Of a DNA stretch of 64,000 bases, positions 1-64,000 are shown one piece after another. This stretch comes from a virus, in IMG/VR virus record IMGVR_UViG_3300034012_002457, positions 1 through 64,000 of that record; one strand, written 5' to 3'. Under the pieces are notes generated by a model. The model ran no database searches. It saw nothing but the letters and a program-made list of their open reading frames with translations, and had not been told where the DNA came from. Position numbers and translations under genes: made by a program. Position 1 is the stretch's first letter, and each line of letters opens with the position of its first letter.

Positions 1-2
1 CT

Positions 3-95
3 GTCACGAGCACGCTGTCGGCGGTGGACTGCTTGGTCTACGCGGTCCGCAGCAGCACCAGCATCCACGCCCAACTGATCACGAACCTGAGCTGA
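3..95 (+). CDS. C-terminal end of a tail protein (cut by window edge)
   Basis: An open frame enters from the left edge and stops at TGA 93-95, four bases before the next start codon. The readable end (about 30 residues, finishing AQLITNLS) has no motif I recognise. Its position just before a large fibre gene, with J-like tail genes at the far right edge of the window, suggests it is the end of a tail-tip or fibre protein. Confidence 0.5.
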   Translation, partial: VTSTLSAVDCLVYAVRSSTSIHAQLITNLS

Positions 96-98
96 GAC

Positions 99-2447
99 AT
101 GGGAGTTCCCGGAAGCGCCAATTTTCTGCTGGCTGGCTCGCAGGGCTACCGCATCGAACGCAGCCTGCGGTTCAACTCGGCGGATTCGGCGTACCTCAAC
201 AGGACTCCGGCGAGTGCGGGGAACAGGAGGACAGCTACATGGAGTGGATGGATAAAGCTAGGCAACCACTCAAGCACCGGCGAGTATTACCTCCTATGCA
301 CAAATGGAACTTCTGATTCCACTTTCTTCTACATCCAAATTCGCAATAACCAACTTCGTTTTGGGCAATTCAACAGTGGAACATTCGCCCTTTATTCAAC
401 GCAGCTTTTTAGGGATCCGTCGGCTTGGTATCACATTGTTGTTGCAGTAGACACTACGCAAGCAACTGCCTCTAATCGTGCGAAGGCTTATGTGAATGGA
501 ACTGAAATAACAAGTTGGAGTACGGCAAATTATCCAGCGCAGAATAATGACCTAGGCATCAACGACACCCGCGCCCATGCGATTGGTGCTGGTTATGCGT
601 CCGGTAGTCCTTACGCTTACTGGGATGGGTACGTTACTGAGACTTATCTTATCGACGGCCAAGCCCTGACCCCCAGCAGCTTTGGTGAGACCGACACCAT
701 CACCGGCGTCTGGAAGCCCAAGAAGTATGCCGGCACCTACGGCACCAACGGCTTCTACCTCAACTTCTCGGACAACTCCGGCACCACCAGCACCACGCTG
801 GGCAAGGACAGCAGCGGCAACAGCAACAACTGGACGCCCAACAACTTCAGCGTGACCGCTGGCGCCGGCAACGACAGCATGATCGACACCCCAACGCCCT
901 ACGCCGACGGCGGCAACGGCAGGGGGAATTACGCGACGATGAACCCGCTTGCGTGCGGAGTAACACTGACCAACGGAAATCTTGAGCTAACTACGGCCAC
1001 GAGTTACGCTTCAAGCACTTTGCTTGGTACTTCTACACTAGAAATGGCGACAGGCTCGTGGTACTGGGAGGCAGCAAAAACAAGCGGTACCTCCACAATT
1101 CTATGGATTGGTATTGTAAGTGCAGCAACGGCAACAATTTCAAGCTCAATTTTTGTTTACGGTTCTGACGGTACTTACTATGAATCAGGTAGCACAGTTG
1201 CTACTGGCAAAGCTACTTATGCAACCAATGATGTCATTGGAATTGCATTAAATTCAAACACTAAGTCCATTGAATTTTACAAAAATGGAGTAAGCCAAGG
1301 ATCTTATACAGTAAGTTTTTCTGGACCGTACTATGTAACTGCATATGATGGAGATTCGGGGGCAAGTTGTACGTTTTCATTTAACTTCGGCCAACGCCCC
1401 TTTGCGTACACCCCGCCGTCGGGCTTCGTGGCGCTGAACACGCAGAACCTGCCCGAGCCGTCGATTAAGAAGCCGAGCGCCTACATGGATGTGGTGACCT
1501 ATACGGGTGATGGCGCAGCGAGCGGACGCAACATCTCCACAACTACAAATCCAGATCTTGTGTGGATTAAATCCCGTTCTATTAACACTGGAAACCACTT
1601 TTTGTTCGATAGCGTGCGTGGAGCAACCAATGTTCTTGGCAGTAATCAAACGATTGCCGAATACAGCAACAGTGACTTTGCCTTAGGCACTGGTCAATTC
1701 ACTGTGGGCGATAATGGCGGATCTGATGACTATAACCCCAACAAAAATGCTGCCACCTACGTCGCCTGGTGCTGGGACGAAAGCGCCACGCCGGGGTTTG
1801 ACATTGTGACCTATACGGGGAACGCAACGAACCGCACCATCGCCCACTCGCTGGGTGTTGCGCCGAGCATGATGATCTTAAAAAATAGAAACTCTGCGGG
1901 AAACGGATGGCCTGTTTATCACCAATCCGCAAATGCTTCTCCAGCAACAGGCGGGTTACGGCTAAACCTTACTGACGCATTTGTGACTTATTCGCCTTAT
2001 TGGAATAATACGGCACCGACTTCTAGCGTTTTTACAGTAGGAACAGATAGCCAAGTCAACGGAAACACTCACGAAATGGTCGCCTACCTGTGGTCCGAAG
2101 TCGCGGGCTTCAGCAAGTTCGGCAGCTTTACCGGCAACAACTCCAGCGATGGTCCGTTTGCATTTTGCGGCTTTAGGCCAAAATACGTGCTCATCAAAGA
2201 TTCAACAAACGGATCGACAGGTTGGCTTGTGTTTGATGCGTCAAGGGATACTTACAACGTTGCCGGCGCCTTTTTAGATCCATCATCAAGTTCTGCTGAG
2301 TCTGGCAGTGGAAACCTAGATTTCCTGTCAAATGGTTTCAAAATTCGGGTAAATGGGAGCAGTGCTCCTTCGCTAAACCAAAGCGGCGCGAGGCTTGTTT
2401 TTGCCGCCTTCGCGGAATCCCCCTTCAAGTACGCCCTCGCCCGCTGA
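99..2447 (+). CDS. Tail fibre / receptor-binding protein with LamG-like and SPRY-like domains
   Basis: 782 residues. The N-terminal part (about 15-215) reads like a concanavalin/LamG jelly-roll: SLRFNSADSAYL, TWSGWIKL, then WYHIVVAVD and AKAYVNGTEI. Residues about 290-430 resemble a SPRY-type sandwich (GSWYWEA, IGIALNS, IEFYKNG). The rest holds repeated modules of the DUF7483 type often seen at the end of cyanophage fibres (YTGDGAA / YTGNATN, then VWIKSR or MILKNR). Such sandwich domains bind surface glycans, so host recognition is the likely job. Base composition alternates between AT-rich and GC-rich blocks along the gene, as in modular fibres that exchange domains. Follows the previous gene by 3 bp. 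Confidence 0.75.
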   Translation: MGVPGSANFLLAGSQGYRIERSLRFNSADSAYLNRTPASAGNRRTATWSGWIKLGNHSSTGEYYLLCTNGTSDSTFFYIQIRNNQLRFGQFNSGTFALYSTQLFRDPSAWYHIVVAVDTTQATASNRAKAYVNGTEITSWSTANYPAQNNDLGINDTRAHAIGAGYASGSPYAYWDGYVTETYLIDGQALTPSSFGETDTITGVWKPKKYAGTYGTNGFYLNFSDNSGTTSTTLGKDSSGNSNNWTPNNFSVTAGAGNDSMIDTPTPYADGGNGRGNYATMNPLACGVTLTNGNLELTTATSYASSTLLGTSTLEMATGSWYWEAAKTSGTSTILWIGIVSAATATISSSIFVYGSDGTYYESGSTVATGKATYATNDVIGIALNSNTKSIEFYKNGVSQGSYTVSFSGPYYVTAYDGDSGASCTFSFNFGQRPFAYTPPSGFVALNTQNLPEPSIKKPSAYMDVVTYTGDGAASGRNISTTTNPDLVWIKSRSINTGNHFLFDSVRGATNVLGSNQTIAEYSNSDFALGTGQFTVGDNGGSDDYNPNKNAATYVAWCWDESATPGFDIVTYTGNATNRTIAHSLGVAPSMMILKNRNSAGNGWPVYHQSANASPATGGLRLNLTDAFVTYSPYWNNTAPTSSVFTVGTDSQVNGNTHEMVAYLWSEVAGFSKFGSFTGNNSSDGPFAFCGFRPKYVLIKDSTNGSTGWLVFDASRDTYNVAGAFLDPSSSSAESGSGNLDFLSNGFKIRVNGSSAPSLNQSGARLVFAAFAESPFKYALAR

Positions 2448-2482
2448 CCTATGAAACGGGCACATCCTCACCGGAGCTAACA

Positions 2483-2995
2483 ATGGCCTTCCTGCTCAAC
2501 GGTCAGCCCCTCGCGGTTGACACCCCTTTTAAGACCCCAGACGGTACTCAGTACCCAGCTAATTTTTTGCGCCTCTCCACGCTGGAGGAGAAGGAAGCCA
2601 TCGGCATCACCGAAGTGCCCGATCCCCCGCAGTACGACCAACGCTTCTACTGGGGCTATGACGCTGAAGGCGCCCTGATCCCCAAGGACCACGGCCAACT
2701 CGTCGAACAGTGGACCGCCGCTACGCGGCAAACCGCTGGCACGCTGCTGTCGCCCACTGACTGGATGATCATCCGCGAAGCAGATAACGGCACCGTCATC
2801 GACCCCGCCATCAAAACTTGGCGCGAAGACATCCGCCTCGCCACTGGCACCAAGGTGACTGCAATCACCGCCACCGCCGACACCGACGCCCTAGCCGCCT
2901 ACATCACCGGCGCGGACTATCCCGTCTGGCCTGCTGATCCCTACGCCCCAGTGCTGGAAAGTGTTGACGATGATGCTGCTGCCAATTTGGCTTGA
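2483..2995 (+). CDS. Probable tail-fibre assembly chaperone
   Basis: 170 residues. The middle and end (LLSPTDWMIIREADNG, then IKTWREDIRLATG) match the pattern of small phage tail-fibre assembly proteins (Phage_tail_APC / DUF4376-like), in which a tDW..iR stretch is followed by a YR..iR helix. The N-terminal third (FLLNGQPLAV, YWGYDAEGALIPKD) looks like the usual start of these proteins. Its place directly after a large fibre gene fits a chaperone that helps the fibre fold or trimerise. Family assignment is from pattern memory only. Confidence 0.55.
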   Translation: MAFLLNGQPLAVDTPFKTPDGTQYPANFLRLSTLEEKEAIGITEVPDPPQYDQRFYWGYDAEGALIPKDHGQLVEQWTAATRQTAGTLLSPTDWMIIREADNGTVIDPAIKTWREDIRLATGTKVTAITATADTDALAAYITGADYPVWPADPYAPVLESVDDDAAANLA

Positions 2996-3129
2996 ACTAG
3001 CTAAGATTGTCCTTTCGCCTTTGACCATTGGCTGTAAAGAGCAAAGTTGGCGCTTCCTCGTCTAAGCGCATCATCATCCGTAAGCCTAAAACCACAAAAC
3101 AGGGGCAAGGGAAAAATAGTAAACCTTCT

Positions 3130-3147
3130 CATGGGCGTAAGCTCATG
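3130..3147 (+). promoter_or_regulatory. GNRA-capped hairpin in the 2996-3224 spacer
   Basis: A 7-bp stem (CATGGGC / GCTCATG, one G-U pair) closed by the tetraloop GTAA, 21 bases before a second GTAA-capped hairpin. The 229-bp spacer contains no convincing gene. Confidence 0.45.
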
Positions 3148-3167
3148 CGAGGACAAGGAAAATAAGC

Positions 3168-3193
3168 GAAGGGCCGTAAGGCCCTTCTTTTTT
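3168..3193 (+). terminator. Rho-independent terminator with GTAA loop
   Basis: A perfect 8-bp stem GAAGGGCC / GGCCCTTC with loop GTAA, followed by TTTTTT. Directly after it is TGCGTACAAT (3195-3204), which resembles an extended -10 box and could start the transcript for the gene at 3225. It closes the fibre/chaperone unit. Confidence 0.8.
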
Positions 3194-3224
3194 GTGCGTA
3201 CAATGGAAAGAAAGCGTTATCATC

Positions 3225-4448
3225 ATGGGCCAAATTATCGCCAATAATGAACAGTTTGAAACACATGTTCAAGCTGATTGGCGTGGACGGCTTTTGCAAA
3301 CTGGCCCAGATAGTGGCGTGGTAGATGCCTTTGGTCGAGCCCGTACTAGTTCGCCTTATACGCTATTTGATAGTACAATGCGCTACGACAAGCGGCCTGA
3401 TCAATGGTTTGACAAGATTGTCGGCAGTGGTACGTCTACGTTTTTAACCAATCAAAGCAGCGTGGCAATGGCCACCACCACTGCTTCTGGCGACACTGTT
3501 TTGCGCCGGACAAAACAAAATTTTCCTTACCAAGCAGGGAAAAGCATGATGATGCTGCAAAGCTTTGTTGGCTCTACTCCCACTGCTGGCTTAATTCAAG
3601 AAGTGGGGCTATTTAACGATAATAATGGCGTGATGTTTAGGGCCAGCGGAACAACGTTGCAATTTGTCATTAGAAGCTATGCCACTGGCAGTATTGTGGA
3701 GGACGTTGTAAATCAAGCTGATTGGAATTTAAATACGCTTCTTGATTTAGATATTTCCAAGGCTCAAATTCTTGTTACTGACATTGAATGGCTGGGAGTT
3801 GGGCGAGTAAGAGCTGGGTTTGTTATTAACGGAGAAATTATTTATTGCCACGAATTTAATCATTACAACGTTCTTACTTCCGTCTATATGACAACGGCTA
3901 TTTTGCCATTGTCCTATCGTATTCACAATGCATCAGCTCAAGCGTCTGGGCAAACCCTGAAACAAATTTGCTGCAGCGTATTAAGCGAAGGTGGCTACGA
4001 GCCTGATGGTGCTATTTATTCAATTAATTACGACTTAAGCGCAGTTCCAAACACTTCGGGAGAGCGCGTTACTGCCGGCATTCGCATGGTTAGTGGTCGC
4101 ACTGGTAACGTAATTTTGCCGGTGAGGATTTCAACAACCACTGCATCCAGTGATGTTATTTTATGGCGACTGCGGCTCAATCCCACTATTAGTGGTGCGA
4201 CGTGGCAGGCTGCAGTGAATGGCCGTGGCAATGTAGAAACAATTGCCAGTGGCACTGCTTCTGGCGGCACCATTGTTGATGCTGGTTTTGTCTCGCAAGG
4301 CGCTGCTAATAATTATGCAGTGGCAGAAGCCATTCGTTTATCGTTAGGGCAAAATGCATCAGGCGAAAGCGACATTCTTGTGTTGACAGTAGATAGCGCC
4401 ACAAGCTCTAAAGCACTTGGCATGATTGGCTGGGTGGAAGTCGTTTAA
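3225..4448 (+). CDS. Virion structural protein (tail appendage), function unknown
   Basis: 407 residues starting at ATG 3225; an earlier in-frame TTG at 3192 lies in the terminator tail and is unlikely to be used. The opening (FGRARTSSPYTLFDSTMRYD, then RTKQNFPYQAGKS) is a pattern I associate with phage structural proteins of the form DAFGR.R.S.P.TLFDS.. and RQTK..FNYQPGKS. The rest is beta-rich. It sits between fibre genes and small tail-tip accessory genes. No enzymatic motif is visible; a baseplate or fibre-anchoring role is inferred from position. Confidence 0.6.
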   Translation: MGQIIANNEQFETHVQADWRGRLLQTGPDSGVVDAFGRARTSSPYTLFDSTMRYDKRPDQWFDKIVGSGTSTFLTNQSSVAMATTTASGDTVLRRTKQNFPYQAGKSMMMLQSFVGSTPTAGLIQEVGLFNDNNGVMFRASGTTLQFVIRSYATGSIVEDVVNQADWNLNTLLDLDISKAQILVTDIEWLGVGRVRAGFVINGEIIYCHEFNHYNVLTSVYMTTAILPLSYRIHNASAQASGQTLKQICCSVLSEGGYEPDGAIYSINYDLSAVPNTSGERVTAGIRMVSGRTGNVILPVRISTTTASSDVILWRLRLNPTISGATWQAAVNGRGNVETIASGTASGGTIVDAGFVSQGAANNYAVAEAIRLSLGQNASGESDILVLTVDSATSSKALGMIGWVEVV

Positions 4449-4477
4449 TTTGATTACAATGAAGGAAAAGGAGAGTC

Positions 4478-4816
4478 ATGGTAACCCCTAGTCAATACGA
4501 CATTACCATTTACCAAGGGGCCACCTTTGAGCTGCAGGTGCAATATAAGGATAGTTCTGGCGTGCCAGTAAGTATGAGTGGATATACTGTTGTTTCTAAG
4601 CTTTATAATCGACTTGGCACTGCAAAGCTTGCGGATTTTTCGGTTAATTATGTAAGCCAAGCTAGCGGTATTTTCAAGATTCGCCTAGAAGCATCTGGCA
4701 CAAGTGGAATTACAGAACAAGGTCAATATGATGTTTTAATAACAGAGCCAAGTGGGGATGTGTATTATTTGCTAGAAGGCAATGCCTATATCAATCCTGG
4801 GATTAGTTGCAAATGA
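4478..4816 (+). CDS. Small tail-associated protein, unknown function
   Basis: 112 residues, beta-rich, with the opening DITIYQGATFELQVQYKD and the end YYLLEGNAYINPGI. Short immunoglobulin-like proteins with a xxIxQGxTF start are common beside phage tail-tip or baseplate genes. Its stop overlaps the next start (ATGA at 4813), so the two are translationally coupled. Specific function not recognised. Confidence 0.6.
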   Translation: MVTPSQYDITIYQGATFELQVQYKDSSGVPVSMSGYTVVSKLYNRLGTAKLADFSVNYVSQASGIFKIRLEASGTSGITEQGQYDVLITEPSGDVYYLLEGNAYINPGISCK

Positions 4817-5109
4817 CAGTTGTCGTAGGATCTTCTGATAGCATTGTTAATGTTACAACGGCATCTGCCCCAATTGTAACAACTAGTGCCGTAGGGCCTC
4901 AAGGGGCTCAAGGTCCTCAAGGGCCTGCCGGCCCTCAAGGGCCTCAAGGGCCAGCGGGTCCCCAGGGCCCTGCTGGACCAGCCGGCCTAGTTGTCAATGA
5001 TGCAGATAAAATAGATAAAAGTGTGGTGTATTACGACAGCGCCACTTCCACATTTAAAGCAGATTCAATCTGGACTGCTATCACCCTTGCTGACGGAGGC
5101 AATTTTTAA
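4813..5109 (+). CDS. Collagen-like tail fibre linker protein
   Basis: 98 residues. Residues about 29-58 are Gly-X-Y collagen repeats (GPQGAQGPQGPAGPQ and onward, rich in GPQ and GPA), flanked by a short beta-like N-terminus and a C-terminus that reads YYDSATSTFKADSIWTAI. Collagen-like stretches in phage fibres form rigid trimeric rods. I chose ATG 4813, which overlaps the upstream stop, over a start two codons earlier. Its own stop TAA overlaps the next ATG (TAATG at 5107-5111). The three-gene coupling suggests parts of one fibre. Confidence 0.75.
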   Translation: MTVVVGSSDSIVNVTTASAPIVTTSAVGPQGAQGPQGPAGPQGPQGPAGPQGPAGPAGLVVNDADKIDKSVVYYDSATSTFKADSIWTAITLADGGNF

Positions 5110-6662
5110 TGGCCAACACTCTTCGCATTAAACGACGCGCCTCCGGCTCTCCTGGGGCACCAGCATCACTGGCAAATGCCGAACTTGCTTACAACGAAGT
5201 TGATGATGTTCTTTATTACGGTAAGGGAACAGGAGGAGCAGGTGGCACTGCCACTACGGTTCCGGCCATTGCTGGTTCTGGTGCATTTTTAACACTAAGT
5301 AGCGCTCAAACTGTTTCAGGAAATAAAACATTCACTGGAAGCGTTGACTTAACTGGCTCTAGCGCAACGGCTGCCACTGCAACCACAAGCGATAGTAGCA
5401 CCAAAATCGCTACCACAGCTTTTGTTAAGGCCCAGAATTATTTAACAGGTAACCAGACAATCACTTTTACTGGTGATGCATCCGGCTCTGGTTCAACTTC
5501 TGTCACTCTGACACTGGCCAACGCCGGCACGGCTGGCACTTACACCAAAGTCACCACTGATGCGAAAGGTCGTGTTACCTCCGGCACCACGCTCAGCGCC
5601 ACCGACATCCCGACGCTGACGGCGGCCAAGATCAGCGACTTTGATACGCAGGTTCGCACCAACCGGCTGGATCAAATGGCGGTCCCGACCGCCTCGGTGT
5701 CGCTGAACAGCCAGAAGATTACCAACTTGGCCACGCCCACCGCTGATGGTGATGCCGCCACTAAAGCGTATGTGGATGCGTCTCGTAATGGTCTTGATGT
5801 AAAGGCCAGCGTCCGAGTTGCCACTACGGCCAATATCACGCTGTCTAGCACGCAAACCATCGACGGCGTGGCGGTAATTGCCGGCGACCGTGTGTTGGTC
5901 AAGGATCAAAGCACGGCCAGCGCCAATGGTATTTACGTGGTGGCAGCTAGCACCTGGTCTCGCGCCACTGATGCTGACACGGACGCCGAAGTCACCTCCG
6001 GCATGTTCACTTTTGTCGAGGAAGGCACAACTAATGCCGACAGTGGTTGGGTGCTGAGCACTAACAACCCCATTGTTGTTGGCAGCACTTCGCTGACCTT
6101 TGCTCAATTCTCTGGAGCTGGTCAGATTACGGCTGGCGCAGGTCTGACCAAGACCGGCAACACCATTGACGCTGTTGGCACTTCTAACAGAATCACGGTT
6201 AATGCCGACTCCATCGACATTGCCTCCACCTATGTCGGCCAGACCAGCATCACCACGCTGGGCACCATCGGCACCGGCACCTGGAACGGCAGTGTCATCG
6301 GTGCAAGCTTTGGTGGCACTGGCGTTAACAATGGCTCTAGCACGATCACGCTGGGCGGCAGTCTGACCTTCTCCGGCGCATTTACCACTTCTATTACGGT
6401 TACTGGCAATACAAGCGTGACGCTGCCAACCAGTGGCACTTTGGTTAATAGCGCGGTTACCACACTTTCAAGCCTTTCGTCTATTGGCACCATTACAACT
6501 GGCACTTGGAACGGCAGTACAATTGCTGTGGCTAATGGCGGCACCGGCGCCACTACGCTCACTGGTTTAGTGAAAGGGAATGGCACTTCAGCGTTTACTG
6601 CTGCAGTGGCAGGCACTGATTATCACGATACCAACTCGACCATTGATGGCGGCACCTTCTAA
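5109..6662 (+). CDS. Repetitive tail fibre protein
   Basis: 517 residues, rich in Thr, Ser, Gly and Ala with the simple beta-repeat texture of a trimeric shaft (TFTGSVDLTGSS, repeated TGTWNGS and VANGGTG). The N-terminus MANTLRIKRRASG with AELAYNE is the short attachment module shared with the proteins encoded at 6712 and 7404, recalling the N-terminal domain of Mtd-type tropism determinants. The middle (ATKAYVD, VLVKDQST..NGIYVV) is a segment widely shared by phage fibres. Confidence 0.75.
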   Translation: MANTLRIKRRASGSPGAPASLANAELAYNEVDDVLYYGKGTGGAGGTATTVPAIAGSGAFLTLSSAQTVSGNKTFTGSVDLTGSSATAATATTSDSSTKIATTAFVKAQNYLTGNQTITFTGDASGSGSTSVTLTLANAGTAGTYTKVTTDAKGRVTSGTTLSATDIPTLTAAKISDFDTQVRTNRLDQMAVPTASVSLNSQKITNLATPTADGDAATKAYVDASRNGLDVKASVRVATTANITLSSTQTIDGVAVIAGDRVLVKDQSTASANGIYVVAASTWSRATDADTDAEVTSGMFTFVEEGTTNADSGWVLSTNNPIVVGSTSLTFAQFSGAGQITAGAGLTKTGNTIDAVGTSNRITVNADSIDIASTYVGQTSITTLGTIGTGTWNGSVIGASFGGTGVNNGSSTITLGGSLTFSGAFTTSITVTGNTSVTLPTSGTLVNSAVTTLSSLSSIGTITTGTWNGSTIAVANGGTGATTLTGLVKGNGTSAFTAAVAGTDYHDTNSTIDGGTF

Positions 6663-6711
6663 GAAGGCAAAGCCATTTATCCTGCCTAAATAGGCTTTAA
6701 GAGGACGCCAC

Positions 6712-7404
6712 ATGGCAAATGTTATCAAGATTAAGCGCTCAGCCGTAGCCAGTAAAGTCCCTACTACTGGCGACTTGCAGCTTGGTGAGCTTGCAATTAA
6801 CACATTTGACGGCAAACTTTATACAAAAAAAGATAATGGCACCGCTTCCATTGTTGAAATTGGTGGCAGCAGCACAGGTGTTACAAGTTTTTCTGCTGGA
6901 ACCACTGGTCTCACGCCAAGCAGTGCAACGACTGGTGCAGTTACGCTTGCTGGCACACTTGCTGTAGCTAACGGTGGCACGGGTGTTACTAGTAGCACGG
7001 GTTCGGGCAGCAACGTGCTGAGCACTAGCCCGACGTTGGTAACCCCGCTGCTGGGCACGCCCACCTCCGGCACACTCACCAACTGCACCGGCTACACCTT
7101 TGCCAACATCGCCAGCAAGCCAACGACGCTCAGCGGCTACGGCATCACTGATGGTTTCAGCAATGCCGGCGGCAACGTCTCTGGTGATATCACCATGACA
7201 GGCACTGGCGCCATCAAGGTTGCCAACGGCACGACGGCCCAGCGCCCAACACCTGCCTCAGGCCACCTCCGTTACAATACAACGCTTGGATGTCTTGAAG
7301 CCTATGTCCAAAGTGCATGGCAAATTATTGCTAATACTGCATTGGATTATGGTTTAATTACCACTGCTGCTGACACCACTTTTGATTACGGAGCCCTGGT
7401 CTAA
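6712..7404 (+). CDS. Tail fibre protein with Mtd-like N-terminus
   Basis: 230 residues. The start MANVIKIKRSAVASKVPTTG with LQLGELAINTFDGKLYTKKD is a clear Mtd_N-type attachment module (GELAiNt.DGKLY). The body is a Ser/Thr/Gly-rich shaft (TLSGYGITDG, NVSGDITMTGTG) and the end (RPTPASGHLRYNTTLGCLEAY) matches a common C-terminal fibre segment. No reverse transcriptase or variable repeat was found nearby, so diversity generation is not implied. Confidence 0.75.
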   Translation: MANVIKIKRSAVASKVPTTGDLQLGELAINTFDGKLYTKKDNGTASIVEIGGSSTGVTSFSAGTTGLTPSSATTGAVTLAGTLAVANGGTGVTSSTGSGSNVLSTSPTLVTPLLGTPTSGTLTNCTGYTFANIASKPTTLSGYGITDGFSNAGGNVSGDITMTGTGAIKVANGTTAQRPTPASGHLRYNTTLGCLEAYVQSAWQIIANTALDYGLITTAADTTFDYGALV

Positions 7405-7901
7405 TGCCTACCGCCGTTCAGTTCCGCAGAGGAACCACCACCCAGCATTCTAGTTTTACCGGCGCCCTTGGCGAGGTCACTGTTGACACTGACAAGGACG
7501 TTGTTGTTGTCCATGATGGCAGTCTTGCTGGCGGCTATCCAATGGCCGGCACATCTATTGCCCAAACTTTTAGCAAGGCTCAACGTGGTGCAATCACTGC
7601 ACTCACTGATGGTGCCACCATTACGCCTGATTTTTCTGCGGCGAATAATTTTAGTGTTACGCTTGGTGGTAATCGAACCTTAGCCAATCCCACAAATATT
7701 ACCGCTGGCCAGAGCGGCATCATTGTAATTACGCAAGATGGCACAGGAAGTCGGACGCTGGCATTTGGCTCCAATTGGAAATTCCCAAACGGCACCGCTC
7801 CAACATTAACGACAACAGCAAGCAAGATTGACGTGTTGGCATATTATTGCGAGTCTGCATCGAGAATTAGTGCTCAATTGCTGACGAACATGGGCGGTTA
7901 A
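7404..7901 (+). CDS. Short tail fibre / tip protein
   Basis: 165 residues. The N-terminus (AVQFRRGTTTQHSSFTGALG, EVTVDTDKDVVVVHDG) is another copy of the attachment module, now with a C-terminal beta domain (LGGNRTLANPTNITAGQSG, then GSRTLAFGSNWKFPNG) that recurs at the ends of many phage fibres. Its start overlaps the stop of the previous gene by one base, so the two are coupled. Confidence 0.75.
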   Translation: MPTAVQFRRGTTTQHSSFTGALGEVTVDTDKDVVVVHDGSLAGGYPMAGTSIAQTFSKAQRGAITALTDGATITPDFSAANNFSVTLGGNRTLANPTNITAGQSGIIVITQDGTGSRTLAFGSNWKFPNGTAPTLTTTASKIDVLAYYCESASRISAQLLTNMGG

Positions 7902-7910
7902 GTCGATTTA

Positions 7911-8153
7911 ATGCAATCAATGTTGTATGGTCAAGGGAGTAAAGCTTCATTCGCAGCCATGTCTTTTTCCATTGACGATAAATGGTACGAGCAAAAAACT
8001 GAAATGCTTTCAGAGGCTCTTCAGGAGCTTCTTACGGACGGCGATGCAGCCAAAGCCAAGCAAGGGCTGATTGATGCCATTGCTTCGTGGACCAGCTATC
8101 ACGAAGAAGAGCTGGCCAAATGGAACCGGCTTAAAGCTCTTCTGGGCCTTTGA
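7911..8153 (+). CDS. Small acidic helical protein, unknown
   Basis: 80 residues, mostly helical and acidic (EMLSEALQELLTDGDAAKAK, SYHEEELAKW). No family recognised. Last gene of the + strand fibre block; its 3' end overlaps the convergent gene at 8131 by 23 bp. Confidence 0.5.
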   Translation: MQSMLYGQGSKASFAAMSFSIDDKWYEQKTEMLSEALQELLTDGDAAKAKQGLIDAIASWTSYHEEELAKWNRLKALLGL

Positions 8154-8535
8154 GCTGATAGGTGATACGAAGCTCTCCTCCGAGAGCCTTCACAGCTTCG
8201 CTGGCATCCGCTGGCGGGGCTTTTTCAATCATGACGGACGGAACAATGGCATCAGACAAGGGTGTGACAATGGCATCAGGGAAAAGCTTTTTAGCTTGAT
8301 CAGCTAAAGCATTGGCTTTTGTTTCTCTTTCTTCCTTTTCCCATTGTTTTACTAATACTGCCGCTTGTTCATCCACTTTTTCCATGACAATTTTGGTTTT
8401 CCACTCTGCCCAATCTGGCCGGCAGTAGGCCATGAGCATTTTGAACCATGGTTGAAAAGCAAGAGAGGGCCGTTTGGTAACGGCCCATAATCCTATTTCG
8501 TAGCACAGAGCATTAAACCAGCTTTGCCCGCTCAT
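8131..8535 (-). CDS. Hypothetical protein next to the endolysin
   Basis: 134 residues, Trp-rich at the N-terminus (SWFNALCYEIGLWAVTKRPS) then a charged helix (KVDEQAAVLVKQWEKEERET). Its start overlaps the stop of the upstream endolysin gene by 4 bp, so it is translated in the same unit. Function not recognised; the lysis-block position is the only clue. Confidence 0.6.
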   Translation of the reverse strand: MSGQSWFNALCYEIGLWAVTKRPSLAFQPWFKMLMAYCRPDWAEWKTKIVMEKVDEQAAVLVKQWEKEERETKANALADQAKKLFPDAIVTPLSDAIVPSVMIEKAPPADASEAVKALGGELRITYQLKGPEEL

Positions 8536-9476
8536 CCTTCTTGATAGACACTGACAAAGACAGTGCCAGTTTTAGTGAGGGGAAGAATGCGATCACGAAG
8601 ATCAATATTATGACAGCGCACGCAACCATGTGTTGGGAAAAGAGGTTGCTTGGGTGCCCATGCGCCAGGCCAGCCGCATGCGCTGCCGCCACCATGGATC
8701 ATAATCCCAGCCCGACCATTGCCAGCTTCTTGATTTTCCAGCTCTACTAAATCAAAACTGTACCAGCCATAGGCCATCAGCGTGCGATCATAGGCAGGCT
8801 TGTTTCCTTTTTTCTCATAGTCTTTATAAATGGCACCAACTTTGTAAAGCCCAGGAGGCGTGTCTGAATTTTGCAGCTTAAATTCATTGTCAGAATATTG
8901 CCCGCGAGCAAGACAAGGAATTTCCCATAAAAATTCGCCTTCAAAATTAAAGGCTTTCATTGTTTCACTAATGTCATTAACAATGAGATGGGAATCTCCT
9001 TTTTTAAAGCCAAACTGTTGAGGCTTTTTCTTGGGACCAATCATGATAATTTGTGTGGATTCAGGAGCATATTCCTTCATTAGCTTAGATAGCTTCGTTG
9101 GATAGTCGGGATCAGTGGCATAGCGCTGCTCCTTTAATGCACGAGCTGCTGCATAACGATTGGGCGCGTTATTAATGCCTTTAAAATGGCGATAGTCTTT
9201 ATACCAACGAGTGACAAGATAATCAATGCATGCAGCAAGGCTGGGAAAATCAATAAAACCAGCCTTAATGGTCACCCACTGACCGTCGTACCATTCTTGA
9301 GTGGTTGTGGCAGTGCCAGGTCCCTTCAAGCCAAGATAATTGTTTTTGCCACTAGTGCGCTTACCAAAGCCACTTTCTAAGCAGCATTGTGCTGCGACAA
9401 GCTCGGGATAGCGAGCGCCGCAACGACGGGCTGTCTGGAAGCATTCATCCCAGAATGCCCTATTGTTAGCCCACAT
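8532..9476 (-). CDS. Endolysin: GH73-type muramidase fused to an L,D-transpeptidase-fold domain
   Basis: 314 residues. The N-terminal half (about 1-140) is a FlgJ/GH73-like glucosaminidase: ELVAAQCCLESGFGKRTSGK with the putative acid E34, then NYLGLKG and the late YATDPDYPTKL typical of the family. The C-terminal half ends in a YkuD-type motif: IMIHGGG, then PTHGCVRCHNIDL with nucleophile Cys about 285. Together these predict cleavage of the glycan strand plus an activity on peptide stems. No signal peptide is seen, so export probably depends on a holin, for which two candidates are encoded nearby. Confidence 0.8.
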   Translation of the reverse strand: MWANNRAFWDECFQTARRCGARYPELVAAQCCLESGFGKRTSGKNNYLGLKGPGTATTTQEWYDGQWVTIKAGFIDFPSLAACIDYLVTRWYKDYRHFKGINNAPNRYAAARALKEQRYATDPDYPTKLSKLMKEYAPESTQIIMIGPKKKPQQFGFKKGDSHLIVNDISETMKAFNFEGEFLWEIPCLARGQYSDNEFKLQNSDTPPGLYKVGAIYKDYEKKGNKPAYDRTLMAYGWYSFDLVELENQEAGNGRAGIMIHGGGSACGWPGAWAPKQPLFPTHGCVRCHNIDLRDRILPLTKTGTVFVSVYQEG

Positions 9477-9485
9477 GGCTAAGCC

Positions 9486-9629
9486 TCAGTTCTTCACGCG
9501 GAAGACAGTCTTCAGTCCTTCCATGAGGAGTTGAAGCACGTTGTTACTTTTCCAGGGAGAACGATCAAGAATTTGATCGGCGGCGGCAATTAAAATACCA
9601 CCAATAACAAACCACTCAGCTCCGCCCAT
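9486..9629 (-). CDS. Small membrane protein, candidate holin
   Basis: 47 residues, read directly from the sequence: MGGAEWFVIGGILIAAADQI, a helix of about 18 hydrophobic residues, then DRSPWKSNNVLQLLMEGLKT. This one-segment layout with a conserved KSN.. VLQ..L.. tail is common beside phage lysis genes. It lies between the endolysin and another membrane protein on the same strand, which supports a holin or holin-accessory role. Confidence 0.6.
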   Translation of the reverse strand: MGGAEWFVIGGILIAAADQILDRSPWKSNNVLQLLMEGLKTVFRVKN

Positions 9630-9657
9630 TGTTATAAAGCGAATTTATATCTTTAGC

Positions 9658-9867
9658 TTAGCGTCGAATTTCCAATGAACGCACTCTACTTTCTAAAGCC
9701 GTAATATTTTCAGTGAGTGTGTCAAGCTTTTCCGTGATGCTTTCAATTTGCGTGGCCACTTTTACCTGCTGATGCCCAACTGTAACCAGCATTGCGCCAG
9801 TGGATAGCAGCATGCCAGCCGTTAATGTGGCCACAAAATTAGCAAAACCTTCTTGAAAGCTTTTCAT
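9658..9867 (-). CDS. Membrane protein with coiled coil (holin/spanin-like)
   Basis: 69 residues from the first ATG (an upstream in-frame TTG at 9888 is less likely). One hydrophobic segment (FVATLTAGMLLSTGAMLVTV) is followed by a heptad-like helix (ITEKLDTLTENITALESRVR). One transmembrane helix plus a coiled coil is typical of phage holin-associated or spanin-like proteins. First gene of the - strand lysis block. Confidence 0.55.
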   Translation of the reverse strand: MKSFQEGFANFVATLTAGMLLSTGAMLVTVGHQQVKVATQIESITEKLDTLTENITALESRVRSLEIRR

Positions 9868-9954
9868 TGCTGGCAGCGCATTTATCAATTATAGACATTC
9901 TCAGCAGGGCAAATTTAGCGGTTAGATTAGTGGCAAGAAAATTAAATATGCGCC

Positions 9955-10434
9955 ATGCCAATTGCGAATGGTCCCGATGAGCTATTACATTCTCTCATTG
10001 AACTTCGCCCTGGAGATGCACGACGCCGATTTAGAAAGAGCATTTTTGAAGACTATCCGTTGAAAGGACCGTTCGGGCAGTGTGCCTGCGCCTACTGCGG
10101 CAAGTGGAACGAAAAGCTTACTTTGGACCACATTGTTCCCAAAAGCAAGGGCGGTCCGCATTTTGCAAAATATAACTTAGTGCCATCTTGCAAAAGCTGT
10201 AATTTAGACAAAGGGGCAGAGCGTATTTTTGAATGGTGGAGGCCGCAACAATTTTGGACGCCTCGTCGAGAAGAAATTTTGACGAGCTGGGTGCATTGCC
10301 ATAGCTTTGTCAGCGCTCACACCTCCCTGCAAGATGTGGAGGCATATGCCGAGGATCGCGGCCTTTATATTCCTTCGCAAGAAAAAGCCCCCATTGTTGG
10401 GGGCTTTCTATTAGGAACAGTTTGCGCTGCTTAG
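9955..10434 (+). CDS. HNH endonuclease
   Basis: 159 residues. An HNH core is clear: CAYCGKWNEKLTLDHIVPKS (zinc Cys pair, then the catalytic DH), followed by GGPHFAKYNLVPSCKSCNLD (the N residue and second Cys pair). It is a free-standing nuclease of the type that cuts DNA and can promote its own spread. The last 17 codons run through a terminator hairpin at 10384, so its 3' end doubles as the terminator between convergent units. Confidence 0.85.
   Translation: MPIANGPDELLHSLIELRPGDARRRFRKSIFEDYPLKGPFGQCACAYCGKWNEKLTLDHIVPKSKGGPHFAKYNLVPSCKSCNLDKGAERIFEWWRPQQFWTPRREEILTSWVHCHSFVSAHTSLQDVEAYAEDRGLYIPSQEKAPIVGGFLLGTVCAA
10384..10407. terminator. Bidirectional terminator inside the end of the HNH gene
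   Basis: Perfect 9-bp inverted repeat AAAGCCCCC / GGGGGCTTT with loop ATTGTT. Read on either strand it ends in a T-run (TTTCT on +, TTTTTC on -), so it can stop both the HNH transcript and the convergent nucleotide-metabolism transcript. Confidence 0.75.
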
Positions 10435-10802
10435 CAATCGTTAATAGGAGAGAACATGGGCTCATCAATTGCCCTTTCTCCAATGCGAGCGCCAGGCATG
10501 GGGCAGAAGCCATCTTTGCAATTGTTTTCAATGGCATCAAGGGCTTCCTTCTCTTGCTCCATTTCCATGGCAAAAATGAGAGCCTTTAGATACCACTTGG
10601 CTTTCTTTAAATCTTCTAAGCCGTTTTTGTTTTCATAGCGCCAAATATATTTGAGCACATTGCCCTTAAGAAAGCCACGAAAGGCTTCAGGGCTCATGCA
10701 AGCTTCTAGTGCTTCAATGGCCTCGATGCCACCAGATGCATAGTGCATGGGGCTGTTAACTGGATCAAACACTTTAGGGCGACCTTCAAAAGGAACAGTC
10801 AT
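10431..10802 (-). CDS. DUF3310 family protein
   Basis: 123 residues from ATG 10802. The signature HYASGGIEAIEALEACM, then FLKGNVLKYIWRYENKNGLE and DLKKAKWYLKALI, is the phage DUF3310 pattern (HY..GgiE.ie, GN.iKYi.R...K.g.eDL.KA..Yl). Members sit among phage nucleotide-metabolism genes; biochemical role not established to my knowledge. A longer upstream reading overlaps thyX out of frame and was rejected. It overlaps thyX by 17 bp and probably shares its transcript. Confidence 0.8.
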   Translation of the reverse strand: MTVPFEGRPKVFDPVNSPMHYASGGIEAIEALEACMSPEAFRGFLKGNVLKYIWRYENKNGLEDLKKAKWYLKALIFAMEMEQEKEALDAIENNCKDGFCPMPGARIGERAIDEPMFSPINDC

Positions 10803-11502
10803 TGGCTTCAAAAGCATCAAAAGCCTCTCGGAACAGAGGCCGTGCCAGCAAGGATAGTGCCTGAGCATAGGCTTGGATTTCACCTTGAGCATCTGCTGGT
10901 GAGCGAAGGCTGATGAAATGCAGCAATGCTTGCAAACTACAGGTCCAGGTGAAGGAAGTATAGAGCGACGTGGGCAGTACGCCACGAGCTTGTTCTTTAC
11001 TCACACCAAGCGCCATGAGCGTCTGATAAGCGCCTTTGGCGGCCTGCAAGCCCTTGGCATATTCAATCATGGCTATCTCATTGGAGCGGCCTTCCAGGGG
11101 GCCGGCTGAGGCTTGTTTATTGCTATCGCTTTGCTGGCGAAACTCACGAGGCATGTAAAATTCCTCACTATCAGCTTCACAATATCTAAAGCTTTTCTCA
11201 TTCCAGCCCAATTGGTCATTGGCATAAGTGCCGCCAATAACGTGCTTCCACCATTGCCGAGCAATGAAGAGAGGAGCTTTAACTTGCCACTTTGTTACAA
11301 CACCACGAAACGGGCTGGTATGTTGATGCTTAACTAAATAATTCAGGAGTTTTTGATCTTTCTCCGACCATTCAGCGCTGCTTTGGCCAAAAGATTGGCG
11401 AGCATCGCAGACGATATCAATAGAACTGCCCATCCAGTCAATAAGACGCACAAAGCTGATGCCATCGTTCAAAGGATCAATAGAGGAGTTAATGGGAGCC
11501 AT
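10786..11502 (-). CDS. thyX: FAD-dependent thymidylate synthase (ThyX)
   Basis: 238 residues from ATG 11502. ThyX makes dTMP from dUMP using FAD and methylene-tetrahydrofolate. Recognisable are HTSPFRG near residue 61, the segment PLFIARQWWKHVIGG and WNEKSFRY near 100-107, and the C-terminal TSLYTSFTWTCSLQALLHFI. The classical RHRxxSxNExSxRY signature is altered: KHV replaces RHR and about eight extra residues precede NEKSFRY. Such divergence is known among phage ThyX, so activity is probable but not certain. Confidence 0.85.
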   Translation of the reverse strand: MAPINSSIDPLNDGISFVRLIDWMGSSIDIVCDARQSFGQSSAEWSEKDQKLLNYLVKHQHTSPFRGVVTKWQVKAPLFIARQWWKHVIGGTYANDQLGWNEKSFRYCEADSEEFYMPREFRQQSDSNKQASAGPLEGRSNEIAMIEYAKGLQAAKGAYQTLMALGVSKEQARGVLPTSLYTSFTWTCSLQALLHFISLRSPADAQGEIQAYAQALSLLARPLFREAFDAFEANDCSF

Positions 11503-11848
11503 GAAACAGAGAGGCCGGGCGCAAACGCTGCAAGCTGATTGTAGGCGAGATCTTGGTTTCTGAATGCCAGACAACTACTGCCCGTTTCTTTCCACCATTA
11601 AAAACAAAACCAATGAGAGTACCGACAATGCTAGTCAGCATCCATCCTGCTGCTGTTGGCTGCACATATACCACTTCTTCTCCAGGGCACCATTCGTGAT
11701 CGCGTGGGGTGTGTGGAAGCTGAAATGGACGGTGCTCCGTAGCTTTAATTACGGCTTTCTTTCCATCGTCCACCTTGTAAACAAACTGTCTGCCATAGCC
11801 CCTCCTGGTTAGGCTAAAGCAAACAGTTTTGGAATAATGTCCACGCAT
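11489..11848 (-). CDS. Hypothetical protein upstream of thyX
   Basis: 119 residues. The C-terminal part (GEEVVYVQPTAAGWMLTSIV, then VVVWHSETKISPTISLQRLR) has the look of a small SH3-like beta-barrel that ends in SLQ.LRP. No named family. Overlaps thyX by 14 bp. Its start lies within 12 bp of the divergent gene at 11837, so the start codons overlap on opposite strands and one may be misplaced. Confidence 0.5.
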   Translation of the reverse strand: MRGHYSKTVCFSLTRRGYGRQFVYKVDDGKKAVIKATEHRPFQLPHTPRDHEWCPGEEVVYVQPTAAGWMLTSIVGTLIGFVFNGGKKRAVVVWHSETKISPTISLQRLRPASLFHGSH

Positions 11849-12208
11849 TTCTCTATTCCAGTAGAGTTAAGCTATCAAGGCCGTCCTTACATTGCTGCCA
11901 TGGGTCCGTTTGAACGCAGTTTAGAAAGAGACTTCGCTTTGGCTGCCAATAAGCGTGCCATTGCAGAATGCTCTGACGTGGAAAAACTGCGGGAAGTGGC
12001 AGTAAATTTAATGGAAGGTTGGTCCAACATGCAAGAGGCTGTGGGCTCGTTGGTTAAGGAAAACCTGGAGCTGCGTCAAGCCATGTCCGTGAAAGAATGG
12101 GATTTGCAAGCTGCTGCTGAACTGCTCGATGAAGCTACGCAAATGGTCAATGACGAAGTGCAGCGGCAATCTTCTCAAGCCAAAAGGCGTCTTTGGCCGT
12201 TTGGCTAG
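11837..12208 (+). CDS. Coiled-coil hypothetical protein
   Basis: 123 residues, almost entirely helical (SLERDFALAANKRAIAECSD, VGSLVKENLELRQAM, EWDLQAAAELLDEATQM) with a basic tail QAKRRLWPFG. No family recognised. A lone + strand gene in a - strand block; its 3' end overlaps the convergent nuclease gene at 12147 by 62 bp. Confidence 0.55.
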   Translation: MSTHFSIPVELSYQGRPYIAAMGPFERSLERDFALAANKRAIAECSDVEKLREVAVNLMEGWSNMQEAVGSLVKENLELRQAMSVKEWDLQAAAELLDEATQMVNDEVQRQSSQAKRRLWPFG

Positions 12209-12506
12209 TCAATAAAAACACTCTCCATCCTCCCATTGTGGCGAGGTTGAACTTTCGGGCATCACGCTCATAACCACTGCCGGTAACGTGACGGCCTCGA
12301 TTGAAAGTTCCGCCTTGGATTTCAATGAGGCTATTGGATGGGAGGTGAGCGAAGTCAGCCCGATAACGCTTAGATCGTTTTGATTTTGCATAGCGCTCTT
12401 GAAAATCAGCTTCCCAAGTGGGAACATCACTGAATTCTCTGATCAATGTAAGATCGGGATAGTGAGCTTGCCACAGTCCGAGAAACTGATCTTCAAGGGC
12501 ACTCAC
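12147..12506 (-). CDS. PD-(D/E)XK-type nuclease
   Basis: 119 residues. The core YRADFAHLPSNSLIEIQGG, then RHVTGSGYERDARKFNLATM and GWRVFLLTS, matches small phage nucleases of the PD-(D/E)XK fold, with the metal-binding D of RADF and the E.Q of IEIQ. These resemble VRR-NUC or Holliday-junction-type enzymes and act on branched or damaged DNA. It lies beside dNTP-metabolism and recombination genes. Confidence 0.65.
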   Translation of the reverse strand: MSALEDQFLGLWQAHYPDLTLIREFSDVPTWEADFQERYAKSKRSKRYRADFAHLPSNSLIEIQGGTFNRGRHVTGSGYERDARKFNLATMGGWRVFLLTSQTAKDAFWLEKIAAALRH

Positions 12507-12509
12507 GCA

Positions 12510-13094
12510 TCAGACGGCAGCGAAAGATACTTTAGCGCCTTGATTCTGATACTTTCCTTTGCCATAGGCTTGGCCTACGTCGCCAGAAAGCTGCATAAAC
12601 ATGATTTGCACTATGCCTTCATTGGCATAAATGCGAGCCGGAAAAGCCAGGGGATTGACAATACAAATAGTGAGAAAGCCAGACCAACCAGGCTCAATTG
12701 GCGTAACGTTAATGATGGTGCCTTGACGTGCATACGTACTTTTCCCATCGCATATGCCCATCACATTGTTGGGCATCGTGATGCGTTCAAGACTAACGCC
12801 TAATGCGTAGGAAAAAGGAGGTAAAACAAAGAAAGTGCTGCCCAGTTCTTCGATGGGCGTCGCTTCATACATGACGCCCTCGTCAAACTTCTTCACATCT
12901 AGCGCCTTGGCTTCTTGGTTGTTGTTGATGACCATGAAGCCCTTGGGAGACAGGCGGAGGTCGTAACCAGCGTGCGACAAACCGTAGGACAATGCCTTGG
13001 TGCCATTGTCAAGCTCACGGCGCTTTTCGCCAGTGAAGGGGAAGATGATGTCGTTTTCAGCGAGGATGCTGATTTCCTTGTCAGCGAGAAGCAT
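12510..13094 (-). CDS. dCTP deaminase / dUTPase superfamily protein, catalytic Glu replaced by Cys
   Basis: 194 residues from ATG 13094. The family core is clear: GYDLRLS near 43, CDGKSTYARQG (Ser119 and Arg123 at the substrate-binding positions) and PGWSGFLTICIVN near 136-147. Dcd enzymes turn dCTP into dUTP to feed dTMP synthesis, which would fit the nearby thyX. However, the gap-free alignment of GWSGFLTICIVN with GWSGCIVLEFYN of E. coli Dcd puts Cys144 where the general-base glutamate should be. Deaminase activity is therefore doubtful; binding, dUTPase-like or regulatory roles are alternatives. Confidence 0.75.
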   Translation of the reverse strand: MLLADKEISILAENDIIFPFTGEKRRELDNGTKALSYGLSHAGYDLRLSPKGFMVINNNQEAKALDVKKFDEGVMYEATPIEELGSTFFVLPPFSYALGVSLERITMPNNVMGICDGKSTYARQGTIINVTPIEPGWSGFLTICIVNPLAFPARIYANEGIVQIMFMQLSGDVGQAYGKGKYQNQGAKVSFAAV

Positions 13095-13281
13095 CGTTTG
13101 AAGAGCGAGAGAACAAGCCCATGGTGAGCCAAACAAGAATTGCAGCAGGCCAAAAAGGCACGGACGGCCAGATTGCCTGGACCGCCCATGCCCCTAAACA
13201 AGCCGCTCCAAAACTAACGCCCAAGACAATGCCAACTGCCAAAAGGTAGATTGGCCAGTCAATGGGTTCGGAGCGCTTCAT
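13081..13281 (-). CDS. Small two-helix membrane protein
   Basis: 66 residues with two hydrophobic segments (YLLAVGIVLGVSFGAACLGA and IWPSVPFWPAAILVWLTMGL) and short polar ends. Overlaps the Dcd-like gene by 14 bp in the same operon. Function not recognised. Confidence 0.6.
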   Translation of the reverse strand: MKRSEPIDWPIYLLAVGIVLGVSFGAACLGAWAVQAIWPSVPFWPAAILVWLTMGLFSRSSNDASR

Positions 13282-13283
13282 GA

Positions 13284-13568
13284 TCAGAACAGATCGTCAG
13301 AAGACGAGGAGCGGCTGCTGCTGCCAGCGCCGTTGCCATCGTTCTTCCAGAAGCTGGAATAAGCCTTGGGGCTGTTCTCCATCTTGTTGACGGTCACTTG
13401 CCCTTTGTAATGAGGGGAAGTGTCCTTATCGCGCTTGTCGTTGTCCCACAGCGCCACGCGGAAGCTGTAGTTACCTTGGGCGTTGGGGCCGGCTTTTTTA
13501 GCAGCATTGAGAATGTCGGGAGTGAGATCGACGGTGCCGCTAAATACGGGCAGATTGCCAGAGGGCAT
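13284..13568 (-). CDS. Putative small single-strand DNA-binding protein
   Basis: 94 residues. The body reads VDLTPDILNAAKKAG, then YSFRVALWDNDKRDKDTSPH and YKGQV, which could be a short OB-fold. It ends in a Ser-rich linker and an acidic tip SSSSDDLF, as in SSB proteins whose acidic ...F tail recruits replication partners. GAGGA lies upstream of ATG. The neighbours (annealing protein, exonuclease, primase-helicase) support the assignment, but sequence alone does not prove it. Confidence 0.5.
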   Translation of the reverse strand: MPSGNLPVFSGTVDLTPDILNAAKKAGPNAQGNYSFRVALWDNDKRDKDTSPHYKGQVTVNKMENSPKAYSSFWKNDGNGAGSSSRSSSSDDLF

Positions 13569-13639
13569 TGGTTGTTCCTCAAAGGAGTGTAGTGGGCCCT
13601 GGACGGGCTGCTCCAGCTTAAGCCCGTTTCACCAAAAGG

Positions 13640-14404
13640 CTACGCTCCACGGTCCATAGAAATTGTTAAGGGCATTCCGCCTGGATAGTGGTCAAAGAAA
13701 TACTGTTGCGTCTTCTGCACCATCAAGCCCGCTTGCATGGCCAATTCCCCTGCCGATAGGCTCACCACCTGCGCTTCTTGCCCTTTTTCTGTATCGGGGT
13801 CATAAATGGCGATGGCGCAATGCGCTTCGTTGATTTCAATGTCATACATCTGCTCAATGGCCTGCACATAAGCACCGAGCTGCATCCGATAGTCGGCTAG
13901 CTGTGTATCAGGCTTTTGTTTGTAGCTGGTCTTCCAATCGAGCAGCGCATAGTCGCCATTGTTCATCTTGGCGAGCATGTCAAACGTTCCTGAGTAGCCA
14001 ATCTGCCTCGCATTGTCATACCAAGCAATGGCGCTTTCAATGAGAAGAGGACTATCTACTTTCTCAAGGAACGATGAAATGGAAGTGAAATAGGGCACAT
14101 AATTTGGATGGGAATCAAGATGGCAATTCACATCCTCTCCATTCCATAGATCCTCTAAAACGCCATGCAACCAGTTGCCACGATCAACGGCATTACGAGT
14201 GCGGCGATTCGCCTCTTCATTGCCCACTTTTTTGCGCCAGTTCATGAGCGCCGCAATTTTGCCAGGGGGCGAACACGCGCTCGCAATAGTCGTCACAGAG
14301 GGCAAAACACACCCTCCGGGGACATTGGGAAAATCGTCGCAGAGATAGTATCTCCTTTTGTCTATCTGCAGCCGGTTGGGTTCGTATCGTGCGAGCTTGG
14401 GCAT
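13640..14404 (-). CDS. RecB/Cas4-like PD-(D/E)XK exonuclease
   Basis: 254 residues from ATG 14404. Motifs of the RecB-family nuclease fold are present in order: VDRGNWLHGVLEDLW (the Gx.H helix), YSGTFDMLAKMNNGDYALLD with the metal-binding D, WKTSYK with the catalytic lysine, and LADYRMQLGAYVQAIEQ (the Q..Y motif). Such phage exonucleases make 3' overhangs for single-strand annealing. The Sak3-type annealing gene and SSB-like gene on the same strand make a plausible three-part recombination set. Confidence 0.75.
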   Translation of the reverse strand: MPKLARYEPNRLQIDKRRYYLCDDFPNVPGGCVLPSVTTIASACSPPGKIAALMNWRKKVGNEEANRRTRNAVDRGNWLHGVLEDLWNGEDVNCHLDSHPNYVPYFTSISSFLEKVDSPLLIESAIAWYDNARQIGYSGTFDMLAKMNNGDYALLDWKTSYKQKPDTQLADYRMQLGAYVQAIEQMYDIEINEAHCAIAIYDPDTEKGQEAQVVSLSAGELAMQAGLMVQKTQQYFFDHYPGGMPLTISMDRGA

Positions 14405-14439
14405 CATGAGCCTGCTTAGACACAAATCGTAACAGGCCA

Positions 14440-14682
14440 TTAGTGGCTGCCATAGCTTTTTGTGCAATAATTTCCGTTTTTATACGTGCCCAACGGGCAA
14501 GTGGTATTTGGCACGGAATTGATGGACCACTTCCTTTCATTGCCTGCGCTAGGCGCACAATAGCCAGACAGTGAATAGTATCCCAGTGGACAAGTGTTGC
14601 CCACTTTTTGAATGGGAAAGGTTTGCGCCAATGTGGAAAATGGCGAGCAAACAATGCAGTAAATAGTGAGAATGGTTTTCAT
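14440..14682 (-). CDS. Secreted Cys-repeat small protein
   Basis: 80 residues from ATG 14682. A signal peptide is likely (MKTILTIYCIVCSPFSTLAQ, cleavage after LAQ or nearby). The mature part has two copies of a short motif: TCPLGYYSLSGYCAPS and TCPLGTYKNGNYCTKS. Paired cysteines in an exported protein suggest periplasmic disulphides. A role at the envelope of the infected cell is inferred; no named family. The following gene on the strand overlaps its start. Confidence 0.6.
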   Translation of the reverse strand: MKTILTIYCIVCSPFSTLAQTFPIQKVGNTCPLGYYSLSGYCAPSAGNERKWSINSVPNTTCPLGTYKNGNYCTKSYGSH

Positions 14683-14999
14683 TTTTCGTTTACATCCCAA
14701 AAGTAATCGCAGCCTTCTTCGGTGAATGGCGGCGTTTCGATATAGCTTTGCCAGCGACTAGCAGGCGCGATATAACGCCAACAATTTTCGCGGACAGGAC
14801 ATTCACCGCCTTGGCACATTGCAATGTCAGACATGAGGATTTTGCGTGAAATTTGAGCAAGATACTGCCTATCCACAAGAGGATCGTCAGCAAGAACTTT
14901 GAAAACAGCAGCAATGCGAAGATCGTTACTGAGGCCATCGTCAGGCCAATTCCAAAATGCCTCGTGGCATTTGTCAAGGAGGGCTTCATGATTCTTCAT
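14679..14999 (-). CDS. Hypothetical protein with conserved Cys cluster
   Basis: 106 residues. The N-terminal half is helical; the second half carries MCQGGECPVRENCWRYIAPA and ends EEGCDYFWDVNEK. Four cysteines in this spacing suggest a small metal site; similar C...C.R.....YF.. proteins are common in phages. I preferred this frame to an overlapping one at 14690 because of this pattern and the overlaps with both neighbours. Confidence 0.6.
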   Translation of the reverse strand: MKNHEALLDKCHEAFWNWPDDGLSNDLRIAAVFKVLADDPLVDRQYLAQISRKILMSDIAMCQGGECPVRENCWRYIAPASRWQSYIETPPFTEEGCDYFWDVNEK

Positions 15000-15213
15000 G
15001 AACGATGGTTGATGGGCGAATACTTTCCATTTCTTCTAGAACGGCAGCAAAACCATCAATAATGTTGCTGTCGCAAAAGCCAGCCCCACGGAGGAAGTGG
15101 GAAAAGTTTTCAATCACTTCACGACAAAAATTAGTGTCGGAAGTCATGGTTAAATGGAGATCGCCTTCGCGATAGCCATAAGTCCATTTTCCTATCGGGA
15201 AATCATGGTCCAT
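14986..15213 (-). CDS. Hypothetical protein
   Basis: 75 residues (WTYGYREGDLHLTMTSDTNF, then DGFAAVLEEMESIRP). Overlaps both neighbours by short stretches on the same strand, as expected in a compact operon. No family recognised. Confidence 0.55.
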   Translation of the reverse strand: MDHDFPIGKWTYGYREGDLHLTMTSDTNFCREVIENFSHFLRGAGFCDSNIIDGFAAVLEEMESIRPSTIVHEES

Positions 15214-15326
15214 AGCAAATAAACGAGGAGGGCAACGGTAAGGGCAATGAGAAAAACCAAAAGGAAAAGTCCTAATGGGTCATGAGCCAAATAAGGCGGA
15301 AGGAGATTCAGAAATGGGAAGTCCAT
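15192..15326 (-). CDS. 44-residue single-span membrane protein
   Basis: Read directly from the sequence: MDFPFLNLLPPYLAHDPLGL, then a strongly hydrophobic helix (FLLVFLIALTVALLVYLLWT) and the tail MISR. It overlaps the next gene by 22 bp. Function unknown; small membrane proteins of this size are common in phage early and middle operons. Confidence 0.5.
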   Translation of the reverse strand: MDFPFLNLLPPYLAHDPLGLFLLVFLIALTVALLVYLLWTMISR

Positions 15327-15350
15327 CGCTGTCTAAGCACAAGGATCCAG

Positions 15351-15373
15351 CAAAGGCCCGCGCAAGGCGGGCC
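15351..15373 (-). terminator. Hairpin terminator after the annealing-protein gene
   Basis: On the - strand, GGCCCGC / GCGGGCC forms a 7-bp stem with a 5-base loop, followed by TTTGCT. It lies 11 bases past the stop of the gene ending at 15384. The short T-run makes it weak, so read-through into the downstream genes is likely. Confidence 0.45.
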
Positions 15374-15383
15374 GCTGCTAGGT

Positions 15384-16325
15384 CTATTGCTTTTTTGCGA
15401 CGAACGCTGCCACTTTGGCTACCATCTCGTCCACTGTTGTGGCCGCAATGATGATGTCCAGCTCAGCTCGCATATCGGCCTTGGTAATGCGAATTTGCTG
15501 GTCTTTGGCCCAGAGGGTGACCATGGCAGAAACGACATTGCCGAAATGCTGCCAACTCTTAATTTCAGTGGCGCGGGTCATGCCGAGCGTATCGAGGGCC
15601 GCTTTACCGGCAGCAAGGCTACGCTGTTCATCTTGATAGCCCAACGGATTGGCCTTGCAGAAGCTGGTTAGAGCTTCTTTAGCATCGAAAGCGGAGGCAG
15701 AAGCTGCCTCTGTTCCAGTATCAGCAGCATCTGCTGCAACTGGCGCTTCCTTCTTGCTTCCCCGCGTTGCAGGCTTCGGAGTTTCCTGTTGGAGCGCGAG
15801 TTTGGTCGTTGCTTTTTCATCTTCCTTGGGGATGTCTTCGCCTGCATAAAGACGCAAACCGAGGCCAGTGAAGGTGGCAATGCACTTAACGGCAGCACGC
15901 TGGCAGTTGTCGCTGATGGCCCGACCATCAAGCTGCTGGATGGCATTGTGCTTGCGGTCCATGACGGGGAAGATCAGCGCTGTAGTGCGCTTGATGCCGT
16001 CCGTCAAATAGGGGCGCAGGTAGTAGTAGCCGGGGCCGCCGAACACCACTTCGCCAATGGTCTTTTCTTCAAAGGCCACGAACAGCGTAGGAAAATGCTC
16101 CTTGAGGTAGCGGTAGGCAAATGGCCAGGACAGATAGGACAGGCCCTTGTAGTCCTTCTCGATGTGAGGGCCAATGTCGGGAGTGTCGTAAGCCTTCTTG
16201 AACTGGTCGGCAGTGATCTCAAGTGGGGCAAACACGCCGTTGTATCGGTCCATCATGGCCTGTTTGGAAAAATCGTCCATTTGGGAAAAATCGAAAGGGG
16301 AATGAACAGTGAAAGAAGAGGCCAT
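15384..16325 (-). CDS. Sak3-type single-strand annealing protein (DUF1071)
   Basis: 313 residues. The N-terminal part shows the Sak3/DUF1071 pattern: DYKGLSYLSWPFAYRYLKEH followed by FPVMDRKHNAI, DNCQRAAVKCIATFTGLGLR and LYAGEDIP. These proteins anneal complementary single strands during phage recombination. A low-complexity Ala/Thr/Lys linker (about 175-225) leads to a C-terminal helical region, possibly for partner binding. With the exonuclease at 13640 and SSB-like protein at 13284 it forms a recombination module. Confidence 0.75.
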   Translation of the reverse strand: MASSFTVHSPFDFSQMDDFSKQAMMDRYNGVFAPLEITADQFKKAYDTPDIGPHIEKDYKGLSYLSWPFAYRYLKEHFPTLFVAFEEKTIGEVVFGGPGYYYLRPYLTDGIKRTTALIFPVMDRKHNAIQQLDGRAISDNCQRAAVKCIATFTGLGLRLYAGEDIPKEDEKATTKLALQQETPKPATRGSKKEAPVAADAADTGTEAASASAFDAKEALTSFCKANPLGYQDEQRSLAAGKAALDTLGMTRATEIKSWQHFGNVVSAMVTLWAKDQQIRITKADMRAELDIIIAATTVDEMVAKVAAFVAKKQ

Positions 16326-16588
16326 CAGGACGGATTGCGCTTGGAAGTGAGGCCATCTCCGTAAAACAGGACAAACTTTTGCTCTACTTCCTCATTAGGA
16401 AAGACCAGGGAGCAGCCAGGGAGGGGCCAGTCAGGCACTACACGGGCATCGTTCACGTCCTCTTCGTACTTGGGGTCGTAGCCCTCCTCAAAGCAGCCAA
16501 TCTCCCAAATCAATTTGACTTCACCATCACCATGAGAAATCAAAAATTGCTCGGCAGCATTTTTAAGCTGAGAGACTTTCATCGTCAT
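16325..16588 (-). CDS. Hypothetical protein
   Basis: 87 residues. The sequence SHGDGEVKLIWEIGCFEEGY and CSLVFPNEEVEQKFVLFYGD suggests a small alpha/beta protein. Abuts the annealing-protein gene (stop and start overlap by one base). No family recognised. Confidence 0.55.
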   Translation of the reverse strand: MTMKVSQLKNAAEQFLISHGDGEVKLIWEIGCFEEGYDPKYEEDVNDARVVPDWPLPGCSLVFPNEEVEQKFVLFYGDGLTSKRNPS

Positions 16589-16853
16589 CCTCCAAAACAG
16601 ACAAAAGGGAATCAGGAGAATCCTTGAGAGAAACAGCGTAATCCTCGATCAAGGAAAATGCACCGTCAGCCAGTGTGGCACTGCCTTCCCAAACTGGCGT
16701 GGAACGTATTAGACGCTCCATCGTTTCGCTCAAGGACAGGCGGGCTTCGTGGGCAATGTTGGTGAGATGGAGGAAGGCAGTGTCAGTCATCGTGAAGTGA
16801 CGACCCTTCTTCGCTTCGCCGTAGCCAGGAGGTTTTACGGGCAATGCAATCAT
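16563..16853 (-). CDS. Possible ribbon-helix-helix DNA-binding protein
   Basis: 96 residues from ATG 16853; in-frame ATGs at 16877 and 16886 are alternatives and no strong ribosome site decides between them. The segment GRHFTMTDTAFLHLTNIAHE, then ARLSLSETMERLIRS, has the strand-helix-helix look of Arc/CopG-type repressors or phage RHH proteins. First gene of the - strand unit, divergent from the primase-helicase, so a regulator would be well placed. Confidence 0.5.
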   Translation of the reverse strand: MIALPVKPPGYGEAKKGRHFTMTDTAFLHLTNIAHEARLSLSETMERLIRSTPVWEGSATLADGAFSLIEDYAVSLKDSPDSLLSVLEDDDESLSA

Positions 16854-16995
16854 GGCCAGTATGGACAACGTGGCCATGTTAGCCATAGTTGCCCAGGGCG
16901 TCAACCATGGGCTTTGTGAAGCTCGCCTTAAGAAACGGCAGGGGCCTGACAGGCCGGCTTTTTCCTGCTAGAAACGCCCTATCTCTTGCTACGCC

Positions 16996-18972
16996 ATGGC
17001 ATTTTCTATTCTGGAGCACCTCGGCAAACTGGAGCCCAGCGATCACGCAGGCAAATATATCTGCCCAGCATGCGAAGGCAACGACTTTTCCGTTAACGAA
17101 GAAACCGGCGCATACAACTGTTTCAACGACACTTCCGCAAAGCATCGCGCTGAAATTCGCAATGCATTGGCACCATTGGAACGATGGGAACGTCCGCAGC
17201 GCCCCTATCAAAGATATACTTTCTCCTACGCAAACCGTGATGGGGAAACGGTTCTGGAGGTGGTGCGCGACGATTCGTCGGGCAAGAAAAGCATTCGCCA
17301 GCAATATCCAACCATTCCTTCCAGCGTACAAAAACGCAAGAAAGTAATTGACGAAATTAGAACAAACATACTGCCCTATCGTTATCAAGAAGCCATTGAT
17401 TTTTCCAAGGCAAATAGTTTGCCAATCTTTGTCGTTGAAGGCGAATTATGTTGTGACAGACTTTGGGAAGTTGGGCTTCCTGCTGTTACTTTTCTTGGAG
17501 GCAGTGGGCAATATCGAAGCAACGGTGACTATTCTTTACTATTTCGCCAGCACCAATTAGTTCTCTGTCCAGACCGTGATGAGCCTGGCGTGGCTCTCAT
17601 GCGTGAAGTGGCGGCTGATAACCCTGGCTCACAGTGGCTCTATGCGGAGCCGGACAGTTTTGAATGGGAAAGCCTGCCACAAAACGGCGGCTATGACATG
17701 GCCGATTGGTTGGATGACGGTGCCGACCAAGAACTGATTCTTGCCTCCATCGTCTTTAAAGACCGGCACGAGGGCCGCGACGGGCGGCCCTCTTTTGAGG
17801 AGATTATCGCCACATTTGAACGCATGGTTGGCCTTTACAACAACGATGCGAGAGTAATTTTTGAAGCGAGAGAGTGGCTAACGCTTCATGAAGTGAAGAT
17901 GCCAGCCACGGAAGTGGAGAAGCTCCTGGCTGAAGCAAGATCCCGCGTGCATGGCCGTGAGGAGATGGAAGTGATGGACGCTAAAACCATCGCCATGTCT
18001 GAAGATTCTCGCGCTTGGACCATTGCAGGCATCCTGCCGGAGAGCAGCGTCATGCTGCTGGCTGCAGCGCCTGGTAGCGGCAAGAGCACGCTTCTATACA
18101 ACTGGGCATTGCACGTTGCCACTGGCTCTCCATGGAGTCGTCGCCGTTGCAAGAAAGGCAAATCTCTCATCATTCAATGCGACGAGCCAGTGGTCGATGC
18201 TGCAGAAAAAATGCAAATTATTGGCTACGACGACAACGAGAATTTAGATAAGGGCGACATTGGCTTTATTGACCGCTGGCGCTTCAATAACATCCCTCAG
18301 CTTTTGTCTTATATCAAAAAGCATCGCCCGCAGCTCATCATGATTGACAGTCTCACCTCCTGCCTTGCTGGCATGGACGTGGATTTGATTCGCTCTGACG
18401 CTGGTAATTGCATTTACGAACTCCGTGACATTGCCAATGAATATGAATGCAGCATTGTCATCCTTCACCACTTAAACAAAAGTGGTGGCATTCGTGACAG
18501 TTCCAGCTTTGAGGCCAACGTTAGTGAAGTGGTGAAGCTTTACCGGCAGGACAATAACTACGACACAACTCAGTTCATCTTTGAATGGACAAAGAGTCGT
18601 AGTGGCCTAGCTGGCAAGCATTTCCTGCGGCGAGATCCGGCCACGTATGGTTGGTTCTATGAAGGGCCAGTCAATGGCGGCAGGGATGATCTTGATCGTT
18701 TGGTGCAGGCCGTTGACACGCAGAACACGCGACGGTTTGACCGCATGGCATTGTCCCGGCACGTGAGCAGCTTTGACAGCAATTTGGCTGGCCGCCTTGC
18801 TGAACAGGCCCGCCGTCAAGGGCTGTTAACTAGCAGCTTCAATGTGGGCCCGAATGGTGAGCGTACTCGCCTCTACCAATCGTGGAACTACAAAGAAGAG
18901 GATTTCACTGTTTCCGCTGCCGCTGCCGCTGTTCCTGAACCTGTCGTTGAAGACGACGATATCTGGTTTTAG
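16996..18972 (+). CDS. Bifunctional TOPRIM primase / RepA-like helicase
   Basis: 658 residues. A zinc-binding site (C23, C26, C42 and nearby H50) opens the protein. A TOPRIM domain follows: PIFVVEGELCCDRLWEVG with the metal-binding E, then LVLCPDRDEPG. The second half is a RepA/AAA_25-type helicase: LLAAAPGSGKSTLLYNWA (Walker A, near 357), LIIQCDEP, LIMIDSLTSCL (Walker B) and SIVILHHLNKSGG. This arrangement primes and unwinds at the fork. The acidic end VVEDDDIWF recalls SSB-type tails. Confidence 0.85.
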   Translation: MAFSILEHLGKLEPSDHAGKYICPACEGNDFSVNEETGAYNCFNDTSAKHRAEIRNALAPLERWERPQRPYQRYTFSYANRDGETVLEVVRDDSSGKKSIRQQYPTIPSSVQKRKKVIDEIRTNILPYRYQEAIDFSKANSLPIFVVEGELCCDRLWEVGLPAVTFLGGSGQYRSNGDYSLLFRQHQLVLCPDRDEPGVALMREVAADNPGSQWLYAEPDSFEWESLPQNGGYDMADWLDDGADQELILASIVFKDRHEGRDGRPSFEEIIATFERMVGLYNNDARVIFEAREWLTLHEVKMPATEVEKLLAEARSRVHGREEMEVMDAKTIAMSEDSRAWTIAGILPESSVMLLAAAPGSGKSTLLYNWALHVATGSPWSRRRCKKGKSLIIQCDEPVVDAAEKMQIIGYDDNENLDKGDIGFIDRWRFNNIPQLLSYIKKHRPQLIMIDSLTSCLAGMDVDLIRSDAGNCIYELRDIANEYECSIVILHHLNKSGGIRDSSSFEANVSEVVKLYRQDNNYDTTQFIFEWTKSRSGLAGKHFLRRDPATYGWFYEGPVNGGRDDLDRLVQAVDTQNTRRFDRMALSRHVSSFDSNLAGRLAEQARRQGLLTSSFNVGPNGERTRLYQSWNYKEEDFTVSAAAAAVPEPVVEDDDIWF

Positions 18973-18996
18973 AATTGACCAAATTTCACGAAAACC

Positions 18997-19743
18997 GTGC
19001 AAAGCATTGCCGTTTGGTTTTCTTGCGGAGCGGCTAGCGCTGTTGCTGCTTATAAAACCCTTGAGAAATACAAAAATTCTCACCATGTGCGAATTATCAA
19101 TAATCCCGTAGCAGAAGAGGATCCAGACAATCATCGCTTTCTTCTTGATGTAGAGGAATGGTTGGGCTACAAAATTGAGTTTGCTAAAAATTCAAAATAT
19201 CCCTCGTGCTCGTGCGTTGAAGTGTGGTCTGATCGCAAATTTATGAGCGGACCAATGGGGGCCCCTTGCACAATGGAACTAAAAAAAAGAGCTAGACAGC
19301 AATGGGAAAAAGACAATCATATGGATTGGCATGTACTTGGATTTACATACGATGAAAAAAATAGGCACGAGCGTTTTGTTGCAACAGAACGCAATAATGT
19401 AATCCCCGTGCTTATTGACGAAAAAATTACAAAAAAAGAATGCTTTGAAATAATTGCTGCTGCTGGCATTGCCTTGCCTTCCGCTTATCTACGAGGCTAT
19501 CCCAATGCCAATTGCATTGGTTGTGTTAAGGCAACTTCTGCCACTTATTGGAATCACGTTAGACAGCAAGATCCAGCGGTTTTTGAAGCGAGAGCAAAGC
19601 AGTCCAGGGATATCGGCTGCAAACTTGTTCGATGGAAAGGGAAGAGAATATTCTTGGATGAATTGCCAGAAAATGCAAAAGGAAGGAAAATGAAAAATAT
19701 GAATTTTGAGTGTGGAATATTTTGCGAAGAACGCTTGCTCTAG
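18997..19743 (+). CDS. PAPS-reductase-like (HUP family) protein
   Basis: 248 residues with a GTG start at 18997. The N-terminus VWFSCGAASAVAAYKTLEKY is the nucleotide-binding P-loop of the alpha-hydrolase/PAPS-reductase fold (SGG replaced by SCGAAS). Cysteine pairs are frequent (YPSCSCVEVW, NCIGCVKAT, ECGIFCEE), as in the phage branch of this family, suggesting a metal or Fe-S site. The phage members' substrate is unknown to me; nucleotide modification or sulphur transfer are possibilities. Follows the primase-helicase by 24 bp. Confidence 0.7.
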   Translation: MQSIAVWFSCGAASAVAAYKTLEKYKNSHHVRIINNPVAEEDPDNHRFLLDVEEWLGYKIEFAKNSKYPSCSCVEVWSDRKFMSGPMGAPCTMELKKRARQQWEKDNHMDWHVLGFTYDEKNRHERFVATERNNVIPVLIDEKITKKECFEIIAAAGIALPSAYLRGYPNANCIGCVKATSATYWNHVRQQDPAVFEARAKQSRDIGCKLVRWKGKRIFLDELPENAKGRKMKNMNFECGIFCEERLL

Positions 19744-19753
19744 TCAATAGTGA

Positions 19754-19777
19754 GGGAGGCTCTGTAACCAGCCTCCC
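19754..19777. promoter_or_regulatory. Strong hairpin after the PAPS-reductase-like gene
   Basis: GGGAGGCT / AGCCTCCC with an 8-base loop, 10 bases past the stop codon. There is no T-run, so it may protect an mRNA end or act as a Rho-type pause rather than terminate on its own. Confidence 0.45.
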
Positions 19778-19832
19778 CGCCGTCTACCGCAGCGGACGAC
19801 TTATTAGATTGTAAGAAATATTTGTCATTGCC

Positions 19833-19991
19833 ATGAAGATTATTTGGAACGATGAGCCAACGGCGCCTGAAGCGCCGTTTTTTGCTGCACCTCAAGCGGA
19901 AGAAGAACTAGAGCCTCTCGATGAAGAGGAAGAGGAGGAAGAGGAGGATTCGCCAGCGTGCTCCTGGCGGGGACAGGGCTTTGGCTCTTGA
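19833..19991 (+). CDS. 52-residue acidic protein (uncertain)
   Basis: Short frame from ATG 19833: MKIIWNDEPTAPEAPFFAAP, then a run of glutamates (EELEPLDEEEEEEEED) and a polar end. A terminator-like hairpin lies at 19860-19883 within its first codons, which argues against efficient expression from upstream. It may be an acidic decoy-like protein or a chance frame. Confidence 0.35.
   Translation: MKIIWNDEPTAPEAPFFAAPQAEEELEPLDEEEEEEEEDSPACSWRGQGFGS
19860..19883 (+). terminator. Rho-independent terminator
   Basis: A perfect 7-bp stem ACGGCGC / GCGCCGT with loop CTGAA, followed by TTTTTT. It ends the transcript of the primase-helicase unit. It lies inside the small acidic frame at 19833. Confidence 0.75.
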
Positions 19992-20314
19992 GCGTGTGCC
20001 ATTCTGAGCACTGGCACAATTGCGCTTGGCCGGTGTGCTTATAGTGGTTCCGGAAAGTCCCGCGAGTAACCACTCATCAAAGCGAGCCTTTCCAGCCTTG
20101 CTGGCCTTCCAGGCGGAGCGTAGCCCCCAAGGGCGGAGCGCTCCAGATCTAGGCCAAGACTCCCTAAAAACAACGGGCTAGATAAGGCCATAAACCTCCG
20201 CTAGGCCGTTCAAGACATAGTGGAGCCCCCAAGGGCGGAACGTGCAGGACAAAGGCCAAAGAAGCCTTCAAACAAAAATCCTGCTACTAGCATTGCAACG
20301 ATTAATTTCAAACA
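19992..20314. ncRNA. 323-bp gene-free region with nested inverted repeats, candidate structured RNA
   Basis: No convincing coding frame. Visible structures: GTGCCA / TGGCAC near 19996-20017, AGTGGTT / AACCACT near 20042-20073, and a nested hairpin GGAGCG ... GCCC CCAA GGGC ... CGCTCC near 20115-20143. An imperfect direct repeat follows (see separate entry). A structured RNA or a protein-binding region is possible; no known RNA family was recognised. The strand of any transcript is not determined. Confidence 0.35.
20122..20266. repeat. Imperfect ~43-bp direct repeat, two copies 102 bp apart
   Basis: Copy 1 at 20122-20164 and copy 2 at 20224-20266 share AGCCCCCAAGGGCGG and AGGCCAA. Each copy can form a short GCCC/GGGC hairpin with CCAA loop. 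They lie within a gene-free region between the replication block and the early small genes. Confidence 0.5.
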
Positions 20315-20548
20315 ATGCTTAACGCTCCGCGCTCCGTTGACCACTTGCCCTTGCTTGTGCATAACGGAGTGGAAATTCAGCCAATTATTCATTACGGCTT
20401 TTCATCGCCTAATAAAGGGCCACGTCCAGCTTCTCGCACTCTCTATGGAGCACGCGATAACAATGGAGAGCGCCATTGGCGCTCTAGTCTTGATGAAATT
20501 CAACAATTAATAGATAAAGGCTTTGCTATTGACAATGCTGAGCAATGA
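20315..20548 (+). CDS. Hypothetical small protein
   Basis: 77 residues (SVDHLPLLVHNGVEIQPIIH, SRTLYGARDNNGERHWRSSL, DEIQQLIDKGFAIDN). Its stop overlaps the next start (ATGA at 20545). I chose this frame over an overlapping one at 20220 because of the coupling and cleaner composition. Function not recognised. Confidence 0.55.
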   Translation: MLNAPRSVDHLPLLVHNGVEIQPIIHYGFSSPNKGPRPASRTLYGARDNNGERHWRSSLDEIQQLIDKGFAIDNAEQ

Positions 20549-20703
20549 CCAAGCTTTCTGCTGATGAAATTAATCGTCTCATTGACGAAAAAATTCGCCA
20601 GCACGAAATTAGAGTGGCTCTGACAAGCGGCGCTATTGGCGCCGCTCTTTTTCTAGGCATCTTTCATGCCATTGGTTTATTGAATCATGACCTTCGCCCC
20701 TGA
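20545..20703 (+). CDS. 52-residue single-span membrane protein
   Basis: MTKLSADEINRLIDEKIRQH, then a hydrophobic helix (GAIGAALFLGIFHAIGLL). It overlaps the previous stop by 4 bp and the next gene by 17 bp, so it sits in a tightly coupled operon. Function unknown. Confidence 0.5.
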   Translation: MTKLSADEINRLIDEKIRQHEIRVALTSGAIGAALFLGIFHAIGLLNHDLRP

Positions 20704-20869
20704 ATTTCCGGCATCCCAAGAGTTGTCTGATAATGAATGGCAAGAGCTTTGCAAATTGAAAGCTGCCATTGATGAAGCTCCGGCCACTGTCGTGGCCTCG
20801 CAAATGGAACGTTTCACTGAGCTATTCGTGCGTACTCTCCATGGAAAGGGAGATACAATGCATGGATGA
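20687..20869 (+). CDS. Hypothetical small protein
   Basis: 60 residues, helical (ELSDNEWQELCKLKAAIDEA, SQMERFTELFVRTLHG). Precedes the HTH gene by 12 bp. No family recognised. Confidence 0.5.
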   Translation: MTFAPEFPASQELSDNEWQELCKLKAAIDEAPATVVASQMERFTELFVRTLHGKGDTMHG

Positions 20870-20881
20870 ATAGAAAAGCGT

Positions 20882-21631
20882 ATGGCACGGCCTGAGATTA
20901 CGTTTGGCAGTCCAGAAGAGGAGCTTGAATATGCTTCCAATGCATTGAAGAAAGCTGGTATTTCTGAAAGCCAGTTTGAAGCAGTTCGTGACACGCAAGT
21001 GCATGGTGGTACTGGTGCAGCAGGCTATAGCAAAGATATGCTTGGCCTTAGGCGATGGATGGTGCAAGAATTATTGGCGGCGTCAATGAGCAATCGCCAG
21101 ATTGCGAATGTTCTGAAGCTAAGTAAAGAAACAGTCAATGGTGATAGGAAGTTTAATCGCCTGCTTTATACAGAAGAAATTTTGAAGAATCAAGACGTGC
21201 ATCGCGCACGTCTTCTCAAGGAGCAGATGGACCTCAAGGACATGGCTCTGCAAAGTTTTGAGAATAGTAAAAAGAAACGAATTATTACAATGTCCGACAA
21301 TAATGGGCAAAGTAATGAAACCGTCCGGCTTGAAGAAACGGCTGGCGATTCAGCATTTCTGACCGTGGCAAAGAACAGTCTTGTGGAGCAGGCCAAGTTA
21401 TTGGGCCTCCACGAGGCCCGGCCAGTGGAGCAGCAAGATACCAGCTATAGAAAGTTCCTTCAGGATTTGTCCACAACCATTCAAAAAGAAAAAGAATCTA
21501 AAGCTACAGAAGAACGTCGCGAGAATGCGCTACCAGCCAGCGCCGAAGCCATTAGCTTCGATCCATCGCCAGAAAACGAACAGTGGCCCGAGACGGTGCC
21601 TTTACAAACAATTAATGAAGACGACTATTGA
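20882..21631 (+). CDS. HTH protein, probable small terminase subunit
   Basis: 249 residues. A helix-turn-helix is visible at about 60-85 (VQELLAASMSNRQIANVLKL, SKETVNGDRKF). A charged helical region follows, then FLTVAKNSLVEQAKLLGLHE near 160-180, a pattern typical of phage small terminases (..L.eqakLlGL). The acidic C-terminal tail is also consistent. Small terminases recognise packaging sites and feed DNA to the large subunit, which is encoded far away at 38727. A transcription regulator is the alternative. Confidence 0.5.
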   Translation: MARPEITFGSPEEELEYASNALKKAGISESQFEAVRDTQVHGGTGAAGYSKDMLGLRRWMVQELLAASMSNRQIANVLKLSKETVNGDRKFNRLLYTEEILKNQDVHRARLLKEQMDLKDMALQSFENSKKKRIITMSDNNGQSNETVRLEETAGDSAFLTVAKNSLVEQAKLLGLHEARPVEQQDTSYRKFLQDLSTTIQKEKESKATEERRENALPASAEAISFDPSPENEQWPETVPLQTINEDDY

Positions 21632-21656
21632 CAGGCATGGCTAGCCTGTGCATACT
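21628..21656 (+). promoter_or_regulatory. Promoter overlapping the end of the HTH gene
   Basis: TTGACA (21628-21633), 17-base spacer, CATACT (21651-21656). The stop codon of the preceding gene lies inside the -35 box. The spacer contains GGCTAGCCTGT, and ACAGGC / GCCTGT (21631-21649) forms a hairpin that overlaps the -35 box. Confidence 0.65.
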
Positions 21657-21676
21657 GCCATGGTTGCCAGTCTCTT

Positions 21677-22102
21677 TTGGACTCTTCTTTCTCCACCGTC
21701 AACGACTTCTTGCGCCAGGCAGCCGATGCCAAAGCCAGCAAGAAGGAGGCTATCGCCTCCTCTATTTCCCCTCATCTGCAAGATCCGGGCACTGTTGGCG
21801 TGCCTCCTAAGTTTTCCAAGGCCATTGACTATCTCGTGGGCAACTATGGCGATGAAGCCTACCGGCAAATTGCCTTGTTCGCCCTTGGTAAGTGGTTTGA
21901 AACCCACACTGAAGCAGCGGAAGACTTCTTCGGAACTGGCCAGCTTCCTGAAGCCTGCGCTTGCCTGATGGATGCCACGCGCATCAGCGACAGTCTGCAT
22001 CTCGTTTGTGAAGTGGGCAGTCTTGGCGGCAGTGAGGAATGGAAGGAAATGCTGGAGAAGGAAATCAGCCAGGCCATTTTGGAAGACATTGAAGAGCGAT
22101 GA
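21677..22102 (+). CDS. Hypothetical helical protein (TTG start)
   Basis: 141 residues. No ATG precedes the conserved-looking sequence in this frame, so TTG 21677 is assumed. The protein is helical and acidic: TVNDFLRQAADAKASKKEAI, KAIDYLVGNYGDEAYRQIAL, KEMLEKEISQAILEDIEER. It follows a strong promoter by 21 bases and overlaps the next start by 4 bp. No family recognised. Confidence 0.55.
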   Translation: MDSSFSTVNDFLRQAADAKASKKEAIASSISPHLQDPGTVGVPPKFSKAIDYLVGNYGDEAYRQIALFALGKWFETHTEAAEDFFGTGQLPEACACLMDATRISDSLHLVCEVGSLGGSEEWKEMLEKEISQAILEDIEER

Positions 22103-22263
22103 ACGTCTGTCGCACTTTCCTTATCACCACTGCTGACGGCCAGCGCATTGCTTTAGGAGCCATATCTCCTAAACAGGCAGAGCATTTTTTGGCCGTGCTT
22201 CGGCCTGATTTGAAGGTGGCATTGGTGGAAGAAATTAAGCCGTTGCCTGAGCCTGAACCGTGA
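22099..22263 (+). CDS. 54-residue hypothetical protein
   Basis: MNVCRTFLITTADGQRIALG, then AISPKQAEHFLAVLRPDLKV and a Pro/Glu-rich end. Both ends overlap neighbours by 4 bp (ATGA and GTGA), strong evidence that it is translated. Function unknown. Confidence 0.6.
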   Translation: MNVCRTFLITTADGQRIALGAISPKQAEHFLAVLRPDLKVALVEEIKPLPEPEP

Positions 22264-22469
22264 AGCATCTTGTTTTCATCGAGCCCAACTACATTGTTTG
22301 TGCTTGGCACCTTAATGAATTCAGTGGAAGCTTTCGCTTGGGCAAGTTCCTTTTGGCCTGGCGCAATGCTTTACCTCCAGGCTCAGTCATTTATGGCGAC
22401 ACTCATTTGTATGACAGCTTTGGTGAGTTCGTCTTACAATTTGATCGTTTTCAGCTCCATCTGTATTGA
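22260..22469 (+). CDS. Hypothetical protein (GTG start)
   Basis: 69 residues; GTG 22260 overlaps the upstream TGA. Sequence features include IEPNYIVCAWHLNEFSGSFR and GDTHLYDSFGEFVLQFDRFQ. Small alpha/beta protein with no recognised family. Confidence 0.5.
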   Translation: MKHLVFIEPNYIVCAWHLNEFSGSFRLGKFLLAWRNALPPGSVIYGDTHLYDSFGEFVLQFDRFQLHLY

Positions 22470-22472
22470 ACA

Positions 22473-22874
22473 ATGGACGGGCAATTGACGCTCCTGGCGG
22501 AGCTTGTTCCAACAGTGCATATTTGCATTCCTCCTGAACTTGAGGAAGATGCCAAGGCATTGGCTGCAGAGAATCCTCCCATCCATCCTGCATGGGCTAA
22601 GGCCAAGCGTCGCGGGAGGCATTTTGTCATCAGCACCAACAATCTCGATGACATTTCGGAGATTGCAGACTTTGCTCGCTGCTGCATCGAAGAACCGGCT
22701 GCTCCCCTAACGAAGGCCAAGCGACAGGCTCTGCAGATCCTGCTGGATAGGGCCTATCGGCATGCTGAACTGGAGCCGATGGGGCATTGCCATTGCATGG
22801 CCGTTAAGTGGCGGGAGAAGCCGCTGAGCACAGGAGTTGTGGCTAAGCACTTGCGCGGCAATAAGAAACGCTAA
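22473..22874 (+). CDS. Hypothetical protein
   Basis: 133 residues. N-terminal LVPTVHICIPPELEEDAKAL; middle RRGRHFVISTNNLDDISEIA and CIEEPAAPLTKAKRQALQIL; basic C-terminus HLRGNKKR. The FVISTNNLDDISEIADF stretch looks like a compact alpha/beta unit. No family recognised. A promoter begins 12 bases after its stop. Confidence 0.55.
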   Translation: MDGQLTLLAELVPTVHICIPPELEEDAKALAAENPPIHPAWAKAKRRGRHFVISTNNLDDISEIADFARCCIEEPAAPLTKAKRQALQILLDRAYRHAELEPMGHCHCMAVKWREKPLSTGVVAKHLRGNKKR

Positions 22875-22886
22875 TCATTGCAAGGC

Positions 22887-22915
22887 TTGACGAGGGAATG
22901 GCTGGCCTGTAAATT
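22887..22915 (+). promoter_or_regulatory. Promoter of the same class as at 21628
   Basis: TTGACG (22887-22892), 17-base spacer, TAAATT (22910-22915). The spacer carries ATGGCTGGCCTG, nearly the same as ATGGCTAGCCTG in the promoter at 21628, and both are followed by TGCC. Drives the small-gene cluster from 22955. Confidence 0.6.
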
Positions 22916-22954
22916 GCCAGCAAGCAAGACCGATCTTGCCTCGCGTTTGAAACC

Positions 22955-23290
22955 ATGACCTCTGCACAACTTTCCAGGCTGTTGCCTGATAACGGCATCA
23001 GCGCTTTCAATGCACAAGGCGAAATGGTAATGAGCCTCGGCAAGCCCGTTGTTCAAGCCTATTTCTCCATGGATGAACTGCAAGAGTTTGTTTGCACGCT
23101 GGAGAAAGCCATTGAAGATGAGCCTAGCTTTGCTCAACGCATGGGCTTGCAGCGCATCCTTTGTCATTTTCTCGTGAGCCTCGACATGATTCAACGCAAT
23201 CATGAAGAATTCTTGCAACAGGCCCCTTCAGGCGCTGATCTTGAAGAATATATGATGAGCTACTCTAAAGCCGTTAAAGGAACCTTCTGA
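22955..23290 (+). CDS. Hypothetical protein
   Basis: 111 residues, helical (SMDELQEFVCTLEKAIEDEP, GLQRILCHFLVSLDMIQRNH). First gene after a strong promoter. No family recognised. Confidence 0.55.
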   Translation: MTSAQLSRLLPDNGISAFNAQGEMVMSLGKPVVQAYFSMDELQEFVCTLEKAIEDEPSFAQRMGLQRILCHFLVSLDMIQRNHEEFLQQAPSGADLEEYMMSYSKAVKGTF

Positions 23291-23295
23291 CGATC

Positions 23296-23649
23296 ATGCA
23301 CATCCCTCCTTTTAAAACTGATGGCGATGAAGCTGAATACTGGCAGCTTTTTGATCGCTATAAAACGCGCTATCTCGATTGCATGGAAGACGTGAAGGAC
23401 GCCATGTTTCCTGACTATTCCTACACGCAACTTAGTGGCTCTCTCATTGATTGCGTTCGTCACGTTGCTGATGAAATTATTTATGCAGCGACGGACGATT
23501 TTGAACGGGCTCATCCTGAATACAAGGGCGATGACATTGGCTTCTACGTAAGACCTGGCAGTCTTAAGGACAGCATGAAAGAAGCCCTAAAGGACTTTTG
23601 GCATGGAGACATCAATGACAATGGAGGCGAAAGCGATGATGATTCCTGA
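23296..23649 (+). CDS. Hypothetical acidic protein
   Basis: 117 residues, rich in Asp and aromatic residues (EAEYWQLFDRYKTRYLDCME, VRHVADEIIYAATDDFERAH) with an Asp-rich end (NDNGGESDDDS). Strongly acidic small phage proteins often bind host enzymes or mimic DNA; that is speculation here. Confidence 0.55.
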   Translation: MHIPPFKTDGDEAEYWQLFDRYKTRYLDCMEDVKDAMFPDYSYTQLSGSLIDCVRHVADEIIYAATDDFERAHPEYKGDDIGFYVRPGSLKDSMKEALKDFWHGDINDNGGESDDDS

Positions 23650-23803
23650 AGATTACGAAAACGATCCGCTGCTGGATTGGGACTATGAGCAACGGAAACA
23701 ACGTCCGCTTACGTTGCAACAGTTAGAAGATCGTCTTGCTTTTTGGCGAGAGCGACAGAACAGGCTTTATTTGGAGCTTTACCGTGCCGCCACTTCCATC
23801 TAA
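23636..23803 (+). CDS. Hypothetical small protein
   Basis: 55 residues from ATG 23636 (tandem ATGs at 23636 and 23639): MMIPEDYENDPLLDWDYEQR, then RPLTLQQLEDRLAFWRERQN. Helical C-terminus. Overlaps the previous stop by 14 bp. Function unknown. Confidence 0.5.
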   Translation: MMIPEDYENDPLLDWDYEQRKQRPLTLQQLEDRLAFWRERQNRLYLELYRAATSI

Positions 23804-23815
23804 CCGTTGCCAATT

Positions 23816-24145
23816 ATGACTTTCCCCATCACCCCACCGCCGGAGCTAATACAGCAATGGCTTGGCGAGTTCTTTGGTTGCACTGTTAGTGGTGAACTTG
23901 CTGATTCAGAGCGATTCCTTGCCGCTCGCGCCGCCCAATGGGGTGCAGACCAGGAGCTGGAGGCGTGCGTAAGGCTGCTAGAGCTGTCCGACAAAAACGC
24001 ACGGGATTTTCTGTACTGCGCCCGCCGCCCCGAGTCGCAGAGCTTGAAGGAGCAGGCGCTGGCTGAGCTAGCTGAATGGGAGAACGTTATGGACATTGCA
24101 CCCGATAGTCCCATCCGCCGCGCACTGGAGCAACTCGATGACTAA
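23816..24145 (+). CDS. Small cyanophage-type protein (ITPPPELIQQW)
   Basis: 109 residues from ATG 23816. The opening MTFPITPPPELIQQWLGEFF is a motif I associate with small early proteins of cyanophages and cyanobacteria. The rest is helical (LADSERFLAARAAQWGADQE, LEACVRLLELSD). Biochemical role unknown. Overlaps the next gene by 8 bp. Confidence 0.6.
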   Translation: MTFPITPPPELIQQWLGEFFGCTVSGELADSERFLAARAAQWGADQELEACVRLLELSDKNARDFLYCARRPESQSLKEQALAELAEWENVMDIAPDSPIRRALEQLDD

Positions 24146-24455
24146 CTACAAAATGCAACGATTCAATGGTAAAAGTAAAACGTGGGAAGACATTGACACA
24201 GCTCATGCTGTCTTAGACGTTTGCGAAGCCGTTCAATCTTTAGAGGCAGACGTAAAGTTTGCCATCAAAGACTTGCGTGAGTCAGTATTAGCCCTTACTA
24301 ATGCAGTGTGCCAGCTAAAGCAAGAAAACGAAACTCAACGTATCAAAATGCTTCGCATGGCCAATGCCATCGCCAATCAATTGCCAAATAGAAACAAATT
24401 CTTTGCTGATTGCTTATGTGACGACGATTCCCCTATAAATCCTCCTCTTCCATAG
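24138..24455 (+). CDS. Coiled-coil hypothetical protein
   Basis: 105 residues from ATG 24138. Long amphipathic helix (VQSLEADVKFAIKDLRESVL, ALTNAVCQLKQENETQRIKM) ending in CLCDDDSPINPPLP. Followed 10 bases later by a terminator, so it ends this early operon. Confidence 0.55.
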   Translation: MTNYKMQRFNGKSKTWEDIDTAHAVLDVCEAVQSLEADVKFAIKDLRESVLALTNAVCQLKQENETQRIKMLRMANAIANQLPNRNKFFADCLCDDDSPINPPLP

Positions 24456-24608
24456 TCAATCCTCTAAAGCCCCATCAGGGGCTTTTTCTTTTGTCCATGA
24501 ATGGTCGCCAGGGATGGGCTCAGTGCCATATTCCCAATCGTCATATTCCTCCCCGTTCCTCAGCCATCGCGCTAAACGCTCACGATCTTGCTCAGGCGAC
24601 AGTTTCAT
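24456..24608 (-). CDS. 50-residue hypothetical protein
   Basis: From ATG 24608: MKLSPEQDRERLARWLRNGE, then EYDDWEYGTEPIPGDHSW and a tail read through the terminator at 24466. The N-terminal helix and acidic centre look genuine. It abuts the convergent + strand gene. Confidence 0.45.
   Translation of the reverse strand: MKLSPEQDRERLARWLRNGEEYDDWEYGTEPIPGDHSWTKEKAPDGALED
24466..24492. terminator. Terminator between convergent genes
   Basis: 8-bp inverted repeat AAAGCCCC / GGGGCTTT with loop ATCA; on + it is followed by TTCTTTT. It lies inside the 3' end of the - strand gene at 24456, the same layout as the terminator at 10384. Confidence 0.8.
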
Positions 24609-24653
24609 GCCCCGGCCAGCAATGTATAGGCCGAGTCTAGCTGGCTTCGTATA

Positions 24654-24683
24654 GGCAAAAAGAAAGGAGGGCTTTCGCCCTCC
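24654..24683 (-). terminator. Terminator for the - strand gene at 24740
   Basis: On the - strand: GGAGGGC / GCCCTCC with a GAAA (GNRA) loop, then TTTCTTTTT. A textbook rho-independent terminator 57 bases past the stop of the small gene at 24740. Confidence 0.75.
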
Positions 24684-24739
24684 CTTCCCTTTGTGTGGCC
24701 TCCGATACGACGGCTCCCATCGAGCCCTCCTCCAGAAGA

Positions 24740-24904
24740 TCAGCAATGGGGACAATGCGCCTCGCAGGGAACCATGATAGACCCTTGGCCGAACCATACA
24801 GTCTGGCCCGCATTGTCAGTCGCGCTTGTCCTTACGGCCCGCCTTGCGACGGGAGCAGCGATTAAGCCGCCTAAGCCGACCACTTCCTTACTATACACCC
24901 CCAT
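24740..24904 (-). CDS. 54-residue hypothetical protein
   Basis: From ATG 24904: MGVYSKEVVGLGGLIAAPVA, then RRAVRTSATDNAGQTVWF and an ending with three cysteines (VPCEAHCPHC). The dedicated terminator downstream supports its reality. The C-terminal CxxxCxxC could bind a metal. No family recognised. Confidence 0.5.
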   Translation of the reverse strand: MGVYSKEVVGLGGLIAAPVARRAVRTSATDNAGQTVWFGQGSIMVPCEAHCPHC

Positions 24905-25002
24905 TGGCCGTTTAGTTCACAGGGAGCTTGACAAGCGTGTCACAATAGTCAGAACGCCTGCAGCGATGCTTGCGTTCCTCGCTAGCCACTCTCTCTGTTT
25001 TG

Positions 25003-25353
25003 ATGCTACGTTTCATTTTCCCCCTTCTGCTGCTTGGCAGCGCTCCTGTCCAAGCGGCGGCTTTGTCGTGCGGACAAGCCAGTCACTATGGCATTGGCGA
25101 TGGCTATCACGGCCAAACCACTGCTAGCGGCGCTCGCTTCAATGCCTACGGTCTCACTGCTGCCCACCCCTCGCTTCCTATGGGCACCAAAGTGCAAGTG
25201 AAGAATCGTGACAATGGCAAGACCGTAGTGGTGACAATTAATGATCGCGGCCCATACTCTGGCGGGCGCATCCTTGATTTGTCCTACGGAAGCTTCTCTC
25301 GCATTGCTTCTCCTGGCCAGGGCGTTGCCCGCATCTGCCTTTCTCGCCTTTAA
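25003..25353 (+). CDS. RlpA-like double-psi beta-barrel protein, secreted
   Basis: 116 residues from ATG 25003. A signal peptide is clear (MLRFIFPLLLLGSAPVQA). The mature part is a full RlpA/DPBB domain: ASHYGIGDGYHGQTTASGAR, LTAAHPSLPMGTKVQVKN and VVTINDRGPYSGGRILDLSY. RlpA proteins are exported lytic transglycosylases or expansin-like septal proteins. In a phage it could loosen peptidoglycan from the periplasm. Several family residues (the H of AHPSLP, the D of NDRGPY) are kept. Confidence 0.8.
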   Translation: MLRFIFPLLLLGSAPVQAAALSCGQASHYGIGDGYHGQTTASGARFNAYGLTAAHPSLPMGTKVQVKNRDNGKTVVVTINDRGPYSGGRILDLSYGSFSRIASPGQGVARICLSRL

Positions 25354-25356
25354 ACC

Positions 25357-25533
25357 ATGAAAAACTTCGCTTCTTTCTTTCTCGTCATGATGGCCTTTTC
25401 AGTGGCTGGTATGGTAATTGCGAAAGCGCCAGACCCGGCTGCTGATCATGAAGGGCTGGCTAAGTGCCTCAAGCTTCACCCTGAGCGCTATTGCCGCATT
25501 GCCAATGGTTTCCCCGTGAGCATTCAGCCTTAG
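25357..25533 (+). CDS. 58-residue secreted Cys-pair protein
   Basis: MKNFASFFLVMMAFSVAGMV is a signal peptide or anchor, followed by CLKLHPERYCRIANGFPV, with two cysteines nine residues apart. It starts 3 bp after the RlpA-like gene, so the two exported proteins are made together. Function unknown. Confidence 0.55.
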   Translation: MKNFASFFLVMMAFSVAGMVIAKAPDPAADHEGLAKCLKLHPERYCRIANGFPVSIQP

Positions 25534-25548
25534 TCAAGCTTTCCTGAC

Positions 25549-25584
25549 AGCCCCCTTGACAGGGGGCTTCTTCTCCTTCATACT
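25549..25584 (+). promoter_or_regulatory. Terminator hairpin whose loop is the -35 box of a promoter
   Basis: AGCCCCC (25549-25555) and GGGGGCT (25562-25568) form a stem around a 6-base loop that is exactly TTGACA (25556-25561); TTCTTCTCCTT follows as the terminator tail. Seventeen bases after TTGACA lies CATACT (25579-25584), a -10 box. The element can end one transcript and start the next. Confidence 0.7.
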
Positions 25585-25616
25585 GGCCCTGTCCATCGCT
25601 GGCGACAGCTTAAACC

Positions 25617-25883
25617 ATGACGCAAACTCCATTTCTCACCAACACGCAACGCGCCATCTCTCGCATGGTTGCAGACACGGTGGGCTTCAAACTATCTTCC
25701 TACAACTCAGCAGATCGTGCTATTGCTCGCACTATTTTGCTAGAGCACGAGAAGAAAGCGCCCGAGCATCTTTCTGCCAAAGAGTTTACAAAAGCAATGG
25801 CAGGCAAGAATCACAAGCGAACAAAAGATTTCATTCGCACGCTTGCTGATGCCATGCAAGACGAAATCTGGCGCACGTTGTAA
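25617..25883 (+). CDS. Hypothetical helical protein
   Basis: 88 residues, basic and helical (LTNTQRAISRMVADTVGFKL, DRAIARTILLEHEKKAPEHL, NHKRTKDFIRTLADAMQDEI). Starts 33 bases after a strong promoter. No family recognised. Confidence 0.6.
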   Translation: MTQTPFLTNTQRAISRMVADTVGFKLSSYNSADRAIARTILLEHEKKAPEHLSAKEFTKAMAGKNHKRTKDFIRTLADAMQDEIWRTL

Positions 25884-26191
25884 ACAATGGGGCAGAGCGG
25901 AAGATGCATGCTTCCACATTGCGCTCCCTAAACATGCTGGCCACTACTTGGGCTAAGTGGTGGGGAAAAACAATTGGTGCCAGTCAATTGATAATCTAGC
26001 CTCTGTTTTGAAACTAAGGGTGTCGTCGAACAGTGCAGGGAGTTCCAGCGGATTCATCTCGCGATTGACCCTGCATTAAGCGCATGCTCGTAAGTCCCCA
26101 GCCTTTTGTTTCATTTTGTTACAGAAGGGGCCACCAGGCCCCTTTTTTCGTACTATTGGCTCAAGCCGCGAGGCCTTCTCTCTGTTTAACC
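25884..26191. other. Gene-free spacer (308 bp) with inverted repeat
   Basis: No convincing gene. It contains ATTGATAATCTAGCCTCTG near 25988-26006 (a recurring CTAGCCT motif), an inverted repeat TGCAGGG / CCCTGCA (26034-26040 and 26069-26075, 28 bases apart), and a terminator at 26125. Confidence 0.4.
26125..26148 (+). terminator. Rho-independent terminator followed by a -10-like box
   Basis: AAGGGGCC / GGCCCCTT with loop ACCA, then TTTTTT overall. Immediately after is CGTACTAT (26149-26156), resembling CGTACAAT after the terminator at 3168; TACTAT may act as a -10 box for the gene at 26192. Confidence 0.75.
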
Positions 26192-26470
26192 ATGGATAAA
26201 ACCTCCTTCATCCGCCAGTTCATTTATCGCGCTGGCCCCTCCATCGTGGGCGTGGAGTTTGTCAAGCAAGACGGCTCCGTCCGCACGCTTCGCTTCAACC
26301 CTCGCGACAGCAAGGAGATCAAAGGCACTGGCAAGCCCAGCACCAAGCCCTCGATCATCCGCTGCCGCGACTTCTCCATCGCTCGCAACGAAGGCCAAGG
26401 CGCCTGGCGCAGTTTTGATTGCGAGCGCGTGACTAAGATCACGGCCAATGGTCAGACGGTTTGCTTTTAG
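26192..26470 (+). CDS. Hypothetical phage protein
   Basis: 92 residues from ATG 26192. FIYRAGPSIVGVEFVKQDGS, then STKPSIIRCRDFSIAR and WRSFDCERVTKITANGQTV. The pattern (KP.iiR.rd.s......WRsFd.eRV..I..nG) occurs in small phage proteins and looks like a compact SH3-like or WYL-like beta domain. Function unknown. Confidence 0.6.
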   Translation: MDKTSFIRQFIYRAGPSIVGVEFVKQDGSVRTLRFNPRDSKEIKGTGKPSTKPSIIRCRDFSIARNEGQGAWRSFDCERVTKITANGQTVCF

Positions 26471-26494
26471 GCGATAAGTAGCGCTAATGGCAAA

Positions 26495-26528
26495 AGGGCT
26501 TGACGCCCTCTCCGTTTCCACTTAATTT
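26495..26528 (+). promoter_or_regulatory. Promoter with -35 box in a hairpin loop (second case)
   Basis: AGGGC (26495-26499) and GCCCT (26505-26509) pair around TTGAC. The -35 box TTGACG (26500-26505) is followed by 17 bases and TAATTT (26523-26528). Drives the DUF932 gene at 26577. Confidence 0.65.
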
Positions 26529-26576
26529 CTTTTTCAAGCGGCACTTCCGTCGCATCGTTCCTTCTCTTTCAAAACC

Positions 26577-27578
26577 ATGAGCCACCAATTCACCTCCGGC
26601 GCCTTTTTTCACGGCCAAGCCGCCTGGCACAAACTGGGCACTGTCCTCGATGGCACCCTCCCCGCCCGTGAAGCTTTCCGCATGGCCAACGCTGATTGGC
26701 AAGTGAAAGCCTCGCCCATTTTCACCAGCGACATGCTGGAAATTCCCGGCCATAAGGCCATCACCCGCGCTGACAACGGCACCGTCCTCTCCATTCAGAA
26801 AGACTCCTACAGCATCGTTCAGAACGAACAGCTCATCCGCATTGCAGAGGCCCTGCACGAGGATGCCACGATGGATGCAGTGGTGGTACTGGCAGAAGGT
26901 CGCCGCGTGGCATTCACTGCAAAGGTGAACAATGCAGAAGGCGAAGTGGTGAAGGGCGACACCATCCACCAATATCTTGTTGGCTGCACCAGCCACGACG
27001 GCACTGTTGCCTTTCAAATCATGTTTAGCCCTGTGCGCGTTGTTTGCCAAAATACGCTCTCGGCTGCTCTAGGTCGTGCTGCTGCTGGCAGCAAGGCGAA
27101 GAAATTTGCCATTCGCCACACCACCAACGCAAACACCCTCATCAGCAAGCTGCCTCAGCTCATCGACATGCAACGCCAGCAGTTCACTGGCGGCATGGAA
27201 GAACTGAAGGCTATGGCCAACAAGCCTTGCACGGCTGCTCAATTCCGCGCCTATTGCGAGGAAGTGTTTGCTGATCAGCTTGTGGGCATGACCAACGACA
27301 AGCGTGGCGACACCACCACCGCCCGCCCCAAGAAGCTTGAAGACCTGGCTGCATGGGACAGCGTGGCCAACAAATTCGCTGGTGAAGGCATCGGCTTCAA
27401 CATCCCCGGCGTGGAAGGGACCATGTGGGGCGCCTATCAGGCCATCACGGAGTATTTCACTCACGATGCAGGCCGCACCAAGGACTCCACGGAGGCTGCT
27501 CGCCAGCGCCTGGAAAGCCTCTACTGGGGCAGTGCTGGCGCCACGATCACCCGCGCTCATGCCTTGGCACTGGCTTGA
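26577..27578 (+). CDS. DUF932 family (phage/plasmid-like) protein
   Basis: 333 residues. Recognised from FFHGQAAWHKLGTVLDG, VLSIQKDSYSIVQNEQLIRI, AEGRRVAFTAKVNN and FSPVRVVCQNTLSAAL, the usual order of the DUF932 / TIGR03299 family. Members are common in phages and plasmids, made early and often in large amounts; their function is not settled to my knowledge. It has its own promoter upstream and a terminator downstream, forming a single-gene unit. Confidence 0.85.
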   Translation: MSHQFTSGAFFHGQAAWHKLGTVLDGTLPAREAFRMANADWQVKASPIFTSDMLEIPGHKAITRADNGTVLSIQKDSYSIVQNEQLIRIAEALHEDATMDAVVVLAEGRRVAFTAKVNNAEGEVVKGDTIHQYLVGCTSHDGTVAFQIMFSPVRVVCQNTLSAALGRAAAGSKAKKFAIRHTTNANTLISKLPQLIDMQRQQFTGGMEELKAMANKPCTAAQFRAYCEEVFADQLVGMTNDKRGDTTTARPKKLEDLAAWDSVANKFAGEGIGFNIPGVEGTMWGAYQAITEYFTHDAGRTKDSTEAARQRLESLYWGSAGATITRAHALALA

Positions 27579-27596
27579 TAAGCAAGGCTGATGGTC

Positions 27597-27633
27597 AGGG
27601 GGCTTTACAGCCCCCTTTGTCATGAACTAACTT
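27597..27633 (+). promoter_or_regulatory. Terminator/promoter element (third case)
   Basis: AGGGGGCT (27597-27604) and AGCCCCCT (27609-27616) form an 8-bp stem with loop TTAC, followed by TTGT, a terminator for the DUF932 gene. TTTACA (27604-27609) overlaps the loop and can be a -35 box, with CTAACT or TAACTT 17 or 18 bases later. Confidence 0.55.
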
Positions 27634-27645
27634 TAGTTTCGTTGA

Positions 27646-27659
27646 GGGGCGCGAGCCCC
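27646..27659 (+). promoter_or_regulatory. GNRA-capped leader hairpin
   Basis: GGGGC / GCCCC with loop GCGA, ending 15 bases before ATG 27675. One of a series of GNRA hairpins in early leaders. Confidence 0.55.
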
Positions 27660-27674
27660 ACCGCCTTCCAAGCC

Positions 27675-28049
27675 ATGACCGCCAAAGTCTTCACCACCTC
27701 CTGCCAGTGCCCCAACTGCGGCGGCACCGGCAAGCTGCCCCACTACAGCCACATTGCTAACGGCGACTGCTTCGCCTGCCAGGGCACTGGCACTCTCCAG
27801 CTCCGCGACTTCATCGGCTCCAACCGTGACGTTGTGCTGGACGTGGAAATGCTTCGCGGCAAGTTCTGGCATGCGTGGCTCCGTTGCCGCACCTGGACTA
27901 ACGATTCTTCCACTATCAATGGCGTGAAGCAGAACTATCACAACTGGGGCCGCGATCTGTGGTGCATCCGCATTGATGACGTGGATCAGGCTCGTGCCCT
28001 GTGGAAGAAAGCCAAGGCCATGGGCATCCAGGCCACCATCCTGGACTAA
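27675..28049 (+). CDS. DnaJ-type zinc-finger small protein
   Basis: 124 residues from ATG 27675. The N-terminus carries two CxxCxGxG-like units, CPNCGGTGKLPHYSHIANGD and CFACQGTG, as in the zinc domain of DnaJ. The rest (VLDVEMLRGKFWHAWLRCRT, DLWCIRIDDVDQARALWKKA) is not from DnaJ. Early phage proteins with such zinc ribbons may bind nucleic acid or host chaperones; role unknown. Confidence 0.65.
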   Translation: MTAKVFTTSCQCPNCGGTGKLPHYSHIANGDCFACQGTGTLQLRDFIGSNRDVVLDVEMLRGKFWHAWLRCRTWTNDSSTINGVKQNYHNWGRDLWCIRIDDVDQARALWKKAKAMGIQATILD

Positions 28050-28069
28050 TTGTTTCGTTTTATAAACAA

Positions 28070-28101
28070 GGGGGCGCAAGCCCCCGCTTTCCAGCTAATT
28101 T
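28070..28101 (+). promoter_or_regulatory. Leader hairpin (GCAA loop) with TAATTT box
   Basis: GGGGGC (28070-28075) / GCCCCC (28080-28085) with loop GCAA, then TAATTT (28096-28101) followed by CTATTTCGTAC, identical to the sequence after the promoter at 28919. The expected -35 position falls within the hairpin but does not resemble TTGACA. Confidence 0.45.
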
Positions 28102-28125
28102 CTATTTCGTACACGCCCTCCTTCC

Positions 28126-28386
28126 ATGACCTCCATCAATATGAGCCAGCACAGTGGCCCCTCTGGCCGCTTCATCGTCAAAGAAATGCTCCATTTCCAA
28201 GACGGCACTGTGGCTGAGCATTGCACCAAAGAAACCACTGCCCTGCTCACCAAATTCCACGACCTCCCGCCTGTCAATAACTTCGGCATTTGGGTGGTGC
28301 CTGCCTCTGCCTACTACCTCGCCTCCTGGCAAGACATCAACCCCTCCATCCGTAACGTCACCTTCGCTTACCGTCGCATCTCCTGA
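28126..28386 (+). CDS. Hypothetical protein
   Basis: 86 residues (GRFIVKEMLHFQDGTVAEHC, TALLTKFHDLPPVNNFGIWV, YRRIS). Small alpha/beta protein, no family recognised. Two bases separate it from the next gene. Confidence 0.55.
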   Translation: MTSINMSQHSGPSGRFIVKEMLHFQDGTVAEHCTKETTALLTKFHDLPPVNNFGIWVVPASAYYLASWQDINPSIRNVTFAYRRIS

Positions 28387-28388
28387 TC

Positions 28389-28664
28389 ATGCCCGCCTCC
28401 ATCGTCCCCCACATCCCTACCATCCATCTCAATGGCACTGGAGCCACAACGCTCCGCCTTGAATACGAGAAGCTCTATTACGCCGTGCAGGACGCCATCG
28501 ACGCACTTAGCGAAGCCACGCTCAATGGCCGCGACTTTTACCCCCAAGGGCCTGATGCATACTATGAGGCCCGTGATCAACGCAATGAAGCCTTCTCCTG
28601 CCTCTATGCAGTGCGTGACTATGCAGGCCGCATCGTTGAAGGCATCGACGCCCAAGGAGCATGA
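28389..28664 (+). CDS. Hypothetical protein
   Basis: 91 residues, helical: LRLEYEKLYYAVQDAIDALS, EARDQRNEAFSCLYAVRDYA. Overlaps the next start by 4 bp. No family recognised. Confidence 0.55.
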   Translation: MPASIVPHIPTIHLNGTGATTLRLEYEKLYYAVQDAIDALSEATLNGRDFYPQGPDAYYEARDQRNEAFSCLYAVRDYAGRIVEGIDAQGA

Positions 28665-28939
28665 CCATGCAAGCTCATGGCCTTTCCATCAACCAACGCA
28701 ATCTGTTTTCTTATTTCCTGGCCCATAAGAAACGCCACAAGCACGCTCCCTGCTTTGTACCTAAGCTTCCCCTAGCAGGCTCCAATCTTCCCCTCTATCT
28801 CAATGCCCTAGAGGCTCTAGAAGCCAAGGGGCTCATCAGCGTGGATCGCTCAGCGCCGCATTACAGGGGCTGGATCATGAACCATGCCAAGGGCGTTTGT
28901 GAAGAAACGCAACAAGGCTTGACAGCCTCCTGGAAATGA
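28661..28939 (+). CDS. Hypothetical protein, possible winged helix
   Basis: 92 residues. LSINQRNLFSYFLAHKKRHK, YLNALEALEAKGLISVDRSA and PHYRGWIMNH resemble a winged-helix fold in which a recognition helix precedes a beta hairpin. DNA binding is possible but not shown. Its last codons lie over the -35 box of the next promoter. Confidence 0.5.
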   Translation: MTMQAHGLSINQRNLFSYFLAHKKRHKHAPCFVPKLPLAGSNLPLYLNALEALEAKGLISVDRSAPHYRGWIMNHAKGVCEETQQGLTASWK

Positions 28940-28947
28940 ACTAATTT
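28919..28947 (+). promoter_or_regulatory. Promoter with -35 box in a hairpin (fourth case)
   Basis: TTGACA (28919-28924), 17-base spacer, TAATTT (28942-28947), then CTATTTCGTACAG. AGGCT (28915-28919) pairs with AGCCT (28924-28928) around TGAC, so the -35 box again occupies a hairpin loop. Confidence 0.7.
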
Positions 28948-28959
28948 CTATTTCGTACA

Positions 28960-28973
28960 GGGCCGCGAGGCCC
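28960..28973 (+). promoter_or_regulatory. GNRA-capped leader hairpin
   Basis: GGGCC / GGCCC with loop GCGA, 16 bases before ATG 28990. Confidence 0.55.
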
Positions 28974-28989
28974 GCCCTCCTTCAAAACC

Positions 28990-29292
28990 ATGACTGCTCT
29001 CGCTCTCGTCTTCACTCTCGATAGCTTCCGCCCCACTCAAGGCCAGTGGTGGCGCCACGACACTTCGCGCAACATCGAACGCCGCGTGAAGCTGGTTGCA
29101 GCTCACCTTGGCTTCTGGCTCTGGACTGCAGACTTCCGTGATGCCCATTCTGGCCGCATCCTTTCTCAGCGTTTCTTCTGCACCAAACCCAGCAGCGAAG
29201 AGCCCGTGGCTCTCTTTGAAAACCCCGATGATCGCCAGCGTTGGATGGAGATGCAATGGAAAGCACAGGAGGAGGCCAATGGAAACCGTTAA
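28990..29292 (+). CDS. Hypothetical protein
   Basis: 100 residues, with Trp- and Arg-rich segments (TQGQWWRHDTSRNIERRVKL, LGFWLWTADFRDAHSGRILS) and a helical tail RQRWMEMQWKAQEEANG. Overlaps the next gene by 14 bp. No family recognised. Confidence 0.55.
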   Translation: MTALALVFTLDSFRPTQGQWWRHDTSRNIERRVKLVAAHLGFWLWTADFRDAHSGRILSQRFFCTKPSSEEPVALFENPDDRQRWMEMQWKAQEEANGNR

Positions 29293-29464
29293 CATCCTCG
29301 CAATCAGCAGCAAGGGCCGCAGCCGTATCGGCAAGGCCCTCACCACTGCCATTGTTGAGCAAAACCATCACGACAAGCTTTTCATTGTCATTCCTGGCAT
29401 GAATCAATGTCGATGGATAAAGAAAGACAACGACCCTGATTTTCGCATTGTTTCTGAGGATTAA
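29279..29464 (+). CDS. Hypothetical small protein
   Basis: 61 residues from ATG 29279: METVNILAISSKGRSRIGKA, then HDKLFIVIPGMNQCRWIKKD. A longer upstream reading in this frame overlaps the preceding gene and was rejected. Function unknown. Confidence 0.55.
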   Translation: METVNILAISSKGRSRIGKALTTAIVEQNHHDKLFIVIPGMNQCRWIKKDNDPDFRIVSED

Positions 29465-29466
29465 TC

Positions 29467-29634
29467 ATGGCTTCTCTTCAACTTTCCAATCAAGAACTTG
29501 CTTTGATGGCTTTGGTTTTCAATGAAGAATTAAAAAGAATTGAAAAAGAATTTGCAGAAGATTTAACTGATTCAGAATCTTACGCTTCTCAAATTAAACT
29601 TCTTCACCGTCGCATTCTTTCTTCCGTATCATGA
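29467..29634 (+). CDS. 55-residue helical protein
   Basis: MASLQLSNQELALMALVFNE, then ELKRIEKEFAEDLTDSES. Starts 2 bp after the previous stop and overlaps the next ATG by 4 bp. Function unknown. Confidence 0.55.
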   Translation: MASLQLSNQELALMALVFNEELKRIEKEFAEDLTDSESYASQIKLLHRRILSSVS

Positions 29635-29807
29635 CTACTTTCATTCCCATTGTTAAAACTTCTCGCACTGGTCCCAATGGTCGCCTTATTCAATGCCCAC
29701 ATTGTAATTACGTTGCTTGCGTGGGTCATTTCAGTTGGTCTAGTTTAGTTTGCACTGGTTGTCATTCTTCTGTGGATAAAACCGATTGGACAATGGAGAA
29801 AAAATGA
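29631..29807 (+). CDS. 58-residue zinc-ribbon protein
   Basis: Two CxxC pairs are visible: LIQCPHCNY and LVCTGCHSS, separated by VACVGHFSWSS. This is a classic small zinc ribbon. Overlaps both neighbours by 4 bp. Such proteins are frequent in cyanophage early regions; nucleic-acid or RNA-polymerase binding is a guess. Confidence 0.65.
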   Translation: MTTFIPIVKTSRTGPNGRLIQCPHCNYVACVGHFSWSSLVCTGCHSSVDKTDWTMEKK

Positions 29808-30112
29808 TGCATTACGTTTGCAACTACAGCGAAAACGGCCCGTATTGGCCAGCCACGCAGGGCCGCTATCAAGCAGCCCGCCTCAAAGAACTAATCTTTC
29901 ACGTGCGCTTATGCATGGAAGATAATGACTATCAAATTGGCATCTTTGATGAAAACAATGAATGTAAGGGCATGTGGTTAGATGAAGCCGAACCAGAGCC
30001 CGATGGCGAAGGTGGAATGGTTCTGCAAAAGCCTTGCTATGTGCTATATCGGCCTGGCAGCCTGAGTGCAGGCATGTGGAACCTTCATCTTTCTAAATTT
30101 AAGAAACGTTAA
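29804..30112 (+). CDS. Hypothetical protein
   Basis: 102 residues from the first of two tandem ATGs at 29804. MMHYVCNYSENGPYWPATQG, RLKELIFHVRLCMEDNDYQI, GMWNLHLSKFKKR. Small alpha/beta protein; no family recognised. Confidence 0.55.
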   Translation: MMHYVCNYSENGPYWPATQGRYQAARLKELIFHVRLCMEDNDYQIGIFDENNECKGMWLDEAEPEPDGEGGMVLQKPCYVLYRPGSLSAGMWNLHLSKFKKR

Positions 30113-30114
30113 TC

Positions 30115-30273
30115 ATGATTCTCATTGATTTCTTTAGCGAAGATTGCTGCAAAGGCACTGAATTAATCGAAGGGTGGTATTTTTATTCCGATAGCGATGA
30201 TTCCATCATTGGGGGACCGTTTGAAAGTGAAGAGGCCGCCATTCAGGCGGCCTTTGATGGCCATGGTTGGTGA
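30115..30273 (+). CDS. 52-residue hypothetical protein
   Basis: MILIDFFSEDCCKGTELIEG, then WYFYSDSDDSIIGGPFESEE and AAIQAAFDGHGW. The end is coded by a hairpin GGCCGCC / GGCGGCC with loop ATTCA (30234-30252), which may help end the transcript, as at 10384 and 24466. Last gene of the early run. Confidence 0.55.
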   Translation: MILIDFFSEDCCKGTELIEGWYFYSDSDDSIIGGPFESEEAAIQAAFDGHGW

Positions 30274-30297
30274 TTAATAAAAACTTGAATGGAAGGG

Positions 30298-30395
30298 TCC
30301 GGGTGAAAAATGTATTGTGAGATCCGGCTGGAAAATGTATTGTTCTGGAAAAAATTGGAACCGGCTGGTTTTTGTATTTTTGGATCCGGCCCGAA
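30298..30395. repeat. Four iterated TCCGG-type repeats
   Basis: Copies begin at 30298 (TCCGGGTGAAAAATGTATTG), 30323 (TCCGGCTGGAAAATGTATTG), 30360 (ACCGGCTGGTTTTTGTATTT) and 30385 (TCCGGCCCGAAGCGTATC). The spacing is 25, 37 and 25 bp. Iteron-like; possible binding sites for a replication initiator or repressor. Confidence 0.55.
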
Positions 30396-30435
30396 GCGTA
30401 TCAGGCTCCCTGCCCGATTTTTCCGCCGCCTTGTT

Positions 30436-30454
30436 GATAATGATTCTCATTTTT
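30436..30454. promoter_or_regulatory. Fur-box-like site
   Basis: GATAATGATTCTCATTTTT matches 15 of 19 positions of the E. coli Fur consensus GATAATGATAATCATTATC. It lies 8 bp from the LexA-type palindrome. A chance match is possible in this AT-rich stretch. Confidence 0.3.
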
Positions 30455-30461
30455 ACGGGGT

Positions 30462-30475
30462 AGTACATTTGTACT
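30462..30475. promoter_or_regulatory. Cyanobacterial LexA-type box
   Basis: AGTACATTTGTACT lies within a longer inverted repeat GTAGTACA TT TGTACTAC (30460-30477). It fits the published cyanobacterial LexA consensus RGTACNNNDGTWCB at every position. Confidence 0.5.
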
Positions 30476-30486
30476 ACTTTTGGCCA

Positions 30487-30605
30487 TTGATAAGCTGAGC
30501 TGATCATTCCGGGCCGATCCATCAGCATCGCTTATCATATCAGGCATCCTGATCATTCCCTGGCCCTCCCATCAGCTCCGCTTATCTGATAAGCGCAGTT
30601 GATAT
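30487..30605. promoter_or_regulatory. Operator cluster: GATAAGC half-sites and palindrome
   Basis: TTGATAAGC (about 30487), GCTTATCA (about 30530) and the 17-bp palindrome CGCTTATC T GATAAGCG (30589-30605). They lie on a 49-bp direct repeat (30500 and 30549, each starting CTGATCATTCC and containing CCATCAGC and CGCTTATC). Confidence 0.5.
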
Positions 30606-30646
30606 AAAGAATTACACGCAATAAAGTATTCTCATCGTTGCATCTT

Positions 30647-30755
30647 GCGCCACTAAATGTAGCTAACTGCCACGCGGCAGAATGCAACCTACTGTTTGCC
30701 GCTAACTGATGCTCACTGTGCGCCCTTAAATATAGCCTATTGTTTCGCGCTAAAT
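30647..30755. repeat. AT-rich imperfect repeats before the Gp88 island
   Basis: CCTACTGTTTGCCGCTAA (30688) and CCTATTGTTTCGCGCTAA (30736) are 48 bp apart; TGCGCCACTAAATGTAG (about 30646) and TGCGCCCTTAAATATAG (about 30719) form a second pair. The stretch just precedes an abrupt rise in GC content. Confidence 0.4.
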
Positions 30756-31017
30756 ATAAATATTTCAGAATGTAACGTAGCGCCGCAGTCTCGCCCGTCT
30801 CATGGTAGGCGCGCGCGCTTGCGCGGTTCCTCCTATGGGGGGCAGCCATGGCAGCAGCAGCAGCAGCCCCTACCATCCCTGCCCCCTCACAGCCCCTGGC
30901 TACTGGGCCACCTGTCAGGGTGGCCTACTGGCCCCTTCCTAGGGGCTACCTGCTAGGGGGCAAGCCTGTAATGTGGGGCCGTTGGCGCGAGCCAGCCCCC
31001 CCATCGCTTCCAAACCA

Positions 31018-32640
31018 ATGACCAAGACCAAGACCCTTAAGGCCGTCGACCCCCAGACCGGGGCCATCTTCACCCGCCGCACTGAGCGCTCCTACGTGGC
31101 TGCTGTTGTCTTCACCGATAGCAGGGGCGAGACTTGCTGCGATTCTTGGTGTGGCAGGCCCGACCTGGCAGACAAGGCTCTAACCAAGGCTCGCAAGGGC
31201 TGCCCGTCTGCCCGCCTGGCCCCTGTAGTTGATCCTGCTGCCCCTGCCCCTGCCCCCCATCCCTGCAGCGCTGAGGCCGTGGCTGATGATGCCTGCCAGG
31301 CCCTGGCTGAGCTGAGCGCAGAGGCTGAGCCCGCCCCTGCCCCTGGCCCCCTGCTACCAGGAGAGGCCCCCCGCCCGGCCCCTGCCCCCTTTGTCTACAA
31401 CTGGGCTCAGGGGGCCCTTGGAAAGCCAGCCCCTGCCCCTGAGCTGCCCGCTTTTGTCACGTATGGGCAGCAGCAGCAGCAGCCGCAGCAGGCCCCCGCC
31501 GCTGCCCCTGCCCCCTTAGTGCAGCCTGGCCCCCTGGCCCGCAAGACAGCCCCCGCTCACCTGCCCGCCGATGTGGCCGCCCTGCTGCAGCGGTTCGGCC
31601 TGACGCTTGAGGGCCTCCTGACCGTGGGGGCATCCAACGCCAAGCTGGCCAAGGGGGCGGCCCTGGCCTGGCCCGTGATCCTGCACCACCTGCCTGCCCG
31701 CTCCCTGGCTGCTGCCATCGCAGGCCCTGAGGCTGGGCCCACGGCCCCCCGTTCGCGGCTGCCTGGCCTGGCTGAACTGGCCAAGGCCCAGAATGTCTAC
31801 AGCCTGGCCCTGGCCCATAACGGCTGCCCCTGGGCCTCCGCTGGCTGTGCTGCTGGCTGCCTGGCCTGGGCTGGCCATGGGGGCCTGTCCGTGACGGTGG
31901 CCTCAGCCCGTGCCCGTCGCACCCTGGCGATGCTGGCCGATGGCCCCGCCTACACTCGCGCCATTCTCTGGGCCATTGCTCGCGCCTACCGGCAAGCCCA
32001 GGCCAAGGGCCTGCCCCTGGCTGTGCGCCTACGTGGCACGGACGATCAGCCCTGGCATCTGGCCCGCCTGAGCATCAGCCCCGCAGAGGCCCAGGCCATC
32101 GCCCGACGCTACGGCCTGCCCGTGACCCCTGGCCAGGGCCAGACTCTGCCCGAGGCTCTCAGCCTGGCCCCCGATGGCAGTATCCGCCTTTATGAGTACA
32201 GCAAGGCCCCCACAGACGGCCCCCTGGGCCTCCTGGCCCAGCAGCGGGCAGGATGGGACGTGACGGCCTCCCTAGCTGCTGACAGGCCAGACGGCCTCAG
32301 CCAGGCCCTGCAGGCCGTGGCCGCTGGGTTCCGTCTGGCTGTGCCTGCAGCATTCCCGAAGGGGCAGCCCCTGCCCGATGTGTTGATCCTCCGCGATGGC
32401 GAGACCGTGGCCCGCCTGCTGTGCCTTGATGGCGACGTGACGGATCACCGCTGGGCCGACCCTGCAGGCCCCCAGCCCCTGGGCTTCGATGGCGTGGCTG
32501 TGCTGTTGAGAACCAAGCGAAGCCGGGGCCGTGGCCCTGCTGCTGATGCATTCAGCCTTGCTCCCATCGTTGGGGCCTGGCAGCCCCTGGCAGGCGGGGG
32601 CCAGGCAGCATTCAGCACCACACAATGGGAGGCCGCCTGA
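31018..32640 (+). CDS. Gp88-family phage protein in a GC-rich island
   Basis: 540 residues from ATG 31018 (a longer start at 30973 lies in the leader hairpin). Residues about 70-175 are a low-complexity Ala/Pro/Gln linker. The C-terminal 350 residues show the Gp88 pattern: SNAKLAKG, NGCPWASAGCAAGCLAWAG, AVRLRGTDDQPWH, IRLYEYSKAP, then LLCLDGDVTDHRWADP and LLRTKRSRGR. The family's function is unknown to me; conserved Cys, Asp and Arg residues suggest an enzyme. The coding sequence is extremely rich in GGCC, CCTG and GCC codons, unlike the rest of the window, suggesting recent acquisition from a high-GC source. Confidence 0.7.
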   Translation: MTKTKTLKAVDPQTGAIFTRRTERSYVAAVVFTDSRGETCCDSWCGRPDLADKALTKARKGCPSARLAPVVDPAAPAPAPHPCSAEAVADDACQALAELSAEAEPAPAPGPLLPGEAPRPAPAPFVYNWAQGALGKPAPAPELPAFVTYGQQQQQPQQAPAAAPAPLVQPGPLARKTAPAHLPADVAALLQRFGLTLEGLLTVGASNAKLAKGAALAWPVILHHLPARSLAAAIAGPEAGPTAPRSRLPGLAELAKAQNVYSLALAHNGCPWASAGCAAGCLAWAGHGGLSVTVASARARRTLAMLADGPAYTRAILWAIARAYRQAQAKGLPLAVRLRGTDDQPWHLARLSISPAEAQAIARRYGLPVTPGQGQTLPEALSLAPDGSIRLYEYSKAPTDGPLGLLAQQRAGWDVTASLAADRPDGLSQALQAVAAGFRLAVPAAFPKGQPLPDVLILRDGETVARLLCLDGDVTDHRWADPAGPQPLGFDGVAVLLRTKRSRGRGPAADAFSLAPIVGAWQPLAGGGQAAFSTTQWEAA

Positions 32641-32861
32641 TGGCCCGCCCGCCCCTGCCCCCCATCCTGGGCCCTGATGGCCAGCCCCTGGCCTGGGCCT
32701 CTCCTGGCCCTGATGGCCAGCCCCTGCCCCTCCTGACTGAGGCCCTGGCAGCCGTGCTAGCTCGCGACGCTGCAGCCCATGCCCACGCCCAGGCCATCAG
32801 GCAGGGGCTCTGCCCCCCTCCTGCCCCCTCTGCCCGCTGGCTGATCAGCGACCGCGACTAA
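32640..32861 (+). CDS. Pro/Ala-rich small protein, island companion
   Basis: 73 residues from ATG 32640, which overlaps the upstream TGA. Contains a repeated ILGPDGQPLAWASPGPDGQP unit and a C-terminal helix (LLTEALAAVLARDAAAHAHA). It shares the GC-rich composition of the Gp88 gene, so both arrived together. Function unknown. Confidence 0.5.
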   Translation: MARPPLPPILGPDGQPLAWASPGPDGQPLPLLTEALAAVLARDAAAHAHAQAIRQGLCPPPAPSARWLISDRD

Positions 32862-33188
32862 GGGCCTCCTGGGCTCCTCTCCTGGCCCCTCAGGCAGCCC
32901 CTGAGGGGCTCTCTGTTGCCCATAGGCTGCCCCTGCTGGCTTGGCCTCTCTCCTGCTGCAGGGCCTCTCTTGGCTGATGGTGGGGATTAGAAGCCCTATT
33001 GCGAGCGATTCTCAACTAGACTGTACCATTTCAATACGTTACAACTGTTCACCGTGAACAGACGCGGGCGAAACGCCAGTGGTAGCGTGGAGCAGTAGCA
33101 CGGCAGTTTGTGGTTTGAGGGGCGCGGTATACCTCGTCAAAAGTGCAACCAAAAATGATCGAAAATGGCCAGCAATAAGTACAATTAC
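32862..33188. other. Gene-free end of the GC-rich island
   Basis: Composition falls from very GC-rich to average at about 32990. No gene seen. A palindrome lies at 33045. Confidence 0.5.
33045..33061. promoter_or_regulatory. 17-bp palindromic operator-like site
   Basis: CTGTTCAC C GTGAACAG, perfect 8-bp arms around one base, typical of a dimeric repressor site. It lies between the Gp88 island and the - strand HNH gene. Confidence 0.45.
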
Positions 33189-33866
33189 CTACCAATCAAG
33201 GGACTCAACGATAGCGCGTCCCACTGCTTCAGTGAGAATTTTTAATTCTTCGTGCGTAGCGTAGCTTTTGAAAGTATTTGCTTTGCTGCTAATTATCCAT
33301 ACATTTCCTTTTACGTAGCCTTTTGTTGGGTCAATGCGATCTAGGGACGGGCTATTTGCAATTCCTCCTGATCCTTTTCCGCGATAAGTGGACCATTCAA
33401 GAGGCATACCAAACACTGGGCAATGCGAGACGACAAGAGAGCGGATGTATTCATGATCAATGTCAAAGGGGAGATTTTTTTCTTTAGCGCGTTTACGAGC
33501 GCTTTTAACCATATCTTTTGTTTGCGTTAGCACGGGATTATCTTTTTGATATTGTTTTACATTTAAGGCGTGGCATTGCTTGCACGAAGTATAAAGGCCA
33601 TCTTTAGTGCCAGTATGTTTATAGAACTCACTCAAGGGCATTATGATGCCGCATTTAGAGCATTGTTTTTGCTGCGAGTCCATGCGAGAGGGACAATCGT
33701 TGCAAAGCTTAACAAGTAAAAAACTAGTAGTCACACGCTGAATCAAGCCCTCGCAGAGGGCGCAGATGAAGCGTTCTCCTCTTCCTCCTCTAATGGAGGC
33801 GCCCAAAGCGCCGTAATGATGCACAAAGAAGCTGGCATTTTCTAAATTCGCGCATTTTCCTTGCAT
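33189..33866 (-). CDS. HNH endonuclease, free-standing
   Basis: 225 residues. Two zinc-ribbon-like sections come first (ICALCEG..LCNDC, then KQCSKCGIIMPLSEFYKH and SCKQCHALN). A C-terminal HNH-type core follows: FDIDHEYIRSLVVSHCPVFG, then SPSLDRIDPTKGYVKGNVWI with the D.ID...GY..GN signature of this homing-type subfamily. It may be a mobile gene; it sits next to the compositionally foreign island and beside the ribonucleotide reductase genes. The true start could be internal. Confidence 0.75.
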   Translation of the reverse strand: MQGKCANLENASFFVHHYGALGASIRGGRGERFICALCEGLIQRVTTSFLLVKLCNDCPSRMDSQQKQCSKCGIIMPLSEFYKHTGTKDGLYTSCKQCHALNVKQYQKDNPVLTQTKDMVKSARKRAKEKNLPFDIDHEYIRSLVVSHCPVFGMPLEWSTYRGKGSGGIANSPSLDRIDPTKGYVKGNVWIISSKANTFKSYATHEELKILTEAVGRAIVESLDW

Positions 33867-34053
33867 CGTCTATCGCTTAAAGCGGCCCCTTAGAGGGCCG
33901 CTGTTCTAGACAATATTACTTTTTCTTAAAAAAACAGCCCGTTCTGGCTGCTGCGTATAGTTTCCCAAGACCATTACTTAGGACTGGTCCAGCCTTTTTG
34001 TATTTCGCCACTCGCCAGTAGCTCCGTCCCTTTGGGGGACTCCGCATTATTAA

Positions 34054-34128
34054 GAGCACCGTGGCTTGTCTAGCCTTTTTAGCTCATCACTCCGCGCTTT
34101 AGGCGCTTCGTTGGAGGGGAAGGTGCTC
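34054..34128. ncRNA. 75-nt closed structure, candidate RNA
   Basis: GAGCACC (34054-34060) pairs with GGTGCTC (34122-34128) over 7 bp. Inside are GGCT/AGCC and a nested hairpin CTCC GCGC TTTAG GCGC ... GGAG. The length and closing stem recall a tRNA, but no T-loop or anticodon arm fits on either strand. Confidence 0.35.
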
Positions 34129-34145
34129 GGGAGAGGCTAGCGAGG

Positions 34146-34183
34146 AGCGTCTAATTGCTCTGGAGGGGCGAAATTTAGACGCT
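34146..34183. ncRNA. Long hairpin, 11 bp with one bulge
   Basis: AGCGTCTAATT pairs with AATTTAGACGCT leaving a single bulged base; the 15-base loop contains GGAGGGG, which could pair with or mimic an anti-Shine-Dalgarno target. It lies 18 bases after the 75-nt structure. Confidence 0.4.
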
Positions 34184-34406
34184 GCTGCGCTTACGCATAT
34201 CGTAAATGCTCTGTCAAGCTTTGTCAAGAGGCTCAAAACCCTTGCAAATACTAGAAAGGGGCCTAAAAGGCCCCGAAAACCATGGAAAAATTGCCCGTTT
34301 CTTAAGGATGTCTTCTGTTTTGTCAGGCAATGAAGAAGAATGTATTAAAAACTACCAGTCAAATTGTTGATAGTGACTAGCCTGAAATGATCACCGCTAA
34401 TTAATT

Positions 34407-34598
34407 ATGTGGGGCCTGCCAGAACGTCAACCATTTAACATTGGCCCCTATAAACTTTGGCCTTGTTTTAGTAGGCCAGAATTTCAATGGTTTGCAGCAG
34501 TAGATGGCAAGCCTCTTTATTTCCGCACGTCCAATGAAGCGAAATTATTTTTCAATGATCTGCTAGCAGTGGACGATCCAGAAGGGCTATGCGATTAA
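34407..34598 (+). CDS. Hypothetical small protein
   Basis: 63 residues: FNIGPYKLWPCFSRPEFQWF, then AAVDGKPLYFRTSNEAKLFF. A small alpha/beta unit (W.A..dGk.lyF.t..eA..f) seen in phage hypotheticals. Precedes the ribonucleotide reductase genes. Function unknown. Confidence 0.55.
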   Translation: MWGLPERQPFNIGPYKLWPCFSRPEFQWFAAVDGKPLYFRTSNEAKLFFNDLLAVDDPEGLCD

Positions 34599-34656
34599 AG
34601 GAAGTTTTCCATTCCTGCATGGGAAAAATTGGCTAGCCTGCCTGTTGTAAGTTTTG

Positions 34657-34675
34657 GGGCCGTAAGGCCCTTTCT
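34657..34675 (+). promoter_or_regulatory. GTAA-capped hairpin before the reductase gene
   Basis: GGGCC / GGCCC with loop GTAA, then TTTCT. It ends about 15 bases before ATG 34690. It can act as a weak terminator for the upstream gene or as a leader hairpin of the reductase mRNA. GGCTAGCCTG lies about 20 bases upstream. Confidence 0.5.
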
Positions 34676-34689
34676 TGTCTCTGGAACCA

Positions 34690-36117
34690 ATGGTTGACAA
34701 AATTGCCCGCACTGGCAGGGTGCAAAGCTGGATGGAAAGCCCGAATGGACGGCTGCCGGTTAGCTGCACGGTGTTCAACGTGCAAGATTCAATGGAAGGA
34801 GGGGACGGCATTGAAGCGTCTTGGCGCTTTGTTAGCCATGGCCTGCGTAATGGTGCAGGAGTGGCGGTGCATCTTTCTGAGCTTCGCCCCAAGGGCGAAG
34901 AAAATGGCAAAGGCTTGGTTGCTAGCGGGCCTATCAGCTTTGGCAAAATCTATTCGACGCTCAATGAAATTCTGAGGCGTGGTGGTTTATACAAAAATGG
35001 AGCTGTGGTCCTGCATTTGGACTACACGCACCCTGACGCCATGGAATTTGTCAATGTTTCCAGACAGGAACTGCCTTGGACGAAGCGTTGCCTTAATGTG
35101 GACGAGCAGTTTCTGGACAAGGCTTCGCCTGGGCTGATTAATGCCGCTCTTCGTGCCATCTCTGCTGGCGACCTCTGGCTCAATAAAATTCGCTACAACG
35201 ACAAAGGCGAGCGCATCAGAGCGAATGTATGCCTGGAAGTTTATCTTCCGCATCGTGGCACTTGCTTATTGCAGCACATTAATCTTGGCGCATGCAGCAT
35301 TGATGAAATTAAAGGGGCGTTTGTTGAGGGCATGACGCAACTGTGCGAGCTTCATGCTCAAACAGGCGTTGGCGACACTGGTGAATATCTTCCTCCCATT
35401 GTTGACAAGCAAGTGGGGCTTGGCCTGTTAGGTCTGGCTAATTTCTTGAGCATTCATGAAATTAGCTATGCCGAATTTGGCAAAGCGCTAAAGGCGTTTA
35501 ATCAGGAAGATCCAGAAGATTGGTATGAAGTGATGGACAAACCAGTGGGCAATGCTGTGTTTGCCATTCACAAAGGCATTCATGCTGCGGCTGACATTGC
35601 GCGTGAGGCTGGAATGGACCGTGCCTTTGCCATTGCTCCCACTGCATCGTGCTCCTATCGCTACCAGGATCTTCGTGGCTTTACAACCACGCCCGAGATT
35701 GCCCCTCCCATTGCTCGGGAAGTAGATCGTGATAGTGGCACGTTTGGCGTGGAAAGCTTTGATTATGGTCCCGTGGAGACTGCAGCAGAGGTGGGCTGGG
35801 AAGCTTACAAGCTTGTTACAGACGAGCTTATTCGCATGTATCAAGCGAGCGGATTGCTCCATGGCTATTCGTTTAATTCGTGGAGCGATGTGGTTGTTTA
35901 TGACGAAGCCTTCCTGAAGGATTGGCTAGAATCTCCTCAGACGAGCCTCTATTACAGCCTGCAAATTCTTCCGGACACTCAACGGAAGGATGATGCATAT
36001 GCTGCATTGGACGACGATTTTAAGAGCATGTTTGGCTTAGACGATGAGTCTGAAGCTGAAGGCCCTTCTGCATCTTGTTCCGTAGAGGCTGGATTCTGCG
36101 CTGCATGCGCTGAATAA
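34690..36117 (+). CDS. nrdA: Ribonucleotide reductase large (catalytic) subunit, short form
   Basis: 475 residues from ATG 34690, far shorter than bacterial NrdA (about 750) and lacking an ATP cone. The catalytic parts are all present: NGRLPVSC (C26), the radical-site loop NVCLEV (N179, C181, E183), INLGAC (C202), APTASCSYRYQDLRG, and a redox tail with CAAC (C470, C473). It reduces ribonucleotides to deoxyribonucleotides for phage DNA synthesis. Its length and pairing with a small R2-like gene match the short cyanophage reductases found in podoviruses and siphoviruses of cyanobacteria, now thought to be class I. Confidence 0.85.
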   Translation: MVDKIARTGRVQSWMESPNGRLPVSCTVFNVQDSMEGGDGIEASWRFVSHGLRNGAGVAVHLSELRPKGEENGKGLVASGPISFGKIYSTLNEILRRGGLYKNGAVVLHLDYTHPDAMEFVNVSRQELPWTKRCLNVDEQFLDKASPGLINAALRAISAGDLWLNKIRYNDKGERIRANVCLEVYLPHRGTCLLQHINLGACSIDEIKGAFVEGMTQLCELHAQTGVGDTGEYLPPIVDKQVGLGLLGLANFLSIHEISYAEFGKALKAFNQEDPEDWYEVMDKPVGNAVFAIHKGIHAAADIAREAGMDRAFAIAPTASCSYRYQDLRGFTTTPEIAPPIAREVDRDSGTFGVESFDYGPVETAAEVGWEAYKLVTDELIRMYQASGLLHGYSFNSWSDVVVYDEAFLKDWLESPQTSLYYSLQILPDTQRKDDAYAALDDDFKSMFGLDDESEAEGPSASCSVEAGFCAACAE

Positions 36118-36124
36118 CAAAGAA

Positions 36125-36148
36125 AAAGGGGGCTTGCGCCCCCTTTCT
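36125..36148. terminator. Hairpin between the reductase genes
   Basis: Perfect 9-bp inverted repeat AAAGGGGGC / GCCCCCTTT with loop TTGC, followed by TCTGCT. It could reduce transcription into the small-subunit gene and set the subunit ratio. CATAATAG just upstream of the next ATG may be a -10 box. Confidence 0.65.
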
Positions 36149-36179
36149 GCTCCTCACACTTTCGCATAATAGTACGACA

Positions 36180-36947
36180 ATGATTGCCAAGACCAAGAGC
36201 CCCGATCTTTCCGTTGAAAATGAAGGCCCCTATCTTTCCATGATTGCCAAGAAACGGCCTTGGCAGGCCGTGCCTGTGAGCAAAGGCAAGTTGCAAGAAG
36301 GGGGCGAGGATACGATTTTCTCGCTTCTTGCGTTGCGCCATTTGGAACTGCCTGTGAAGGACTTTCTGGAGCAGGGGCTGCAGAAAGAGCTTCCTTCTAC
36401 GCCTGGCATTGTTGAGGCGCTGCGTCATAACCAGCAGGATGAGCAGCGTCATGATGAGGCGCTGAACTATGTGACGGCTGCCCATGGCACGAATGAAAAG
36501 GCGGAGAAAGAAGCCCTGAACATCCTGAAAGCATGGCAAGAGCATCCTGCCCATCCCATTTTGAAAGCTGCCATTTTGGAGCGCAGCATTTTCTTTGTGG
36601 TCTTGCCATTTTTCCGCTTTAACGGCGACATTGGCATTCGCACTGTGGCTGCTGATATTAGTCGGGATGAGATTACGCACGTTGGCGTGCATAGTCTGAT
36701 TGCTCGGGAGCTTGGCGAAACTGCTGGGCAGAGCCTGAACAAACTGCGCCGGGCCACTGCATTGTGGGCCTTTGATCAGCTTGGTGCCCATAGCAACAAA
36801 TGGTTGGACAAAGACTTTTGGTTGCGTCAAAGTGACAATTTGTTTGAGAAGGGCAGGGCTGAGGAACTGAACGACACGGCTCGCAGTCGGATGCCGGCGT
36901 TCTTTGAGGCAGCAAATAATGATCTACCTAGCTATGGTCGTGCATAG
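36180..36947 (+). CDS. nrdB: Ribonucleotide reductase small (R2-like) subunit, no radical tyrosine seen
   Basis: 255 residues. Ferritin-like metal ligands are visible: QDEQRH (E88, H91), ILERSIFFVV (E134) and SRDEITHVGVH (E164, H167). It would hold the metal centre that starts the radical in the large subunit. The residue four after the first His, where the radical Tyr sits in class Ia, is Leu95, so the protein may resemble tyrosine-less classes. The start is unusual: ATGATTGCCAAGA occurs at 36180 and again at 36240, giving two in-frame starts. Confidence 0.75.
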   Translation: MIAKTKSPDLSVENEGPYLSMIAKKRPWQAVPVSKGKLQEGGEDTIFSLLALRHLELPVKDFLEQGLQKELPSTPGIVEALRHNQQDEQRHDEALNYVTAAHGTNEKAEKEALNILKAWQEHPAHPILKAAILERSIFFVVLPFFRFNGDIGIRTVAADISRDEITHVGVHSLIARELGETAGQSLNKLRRATALWAFDQLGAHSNKWLDKDFWLRQSDNLFEKGRAEELNDTARSRMPAFFEAANNDLPSYGRA

Positions 36948-36950
36948 CCT

Positions 36951-37014
36951 GGAAAGCTAAGACAGCGCTGGGCAAATAGCCCAGAAGAGCCGGGTGCAAT
37001 TCCCGGCCTTTCCA
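36951..37014 (+). ncRNA. tRNA-like element lacking a D-arm
   Basis: 64 nt. Acceptor GGAAAGC pairs six bases with the 3' strand; T8 and A9 are present; only 8 bases replace the D-arm. A 5-bp anticodon-type stem CTGGG / CCCAG encloses CAAATAG, a 5-base variable segment follows, then a T-arm CCGGG TGCAATT CCCGG that keeps T54, C56, R57, A58 and C61. Position 33 is A, not T, so decoding is doubtful. Shifted by one base, TGGAAAG / CTTTCCA makes a perfect 7-bp closing stem. It may be a decayed tRNA or a leader element of the next gene. Confidence 0.5.
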
Positions 37015-37030
37015 TTGTTAATTGTTTCTA

Positions 37031-37612
37031 ATGAGCGCCTTCGTCACAAGCGACACGCACTTTGGCCATGCCAAGATTCTGGAATTTATGCGTCCAGACG
37101 GGGCATTGTTGCGTCCGTTTTCCTCATTGGAAGAAATGCATGAAACGCTCGTAGAGCGTTGGAACAACATTGTCCATGCCAAAGACAGAGTGTACGTATT
37201 GGGAGACGTGGCCATCCCAAGGTCTGGCTTGCATGTTTTAGACCGTCTTAATGGCAGTAAGGTGTTGGTTCGCGGGAATCATGATATTTTTAAGTTTCAG
37301 GATTATGCAAAATATTTTGATGACATAAGAGGCGCATTCTTTCGTGATGGGCTAATTTATACGCATATTCCCGTGCATCCTGCAAATTTAACCGGACGAT
37401 ATGTTGGCAATATACATGGCCATTTGCATTGTCATTTAATTAGGCATGACGATGGAACCATTGACAAAAGATATTTCAATGCATGTGTGGAAGTAAATAA
37501 TTTTACGCCAGTAGCGTTAGATTGTATACAAAACTATTTTGGCCTGGGCCATGGACGAGCGTCGGACGTTCAACACGCCGATCAGGGAGCCATGGAACGC
37601 GCCCATCCATAA
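37031..37612 (+). CDS. Calcineurin-like metallophosphoesterase
   Basis: 193 residues from ATG 37031. Metal-binding motifs in order: FVTSDTHFGH (D.H), VYVLGDVAIP (GD), VLVRGNHDIF (GNHD), YTHIPVHP and GNIHGHLHCH (GH.H). Such phage phosphoesterases may act on nucleotides, RNA ends or signalling molecules; the substrate is unknown here. It follows the tRNA-like element by 16 bases. Confidence 0.85.
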   Translation: MSAFVTSDTHFGHAKILEFMRPDGALLRPFSSLEEMHETLVERWNNIVHAKDRVYVLGDVAIPRSGLHVLDRLNGSKVLVRGNHDIFKFQDYAKYFDDIRGAFFRDGLIYTHIPVHPANLTGRYVGNIHGHLHCHLIRHDDGTIDKRYFNACVEVNNFTPVALDCIQNYFGLGHGRASDVQHADQGAMERAHP

Positions 37613-37748
37613 TATTTTGAAGGCCATTGATAATCACATGGCTTTATATTTGCGCTATCGCGACCCTTGGCATTTACAACAGGCAGCAATGCTGAGGAAC
37701 TATTTAAGAGAGCTTAAGGCTTACATTCATAAGAAAGAAGGAAAATAA
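37551..37748 (+). CDS. Small conserved partner of the phosphoesterase
   Basis: 65 residues from ATG 37551, overlapping the phosphoesterase gene by 62 bp in another frame. RRTFNTPIREPWNAPIHNIL, then YRDPWHLQQAAMLRNYLREL: a helical protein with conserved-looking PWNAPIHN and WHL..A.mLR motifs. Function unknown; it appears coupled to the phosphoesterase. Confidence 0.6.
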   Translation: MDERRTFNTPIREPWNAPIHNILKAIDNHMALYLRYRDPWHLQQAAMLRNYLRELKAYIHKKEGK

Positions 37749-37782
37749 TTTAACTTTCTTTTCCATTGTCGTGTATCTGGCG

Positions 37783-37796
37783 GTAACAATTGTTAC
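37783..37796 (+). promoter_or_regulatory. Palindromic NtcA-type site
   Basis: GTAACAATTGTTAC, a perfect 14-bp palindrome that fits GTA-N8-TAC exactly, the site of the cyanobacterial nitrogen regulator NtcA. It lies 40 bases before ATG 37837. A TAGTCT at 37830 is the nearest TAN3T box, about 33 bases away, longer than the usual 22. Confidence 0.55.
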
Positions 37797-37836
37797 AGAA
37801 AAAGAGGCGTAGCTTTAAAGAAATAGCGATAGTCTG

Positions 37837-37998
37837 ATGACAACGCTTGTTTATCGTGGCGTGCCCTATTCAATGGAACAGGAGCATGAAGCTTTTTCTC
37901 AATGGTGGAGCTTCATCCATCGTCCAGTGTTGTGGCTTGTTTATCGCGGACAAAAATACCGCCCCTGCCAATTTGACAAGGGCGGCAAGCGAGCTTAA
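37837..37998 (+). CDS. DUF4278-type (YRGVxY) small protein
   Basis: 53 residues: MTTLVYRGVPYSMEQEHEAF, then SQWWSFIHRP and VLWLVYRGQKYRPCQFDKGG. The duplicated YRGxxY motif is the mark of DUF4278, common in cyanobacteria and their phages. Its function is unknown to me. Downstream of an NtcA-type palindrome, so nitrogen control is suggested. Confidence 0.7.
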   Translation: MTTLVYRGVPYSMEQEHEAFSQWWSFIHRPVLWLVYRGQKYRPCQFDKGGKRA

Positions 37999-38003
37999 TC
38001 GCC

Positions 38004-38117
38004 TCAGGCCACGCAATAGCGATGGCCGTGCAGCGAAGCCAACTGAGCCTTGCGAAGACGGGCAGCTTTTTCAAGCTGCTGCTTCACGAGCAACAGAGTG
38101 TTCATGGCGCTCTCCAT
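38004..38117 (-). CDS. 37-residue basic peptide
   Basis: MESAMNTLLLVKQQLEKAAR, then LRKAQLASLHGHRYCVA. A near-ideal ribosome site (GGGAGGTGG) lies 4 bases before ATG 38117, which supports translation. It converges with the DUF4278 gene, 5 bp apart, on the same strand as the tRNA upstream. Confidence 0.5.
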   Translation of the reverse strand: MESAMNTLLLVKQQLEKAARLRKAQLASLHGHRYCVA

Positions 38118-38189
38118 GGTCCACCTCCCGTTCCGTAGGTGGGTGTCATGCGCCCCATGCGGGGTGAACGTAGATGCAGCTTAGCACGA

Positions 38190-38263
38190 TACCCTCGGTG
38201 GGAGTCGAACCCACACTGGAGCGATTTTAAGTCGCTTGCCTCTGCCGGTTGGGCTACAAGGGC
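38190..38263 (-). tRNA. tRNA with anticodon UAA (Leu) but short variable loop
   Basis: 74 nt, complete cloverleaf on the - strand: 7-bp acceptor GCCCTTG / CGAGGGT, 3-bp D-stem, anticodon stem AGCGA / TCGCT with loop CTTAAAA (anticodon TAA), variable segment CCAGT, T-arm GTGGG TTCGACT CCCAC, discriminator A. CCA is not encoded. The anticodon assigns Leu, yet leucine tRNAs normally have a long variable arm; here it has only five bases. Confidence 0.85.
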
Positions 38264-38350
38264 TAGACATCGAGGCGTCGAGGCGGGGCTTCAATCCGCC
38301 TTTGTACGACATTTAACCACGGGTCGGCCCATGGCCTCGATTGGTCTGCA

Positions 38351-38392
38351 AGACAGTGCCTGCCACTGTCTAGTTGTAACGCTGGCCAGCGT
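38351..38392. repeat. Two adjacent palindromes downstream of the terminase block
   Basis: AGACAGTG CCTGC CACTGTCT (38351-38371, 8-bp stem) and the perfect 14-bp palindrome ACGCTGGCCAGCGT (38379-38392). They lie between the end of the terminase operon and the tRNA. Either could end or process the - strand transcript. Confidence 0.45.
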
Positions 38393-38431
38393 GCTTCGCG
38401 AAAGCCTCAAAAGCATAGCATGAGCGTTTCC

Positions 38432-38695
38432 TCATACGTCATATTCCTTGCATTCCTGGCTGTCGGGGTGGGCCCGGCAGTAATCGTCAAACGTGCCTTC
38501 ATCATCGAGGCATTGCTCCAGCGCTTCAATTTGCCCCAGACGCTTGGCATAGTCCTTGAGCTTGGGCAATAGCACGGGAATATAAAGGTGTTCGGCTGCT
38601 AGAAGCTGCAGAGAAGTTTGCTTACTAGTGGTGCCATTTTCAAGAAGCGCAATTAAAAACTGCGTTTCTTGCATAGTTAATTTGCAATAAGCCAC
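38432..38695 (-). CDS. Hypothetical protein downstream of terminase
   Basis: 87 residues from GTG 38695 (ATG 38674 is the alternative). Helical: TMQETQFLIALLENGTTSKQ, TSLQLLAAEHLYIPVLLPKL, QIEALEQCLDDEGTFDDYCR. Thirty-one bases after the large terminase gene on the same strand. No family recognised. Confidence 0.55.
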   Translation of the reverse strand: MAYCKLTMQETQFLIALLENGTTSKQTSLQLLAAEHLYIPVLLPKLKDYAKRLGQIEALEQCLDDEGTFDDYCRAHPDSQECKEYDV

Positions 38696-38726
38696 GCCAA
38701 TAAAGAACTATTGTTTGAAAATCATA

Positions 38727-40094
38727 CTAGGAGATTAAGCTTTCGATCCATCCAATGTCATCATCTTTAGATGCAGCCAAGATTGCACCAGCCATTGCAA
38801 ACGCTAAGTCGTCAATCCCCGTAGCCTTGCCGCCAGTAACTGTCCATTGTCCACTGGGCTTGTAAGTGACAGTAAGGTTTTTGATTTGCATGATGGCTTT
38901 CTCGTGGCGATATAAATTAATTTGCCCTGCATTGAACAATTCCCGCATTTTGCTGAAAGCCTTCATTTTGGAACTAACGGTCCAAGTTAGTTCCGTAATA
39001 GGCAGATCACCGGCAAGAGTTTGAATGGTGCCAGCACTATTGAACTGGTCCATCACAATTGTGTCAAAGACGTATAGGCGATGCTGCTCTTTTATCCAAT
39101 CTTCCACTGCATTGATATTCACTTCCATCCTTCCATTGATTTCAAAATCAGCAGCAAAGGAATGGAATTTATCAACGACTAACGTGCCGTTTTCAAAATG
39201 AACAATACAAGCAGTGTAATCATCACGGCCAACCCCACCTCGGGCAGGGTCCAGGGCCAAGACATAAGCACCTTGGAATTGGGCTCTGGGTGGTAAAGCC
39301 GCTCGACGGTCATCAATACAGGCGTCAACAACATCACTGGAAACAAGAGCTGAAAGATTACTGGCAAATTGAGCGCCATATTCCACTTTAAATTTTTCAG
39401 GGTCGCGCTGTCTTTCTGTGTCAAGAAACTCTTGCGAAATGCGAGGGTTCATCTCCCACGTTGGGAGGTTTACGGCTTGCATGAAAGGGAAGCGGCCAGA
39501 CGCTGCTTCTTTGAAATGCTGATAGAAGATGCCGTCAGTAAGCCAGGGGGAGGATAGTTCTAGGATGCGCCCATGACCGCCAAACTGAGCGATAGAAGGA
39601 GAAAGAGCGTCATAAATGCCACGTCCGCCGGAGTTAGCATCGCCTTCTGTGGCGAATGCAAGTTCATCAAAAACAGCACCGGCGCAAGCGAGACCACGAG
39701 CAGCACGCCCGGAAGTTGGTATAGCTTTAAAAACGCAGTGGTTACTAATTTCAATGATGTCGGCAGTTTCACGAACAATCTCTTGAGCGAAGGGACTTTC
39801 GATGATGAGCTGCCGGATGTTGTTTAGAGCAATGCGAGCCTGATCTTGACTGTTCGCAACAGTAACAACGTACCAGCGTTCTCCTTTTCTTACTTTACGA
39901 CGATATTGTTCCTCTAGGACGAAACACATATAGATGCAGGCAATGGCTGCCATGAGCGTTTTGCCTGAGCGTCGCCCGAGAGCCCACACTGCATGCGACT
40001 TGCCGGGCTGAAAAAATTCATCGAGAATTTCAGCCTGTTTAGGAAAAAGCTCTAAATGAAGAGCGTGTTTGGCAAAGTCTGAACAGCGAAGCAT
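38727..40094 (-). CDS. terL: Terminase large subunit
   Basis: 455 residues. ATPase part: Walker A-type WALGRRSGKT (about 38-46) and Walker B AVFDELAF near 140. Nuclease part: VLALDPARGG, then FDTIVMDQFNSAG and GIDDLAFAMAGAI carrying the metal-binding Asp residues of an RNase H-like fold. It packages DNA into the prohead and cuts it. The probable small subunit is 18 kb away at 20882. Its start overlaps the stop of the nuclease gene upstream. Confidence 0.9.
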   Translation of the reverse strand: MLRCSDFAKHALHLELFPKQAEILDEFFQPGKSHAVWALGRRSGKTLMAAIACIYMCFVLEEQYRRKVRKGERWYVVTVANSQDQARIALNNIRQLIIESPFAQEIVRETADIIEISNHCVFKAIPTSGRAARGLACAGAVFDELAFATEGDANSGGRGIYDALSPSIAQFGGHGRILELSSPWLTDGIFYQHFKEAASGRFPFMQAVNLPTWEMNPRISQEFLDTERQRDPEKFKVEYGAQFASNLSALVSSDVVDACIDDRRAALPPRAQFQGAYVLALDPARGGVGRDDYTACIVHFENGTLVVDKFHSFAADFEINGRMEVNINAVEDWIKEQHRLYVFDTIVMDQFNSAGTIQTLAGDLPITELTWTVSSKMKAFSKMRELFNAGQINLYRHEKAIMQIKNLTVTYKPSGQWTVTGGKATGIDDLAFAMAGAILAASKDDDIGWIESLIS

Positions 40095-40591
40095 TACAAC
40101 AATGATGAGAGAGGCTGCAAATAGTGCTTGGGAACGAAGAAAGCTGGACGACCTTTAACATGCTCTTTTTTCCATTGATCTTTCATGGCGTCTTCGCTTT
40201 TTATCCAGCCATGCACAAGAGTTTTTTGGTTTTCAATGGTCACGAGAACAAATATTTTTCCAGGCTTTTCGTCTAATTGCACCACTAAATCATAGTAGTG
40301 GCGAGCACGAGTTTTAACATCAATGTTGGGAGGGAGGTCTGCGGAGCCTCGTTTGGCCGTGGTTTCCTGGTAGAGGAAGTGCTCCATGTCGAGCAGAGCG
40401 GCGACGGCCATTTCTCCTGCTGCTCCAATGAGATGGAGGCGAAGGGCTTCGCTGCCTGATGCTGGGCCGTTGTTCCGACCCTTAAGACCTAGTGCAGAAT
40501 TGACGGTTTGACGGCGGTTGGCTTCGGCGTAGACAGCCTTTCGCTGCTCGTCGCTGAAGGCAAATTGCAGAGGGCTAGCCATACTGGCCAT
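40094..40591 (-). CDS. PD-(D/E)XK-type nuclease beside terminase
   Basis: 165 residues from ATG 40591. The segment LRLHLIGAAGEMAVAALLDM, then DLPPNIDVKTRARHYYDLVV, fits the small restriction-endonuclease-like fold (E of GAAGE, D and K of NIDVKT). It sits between divergent portal and terminase genes, so a role in packaging or DNA maturation is possible. A longer start overlaps the portal gene on the other strand and was rejected. Confidence 0.6.
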   Translation of the reverse strand: MASMASPLQFAFSDEQRKAVYAEANRRQTVNSALGLKGRNNGPASGSEALRLHLIGAAGEMAVAALLDMEHFLYQETTAKRGSADLPPNIDVKTRARHYYDLVVQLDEKPGKIFVLVTIENQKTLVHGWIKSEDAMKDQWKKEHVKGRPAFFVPKHYLQPLSSLL

Positions 40592-40638
40592 AGCAACCAG
40601 GCCAATGTAGCCAGCTTTTAGAATGAAAGCAATACATA

Positions 40639-42735
40639 ATGGCCTTAAGAAAATCAATGGATAACGAAATGGTTGATTTGGGGCATGCTTCCGAGGGCGG
40701 ATTGCGTGCTGACGGCCTGCAAAACGTGCTCATTGGCATGGGCACCAGCCGGGACAAGGGCCAGTACACCAAGACCACGGCTACAATTTTTCTAACGCAA
40801 GAAGAACTAGAGAATTTGTATGGTGAATGGCTGCCTCGTCGCATTGTTGACATTTATGCTGACCAAGCCACTCGGAAAGGCTTCAAAGTATTGTTTGGCG
40901 GAGATGGCGTTAGAGCCGAAGAGGTGCAAGGTATTGAGCAGGTAATTGAAGATTTATATATTCTGGAATATTTAAATTTGGCGGCAAAGAATTCTCGCCT
41001 TTATGGCGGGGCCTGTTTGCTGCTGTTTATTGATGATGGTCGTCCGGCCTATATGCCAGTGGACAAACGTAATATTCGCCGCATTGAAGAAATCGAATGT
41101 TTAGACCGTTGGCAAATTGCACCAGTCATCACTGAAGAAAATCTATATGACTATTCAAAGGCAACGTACTATCAAATTATTTCCGGCGATTTAATTAATG
41201 AGCCCACTTTGTCCTACATCCATAGAGATAGGATTTTGCGCTTTGATGGAGATTGGCTGCCCTATCGCATTAGGCAACGCAATTACGGCTGGGGCATGAG
41301 CAGCCTTCAAACTGTTTATGACAGCTTCCGGCATTATTGGACTGGCTTGAATTCAGCGGCTACGTTGCTCACTGAGTTTGACATTTTTGTGCATAAAGTG
41401 AAGGGACTTGCGGCAATGCTGGCAGCCGGAAAGGAAGGTGCTGTCAGGGATAGGCTGCAAGTGAATGATATGAGCAAGAGCATCTATCGCGGTTATGCGA
41501 TTGATGCAGAGAAAGAAGAGCTTGAATTTATTAGCCGCAATTTTGGCGGCATTGGGGAAGTGTTGGAGAAGCTGCGCGTGGACATTATTGGCGCCAGCAA
41601 AATTCCTCATACCGTGCTGTTTGGCGAAAGCCCGAGCGGACTGGGTTCGACTGGCCGCAGTGAAGAGCGTGATTTCGCCAAAACGCTTGCTGACTATCAA
41701 AGCGTCCATTTCAAACGGCCTATTAAGAAGCTGATGGAATATATCATGCTGAGCAAAGAGGGGCCAACGAATGGAAAGCTGCCCGAATCTTGGCGCATCT
41801 CCTTCAATCCATTGTTTGAACTCAATGAGCGAGAAATGGCCGACGTGCGGGCGCGTGTGGCGGCTGTGGATGGCCGCTACATCCAGCTTGGCGTGCTGAG
41901 TCCGAAGGAAGTGGCGGACGCCCGTTACGGCGGTTCTGAGTGGAGCATGGAGCTAACGCTCGACCCAACTGTCATTCGCGAACTTCCTGCTCAAGGTGGG
42001 GGTGGTTCCACTCAAGGACGGAGTGGTTTCGCTGTGCCGCCTGGCGGTCGCGATCCGATGGACGAAGAGAATGGCACGTTACCGATGGATGGCAGCCGGG
42101 AAGTGGAAGATTCGGCTGGCTTGTTCCTGCCTCGCGATCTTGAGAAAGTGCGTGGGGATGTGGAATTTACTGACAAGGAGCTGCATTCTCGCGCTGTTAG
42201 CGCAGCCAAGGCGAAGTTTAAGGTGTGGCCCTCGGCTTACGCAAGCGGCTATGTGGTGCAGCAATATAAGCAAATGTTTAAGAAAAAGCACGGCTCATTA
42301 AGCGGCGCTTTCAAAGGAGACGAAGGCGAAATTCATGCCGATGATCTTGAGCAATGGTTCAAAGAAGAGTGGGTGAGGATTGGCGCCAATGGCGAAATCA
42401 TGGGGCCATGCGGCGGACGTGGCGAAAAGGAGGGCAAGCCAAAGTGTTTACCTAAGGCCAAGGCTCAGGCTATGAGCGAAGAAGAGCGGCAAACGATTGT
42501 TGCCCGTAAGCGCAAGGCCGATCCCGATCCAGAGCGCCGTGGCCCGGCAAAGATGGTCAGCAGCAAAGTGGATGCTATTGACCCATTAAAAACCAGCGGC
42601 CTAGTGCTGGGAGATGTGGACGAGGCTTCGTTGATTTCGGAAGAAGATATTGACGCCGCATTGAATCAATGGAAACAAGAAGCGCCGGAACGGTTTAAGG
42701 ACATTCTGGAGGCCGAGGATGTCCAACCCTCTTAA
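40639..42735 (+). CDS. Portal protein (DUF1073-like) with C-terminal DUF5872-like domain
   Basis: 698 residues. About 1-460 is a portal of the DUF1073 type (EWLPRRIVDIYADQATRKGF, KNSRLYGGACLLLFIDD, IPHTVLFGESPSGLGSTGRS, DFAKTLADYQ). A Gly-rich linker (about 450-480) leads to an extra C-terminal part: KAKFKVWPSAYASGYVVQQY, LEQWFKEEWVRIGANG, GPCGGRGEKEGKPKCLPKAK. This resembles DUF5872, known to me from giant-virus and phage proteins. The portal forms the ring through which DNA enters; the extra domain could reach into the head or bind partners. Confidence 0.8.
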   Translation: MALRKSMDNEMVDLGHASEGGLRADGLQNVLIGMGTSRDKGQYTKTTATIFLTQEELENLYGEWLPRRIVDIYADQATRKGFKVLFGGDGVRAEEVQGIEQVIEDLYILEYLNLAAKNSRLYGGACLLLFIDDGRPAYMPVDKRNIRRIEEIECLDRWQIAPVITEENLYDYSKATYYQIISGDLINEPTLSYIHRDRILRFDGDWLPYRIRQRNYGWGMSSLQTVYDSFRHYWTGLNSAATLLTEFDIFVHKVKGLAAMLAAGKEGAVRDRLQVNDMSKSIYRGYAIDAEKEELEFISRNFGGIGEVLEKLRVDIIGASKIPHTVLFGESPSGLGSTGRSEERDFAKTLADYQSVHFKRPIKKLMEYIMLSKEGPTNGKLPESWRISFNPLFELNEREMADVRARVAAVDGRYIQLGVLSPKEVADARYGGSEWSMELTLDPTVIRELPAQGGGGSTQGRSGFAVPPGGRDPMDEENGTLPMDGSREVEDSAGLFLPRDLEKVRGDVEFTDKELHSRAVSAAKAKFKVWPSAYASGYVVQQYKQMFKKKHGSLSGAFKGDEGEIHADDLEQWFKEEWVRIGANGEIMGPCGGRGEKEGKPKCLPKAKAQAMSEEERQTIVARKRKADPDPERRGPAKMVSSKVDAIDPLKTSGLVLGDVDEASLISEEDIDAALNQWKQEAPERFKDILEAEDVQPS

Positions 42736-43399
42736 TCCGCTTTCGGAATTCTCCGCTTCCATTGTTCGCTTTGATGCCGAATGGAACTACGACCCAATTA
42801 GCGGGCGTTATCGCGGAGCAAATGGACGTTTTCTTTCTCAAGCCGCTGTGGAGGCATTAGTCGATGGTCGCATTTCTAATCTTGGTCGGCTCCTACGCCG
42901 TTATACAAATATGCTTGATCGTGGCGATATCACGCTGGATCAGTGGCAACAAAGCGTCAGGGAAGCGTTGAAGCTGGCCCACGTACAGGCTGCAATGATT
43001 GGCAGTGGGGGTCGCAATAGCATGACACCAGTTGAATGGGGCCGCATCGGCCAGAGGCTTCGTGCTGAATACCGTTATTTGGAGGTTTTTGCTCGCGATC
43101 TTTTGGCTGGGAGCGTATCTACTCCCATGGCTCTTGCTCGTATTGGGATGTATGCTGAAAGTGCGCGAGGTGCTTACTGGGAAGGCACATCCATGCGCCA
43201 GGAACGGCAAGGATATAGCCTGATGCGGCGCATCCTTGACAGCCAGGCCAAGCATTGCCAAGACTGCCTGGACTATGCAGCGCGAGGCGTTGTGCCAATT
43301 GGCAGTCTGCCCCTACCCGGACAGCGCTGTGCGTGCCGTTCCAATTGCAAATGTAAGGTAAAGTATCTGCGTCAGCAAGCGCCTGTCGTGGCGGTTTAG
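42719..43399 (+). CDS. Minor head protein (SPP1 gp7 / Mu F-like)
   Basis: 226 residues. The C-terminal signature is clear: LDSQAKHCQDCLDYAARGVV, then PLPGQRCACRSNCKCKV, the DaktCp.C...G......lP..h..CrC motif of head morphogenesis proteins. Overlaps the portal gene by 17 bp. It probably joins the prohead with the portal. Last head gene before the sugar cargo. Confidence 0.8.
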   Translation: MSNPLNPLSEFSASIVRFDAEWNYDPISGRYRGANGRFLSQAAVEALVDGRISNLGRLLRRYTNMLDRGDITLDQWQQSVREALKLAHVQAAMIGSGGRNSMTPVEWGRIGQRLRAEYRYLEVFARDLLAGSVSTPMALARIGMYAESARGAYWEGTSMRQERQGYSLMRRILDSQAKHCQDCLDYAARGVVPIGSLPLPGQRCACRSNCKCKVKYLRQQAPVVAV

Positions 43400-43401
43400 T
43401 C

Positions 43402-44097
43402 ATGGATGTGTTGATTGGAAGCACCGGCCTGATTGGCGGCATTCTCCAGGAACATCAGCAGTTCAACCATTCGTACAATTCCAGCAATTTGTATCGCGCT
43501 TCATTACTAAATGGCACGATTGATAAGTTGTATCTAGCGTGTCTTCCGGCGGAGAAATGGAAGGCCAATCAAGATCCGGCAAAAGATTTCTTCAACATGC
43601 AAGAAATTGCAGCCACTATTCGCCCCTGGGAAACAAAGGAAATTATCCTCTATTCCACCATTGACATTTATAAACATTCTTTTGGCAGTTTGGACTATGG
43701 GCGCGTGAGGCGCATCTTTGAACTGCTTGTGAAATCAATGTTTCCAAATGGCGTGGTAAAAATTATTCGTCTTCCTGGATTGTTTCACAAGCGCATTAAA
43801 AAGAACGTTTTGTTTGATTTGCTAAATAATAATAATGTTGATCAAATTAACGGAAATTCTGCTTATCAATGGTACGACTTAAACGATCTATGGGAAGACA
43901 CTTTAGAGATTAAGGAAGCTGGAATTTACGATTTATTTTCTGAGCCCATTGAAACGCAGGAAATTCTTGATCGTTTCTTTCCTGAAGCCAAAGTGAGCTA
44001 TGGCTCCCGTATTGACTATCATTGCGGGAGTTATAAGTACGGCAAAGAAGAAATGCTTGCAAAAATGGAGGCGTTTATCAATGCTTATCGGAATTAG
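43402..44097 (+). CDS. NAD-dependent epimerase/dehydratase-like protein
   Basis: 231 residues. The start MDVLIGSTGLIGGILQEH is a Rossmann GxTGxIG motif. ETKEIILYSTIDIYKHSFGS and YGRVRRIFELLVKSMF fit the Ser...Tyr..(K) region of extended SDR enzymes, with Arg in place of the usual Lys. It would act on a nucleotide sugar. Two bases after the minor head gene; first gene of the sugar cargo. Confidence 0.65.
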   Translation: MDVLIGSTGLIGGILQEHQQFNHSYNSSNLYRASLLNGTIDKLYLACLPAEKWKANQDPAKDFFNMQEIAATIRPWETKEIILYSTIDIYKHSFGSLDYGRVRRIFELLVKSMFPNGVVKIIRLPGLFHKRIKKNVLFDLLNNNNVDQINGNSAYQWYDLNDLWEDTLEIKEAGIYDLFSEPIETQEILDRFFPEAKVSYGSRIDYHCGSYKYGKEEMLAKMEAFINAYRN

Positions 44098-44824
44098 TGC
44101 GATTGGCTGGGAGCCAGAACAGGAGGAGCAAATCTTAAGCGCCAATGCCGGGGCGTTTAATCTGCTGGAGATTGTTCCTCATCGAGTGTTTCAGCAACGC
44201 CTTGATTATGCAGACTTAGCAAAGAAATATAGGGAAGAATATGGTCTTTGGGCATATTCTGCTCAAGCTTTGTTTTTCGGCAGCAATGTAGAAAGTTTTG
44301 AAAATACCGAGGCCACTCAAGAGCATTTATTGCGCGTTATTAGGCTAGGTTCTTTTATGGGAATTAAGCGCTTTGTTCTTGGCAGTCCCGGTCTCCGGCG
44401 TGGAAGTCCTGCCTGTTTAATGAACGTGCTTCGCCGCATGGACAAGATTCTGGAAGCCAATGATGCCATTCTGTGCATTGAACCAGTGGCACGGGCATTT
44501 GGCGGAAAATATTTTCACACTGTTGGTGAAATTGTCAATTTAATTGATTATTACAATTTGAAAAATGTCAAGACCATGCTCGATACAAACAACGCATGGC
44601 TAGAGGGCGATAGCCCTAAAAAGATATTGGGACATTATCTTCCTTACATTGCTCACGTGCATATCAGCGACACTGATAATGGACCACTATTAAATAAATA
44701 TGAGCACGAGCAAATTAGAGAAATGCTGGGCATGCATGGTTACCAGCTTGGCATTATTCGCGAACTTTTTAAGGCTAAAAATTATCTTCGTGAATATCCA
44801 CTGTTCAGGCAAATCTATGCCTGA
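44081..44824 (+). CDS. Sugar isomerase/epimerase-like TIM-barrel protein
   Basis: 247 residues from ATG 44081. The pattern MLIGISAIGWEPEQEEQILS, LWAYSAQALFFG, FVLGSPGLRRGS, ILCIEPVARAFG, KTMLDTNNAWLEG and IAHVHISDTDN matches xylose-isomerase-like/AP-endonuclease-2-type barrels, with the E of CIEP, D of MLDTNN and H.SD of VHISD as likely metal ligands. It would interconvert a sugar. Overlaps the epimerase gene by 17 bp. Confidence 0.7.
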   Translation: MLIGISAIGWEPEQEEQILSANAGAFNLLEIVPHRVFQQRLDYADLAKKYREEYGLWAYSAQALFFGSNVESFENTEATQEHLLRVIRLGSFMGIKRFVLGSPGLRRGSPACLMNVLRRMDKILEANDAILCIEPVARAFGGKYFHTVGEIVNLIDYYNLKNVKTMLDTNNAWLEGDSPKKILGHYLPYIAHVHISDTDNGPLLNKYEHEQIREMLGMHGYQLGIIRELFKAKNYLREYPLFRQIYA

Positions 44825-45789
44825 TTGATAATGGTTTGAATGTGGTTTTTAATGGCATAGACACCTTGAATTTTGCCAGTAAAAATAGAAACAAAGTTAT
44901 CACGCTGGCGATAAACAGGCATACGATTGGCACTTCTGTCTTTAATCTTGGCCTTGGTAGAGCACACTGGCGCCACGGGTCTTAGATATAAATTAAAGTC
45001 CGGCCAATATTGCCTTGCATGATCCTCCATTTTTAAGCGATGGAGATTGTAGTCGTGATCGTCGTAATTGTCAACAGGACGAGCGCTTTGCGACAAAATC
45101 CCATGCTTTACGTGGCTCAAAGACATAAGCCCTTCGCCATAGGGATAGAGGGAGAATAATTCTCCGTCAATGTAAGTAAGTGCGCCAAAGGGAAGAGGCC
45201 GTTCAATGGTATAGAGCATCATCATGACGCGCTCAAAAAAGCAATTCTCTTCTGGCTTCAAAAGAAAGTTGTTAGTGCAATCAAGCACTAAATCATAGTC
45301 TTGTTGTAAAAGGGGAAGTTCATTGGCAACTATTTCTTCATGCACAACAAATGGCGAGAGAAGGGCTTGAAAATATTCTCCTGCCAATGCAGGGTTGATA
45401 AATTTTTCTGACGTGGCAATGGCACAGGAAGTGTTGTCTAGCCACGGGGCGTAAACCACGCGATGCGGCCATTCATCAAAAATTGTCAAAATTGTTGTGT
45501 CGTCCAACAAGCTTTCGTCTTGCGAAACAGCGTACAAATTGTCCGTAATGTCTTCAATAAGATGACCGTAGTCTTTTAAGAACGCATGGAAAGTAGTGCG
45601 GCACAATTGGCGCGTCCTTCCATTTCGTGCATAGTGATAGCCATAGTGCAAGCGATTCTGATTGATCAGCGATGCCTCGCTAATCAAATGATCATTGCGC
45701 TCGTAAATCGTAATGTTGTGTTCTTTGCTGAACTCTTTGGCTAGATGACAGCCCACCCAGCCGCCTCCGATGATGGCAATATTTTTCAT
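44815..45789 (-). CDS. FAD-dependent oxidoreductase
   Basis: 324 residues. The FAD site IAIIGGGWVGCHLAKEFSKE is clear, with NITIYERNDHL as the second strand. The motif SLINQNRLHYGYHYARNG matches NQaR.H.GYHYPR.., which I associate with oxidoreductases in surface-polysaccharide clusters. The substrate is probably a sugar or sugar nucleotide, but this is inferred. Converges with the preceding gene with a 10-bp overlap. Confidence 0.7.
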   Translation of the reverse strand: MKNIAIIGGGWVGCHLAKEFSKEHNITIYERNDHLISEASLINQNRLHYGYHYARNGRTRQLCRTTFHAFLKDYGHLIEDITDNLYAVSQDESLLDDTTILTIFDEWPHRVVYAPWLDNTSCAIATSEKFINPALAGEYFQALLSPFVVHEEIVANELPLLQQDYDLVLDCTNNFLLKPEENCFFERVMMMLYTIERPLPFGALTYIDGELFSLYPYGEGLMSLSHVKHGILSQSARPVDNYDDHDYNLHRLKMEDHARQYWPDFNLYLRPVAPVCSTKAKIKDRSANRMPVYRQRDNFVSIFTGKIQGVYAIKNHIQTIINQA

Positions 45790-46487
45790 CAGATGTCAAG
45801 ACAGAGGACTGGCTGCACGCCTTGCCAATTGCTTTTGGCTTTATAGAGGTCTAACTGGGGGAAATATTCAATGCGACGGGCAAAACCAGTGCCATATGCG
45901 TCTGAATGGCCTTGGTAGTTCCATTCGTCGGGACCATGGCGATCAGGATGATAAACGTGAGTGGGTGCGTCGTTTAATTTCCAGAGCATGTAGTCCTCGT
46001 TTGGCACGCCCCATTGCTTCCACCTTTGCAGAGCCTCAGGCGAGCAGTCCGTGTTTCGGATGGCCATCAAGCGGTCCTTGTGGCGCAGGAGGTAGTCCAT
46101 GCGATACAGGCCAATGCTCATTGATGGCGTGCCCTTGAGGGCCACTTTTTCTGGACTGTCTACTGGCAACGACAATGCAAGTTCGTAAAACAAGGGACCA
46201 GCGATGCAGGTGTCGTGCAGAAGGAACCAATAGTCGCTGTGGATGTTGTTATCGACAATTTCAATGAGAGGAGTGTATTCAAAAGAGTTTTGCGGCGTCA
46301 AAAGCATTGGCACACCTTCGTAGTCCGCAATAGTTAGCGAGTCCTCCCATCCACCATTGACAATCAAAATACGTTCTTTGGTAATGCCGTTTTTGAGCAG
46401 GGAGGGCACGATCACCTGCAGTGTATGCGTTGCAAATTTCCGGCAAGTGCTAATGCAGAAGCGCATTGAAGCTGGTGATAGTCGCAT
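45789..46487 (-). CDS. Glycosyltransferase-like protein
   Basis: 232 residues. GGAG lies 9 bases before ATG 46487. SDYWFLLHDTCIAGPLFYEL resembles the acceptor/metal region of GT-A enzymes (HDT in place of DxD); MSIGLYRMDYLLRHKDR and VPNEDYMLWKLNDAP follow. No exact family. It overlaps the next gene on its strand by one base, and lies in a cluster of sugar enzymes. Confidence 0.5.
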   Translation of the reverse strand: MRLSPASMRFCISTCRKFATHTLQVIVPSLLKNGITKERILIVNGGWEDSLTIADYEGVPMLLTPQNSFEYTPLIEIVDNNIHSDYWFLLHDTCIAGPLFYELALSLPVDSPEKVALKGTPSMSIGLYRMDYLLRHKDRLMAIRNTDCSPEALQRWKQWGVPNEDYMLWKLNDAPTHVYHPDRHGPDEWNYQGHSDAYGTGFARRIEYFPQLDLYKAKSNWQGVQPVLCLDI

Positions 46488-46549
46488 GGTTCGTCTCCTG
46501 CGCCCATAGTATAAACGCGGCTTATGATGGCGAAGATTCTTGTTTTGTC
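46488..46549. promoter_or_regulatory. Divergent promoter gap in the sugar cargo
   Basis: 62 bp between divergent genes at 46487 and 46550. It contains CATAGTATAAACGC and CTTATGATGG with -10-like boxes in both directions; no clear -35 box. Confidence 0.35.
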
Positions 46550-47767
46550 ATGGCAAAAATTCTGTATTGCGGCGATGCTTTTGTGGAAACTGGCTTTGGC
46601 CGTGTGGCGGAAAACCTGCTTCCAGCCTTAGCTGAGCATCACGAAGTGAGCGTGTTGGCCGTTAATTACCATGGGGATCCAGACAAAGAAGCGCGTAAAT
46701 ATGACACTTATCCGGCCATGCTGCATGGCTCCGACCCATTCGGCTCCCATCGCATTGGGGAATTGGTACAAAAGATTAAGCCGGATTTGGTATGGGTGAC
46801 CAATGACATTTGGATAGGTATCAGCTTGTGGAAAGCGATTAAGGATTTCAAGAAAAGTATTGGCTTTAAGTTTTTTGTGTACACGCCAATTGACAGTTAC
46901 GGTTTATTCCCTGAATTGTTGGAACCTATCAATGAATGGGACGGCGTAGCCACTTATACAGAATTTGGCGCGGAAGAGCTTCGCAAGATTAATTATGAAA
47001 AACCGATTGGCATTATGGGGCATGGTACGGACTTTGCAAAATTCTTCTCAATGGATAAAAGGGAATGCCGTGAAAAGCTTGGCGTGCCGCAAGATGTTTT
47101 TATTGTTTTTAATGGCAATCGCAATCAGCCGCGTAAACGCATTGATTTAACTATCAAGGGTTTCATTAAATTTGCAAAAGACAAACCAGATGCAAGATTA
47201 TGGTTAAACATGGGACGTAAAGACATGGGATGGGATTTGATTCCATTGTTCAAGCGCGTAGCGAGAGATGAAGGTTACGATCCAACTGGAAAACTTATCC
47301 TGACAAGTCCAAGCTTTTCAACAGACAATTGCCTTACTGTTGAACAATTAAATATGGTTTACAACTCCTCCGACATTGGCATCAACACTTGCATTGGGGA
47401 AGGTTGGGGCCTAGTCAACACTGAACATGCAGCCACTGGCGTGGCTCAGTTGGTGCCGGATCATACAAGTTGCAAGGAGATCTTTAGTGGCGTGCCGCGC
47501 ATTGCCATTGAAAGCTGGGAGGTGGACAGGAATTATGGCCTTGACCGTGGCCAGCCATCGCCAGATCATTTAGCCGAACTGCTCACGATGTACTATGAAA
47601 ACCGAGGGCAATTAAAGGATGATGGTAAATGGTGCAAGCAGCGCATTGAAGAATTCACCTGGCCTGATATTACTCAACAGATGTTGGATCAAGTGGAAAC
47701 AATCTTGGCTATGGAGCCAGAAGAGCCTGAATTCAAGGGCTTTGGTACTCCCGCAAAAATTGATTAA
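46550..47767 (+). CDS. Glycosyltransferase (GT4/GT1-like, GT-B fold)
   Basis: 405 residues from ATG 46550. GDAFVETGFGRVAENLLPAL is the N-terminal GxGR..e.l motif. The C-terminal donor-binding half has FNGNRNQPRKRIDLTIKGFI, ARLWLNMGR and NTCIGEGWGLVNTEHAATGV, the EGxG..n.E signature of retaining GT-B enzymes. It would transfer a sugar from a nucleotide donor. Confidence 0.8.
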   Translation: MAKILYCGDAFVETGFGRVAENLLPALAEHHEVSVLAVNYHGDPDKEARKYDTYPAMLHGSDPFGSHRIGELVQKIKPDLVWVTNDIWIGISLWKAIKDFKKSIGFKFFVYTPIDSYGLFPELLEPINEWDGVATYTEFGAEELRKINYEKPIGIMGHGTDFAKFFSMDKRECREKLGVPQDVFIVFNGNRNQPRKRIDLTIKGFIKFAKDKPDARLWLNMGRKDMGWDLIPLFKRVARDEGYDPTGKLILTSPSFSTDNCLTVEQLNMVYNSSDIGINTCIGEGWGLVNTEHAATGVAQLVPDHTSCKEIFSGVPRIAIESWEVDRNYGLDRGQPSPDHLAELLTMYYENRGQLKDDGKWCKQRIEEFTWPDITQQMLDQVETILAMEPEEPEFKGFGTPAKID

Positions 47768-48489
47768 TGGCCATGCAGATTTCTCAAATTTTTCTAACCA
47801 CTGATCCAGAAGAAAAACTTTCCCCTTTTCTTCAATATGCCACTAGCACCATTGATACAGTATTTCCTAAAGCCAACCATGTAATTTACAACAATGAGCA
47901 ACTCCGTGATTTCATTGCTTCTGTTTATGGTGGGCACGTTTTATGGGCTTACGATTCGCTACGTCCTTTTTCGTATAAAGCTGATCTTGGGCGCTTCTGT
48001 CTCCTCAATTATTTTGGCGGCTGGTATTTCGACATTGCTATTCGCGCTGTTAATGCTGTGGACGTGGGAGATCGCATTAAATTTTTAGCCTTCCGCGACA
48101 TCCAGCGATTTAGCTACACCAGTTGGGCTTGTGCCACAACTGTTTTGTATTCTCAGCCCAACAACGAGGCATTACAAGCTGCCATTGAAATGATTGTGGC
48201 CAATTGCGTGGAACAATACTATGGCATCACGCCGTTGTGCCCCACTGGCCCCACACTTCTTGGCAAAGCTTTGGCATGCAACGGAAGCCAGGCAGATTTT
48301 GTTTATGGCGATTATTTAGAGCTAACGCCTACGCACGAGCAGAAGAACAGGGCGTTTGTGCTTCCCGATGGCACTATTATGGCGTGGAGCAAGCCAGCCG
48401 GAGGTGGTGACCTCACTGGACTGGGCGCTAAGAGCGTCAACAATTACAACGAACTATGGGCCGCGAGGCAAGTGTATGAAACCATCTGA
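47767..48489 (+). CDS. Glycosyltransferase of the DXD sugar-binding type (GT32-like), DXD degenerate
   Basis: 240 residues. YKADLGRFCLLNYFGGWYFD follows the sDl.Ry.lLy..GG.Y.D.D pattern of GT32-type enzymes, but the second Asp of DXD is Ala (DIA). ACATTVLYSQPNNEALQAAI and PTGPTLLGKAL are the usual downstream motifs. Activity may be reduced or metal-independent. Its start overlaps the previous stop by one base. Confidence 0.65.
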   Translation: MAMQISQIFLTTDPEEKLSPFLQYATSTIDTVFPKANHVIYNNEQLRDFIASVYGGHVLWAYDSLRPFSYKADLGRFCLLNYFGGWYFDIAIRAVNAVDVGDRIKFLAFRDIQRFSYTSWACATTVLYSQPNNEALQAAIEMIVANCVEQYYGITPLCPTGPTLLGKALACNGSQADFVYGDYLELTPTHEQKNRAFVLPDGTIMAWSKPAGGGDLTGLGAKSVNNYNELWAARQVYETI

Positions 48490-49192
48490 TTGCACAATTT
48501 ACGCAGTATGCATTCAAAACGAAAAAGTTCGCTACGAAGCACAATCAAGAATTGTCCCAATTCTGGGCGGCGCCTGGAATACTGTTGATGCAGAGCGCAG
48601 GGCTTTACGAGAACAAGGCTATGTGTTTGATGACGAAGGAGCTTTTCTTTCTTCTTTAAATAGGCGATGGGGAGAACTGTCTTGTGTGCATTGGATGCTG
48701 CTGAATGCTGAAGAAGCAAATATTGGCAATGCTCAATATCGCCGGAATTGGATAGAACCTAAGTCTGGATGGTATGCAGAGGATGTACTTTACGTGCCAG
48801 AGCCGGCTGTGTTTAGTTGCACTTTGGAGCAGCAGTTTTATGGTGGCCATTCCGCTTTTGATGCTCCCGCTATCACTCGCGAACTCGCTGATACTGGCGC
48901 CTGGGCATTCACGCGAGAAGAAATTGACAAATTATGGGCGCAAAATTTATTTATTGGCTGCAATATGGCTCGCGGTCCGAAGCAGTATTACAAACAATTT
49001 ATGACCACTTTATTTGTTTGTTTATTGCCCATTTGGGAAAAACATAAAGAACATTTTCTTTCCATTGAAGACTATGACAAACGGGCTCTGGCCTTTATTG
49101 CCGAACGCCTATTGACTGGCTTGGTTTTGTATCGTGACAAATTCTTTCCTGGCATAACCATTGAAACAGCGCCGATAGGATTTATTCATTGA
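48476..49192 (+). CDS. DUF4422-like glycosyltransferase-family protein
   Basis: 238 residues from ATG 48476. LNRRWGELSCVHWMLLNAEE and NIGNAQYRRNW resemble the ELt..YW.wkN......Gl.HYRR motif of DUF4422 proteins in exopolysaccharide clusters. The rest is mixed alpha/beta. Overlaps the previous gene by 14 bp. Last gene of the sugar cargo. Confidence 0.55.
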   Translation: MKPSDCTIYAVCIQNEKVRYEAQSRIVPILGGAWNTVDAERRALREQGYVFDDEGAFLSSLNRRWGELSCVHWMLLNAEEANIGNAQYRRNWIEPKSGWYAEDVLYVPEPAVFSCTLEQQFYGGHSAFDAPAITRELADTGAWAFTREEIDKLWAQNLFIGCNMARGPKQYYKQFMTTLFVCLLPIWEKHKEHFLSIEDYDKRALAFIAERLLTGLVLYRDKFFPGITIETAPIGFIH

Positions 49193-49194
49193 GT

Positions 49195-49482
49195 ATGCTT
49201 AAAGAAAGCATTACGACCATGACCAAAAAAGAAAAACAGGCCAAAGTGGCCAAAGTGATGCGTGAGTTTAAAGCTGGCACTTTAAAGGGCAGTGGTGGCG
49301 AGAAAATTAAAGACAGGAAGCGTGCGATTTCAATTGCCCTCTCGGAGGCCGGCATGAGCCGTCAGGGTAAGAGCGATGAATATTGGGACAATTATTTCAT
49401 GACCCTCATTGGAGAAGAAGAAGAGGAAGAGGGTATGGAAGAAGAAGAAATGGAGGATGCGTCCTGCGGAAAAAAGCGCTGA
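49195..49482 (+). CDS. DUF6496-like protein; zero-frame product of a frameshift pair
   Basis: 95 residues from ATG 49195. KVMREFKAGTLKGSGGEKIK with DRKRAISIALSEAGMS is the DUF6496 pattern seen in phage proteins. The C-terminus is a poly-Glu stretch ending SCGKKR. The last codons GGA AAA AAG CGC TGA contain the -1 slippery heptamer A AAA AAG just before the stop, and the next frame lacks any ATG. A fraction of ribosomes probably continues into the downstream domain. Confidence 0.65.
   Translation: MLKESITTMTKKEKQAKVAKVMREFKAGTLKGSGGEKIKDRKRAISIALSEAGMSRQGKSDEYWDNYFMTLIGEEEEEEGMEEEEMEDASCGKKR
49470..49476 (+). other. Programmed -1 frameshift site (A AAA AAG), head region
   Basis: The heptamer is in the correct phase for tandem slippage. 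GGAGG at 49452-49456 lies 13 bases upstream, and GAGGGG (49481-49486) can pair with CCCCTC about 17 bases later to form a downstream stimulator. The layout recalls E. coli dnaX. Confidence 0.65.
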
Positions 49483-49829
49483 GGGGTGACGCAGAAAGCT
49501 TCTCCCCTCCTGCTGGCGTTAGAAGCGCTGCTCGTCGTGGCCTGGAGCTTCGCAAGAAGCATGGAAAAGGCGGACTAACTACGCAAGAGGCCGGGAAGCA
49601 AGGCATTGGTAGCGGCGTGGCTCGCGCTAGTGATCTAGCTGGTGGTGGAGCCGTAAGCTTCGCCACAATTAAGCGTATGGCTGCTTTCTTTTCTCGCCAC
49701 GAGAAAAACAAGAGCGGCGGAGAAAACGATGCTGGTTATATTGCTTGGCTGCTATGGGGCGGCGATGCCGGTAGGGCGTGGGCAAATCGCATTATTAAGA
49801 TGGTAGAAAGTCGTCAAAAAGACCAATGA
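49476..49829 (+). CDS. C-terminal domain made by -1 frameshift (head-associated)
   Basis: 117 residues in the -1 frame. FSPPAGVRSAARRGLELRKK, GIGSGVARASDLAGGGAVSF, MAAFFSRHEKNKSGG and GYIAWLLWGGDAGRAWANRI form a domain I recall from phage head proteins. The only in-frame start codon upstream of the domain is a TTG at 49383 inside the preceding gene. The frameshifted product would be about 211 residues (94 + 117). Its function is unknown; proximity to prohead protease and capsid genes suggests head assembly. Confidence 0.65.
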   Translation, partial: ALRGDAESFSPPAGVRSAARRGLELRKKHGKGGLTTQEAGKQGIGSGVARASDLAGGGAVSFATIKRMAAFFSRHEKNKSGGENDAGYIAWLLWGGDAGRAWANRIIKMVESRQKDQ

Positions 49830-50134
49830 GCGAATATGTGCGCGTCATCGAAGAAGAAGACGAAGGCATTGGTCTTTTGAAGGCGCTAGCCATTCTTTCC
49901 GCAAACGAACACCGCAATACTTCCCAGTGGGAACTCGTTGAAAAGCAATGCTTTAAGAATGGTCGCTTAGATGAAACTCACATCTATGTGATGAGTGTTT
50001 ACGAAAAGCCCGACCCTCATTTTGACCCCACCAAGTTTCTCACGTTTGAAATTGAGGCGATGGCTAAAGCTTATATCATGGAAGGCATTGAAAGTCAACT
50101 TAGCGAGCTTCGCGGAGATGACGACGAAGATTAA
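49826..50134 (+). CDS. Acidic hypothetical protein
   Basis: 102 residues, very acidic at both ends (RVIEEEDEGIGLLKA; SELRGDDDED). Starts 4 bp inside the frameshift product and overlaps the convergent repressor gene by 4 bp. No family recognised. Confidence 0.55.
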   Translation: MSEYVRVIEEEDEGIGLLKALAILSANEHRNTSQWELVEKQCFKNGRLDETHIYVMSVYEKPDPHFDPTKFLTFEIEAMAKAYIMEGIESQLSELRGDDDED

Positions 50135-50412
50135 TGTCGCGTATGGGCGATAAAAGACGGATAGCCCATCAGCCATAACACGCTTATCCCATAGAGGCCG
50201 CTGAGGGTGCGAATTTGCACGCAGTCTGGCGGGACAGTGGCGCGTTCAATGCGTGAATAAGAGCTTTGACTGATATGGAGAATTTCAGCCACATCCTTTT
50301 GTGAAAGGCCGCTATTTAAGCGAGCGTCCTTGACACGCTGAGCAATGAGCAATCGCGCCTGCTGGTGCGGCATTTTAAGCACATCGGCGTTGCTCTTTGC
50401 CAGGAACATCAT
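50131..50412 (-). CDS. XRE-type HTH repressor
   Basis: 93 residues from ATG 50412 (tandem ATG at 50409; ATG 50373 is an alternative). RLNSGLSQKDVAEILHISQS with SYSRIERATVPPDCVQIRTL is a clear Cro/cI-type helix-turn-helix. It is a lone - strand gene inside the + strand head operon, divergent from the prohead protease gene, with an inverted repeat in the shared gap. Local control of the late genes is the simplest idea. Confidence 0.8.
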   Translation of the reverse strand: MMFLAKSNADVLKMPHQQARLLIAQRVKDARLNSGLSQKDVAEILHISQSSYSRIERATVPPDCVQIRTLSGLYGISVLWLMGYPSFIAHTRH

Positions 50413-50442
50413 AACGCTAGTCGAAATTGAATAAGCTTTTTT

Positions 50443-50456
50443 ATTGTAATAACAAT
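50443..50456. promoter_or_regulatory. Inverted repeat between repressor and protease genes
   Basis: ATTGT AATA ACAAT in a 63-bp AT-rich gap; AAAGTATAAGC before ATG 50476 resembles a -10 box on +. Candidate operator for the XRE protein. Confidence 0.45.
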
Positions 50457-50475
50457 TTTTTGGTAAAGTATAAGC

Positions 50476-51672
50476 ATGAGCACCACATCTTGTCGGTACG
50501 ATTTCTCGCCAATTGAGAAATACGAAATGACGCCAGAAGGCTATCTTCGGGCGTGGGCTTCGATTGCTCGCACTGGCATTCAGCTCTATACAGATGCTGA
50601 TGGCTCTGTGCGGCGAGAGTATCGTCCAGAAACAGAAGTGGCGTCTCCCGAGAGTCTTGCTTCGTTTGCGGGCAAGGCAATCACTTCGGAACATCCCCCT
50701 GTTCTTCTTGATGCCGACAATACTAAAGACTACCAAGTGGGCTTTAGCGGCACTGAGATTGTCTATGACAATGGTTTCGTCAAGGCCGTGATGACAATCA
50801 CGGACAAGGATGCCATTGAGCGTATTATGCGGGGAGATGCTCGTGAGGTAAGCGCTGGCTACAGGGTGAATTATGATCCCACGCCTGGCGTTACAGAAAG
50901 TGGCGAAAATTACGATGGCATCCAAAAGGAGATCATCGGCAATCACATCGCTATTGTTCGTCGGGGCCGCGCTGGCCCGCAAGTGAAGCTCCATCTTGAT
51001 CGCCAAGATGCAGCCGATCTATCTTTATTCTCTACTACAGGAGACCATCTAATGACTGCAAAAGTCGTTTTCGATGGCGCCGAGTTTGAGGTGACGGAGA
51101 GCGTTGCTCTTGCGATCACCAAAGAACGTGAAGACGCCAAAATGTCCTACGAGGACATGAAGAAAAAATACGACGAGCTGCAGGCCGCTGCCGATTCCAT
51201 GAAGTCCGAAATGGACGCCATGGCTAAGGAAATGAAGGGCAAGTGTGATTCCGCTGAGGGTCGCGCCGATGCTCTGGCCGAGCACGTTGAAGAACTGAAA
51301 GGCGAACTGGCTGCCGCCAAGGAAATCAATCTTGATTCCATGGTTGAAGAGCGTCTTGCTCTGATTGAAAAGGCTAAGCCCGTCCTGGATGCCGCTTATG
51401 AATTTAGCGGCAAGGAAGCCCGTGAGGTGATGGTGGATGCCATCAAAGCCGTGCGTGGCGACAGCGTTGACCTGGCTGAAAAGTCTGACGACTATGTTCA
51501 AGCCATGTTTGACACTCTGGCCGAATCGTCCCGTGATGATTCTGTTGCCACTGATGAGCTGCGTAAAGCCGTAGCTTCCATTGCCTCTCCCATGAGCGCA
51601 CCGTCTTCCTACATGGAAACGCTGCAAAATGCATGGAAGAAGCCCCTCTCCATCTCTAAGGAGGCTAAGTAA
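50476..51672 (+). CDS. Prohead protease fused to scaffold (DUF2213)
   Basis: 398 residues. The N-terminal half is the DUF2213 protease-like domain: FAGKAITSEHPPVLLD (likely catalytic His), REVSAGYRVNYDP (likely catalytic Ser) and IIGNHIAIVRRGRAGPQVKL. The second half is a coiled coil (MSYEDMKKKYDELQAAADSM, ADALAEHVEELKGELAAAKE) as in scaffolding proteins. The protease would cleave scaffold and capsid parts during maturation. An internal start at 51052 probably also makes the scaffold alone. Confidence 0.8.
   Translation: MSTTSCRYDFSPIEKYEMTPEGYLRAWASIARTGIQLYTDADGSVRREYRPETEVASPESLASFAGKAITSEHPPVLLDADNTKDYQVGFSGTEIVYDNGFVKAVMTITDKDAIERIMRGDAREVSAGYRVNYDPTPGVTESGENYDGIQKEIIGNHIAIVRRGRAGPQVKLHLDRQDAADLSLFSTTGDHLMTAKVVFDGAEFEVTESVALAITKEREDAKMSYEDMKKKYDELQAAADSMKSEMDAMAKEMKGKCDSAEGRADALAEHVEELKGELAAAKEINLDSMVEERLALIEKAKPVLDAAYEFSGKEAREVMVDAIKAVRGDSVDLAEKSDDYVQAMFDTLAESSRDDSVATDELRKAVASIASPMSAPSSYMETLQNAWKKPLSISKEAK
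51052..51672 (+). CDS. Nested scaffolding protein (internal start)
   Basis: 206 residues if translated from ATG 51052, in frame with the DUF2213 gene. AGGAG at 51039-51043 lies 8 bases before this ATG, an excellent ribosome site. The product starts MTAKVVFDGAEFEVTESVAL and holds the whole coiled coil. This is the arrangement of lambda C / Nu3, in which the scaffold is made separately and in excess. Confidence 0.6.
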   Translation: MTAKVVFDGAEFEVTESVALAITKEREDAKMSYEDMKKKYDELQAAADSMKSEMDAMAKEMKGKCDSAEGRADALAEHVEELKGELAAAKEINLDSMVEERLALIEKAKPVLDAAYEFSGKEAREVMVDAIKAVRGDSVDLAEKSDDYVQAMFDTLAESSRDDSVATDELRKAVASIASPMSAPSSYMETLQNAWKKPLSISKEAK

Positions 51673-51674
51673 TT

Positions 51675-52235
51675 ATGGCCGTAACTTTCTCCGCCTCGGG
51701 CACTGCCTCCGCTGGTGGTGTGCAGCAGGCTTATGCCCTGACTCACACCGCCTATCTGGAAGGCGGTCTGTCTGACATCCGCGACAACACCATCTCCACC
51801 TGCGTTAACGAAACCGGCGCTGTTGTGCCTTTCGGTGACGTGGTGGTCTATAACAATGCCGGCACCGTTGCCAACTCTGCCGTTACCATCTCTGGCGCTT
51901 CTGACACCGTGCTGGGCATCAATGCTCTCACCTATGTGGACGAGACCGCCGAAGACGCCAATGGCCGTCCTGGCGTTAAGGACGAGCAAGCCATGAACGT
52001 GGTGAACGAAGGTGCCGTGGCCGTCTACGTGACTGGCGCCGTCACCCCCAAGTCTGTGGTTCGCGTGCTGTATTCGGCAAGCGGCACTGGCAAGGCTGGT
52101 CAGTTCTCGCACGCTTTCGCCTCGGGCAAAACTGTCCGCCTGGCCAACGCTCGTTTCCTCACCTCCACCACTAGCAGTGGTATTGCCCTGCTGGAGCTGA
52201 ATGGTCCGAGCTTCACCCTCTCTGCTGATTCTTGA
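51675..52235 (+). CDS. Head decoration / cement protein
   Basis: 186 residues. Beta-rich with DUF2190-like texture: ISTCVNETGAVVPFGDVVVY, VLGINALTYVDETAEDANG, VNEGAVAVYVTGAVTPKSVV. AAGGAGG precedes the start. Its place between scaffold and major capsid genes fits a decoration protein. Strong codon bias suggests high expression. Confidence 0.65.
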   Translation: MAVTFSASGTASAGGVQQAYALTHTAYLEGGLSDIRDNTISTCVNETGAVVPFGDVVVYNNAGTVANSAVTISGASDTVLGINALTYVDETAEDANGRPGVKDEQAMNVVNEGAVAVYVTGAVTPKSVVRVLYSASGTGKAGQFSHAFASGKTVRLANARFLTSTTSSGIALLELNGPSFTLSADS

Positions 52236-52250
52236 TAGGAGGCCCTACCA

Positions 52251-53153
52251 ATGTCTGAATTCCGTATGGATGAAGCGGGTCTGTTTCTTGAGCGTCAGCT
52301 TGAGTTCATCCGCCCCCAAGTGTTTGAAGTGCAGTATGCGGATATCAAATATCCGACTGTGCTGCCCGTGACTTCTGAAGCCGGTCCTGGCGCTCAGACC
52401 TTCACCTACCGCATCATGGATGCCACTGGTGAGTTCAAGCTGATCGCTGATGCCGCTGATGATCTGCCCCGCGCCGACATCAGCCAGACCGAGAAGAGCA
52501 TCAACATCCGTTCCTTCGGCGGTAGCTTCGGCTACACCGTGCAGGAACTGCGTGCTGCTCAAATGGCCAACATCGCCCTGGAGCAGCGTCGTGCTGCTGC
52601 CGTGCGTCGCGCTTACGAAGAGAAAGTGGAAGATCTTGCTTTCTTCGGTGAGAGCACCGTGGGTCTGTCTGGCTTCTTCAACAACTCCACCGTGGATGTG
52701 GTGGCCGCTGACAAGTGGTTCAGCACTGCCACTGCCCAGGAAATGCTGGAACTGCTGAACTATGGCGTGACTGCCATTATCAACGCTTCCAAAATGAAGG
52801 AGCAGCCCGACACCATTCTGATGGCTTGGGAAGATTACAACAAAGTGAGCACCACTCGCAATTCCGATTCTTCGGACGTGACCGTGCTTGAGTACTTCCT
52901 GCGTACCAACCCTTACATCCGCAACGTTGAGCCCATCAACCAACTGGATGCTGATAACAGCGTGCTGAACACCAACCGCATGGTGGTGTACAAGCGTGAT
53001 CCTGAGAAAGTGCAACTGCACGTTCCTCAGCCCCTGGAGCTGTTCCCCCCTCAGCAGCGCGGTCTGGAATTCATCGTTCCCGCCCATGCTCGCGTTGGTG
53101 GTGTGGCCCTGTACTATCCCAAGAGCGTTATCTACGTTCAGGCCAACGCCTGA
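52251..53153 (+). CDS. Major capsid protein (DUF2184-like, HK97 fold expected)
   Basis: 300 residues. LFLERQLEFIRPQVFEVQYA, then FTYRIMDATGEFKLIAD, NIRSFGGS.GYTVQELRAAQ and AYEEKVEDLAFFGEST match DUF2184-type capsid proteins. TAGGAGG lies 8 bases before ATG, the strongest ribosome site seen, as expected for the most abundant virion protein. Codons are GC-rich and optimised. Confidence 0.8.
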   Translation: MSEFRMDEAGLFLERQLEFIRPQVFEVQYADIKYPTVLPVTSEAGPGAQTFTYRIMDATGEFKLIADAADDLPRADISQTEKSINIRSFGGSFGYTVQELRAAQMANIALEQRRAAAVRRAYEEKVEDLAFFGESTVGLSGFFNNSTVDVVAADKWFSTATAQEMLELLNYGVTAIINASKMKEQPDTILMAWEDYNKVSTTRNSDSSDVTVLEYFLRTNPYIRNVEPINQLDADNSVLNTNRMVVYKRDPEKVQLHVPQPLELFPPQQRGLEFIVPAHARVGGVALYYPKSVIYVQANA

Positions 53154-53206
53154 GGATAGTTAACAAGGAAGGGGCGTTAAGCTATTGACAATTGTTTTTT
53201 TGAACA

Positions 53207-53593
53207 ATGCTCATTGCTTATCGTCCCGAACTTGAAAATCCCCCTCGTGAGGCGGGCTTCGGAATTATCACTAGAACTGGTCTCATCCAGCTTGTTCCAG
53301 GACTGAATCAGGAAATCCCTGATGATAAATGGAGCGAAGCCAAGGAGAACATTGCAGTGAAGAAGCTCATGGCAATTGGGGCAATCGAAGAGATGAAAGA
53401 ACAAGTGATGGTAGAGGATCTGCCTGAATCTGTTCAAAGTCTTGCCGAACTGCCCCTCACTCAAGCCATTCGCGCCATTGAACTCATCCATGATGCTGAT
53501 CGCTTAGCTGATTGGAAGAAAATCGAAGGCCGAATTCGCGTGAGGAATGCTATTGCCAAACGCACTGAAGCCATTCGCATTGGAAAAGCTTAA
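53207..53593 (+). CDS. Hypothetical head-associated protein
   Basis: 128 residues. IAYRPELENPPREAGFGIIT, LVPGLNQEIPDDKWSEAKEN, then a helical C-terminus ending RNAIAKRTEAI. The N-terminal part resembles short phage proteins that follow the capsid gene. TTGACAATTG upstream (53186) may be a weak -35 box, though no -10 fits well. Confidence 0.6.
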   Translation: MLIAYRPELENPPREAGFGIITRTGLIQLVPGLNQEIPDDKWSEAKENIAVKKLMAIGAIEEMKEQVMVEDLPESVQSLAELPLTQAIRAIELIHDADRLADWKKIEGRIRVRNAIAKRTEAIRIGKA

Positions 53594-53595
53594 TT

Positions 53596-53907
53596 ATGGC
53601 CGTCACCTACGCCAGTTTTTTGGACAGGTTTCCTGAATTCACTCCCCATCCATCGGGGATTGTGAATGGTGCCATTACAGAAGCAACTTACGATGCCTCG
53701 GCTGACGTGTTTGGGGACCAAACTGATAGGGCAGTTAAGTTTTTAGCTGCTCATATTATTGCCGTACAACTTGCTCAGATGGGCATCCAAATTGGTGCCA
53801 CTGACGGAAAAGTTTATGGTGAGGGGCTTGATGCTTCTCAATATGGTCAAGAGTTTAAGCGTCTCTTGAATTCTCTTCCTTCAACTGCCGTTGGCTTTGT
53901 TATATGA
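53596..53907 (+). CDS. Head-tail connector (DUF4054-like)
   Basis: 103 residues. ASFLDRFPEFTPHPSGIVNG, ITEATYDASADVFGDQTDRA and VKFLAAHIIAVQLAQM match DUF4054 / gp6-type adaptor proteins that dock on the portal. It overlaps the next gene by 4 bp. Confidence 0.75.
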   Translation: MAVTYASFLDRFPEFTPHPSGIVNGAITEATYDASADVFGDQTDRAVKFLAAHIIAVQLAQMGIQIGATDGKVYGEGLDASQYGQEFKRLLNSLPSTAVGFVI

Positions 53908-54293
53908 GCAACCTTCTGGATCCACTTGCTAATGCCACTTTGGTATGGTATGTGGCTTCTGGCTATGTGCTTGATAGCGAAACCGGCAATTATGTGGCTG
54001 TTGCAACTGGCATTACTTATTATGCATCGTTGCGGCAAAAGCGTGCTCCGCAGTATGATCATCTTCTCGGAGCAGATCAAACGGCAGTTTACATGGAGGG
54101 GAGACTCACGTCTCCTCTTGCTTTTTCTGGAGTGACGCCTGGTGATTCTGCTCAGGCGACCATCAATGGAAGGGAAGGGCGTTTTGAACTATTGCCAAAC
54201 GAGGAAATTGCTATTCATTATTGGCAATTCCTCGGCACGCCAATTAGGGGAATTTTTAGACTAATTGGCAAAGGAAGCGTGGACAACGCTTAA
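53904..54293 (+). CDS. Head closure / neck protein
   Basis: 129 residues, beta-rich (GYVLDSETGNYVAVATGITY, YDHLLGADQTAVYMEGRLTS, FELLPNEEIAIHYW). Size, position after the connector and overlap with it suggest the stopper that closes the head. Assignment mainly by gene order. Confidence 0.55.
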   Translation: MSNLLDPLANATLVWYVASGYVLDSETGNYVAVATGITYYASLRQKRAPQYDHLLGADQTAVYMEGRLTSPLAFSGVTPGDSAQATINGREGRFELLPNEEIAIHYWQFLGTPIRGIFRLIGKGSVDNA

Positions 54294-54328
54294 TCACTTT
54301 CCCTTTTCATTGCTGAGGATTTCCTCTC

Positions 54329-54907
54329 ATGCTCTACCATCCCACTGAACTGGTAAAGAGCCAAGACGTGATTGTGCGCGTTGGCTCTATTGGCGGCACC
54401 ACCCGTCCAGTTATCACCCAGAGCGGCGCCACCTTTACCGTGAGCGGTGCTCCTACGCTTTACACTCTGCAAGCTGCCACCACGGCCTCTGTGGCCTTCA
54501 ATGATGGCAACCAAGAATTTTACCTGCTTGGCGGTGGCGGTTTCGCTGATAGCGTGATTACCACTTCGCAAGCTACGGCTTCTGTCACCTCCTACTTCCA
54601 GAAGGATGTTGATGGCACCACCTTCATCCCGAATAGCTTTGACGAAGCTTTCCAGGTGATTAGCGCTTCGCGGTACGACAAGAACCATGAAGTGTATGTG
54701 GAAATTAACAAGCAGCTCGGCGTGAGTGGCACCACTTATTACTATGACCGTGTGGCCTTCACCGCTTGTGTAATGAACTACAACGAGAGCTATCCGGCTG
54801 ACAATCTTGTGGAAGTCACCTTCGACCTGACCAGCCGTGGCCGCATTGGTATCCACCAAAATGCCTCTGAAAGCGGTTCGATCATTCCGACTGCTCCTAA
54901 TAGCTGA
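54329..54907 (+). CDS. Major tail tube protein (probable)
   Basis: 192 residues. Beta-rich: VIVRVGSIGGTTRPVITQSG, FNDGNQEFYLLGGGGFADSV, VTSYFQKDVDGTTFIPNSFD and VEVTFDLTSRGRIGI. Length, beta content and high-expression codon use fit a tail tube protein. Gene order (before the tail-completion genes) is slightly unusual. Followed by a strong hairpin. Confidence 0.6.
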   Translation: MLYHPTELVKSQDVIVRVGSIGGTTRPVITQSGATFTVSGAPTLYTLQAATTASVAFNDGNQEFYLLGGGGFADSVITTSQATASVTSYFQKDVDGTTFIPNSFDEAFQVISASRYDKNHEVYVEINKQLGVSGTTYYYDRVAFTACVMNYNESYPADNLVEVTFDLTSRGRIGIHQNASESGSIIPTAPNS

Positions 54908-54931
54908 TTCACTTTCCATTGAAAGTTTGCT

Positions 54932-54960
54932 AGCCTCTCCTTACGGGGAGGCTTTTTATT
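54932..54960 (+). terminator. Hairpin with T-run that also hides the next ribosome site
   Basis: GCCTCTCC / GGGGAGGC, 8 bp (one G-T pair), loop TTAC, then TTTTTATT. It is a good terminator, yet the next gene starts at GTG 54961 directly after the T-run, and GGGGAGG in the 3' arm is its Shine-Dalgarno, 9 bases from GTG. Confidence 0.7.
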
Positions 54961-55371
54961 GTGAATATTTCTCAGCTCAGAGAGACTGTCACTGAGTTAC
55001 TATCTGCATCTCCAAATTTGGTTGGTACTTATACCCTGCCAAATGGATCTACACTGCCTGCCGTTTATGTGGTTGGGCAACAGAGTGTGCCCAAGGAATG
55101 GAAAGTGAAGGGGCTAGAGGTGACAATGCGACAGTTTCCCGAGCTTATTTCTAGGTCTCCACTGGGGGGAACGACAAAAGTCACGCAAGTTTGGGAAGTG
55201 ATTTTAGTACAATATACGCCTAATGATAATGCGATTGCTTTGGCTATGGATAGGATGATCAGAAGGTTCCCTGATGCCACACCAAGATATTTCCCTGGCG
55301 ATGACGTGGCATACGAGCGCTGTAGGTTTATGGTGCCCGATCTTATTCTTCGACCATTGATTGCATCATGA
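54961..55371 (+). CDS. Tail terminator / completion-like protein (GTG start)
   Basis: 136 residues. NISQLRETVTELLSASPNLV, then LPAVYVVGQQSVPKEWKVKG, TKVTQVWEVILVQYTPNDNA and IRRFPDATPRYFPGDDVAYE resemble minor tail proteins that cap the tail. GTG 54961 has its ribosome site inside the preceding hairpin. Overlaps the next gene by 4 bp. Confidence 0.6.
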   Translation: MNISQLRETVTELLSASPNLVGTYTLPNGSTLPAVYVVGQQSVPKEWKVKGLEVTMRQFPELISRSPLGGTTKVTQVWEVILVQYTPNDNAIALAMDRMIRRFPDATPRYFPGDDVAYERCRFMVPDLILRPLIAS

Positions 55372-55823
55372 GCGGCGTCATTGTCGGCGGCAGTATTATC
55401 AATGCAAAAATTTTAGAGAAAAAACTGGCTCAAGCCTTTGAAACTTGGGCCGAGGAAGATTTGGACGACGGATATTTTGAAGATCAATTCAAGGATGATA
55501 AGTGGAATTATCCGGGTTATACGAGAAGAAAAAGCGGAGAGAATGCTGGTACTGTCCGTAATATTTATGACCTTGGGGAGCTTTATCAAAGCGGAAAAGA
55601 TAGTTTCAAAATCACGCAAGGAGCCAACGACATCACTGCATCGTGGAACTGGGACGCCAAGAATGACAGTGGGCGGGGCTATGCATGGTACGTCCACGAA
55701 GGACTGTCAACCAATTTAGAGCCAAGGCAGTGGACTGACGTGTTTCAGCAACGCAATTTATTCGATGGCAGCAATGTAAGCAAGGCGCTACGATCTCGCA
55801 TACGCACAGCATTGAACAAATGA
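55368..55823 (+). CDS. Head-tail joining / tail completion protein (HK97 gp10-like)
   Basis: 151 residues. ILEKKLAQAFETWAEEDLDD, then GTVRNIYDLGELYQSGKDSF, WNWDAKNDSGRGYAWYVHEG and RQWTDVFQQ resemble gp10-type proteins that join tail and head (R.l.dtG.L..S..v......a..Y....h.G). Overlaps both neighbours by 4 bp. Confidence 0.6.
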   Translation: MSGVIVGGSIINAKILEKKLAQAFETWAEEDLDDGYFEDQFKDDKWNYPGYTRRKSGENAGTVRNIYDLGELYQSGKDSFKITQGANDITASWNWDAKNDSGRGYAWYVHEGLSTNLEPRQWTDVFQQRNLFDGSNVSKALRSRIRTALNK

Positions 55824-56083
55824 AAACTGATTATTTATGGAGTGACGACAGAGCTGTCCATGCGATCAACAATACGATAGAAGGCACAGCGCTAGAGGCT
55901 GGAATTTTGTGTCTTATTTCCTGCAGGGAAGAGGCTGTTAGACTTTCTAACGAAAATCATTCAATGCTGGTTGAAATTCCCAAAGAATTTCGCTCTTCCA
56001 ATGAACGAGTGAAAGTATTCAACGCATTGTTAAACATCCTTGATCATGAGCAAATACAGCTTCCTAGTTCAGACCAAAGCTGA
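55820..56083 (+). CDS. Hypothetical small protein before tail chaperones
   Basis: 87 residues, helical (NNTIEGTALEAGILCLISCR, NERVKVFNALLNILDHEQIQ). Overlaps the next gene by 38 bp. No family recognised. Confidence 0.5.
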   Translation: MKTDYLWSDDRAVHAINNTIEGTALEAGILCLISCREEAVRLSNENHSMLVEIPKEFRSSNERVKVFNALLNILDHEQIQLPSSDQS

Positions 56084-56582
56084 AGACTATTTTGAACTGC
56101 TGCCGGATTTGCGTTTAAAAAAGTATGGCGGCTGGTTGGTTGCTGAGGCCATTGAACAAGAAGAAATCAGTAAATTACAAAGCCAGTCCACTATTCGCGC
56201 CGTTCAATTAGCCAAGCGTATTGCATCAGCCAAAGGCGTTGGCCTAGATGAAGCGTTTAATCTGCTTCAAGGTGGTGGCAGTTCTATTACGGAGGCAGAG
56301 CTACTGGCAGACTATACGGAGGAAACACTGAGCATGATTACCAGCGGATCATCTGTCGAGAGTACAAATGCTCGCATGGTCACTGCTTTTATTCGCTCTC
56401 GTGGGCAAGGCATGGTTGATGGCGAGTGGAGTGATCTTGCTGATTGGGAATTGGATGATACAAAAGCGTTGCCACGTAAATATATCGCTAAGGTGGTAGA
56501 ATTTATTGCTGCAGAGCAAAATGCAGAAATGCAGGAGGCTGCAACGGAAAAAAAAGCAGCGAAGAGGGTTTCTCCTCAATAG
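56046..56582 (+). CDS. Tail assembly chaperone, zero-frame product (gpG-like)
   Basis: 178 residues from ATG 56046 (an in-frame TTG precedes it). Mostly helical; no obvious domain. It lies just before the tape measure gene, the position of lambda G. Near its end, GAA AAA AAA GCA holds a -1 slippery run, and the frame after it has no ATG. It acts with the frameshifted form to guide tape measure and tube assembly. Confidence 0.75.
   Translation: MSKYSFLVQTKAEDYFELLPDLRLKKYGGWLVAEAIEQEEISKLQSQSTIRAVQLAKRIASAKGVGLDEAFNLLQGGGSSITEAELLADYTEETLSMITSGSSVESTNARMVTAFIRSRGQGMVDGEWSDLADWELDDTKALPRKYIAKVVEFIAAEQNAEMQEAATEKKAAKRVSPQ
56549..56555 (+). other. Programmed -1 frameshift site (A AAA AAA), tail chaperone
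   Basis: Heptamer A AAA AAA in phase with the chaperone frame, followed by G. After slippage the reading continues AGC AGC GAA GAG without a stop into the downstream frame. This is the lambda G/GT arrangement. Confidence 0.8.
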
Positions 56583-57022
56583 CTGAACGGCAAGAAAGTC
56601 TTGCCAGAAAACAATTGAAAAATTTGACAGACTGGAACGAGATTTATTTTCGTCTTTCATCGTCGGACATGCATGATCCTCGATGGAATGCAGACCAATT
56701 TGGCTTACAGCCTATTGACGACGTAAAACGTGCATTGAAATATTTGGATAAACATGATATAGCAAAATACAATGTACAGAGCATTGCCATTGCAAAATTT
56801 GGCACAATGGCGGCTGGCATGATGGCTGGCAAAAAATCCAAGGTAAAGCCAGAAGATTTTCTGCCATTTGACACAAAATCAATCAAGAAAGACAATGGCT
56901 TGACAGATGCAAGCTTGATTGTTCTTCAGCGACTAATGAAGACGCGAAAGATGGACGGAAGAGTGATTGCATTGCTGGCCGACGAAATGAAAACCTTTGC
57001 TGGACGTAATCAGGAGCAATGA
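56555..57022 (+). CDS. Tail assembly chaperone extension (gpGT-like T part)
   Basis: 155 residues in the -1 frame; the only in-frame start-like codon is TTG 56615. LKNLTDWNEIYFRLSSSDMH, RALKYLDKHDIAKYNVQSIA, FGTMAAGMMAGKKSK and GRVIALLADEMKTFAG. In lambda, the T part binds tail tube subunits while the G part binds the tape measure. The fusion would be about 325 residues or slightly more. Ends 37 bp before the tape measure gene. Confidence 0.75.
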   Translation, partial: SSEEGFSSIAERQESLARKQLKNLTDWNEIYFRLSSSDMHDPRWNADQFGLQPIDDVKRALKYLDKHDIAKYNVQSIAIAKFGTMAAGMMAGKKSKVKPEDFLPFDTKSIKKDNGLTDASLIVLQRLMKTRKMDGRVIALLADEMKTFAGRNQEQ

Positions 57023-57059
57023 TTATAGAATGAAGGGAAAAGTAATCGTATAAAGTAAG

Positions 57060-60000
57060 ATGGCAGCTCAAGACGCCGAACTGAAGCTTAAGGTAAGTCT
57101 TGACCTGGCGTTTTTTAGGCAACAACTAATAGGACTTGGCCAAGCTGCAGCGGGTTACAAAATTCCCGTGCAGGTTCAATTTGATAGGCGTAGTGTACAG
57201 AACGAACTTAATGCGCTAGGAAGAAATATTAGCCAAAGAACATATCGCCTTGAAGTTGCGACTAATTTAGCGGCAGAAATTAAAAATGCTGGCACCCTCG
57301 CGAAGGCATTGCGAGGACTAGATAATGCTGTTCAGAAAAATAAGGGAATTGCTAATCGAACGGTTACTGGGCAAGCGGTTGGCACGGTAGACGCAAGCTC
57401 TTTTTCGGCAATGCTCAATAGAGCGACAAAGCCTGCGTTAGAGGCGCTGTACCAGGCAATGGCGAAGGCGAAAATTCCCATGGCCGATGTTGGGCGCGGA
57501 ACCGTCAATGAATTAAGAACTTCAATAATTAGCGGCGTCCCCGCAATAACACGAGACATCGCCCAAGGATTGGCAAATGGTTTAGACCCCAAGCTCAAAG
57601 AAAATGGGCGCGAAGGCGCAAAGTCCTTTATTGATGCATTTAAGAGCGCAACTGGCATTGCATCGCCATCCAAAATATTTAAACAACTTGGCGAATTTAG
57701 TGCTGATGGCTTGGAAATTGGTTTCCTAAATGGCTTAAGAGAGTTCAAGGGCAAAGCTGTCGCTGAAATCAAGAAAATTGTTGCTCTAATGAAGTTGGAA
57801 CTCGCTTCTGTGGGTGACGTGAATCTTAGGGCCGGAATAGGGGGCGCTCGGGGTAATGTTCGCGGTGGAGTTCAGTATATGGGGCCAATAGGGCCACTTC
57901 CTCTTGGCAGCGCACAGCCATGGGCACGTGGTGATCGAGGGATGTATGGCGGTGGCGGATATGAGCCTTATATGGCTACGCAAGGTTTTGGAGCAGGTGG
58001 AAGAGGCGCTTCAAATGCCAGAAGTGTGTTTGCTTCTCCTTCTATGCTTGGCCTGGGTCAACTGGCATTACCGGCTGCAGGTCAAACTTCTGCCAGCATT
58101 TCTCAGCAAGCCCGTATTGCCCAGGCATATGCGCGATCTAGCGAGCGCGGTGCGTCTGTCTTTGGCGAAGATATTTATCGTCAAGGGCTAAGAACAGCAG
58201 CCGGACAAGTGCCAATGGGTGGCGGACGCTTCTTGCCTCCTGGCGGTGGTGGAGGTGGAGGACCGAGTGGGGGTGCGGGTGGTTTTGGTATGGGAGACTT
58301 TGGTCGTGCCATGGGAGGTATTAATCTTCCTGGCGCAGGGACTATTCGCGAGCTTGGTAGTGAATTCGGCTTTGCTACTAAACAAGTTTTATTGTTTGGA
58401 CAAGCTTATAAATTGTTAGGCTTTGCTCAAGATTTACCCTCCCAAGTTGGCAATGCCGTAAGTAAATTACAGAGCTTCAGAAATACTTTATCCTCTATAA
58501 CTGGCAGCGCAAAAGAAGCTGGTCAAGCAAATCAATTTATCCTTGAAACCGTAGATAAATACAATATTCCATTGCAATCTGCTCGCGATGGTTTCACAAA
58601 GCTATTTGCTTCCATGGCACCCGCTGGATTTTCGGCAGGTGAAATTCAAGATTTATTTTTAAGCATAAGTAAAGCAGCGGCTACTTTTGGCATGAGTGCC
58701 GACAAAGTGGATCGCGTTAACTATGCTTTTGCTCAAATGGCTAGTAAGGGCCAGGTGATGAGCGAGGAACTAAAAGGACAATTAGGCGATGTGCTGCCTG
58801 GTGCTATGGGCATTTTCGCAGAAGCTGCTGGGTTTAAAGGTCCAGATGCTATTCAAAAATTTGGCAAAGCGTTGGAAGACGGCGCGTACAAAGGACAAGC
58901 GATGCGTGATTTGTTAAAAAATGTCACGATCGTAATGAATAAAGAGTTTGGTCCAGGCGCAGAAGGTGCTGCGAGAACTTTCCAAGGTGTTATCAACCGC
59001 ATGCAAAATTCAACTCAGCTTTTTTATGAAAGCTTTGAGCCGGTTGCTGTGGGTTTTCTTAATAGTGTTGTTGTTCCCATTACAAGCGGCATCAAGACAA
59101 TTACCGATGGTTTTACCGCCTTCCTTTCAGGCACTCAAGCGCAAACAGCGGGCGGCTCGGCATTCGCAGCGCAGTTAAAAGAATTAAAGCCAGCGTTTGA
59201 TGGAATTCAGAGAAATATTCAATCTCTATTGCCCATTTTCTCTCAATTTGGTCAAATATTATTGCAAGTTAGTAAGTTCCTGATTCAAATTGCTGGCAAT
59301 CCCGTTGTCGGATATTTAGCAAAACTTTACCTTGTTGCGCTTCCCATCAATTTAGTTTTTGGACGCATTGCTACAACCATTGGCTCGGTCTATGCCTCGA
59401 TGACAACATTAAATGTTGGATTACTGGCAGGGGCTCAACGGTTCAAGACTGTTGACATGGTAATGAAAGGTTTTAATTTAACGGCTGGTCAAGCAACGGG
59501 TGTTTTAAGGGGTATTGCACCGGCGCTAAATGCTGTGACGCTTGGGCTAAGAGCTTTTGGCGCTACGGCAATTTTGGCTGGTATTTCATTGGTTATTGAG
59601 CGAATTATGTCCCTCAAGGGAGCTGTTGACAGCGTGCGCCAATCCACGCAAATGATGCTTGCGAGTATTTCGTCAATGGCAAATAGTGGCGCAGTCCGAG
59701 AACTGAAAAATCTGGGCAAAGATATTGGAAAACAGGTTTCCACTTTTGAAGGCTTGCGTCCTTTTGTTTCCGGCCAAGGTGGCAGAGGGCTTCCTGCTAA
59801 AAGATTGACGCCTCAAGCTGCCGCAACCATGGAGGAAATTGGGCTTGGAGGATTTGTCGGAAAAGATGTATTTGACAAACCATATGTCAAAGACTTTGTA
59901 AATGCTTCAAGAATTATTGAAGAACGACTCATATCTCTTCGTAAATCAGCAGCTTCTGTCAAGGAGAAACTGCCCTTGGCGGAACAAGCTGCTGCCGATC

Positions 60001-61346
60001 TGGCCAAGCAAACCAAAGCCCCAGAAATCACACCAATTACCAGTGATTCTGGAGATGGAAAAGGCAAAACAAAGCGAATTCCCTTTGAACAAATTGCTGA
60101 TTATGAAAGTCAGCGTCAAGCAAAAATGGCGGCGTCCGATAAAGAACGTCGCTTAAGTGAACTAATTCGCGATGCGAGATTACAAGGGAATGAGGCGGAA
60201 GCTGAAAGCTTAGAGGCATTGCGCCCTGCCCTTGAGATTCGCGGAAAGATTGCAAGCCTAGAAGAATTTAGAAATATGCTGATTAACAAAGAAAATCAGA
60301 TTGTTGGCAAATCATTAACACAGCAGCAGTTTAACAATAAACTGCAAAATGCGAATGTCGAGCTATATGTATTACGCAACGAATTGCAGGAAACTTTTGA
60401 CAAGCTTAAGGTGGATGAAGCAAAAAGGGCAAAAGATGAATTAAAGGATCTTGACGACAAGATTAAAAAACAGCAAGAGTTTCAAAAACTTTTAAATGCC
60501 ACTCAAATGGCTGCTGGGACAATGAGCCCAATTGAAATGGCTCGCGCTCAACAGCAGCAGCAGTTTGCTGATGACATGGCAAGGGCAAAAGAACTTGGTG
60601 CCAGTCAAGTGGAACTGGCTGATCTCGCCAAAGCTCAAGCCGCCATTCCTGCTGTCGGCTCATTGGAAGAGGCCATGAATAAACTTAAGGGGGAATTGAA
60701 AGATTTAACAAGTCTCAATGAAGTTGTTAAAAACTCTGCGAAAGGGATTGGGGAGGCATTCGGCAATTCTTTCAAAGAAATTGTCAATGGCTCAATGACT
60801 GCCCAAGAGGCATTGGCTTCTTTCTTCCAAAACATAGGAGATTATTTCCTTGATATGGCGGCAAGGATGATTGCGAAATGGATGGAAATGCAAGTTATTG
60901 GCCTTGCACAAAATCTTTTATCCGCATTCTCCGGTGTCGGCGGAGGCGGGAGCAATGTCTTTGGCGGCGGTGCTCGGGGGCTCAGCACAACAGTTGGCTT
61001 TGGCACTGGTATTAGCGGTTTTGCCAATGGTGGTATTGCCGGGGGCGGCATTATTCCACTTAAAGCCTTTGCAGATGGCGGGACTGTGCAGGGGCCAACC
61101 CTTGGTCTTGTTGGTGAGGGGCGTTATAATGAAGCCATCGTACCCCTCCCGGATGGACGCTCCATTCCGGTGGAATTACAGGGTTCTAATTCAGGCGATA
61201 TAAACGTAATCGTAAATGTAGATGCGAAAAACACTCAAGTGTCTGGCGACGAAGGACAAGCAAGGGCTCTTGCAAGTGTTGTTAGTTCGGCAGTGCAAGC
61301 GGAACTCATCAAGCAAAAACGCCCTGGTGGACTCTTGAGGCAATAA
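57060..61346 (+). CDS. Tape measure protein
   Basis: 1428 residues, by far the longest gene. About 430-680 carries the tape-measure N-terminal domain (VLLFGQAYKLLGFAQDLPSQ, LQSFRNTLSSITGSA, VMSEELKGQLGDVLPGAMGI). Hydrophobic segments occur at about 715-870 and the end region is Gly-rich (SAFSGVGGGGSNVFGGGARG), followed by GEGRYNEAIVPLPDGRSIPV, a common tape-measure C-terminal motif. At about 1.5 angstrom per residue the tail would be about 200 nm. It also probably inserts into the membrane during DNA entry. Confidence 0.9.
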   Translation: MAAQDAELKLKVSLDLAFFRQQLIGLGQAAAGYKIPVQVQFDRRSVQNELNALGRNISQRTYRLEVATNLAAEIKNAGTLAKALRGLDNAVQKNKGIANRTVTGQAVGTVDASSFSAMLNRATKPALEALYQAMAKAKIPMADVGRGTVNELRTSIISGVPAITRDIAQGLANGLDPKLKENGREGAKSFIDAFKSATGIASPSKIFKQLGEFSADGLEIGFLNGLREFKGKAVAEIKKIVALMKLELASVGDVNLRAGIGGARGNVRGGVQYMGPIGPLPLGSAQPWARGDRGMYGGGGYEPYMATQGFGAGGRGASNARSVFASPSMLGLGQLALPAAGQTSASISQQARIAQAYARSSERGASVFGEDIYRQGLRTAAGQVPMGGGRFLPPGGGGGGGPSGGAGGFGMGDFGRAMGGINLPGAGTIRELGSEFGFATKQVLLFGQAYKLLGFAQDLPSQVGNAVSKLQSFRNTLSSITGSAKEAGQANQFILETVDKYNIPLQSARDGFTKLFASMAPAGFSAGEIQDLFLSISKAAATFGMSADKVDRVNYAFAQMASKGQVMSEELKGQLGDVLPGAMGIFAEAAGFKGPDAIQKFGKALEDGAYKGQAMRDLLKNVTIVMNKEFGPGAEGAARTFQGVINRMQNSTQLFYESFEPVAVGFLNSVVVPITSGIKTITDGFTAFLSGTQAQTAGGSAFAAQLKELKPAFDGIQRNIQSLLPIFSQFGQILLQVSKFLIQIAGNPVVGYLAKLYLVALPINLVFGRIATTIGSVYASMTTLNVGLLAGAQRFKTVDMVMKGFNLTAGQATGVLRGIAPALNAVTLGLRAFGATAILAGISLVIERIMSLKGAVDSVRQSTQMMLASISSMANSGAVRELKNLGKDIGKQVSTFEGLRPFVSGQGGRGLPAKRLTPQAAATMEEIGLGGFVGKDVFDKPYVKDFVNASRIIEERLISLRKSAASVKEKLPLAEQAAADLAKQTKAPEITPITSDSGDGKGKTKRIPFEQIADYESQRQAKMAASDKERRLSELIRDARLQGNEAEAESLEALRPALEIRGKIASLEEFRNMLINKENQIVGKSLTQQQFNNKLQNANVELYVLRNELQETFDKLKVDEAKRAKDELKDLDDKIKKQQEFQKLLNATQMAAGTMSPIEMARAQQQQQFADDMARAKELGASQVELADLAKAQAAIPAVGSLEEAMNKLKGELKDLTSLNEVVKNSAKGIGEAFGNSFKEIVNGSMTAQEALASFFQNIGDYFLDMAARMIAKWMEMQVIGLAQNLLSAFSGVGGGGSNVFGGGARGLSTTVGFGTGISGFANGGIAGGGIIPLKAFADGGTVQGPTLGLVGEGRYNEAIVPLPDGRSIPVELQGSNSGDINVIVNVDAKNTQVSGDEGQARALASVVSSAVQAELIKQKRPGGLLRQ

Positions 61347-61352
61347 CTAGTT

Positions 61353-61694
61353 ATGGCCACATTCCCTTCCATTGACCCTGCTTTTGACGCTCAAAAGCGC
61401 AGTAAGCCTCGCTTGCGGACTGTACAATTTGGCGATGGGTATGAACAAAGACTTTCCTACGGAAACAATCAAAATCCCAAGGAATGGTCAGTTATGTTTA
61501 TGGTTGACAACACTGATGCCGATACCATTGAAACCTTCCTAGATGCCCGTGGCGAAGATGGTCAATCCTTTGATTGGACGCCTCCCAATGAGGCTACGGC
61601 TTATAAATGGGTGTGTGATGAATGGAACAAGAGGATAGTGGGTGAAAATTTTAATGAAATTAGTGCTGTTTTTCGTCAAGTTTTTGAACCTTAA
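61353..61694 (+). CDS. Minor tail protein M-like
   Basis: 113 residues. PRLRTVQFGDGYEQRLSYGN, then WSVMFMVDNTDADTIETFLD and DGQSFDWTPPNEATAYKWVC match Phage_min_tail (lambda M), with the typical FGDGYEQR start. Links the tape measure end to the tip. Six bases after the tape measure gene. Confidence 0.85.
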   Translation: MATFPSIDPAFDAQKRSKPRLRTVQFGDGYEQRLSYGNNQNPKEWSVMFMVDNTDADTIETFLDARGEDGQSFDWTPPNEATAYKWVCDEWNKRIVGENFNEISAVFRQVFEP

Positions 61695-61697
61695 ATA

Positions 61698-62591
61698 ATG
61701 GCTTACGCTGCATGGAGTGCTAGCACCGCTTATGCTGTTGGCGACGTTGTTCGCGCCAGCAGTTTACAAGCTAGTGGCCTTGTCTTTTATTGCGCCATAG
61801 CTGGCACTTCGGCTGCTTCTCAGCCCGCTTGGCCCACTGATATTGGCAGCATCATTGTTGATGGAACAATAACTTGGAAGGCCTTTAGCAGTGTTTACGA
61901 GGAACTTGCAACAATAGCGCCCAGTGCCATTATTGAACTTTTTGAAATGACTTTAGATGGCAATTTACACGGAAGCACGGATACTTATCGTTGGCATAAT
62001 GGCTGCAATGCTAATGTCACTGGAAATATTGTATGGAATGGCAATAGTTACATTCGCCTGCCCGTACAGGCCGAAGGTTTTGAATATAGTAATACCGGCA
62101 TGTTGCCTCGTCCAACATTAACCATTAGCAATCTTGATGGCACCATGACCACATTGCTATTATTGGTTAATGCCACCACGCCCGGCAATGATTTAGGGGG
62201 CGCTACAGTTAAGCGTATTCGCACATTAAGGAAATATCTTGATGGTGAAGCCAATGCCGATCCTCATGCAAAATTTCCCGATGAAGTTTGGTATATAGAT
62301 AGGAAGACAAACGAAAATCGTGATTCGGTGAGTTTTGAACTTGCTAGCAAATTTGACTTGGCTGGTGTCATGATTCCCAAGCGACAAATTATTGCAAATA
62401 TTTGTCAATGGCAATATCGAAGCTCTGAATGTGGCTACACAGGAAGTGGTTACTGGGACGCAAATGATAGTGTCGTGGGGACGTTAGCGCAGGATAAATG
62501 CGGCAAGCGTCTTAGCTCCTGCAAGTTGCGTTTTGGTGAAACTGCCGAGTTGCCCTTTGGGAGCTATCCAGGCGCTGGTCTTACGCAATGA
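61698..62591 (+). CDS. Minor tail protein L-like with extra N-terminal domain
   Basis: 297 residues. About 1-60 resembles a small carbohydrate-binding module (AWSASTAYAVGDVVRASSLQ, FYCAIAGTSAAS). The rest is lambda L-like: IELFEMTLDGNLHGSTDTYR, YSNTGMLPRPTLTISNLDGT, EVWYIDRKTNENRDSVSFEL. Four cysteines near the end (NICQWQYRSSECGYTG, DKCGKRLSSCKLRFG) match the site that binds an iron-sulphur cluster in L proteins. Overlaps the next gene by 4 bp. Confidence 0.85.
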   Translation: MAYAAWSASTAYAVGDVVRASSLQASGLVFYCAIAGTSAASQPAWPTDIGSIIVDGTITWKAFSSVYEELATIAPSAIIELFEMTLDGNLHGSTDTYRWHNGCNANVTGNIVWNGNSYIRLPVQAEGFEYSNTGMLPRPTLTISNLDGTMTTLLLLVNATTPGNDLGGATVKRIRTLRKYLDGEANADPHAKFPDEVWYIDRKTNENRDSVSFELASKFDLAGVMIPKRQIIANICQWQYRSSECGYTGSGYWDANDSVVGTLAQDKCGKRLSSCKLRFGETAELPFGSYPGAGLTQ

Positions 62592-63301
62592 AACTCAATA
62601 AATCCATCCAAGAGGCTGCACTGGAGCACGCCAAGGCGGAGTTCCCAAGGGAATCCTGCGGCTTGGTGGCCGTGGTCAAAGGTCGGAAGCGGTATTTCCC
62701 CTGCCGCAACATGGCGGAAACGCCAGACGAACATTTTGTACTGGATCCTGCCGACTACGTTGCCGCCGAAGAGCAGGGCGAAATCGTGGCCGTGGTGCAT
62801 AGCCACCCCAAAACCAACCACGCACCATCCCAAGCCGACCGCGTTGCCTGCGAGAAATCCGGCCTGCCCTGGCACATTGTCAATCCCCAAACCGAACAGT
62901 GGGGATATTGCGAACCCGAAGGCTTTGAGCTGCCGTATGTAGGACGTAGGTTTGTGTTTGGAATTGTAGATTGCTATACATTATGCCGCGATTGGTATAA
63001 CCGCGAGTTTGGCTTAAATTTAAGAGACTACGATCGTCGTGATAAGTTTTGGCTTAAAGGCGATAATTTGTATTTAGATAATTTTGCAAACGAGGGTTTT
63101 CGCTTGATTTCATTGGATGAATTGCAATATGGTGATGCAATTTTAATGCAACTCGCGTCGCCCCTCCCGAATCATGCTGCCATTTACATGGGAGATCAAA
63201 CAATTCTTCATCATCTACAGGGAAGATTAAGTAGTCGTGACATCTATGGTGGCTATTATTTAAAAAGCACTGCTAAGGTTTTGCGGCATGAAAGTCGTTA
63301 A
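62588..63301 (+). CDS. Tail assembly protein K-like: JAMM protease plus NlpC/P60
   Basis: 237 residues. The N-terminal half is a JAB/MPN domain: FPRESCGLVAVV, then VAVVHSHPKTNHAPSQADRV (HxH...SxxD metal site). The C-terminal half is NlpC/P60: GIVDCYTLCRDWYNREFGLN with the nucleophile Cys, and PLPNHAAIYMGDQ with the His. Lambda K has the same order. It may process tail proteins and cut peptidoglycan during entry. Confidence 0.9.
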   Translation: MKLNKSIQEAALEHAKAEFPRESCGLVAVVKGRKRYFPCRNMAETPDEHFVLDPADYVAAEEQGEIVAVVHSHPKTNHAPSQADRVACEKSGLPWHIVNPQTEQWGYCEPEGFELPYVGRRFVFGIVDCYTLCRDWYNREFGLNLRDYDRRDKFWLKGDNLYLDNFANEGFRLISLDELQYGDAILMQLASPLPNHAAIYMGDQTILHHLQGRLSSRDIYGGYYLKSTAKVLRHESR

Positions 63302-63959
63302 GGTTTATGGCGCTCTTCGTAAAAAACTAGGCAGGTGTCGTTTTCAGTTTGAAGCTGACACTCCGGCTCAGGCATTAAAGGCATTGTGTGTAAATTTCCC
63401 AGGTCTGGAGAAGTGGCTATTAGATAGTGAGAAAGATGGCGTTGGCTATCGTATTACTCTTGGGAAAGAAAAAATTACAGAAAATAATATAAGCATGATG
63501 GCTTTCCCCTGGAGCGAGCGTGAGGTTTTTAGTATCACTCCAGTTATCGCTGGTGCAGGCCAGGGCGGCGGCCAAATCTTGGCAGGCATCGGTCTTGTCG
63601 CACTGGCAATTGTCGCCGGTCCAGTTGCAGGCGGTTTCCTTGGTTTAGGTGCTGGCCTAAGCGGTGTTGGCGGAGGTATCGCAGCATCTGGTTTGATTGG
63701 TGGTGCAGCCGCATCTGCCTTGGGATTTGTCGGTTTGTCTCTTGCCATTGGTGGCGTCGCACAAGCACTTTCACCCGCCCCAGTTCAATCCACAACCACG
63801 ACAGAACGCGGACGCGACGCTGCAAAGTTTGAATCTTTCACCTTTTCTGGTATTGTCAACACCGCTAAGCAAGGATTGCCTGTACCAATTGCTTATGGAC
63901 GTGTATTTGTTGGCTCTGCCGTTCTTTCTAGTGGTCTTGATGTTGATCAATTGATATGA
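63288..63959 (+). CDS. Tail assembly protein I-like
   Basis: 223 residues. KVVKVYGALRKKLGRCRFQF, then TPAQALKALCVNFPGLEKWL match the ubiquitin-like N-terminus of lambda I. A Gly/Ala-rich hydrophobic section (about 95-165) and the end (SGIVNTAKQGLPVPIAYGRV) are also usual. Overlaps the K-like gene by 14 bp and the next start by 4 bp. Confidence 0.85.
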   Translation: MKVVKVYGALRKKLGRCRFQFEADTPAQALKALCVNFPGLEKWLLDSEKDGVGYRITLGKEKITENNISMMAFPWSEREVFSITPVIAGAGQGGGQILAGIGLVALAIVAGPVAGGFLGLGAGLSGVGGGIAASGLIGGAAASALGFVGLSLAIGGVAQALSPAPVQSTTTTERGRDAAKFESFTFSGIVNTAKQGLPVPIAYGRVFVGSAVLSSGLDVDQLI

Positions 63960-64000
63960 CACGCATTGTTGGCGCTGGTGGTGGTGGCGGAGGTGGATGC
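63956..64000 (+). CDS. Start of J-like tail tip / host specificity protein (cut by window edge)
   Basis: The first 15 codons read MTRIVGAGGGGGGGC, the Gly-rich beginning of lambda J-type central tip proteins. The remainder lies beyond the window and, if the genome is circular, runs toward the fibre genes at the left edge. Confidence 0.7.
   Translation, partial: MTRIVGAGGGGGGGC

Follow-up and report, generated by a model that had tools for sequence, protein, structure and literature searches.

The window analysed here is a stretch of 64,000 nucleotides that forms part of a 68,541-base virus record (IMG/VR IMGVR_UViG_3300034012_002457, positions 1 to 64,000). Within it, a ribonucleotide reductase gene (nrdB) is followed by a phosphoesterase gene, and a small tRNA-like element lies between the two, separated by 2 nt from the nrdB stop codon (36945-36947) and by 16 nt from the phosphoesterase ATG (37031). 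Neither protein product has a Pfam name, and both were named by PHROGs. The nrdB product is 65% identical to gp002 of Synechococcus phage S-CBS4 and the phosphoesterase is 59% identical to gp004 of the same phage; the S-CBS4 intergenic sequence holds nothing that resembles the element by eye, and that locus gives no match to a model of the element (R2, described below). In the window, no abiF RNA or other RNA module precedes the element, which stands directly 3' of nrdB, as it does in one relative (L010), and CCA is not encoded 3' of its discriminator-like base. The coordinates are collected in Table 1.

Two further features were seen nearby. A strong terminator-like hairpin lies between an nrdA-like gene and nrdB (36121-36148; minus strand is the orientation of the scan), and on the minus strand at 38120-38263 a tRNA-Leu(UAA) precedes a Glutamine-II riboswitch aptamer; many relatives have the two in this order.

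Table 1. Features of the locus, with positions in the window; form a, form b and model R2 are described in the text.
Feature	Position	Strand	Basis
nrdB, class Ia ribonucleotide reductase beta subunit	36180..36947	+	PHROG 6799, E 1e-108
Whole tRNA-like element, form a	36950..37014	+	Fold z, covariation, match to form-b model R2
U-1; body; discriminator-like A	36950; 36951-37013; 37014	+	R2 match E 1.9e-8, covariation
Acceptor-stem 5' strand GGAAAG	36951..36956	+	Pairs with 37008-37013; 99% of cells paired; compensatory A-U/G-C changes
Reduced D region CUAAGACAGCG, 11 nt	36957..36967	+	Invariant in all form-a relatives; 3-bp pairing with 36956 in the minimum-energy fold
Anticodon-position hairpin, 6 bp, pentaloop AAAUA (family NNAUA)	36968..36984	+	Hairpin pattern, covariation
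T-arm-like hairpin, 6 bp, loop UGCAAUU	36989..37007	+	Covariation including A-U/G-C swaps
Acceptor-stem 3' strand CUUUCC	37008..37013	+	Covariation
Phosphoesterase gene, 3' of the element	37031..37612	+	PHROG 547, E 4e-45

Fold and conservation of structure

The sequence at 36950-37014 folds at -29 kcal/mol, compared with -18.8 +/- 3.0 in shuffled sequences (z -3.37), and only 1 of 200 shuffles matches its fold energy. An earlier note, made from the letters of the window, had placed a tRNA-like RNA at this position, and the three-stem fold bears it out. The same note gave the stems as 6-7 bp; there are indeed three, but the outermost pair (36950-37014) is broken in relatives (C-A or U-C, for example in L156, L196 and L161), so that the acceptor stem is better read as 6 bp flanked by U-1 and a discriminator-like base. 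Acceptor and T stems then stack to 6 + 6 = 12 bp, equal to the length in tRNA (7 + 5), and with U-1 and G+1 this 12-bp helix has features of an RNase P substrate.

The D-arm, described in the note as lacking, needs more careful wording. No proper D-arm is present, although the minimum-energy fold contains a possible mini D-arm of 3 bp, GCU-AAGAC-AGC, which is invariant in all relatives. Because the sequence does not vary, covariation can neither prove nor exclude this arm, and 'reduced' is a safer description than 'absent'.

Pairing is closely maintained among the relatives. In 13 distinct form-a sequences, 98.8% of cells are paired and 7 of the 19 pairs show changes on both sides; the both-sided cells number 20, compared with 7.3 in shuffles, and 0 of 500 shuffles reach that value. 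When the partners are slid by one column, pairing in the same 13 sequences falls to 55-62%. Both-sided changes affect 10 pairs and 30 cells in a larger form-a set (3.4 and 8.4 in shuffles) and 13 pairs and 111 cells in form b (9.0 and 34.5), values again reached by 0 of 500 shuffles in each set; the shuffles ignore relatedness, and these figures are to be read as counts of covariation rather than as probabilities. Compensatory changes in related phages, which the earlier note had named as a check on its proposal, are found in many phages and in all three helices of both forms. These alignments show a three-helix RNA structure conserved under selection at the RNA level. An intrinsic terminator, consisting of the T-arm hairpin and CUUUCC, was considered separately and rejected; the tail has no proper T run, and the loop is the invariant T-loop.

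Two forms in one genomic slot

Searches of IMG/VR with nrdB and the phosphoesterase yielded about 106 loci, and homologues of the element occur in many of the nrdB loci. They come in two forms. The D-arm-poor form of the window (form a) is found in 34 viral stretches in IMG/VR, a count that comes from a strict pattern (a looser viral pattern scan gave mostly chance matches), and the form-a matches adjoin nrdB in all those checked. Form b occupies the same slot with a full cloverleaf, including a 4-bp D-stem, a D-loop with GG in 41 of 42 rows and the T-loop UUCGAUU. Its pattern finds 70 IMG/VR viral stretches, one of which (L247) is an outlier that resembles an ordinary tRNA and has a Trp anticodon. 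Since parts of the T-loop and D-stem are fixed by the patterns, invariance there is partly imposed in the larger sets; the T-loop UGCAAUU of form a is nevertheless invariant in A2, an alignment derived from nrdB that is free of this bias.

The exact patterns of both forms have 0 matches in 84,980 species genomes, a search that would miss diverged bacterial copies. Isolate phages contain no copy of form a, and plasmids contain no credible element or hairpin. On this distribution, the element is best described as a phage-restricted RNA family in uncultivated phages, probably of lake cyanobacteria, related to S-CBS4.

The two forms are related. Model R2, built from form b only, matches the window at E 1.9e-8, with E-values of 1e-5 to 2e-7 for other form-a copies, and model R1, built from form a only, reaches form b down to 2.5e-4 (Infernal; all of these E-values are rough). 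Both forms retain the 12-bp acceptor/T helix and U-1/G+1, and they share one 'anticodon' hairpin, C-NNAUA-G. Position -1 is U in 14/17 form-a and 27/33 form-b copies, and position +1 is G in 17/17 and 27/33, respectively. Where the D-loop GG is lost, the T-loop differs too, being UGCAAUU instead of UUCGAUU; this would be expected if the elbow contact had been given up or rewired.

Forms a and b also replace one another. On a tree of nrdB with 90 rows (24 with a, 46 with b, 20 with neither), the two are never present in one interval, and at least 21 label changes are needed. The exchange can be followed most closely between L240 (form a) and L260 (form b), which are 94.9% identical over the 300 nt upstream and 85.2% identical over the 300 nt downstream; the element has been swapped at its own ends. 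This pair, with its long overlap, is the only one used, since end-gap-free identities are spurious where the overlap is small. By this comparison, the forms are interchangeable in one genomic slot.

A portable hairpin

The hairpin in the anticodon position can be searched for by itself, with the pattern CG-TTRGGC-ANATA-GCCYAG-AA. In the window it matches at 36966-36986 with 1 mismatch, where 0.03 matches would be expected at <=3 mismatches, and in IMG/VR it matches at least 120 viral stretches. When the first 54 unique contexts were classified by pattern, 49 fell outside both form a and canonical form b (at least one of them, L387, is a diverged form b), and nearly all of the 49 are a plain stand-alone hairpin. 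This is built of a lower stem, a 1-nt bulge, 3 bp and an internal loop (G versus AA(G/A)), followed by the stem and loop shared with the element. The lower stems covary (79 both-sided cells versus 32); the upper stem is fixed by design, since these loci were collected by pattern. The hairpin matches no Rfam family.

Hairpins of this kind keep company with tRNAs. A tRNA on the same strand lies within 500 nt in 40/66 cases, compared with 29/132 random positions in the same loci, and in about 25/66 cases the hairpin starts flush after a tRNA 3' end. The stand-alone hairpin is also present in the isolates S-SZBM1, DSL-LC02 and S-EIVl. Its occurrence in such different settings shows, at least by pattern and pairing, that the hairpin moves between scaffolds and is portable. 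Examples within cyanophage tRNA arrays are found at L333:7338-7380, L327:659-696 and L434:1501-1539, and at L384:11430-11477 the NNAUA hairpin occurs twice in tandem within one lower stem.

Neighbouring RNA modules

In relatives, the module just 5' of the element may be an abiF RNA, a longer abiF-like hairpin, a likely pseudoknot or some other hairpin. The abiF RNA (RF03085), a type III-like antitoxin RNA, scores above its gathering score in 10 contigs of relatives, and in many contigs 2-4 nt separate it from the element downstream. In C. difficile, an abiF-motif RNA binds the AbiF toxin directly and so neutralises it (PMC12373285). An Abi_2 protein or gene was found in none of the 13 abiF-RNA-linked records searched, most of which are fragments. 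In the isolate cyanophages S-CREM1, S-SZBM1 and S-SRM01, a genuine tRNA (Gly, Ala and Arg) follows the abiF RNA by a few nucleotides, in the slot held by form a or b in the loci studied here; the abiF RNA of S-CREM1 is listed in the paper on that phage (PMC9964418).

Several observations concern these modules in their own right. Copies of abiF RNA in relatives include L017:2483-2519, L145:394-430 and L235:1886-1922, about 43 Mycobacterium phage records contain abiF RNA or sequence that matches it strongly, and plasmids yield a single weak abiF-like match. Phage abiF RNA with no visible AbiF gene nearby is a candidate counter-defence RNA. About 60 nt before the element, L045 and its relatives have the sequence AGAG-CCTAAGC-CTCT ... 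GCTTAGG-CCATC, likely an H-type pseudoknot; this module, for which no Rfam family was seen, also occurs in the tRNA array of the isolate S-SRM01 (L328:1040-1098). At L038:5870-5960, and in L018 upstream of 5909, there is a longer abiF-like hairpin, TTAGCTC...GATGATGCNCAAAC, which has a long inserted stem and is unrecognised by Rfam.

Proposed mechanism and alternatives

We propose, tentatively and with a probability of about 0.4, that the element is a D-arm-poor tRNA-like scaffold that is freed by tRNA enzymes and whose hairpin works in trans, an anti-defence decoy being its most likely role. Host RNase P would cut after U-1 and a 3' tRNA-processing activity would cut after the acceptor stem; excision would free a stable RNA of about 63-64 nt and would also give the upstream nrdB mRNA or RNA modules a clean 3' end. 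The freed RNA could then, with less assurance, act through its hairpin, which would most likely imitate an antitoxin or serve as a decoy, occupying a host defence protein that cuts or senses RNA, perhaps in parallel to what the neighbouring abiF RNA would do for AbiF. The invariant 11-nt junction may, instead, itself serve as a binding site. Processing alone leaves the conserved hairpin unexplained and the hairpin alone leaves the tRNA-like body unexplained, and so the model needs both parts. Read in this way, the element probably acts as a non-coding RNA during infection and possibly as a decoy against bacterial defences.

Among the options raised in the earlier note, the one that survives is a minimal tRNA mimic whose targets would be tRNA-processing or defence enzymes, and it would fit, because a conserved minihelix with U-1/G+1 is joined to a portable hairpin beside the abiF antitoxin RNA. 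A wider scheme, which we regard as doubtful though worth stating, is that cyanophages carry arrays of exchangeable RNA modules (abiF RNA, pseudoknots, the NNAUA hairpin) that are freed by tRNA enzymes, each neutralising an RNA-regulated or RNA-targeting host defence; the window RNA would be the self-processing version, with the hairpin in the anticodon arm of a body that has no normal D-arm. Whatever its role, this is a tRNA-like RNA of bacterial viruses whose fold is kept under selection while the normal D-arm is lost, with a sister form, a full cloverleaf, to set beside it. Should the decoy reading be true, it would add, beside abiF RNA, a testable class of RNA-based phage counter-defence.

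The element might instead serve only to punctuate transcripts, as a cleavage site for RNase P (and a 3' tRNA-processing enzyme) that parts the mRNA of nrdB, or the upstream RNA modules, from that of the phosphoesterase, the excised piece being inert. This is unlikely but has to be taken seriously: the 12-bp minihelix with U-1/G+1 is what such a site would offer, the element abuts the preceding modules, no further RNA module separates it from the next gene, and isolates have a genuine tRNA in the slot after abiF RNA. What an inert piece leaves unaccounted for is the hairpin, which is conserved both in sequence and by compensatory changes and also exists alone, outside any tRNA-like body; RNase P is not known to require an arm in the anticodon position. 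Improbable, by comparison, is a recombination target or selfish RNA-coding cassette, which would persist through exchange favoured by its tRNA-like ends rather than for a product. The sharp swap boundaries and the many label changes on the nrdB tree are in line with it, but selection at the RNA level, visible in G-U and compensatory changes, is not needed by a target of DNA recombination.

A functional but unusual phage tRNA is very improbable. In its favour, ARAGORN names several form-b copies tRNA-Ile(GAU), and loop positions 35-37 read AUA, as in Ile and Met tRNAs. The window at 36950-37014, however, receives no tRNA call from ARAGORN or Rfam (the RF00005 gathering score is not reached), and with the gathering score as cut-off, the Rfam tRNA model does not report form b in the loci scanned. 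The G18 G19 of a canonical D-arm and the U55 C56 of a canonical T-loop are missing from the element, where the 11-nt CUAAGACAGCG has no GG and the T-loop reads UGCAAUU, whereas both GG and UUCGAUU are present in form b. Nor is there a canonical U33 with a fixed anticodon. The absence of U33 had been pointed out in the earlier note, correctly, as the window has A33; position 33 is A in 14/17 form-a and 18/33 form-b copies, and U is usually absent there. At the wobble position, 34, form a has A, C or G and form b any of the four bases. C32 faces G38 and is able to pair with it, which would leave a loop of 5 nt; in some copies the loop is longer. Of 309 genuine tRNAs from these loci in which the anticodon arm is clear, 304 carry U33 and just 3 show C32-G38, and the hairpin core is found in 0 of about 400 genuine tRNAs, the single match being a form-b copy. 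To judge from these features, the element does not decode.

Still less probable is a cis-acting leader or riboswitch of the phosphoesterase gene, a possibility that the earlier note had suggested. The distance to this gene is 16 nt in the window and about 20 nt in many relatives, but it extends to about 900 nt in others, other ORFs intervene in L031, L017, L210 and L292, and in L254 and L282 the phosphoesterase gene is upstream of the element; the position before one gene is thus not constant, and forms a and b exchange in the same slot, all of which contradicts a leader switch. A decayed tRNA, the relic of a former tRNA gene and another suggestion of the note, can be dismissed almost entirely: the tRNA-like length and arms, the lost D-arm and the lack of a tRNA call would suit it, but it is contradicted by compensatory changes that maintain all three helices in many lineages, by the invariant 11-nt junction and by repeated spread through cassette exchange.

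Comparison with known RNAs

No earlier description of the RNA family or of the hairpin was found in the open-access papers searched, and neither reaches an Rfam family. Below-threshold Rfam matches (S4-Clostridia, SorX, Tymo, permuted tmRNA and miRNAs) were judged to be chance. With canonical phage tRNA (RF00005) the element shares the 12-bp acceptor/T helix, the 7-nt T-loop, a hairpin in the anticodon position and U-1/G+1; it differs in its reduced D-arm, the lack of U33, C32-G38 and the variable position 34. Phage tRNAs can rescue phages from tRNA-cutting defences such as anticodon nucleases and retrons, and rescue by a phage tRNA-Tyr depends on its anticodon (PMC11555353). The abiF RNA resembles the element as a small, phage-borne structured RNA and is unlike it in fold and sequence, with no match in the window (gathering score 37 bits); its antitoxin role is established for RCd22 of C. 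difficile, not for the phage copies considered here.

The Tymo_tRNA-like RNA of plant viruses (RF00233) is similar in its tRNA mimicry and in having a UGCAA-type T-loop. It scores 12.6 bits against a threshold of 40, and the element has no pseudoknotted acceptor and is intergenic in a DNA phage rather than at a genome 3' end. The tRNA-like domain of tmRNA is a tRNA-like body without a D-stem; the element has no tag-reading frame, and the permuted tmRNA model matches only 17 nt, at 11 bits versus 47. Phage T4 likewise codes for small stable RNAs, C and D, to which no role has been assigned and which lie within a tRNA cluster.

Closest in build is RAGATH-21 (RF03097), whose full-length alignment to the element comprises a closing stem, an 11-nt junction, a hairpin with a 5-nt loop, a short linker and a T-arm-like hairpin whose loop, UGCAAUU, is identical. 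The score is 17.4 bits versus a gathering score of 70.3 (E 1.6), the stems are partitioned differently, and matches to the RAGATH-21 pattern adjoin structural-gene-like ORFs in unrelated (pro)virus contigs, not nrdB. The two are alike in build and may be homologous. In L311-L323, RAGATH-21-like RNAs with a tRNA-like T-loop are similarly placed, just upstream of structural-gene-like ORFs.
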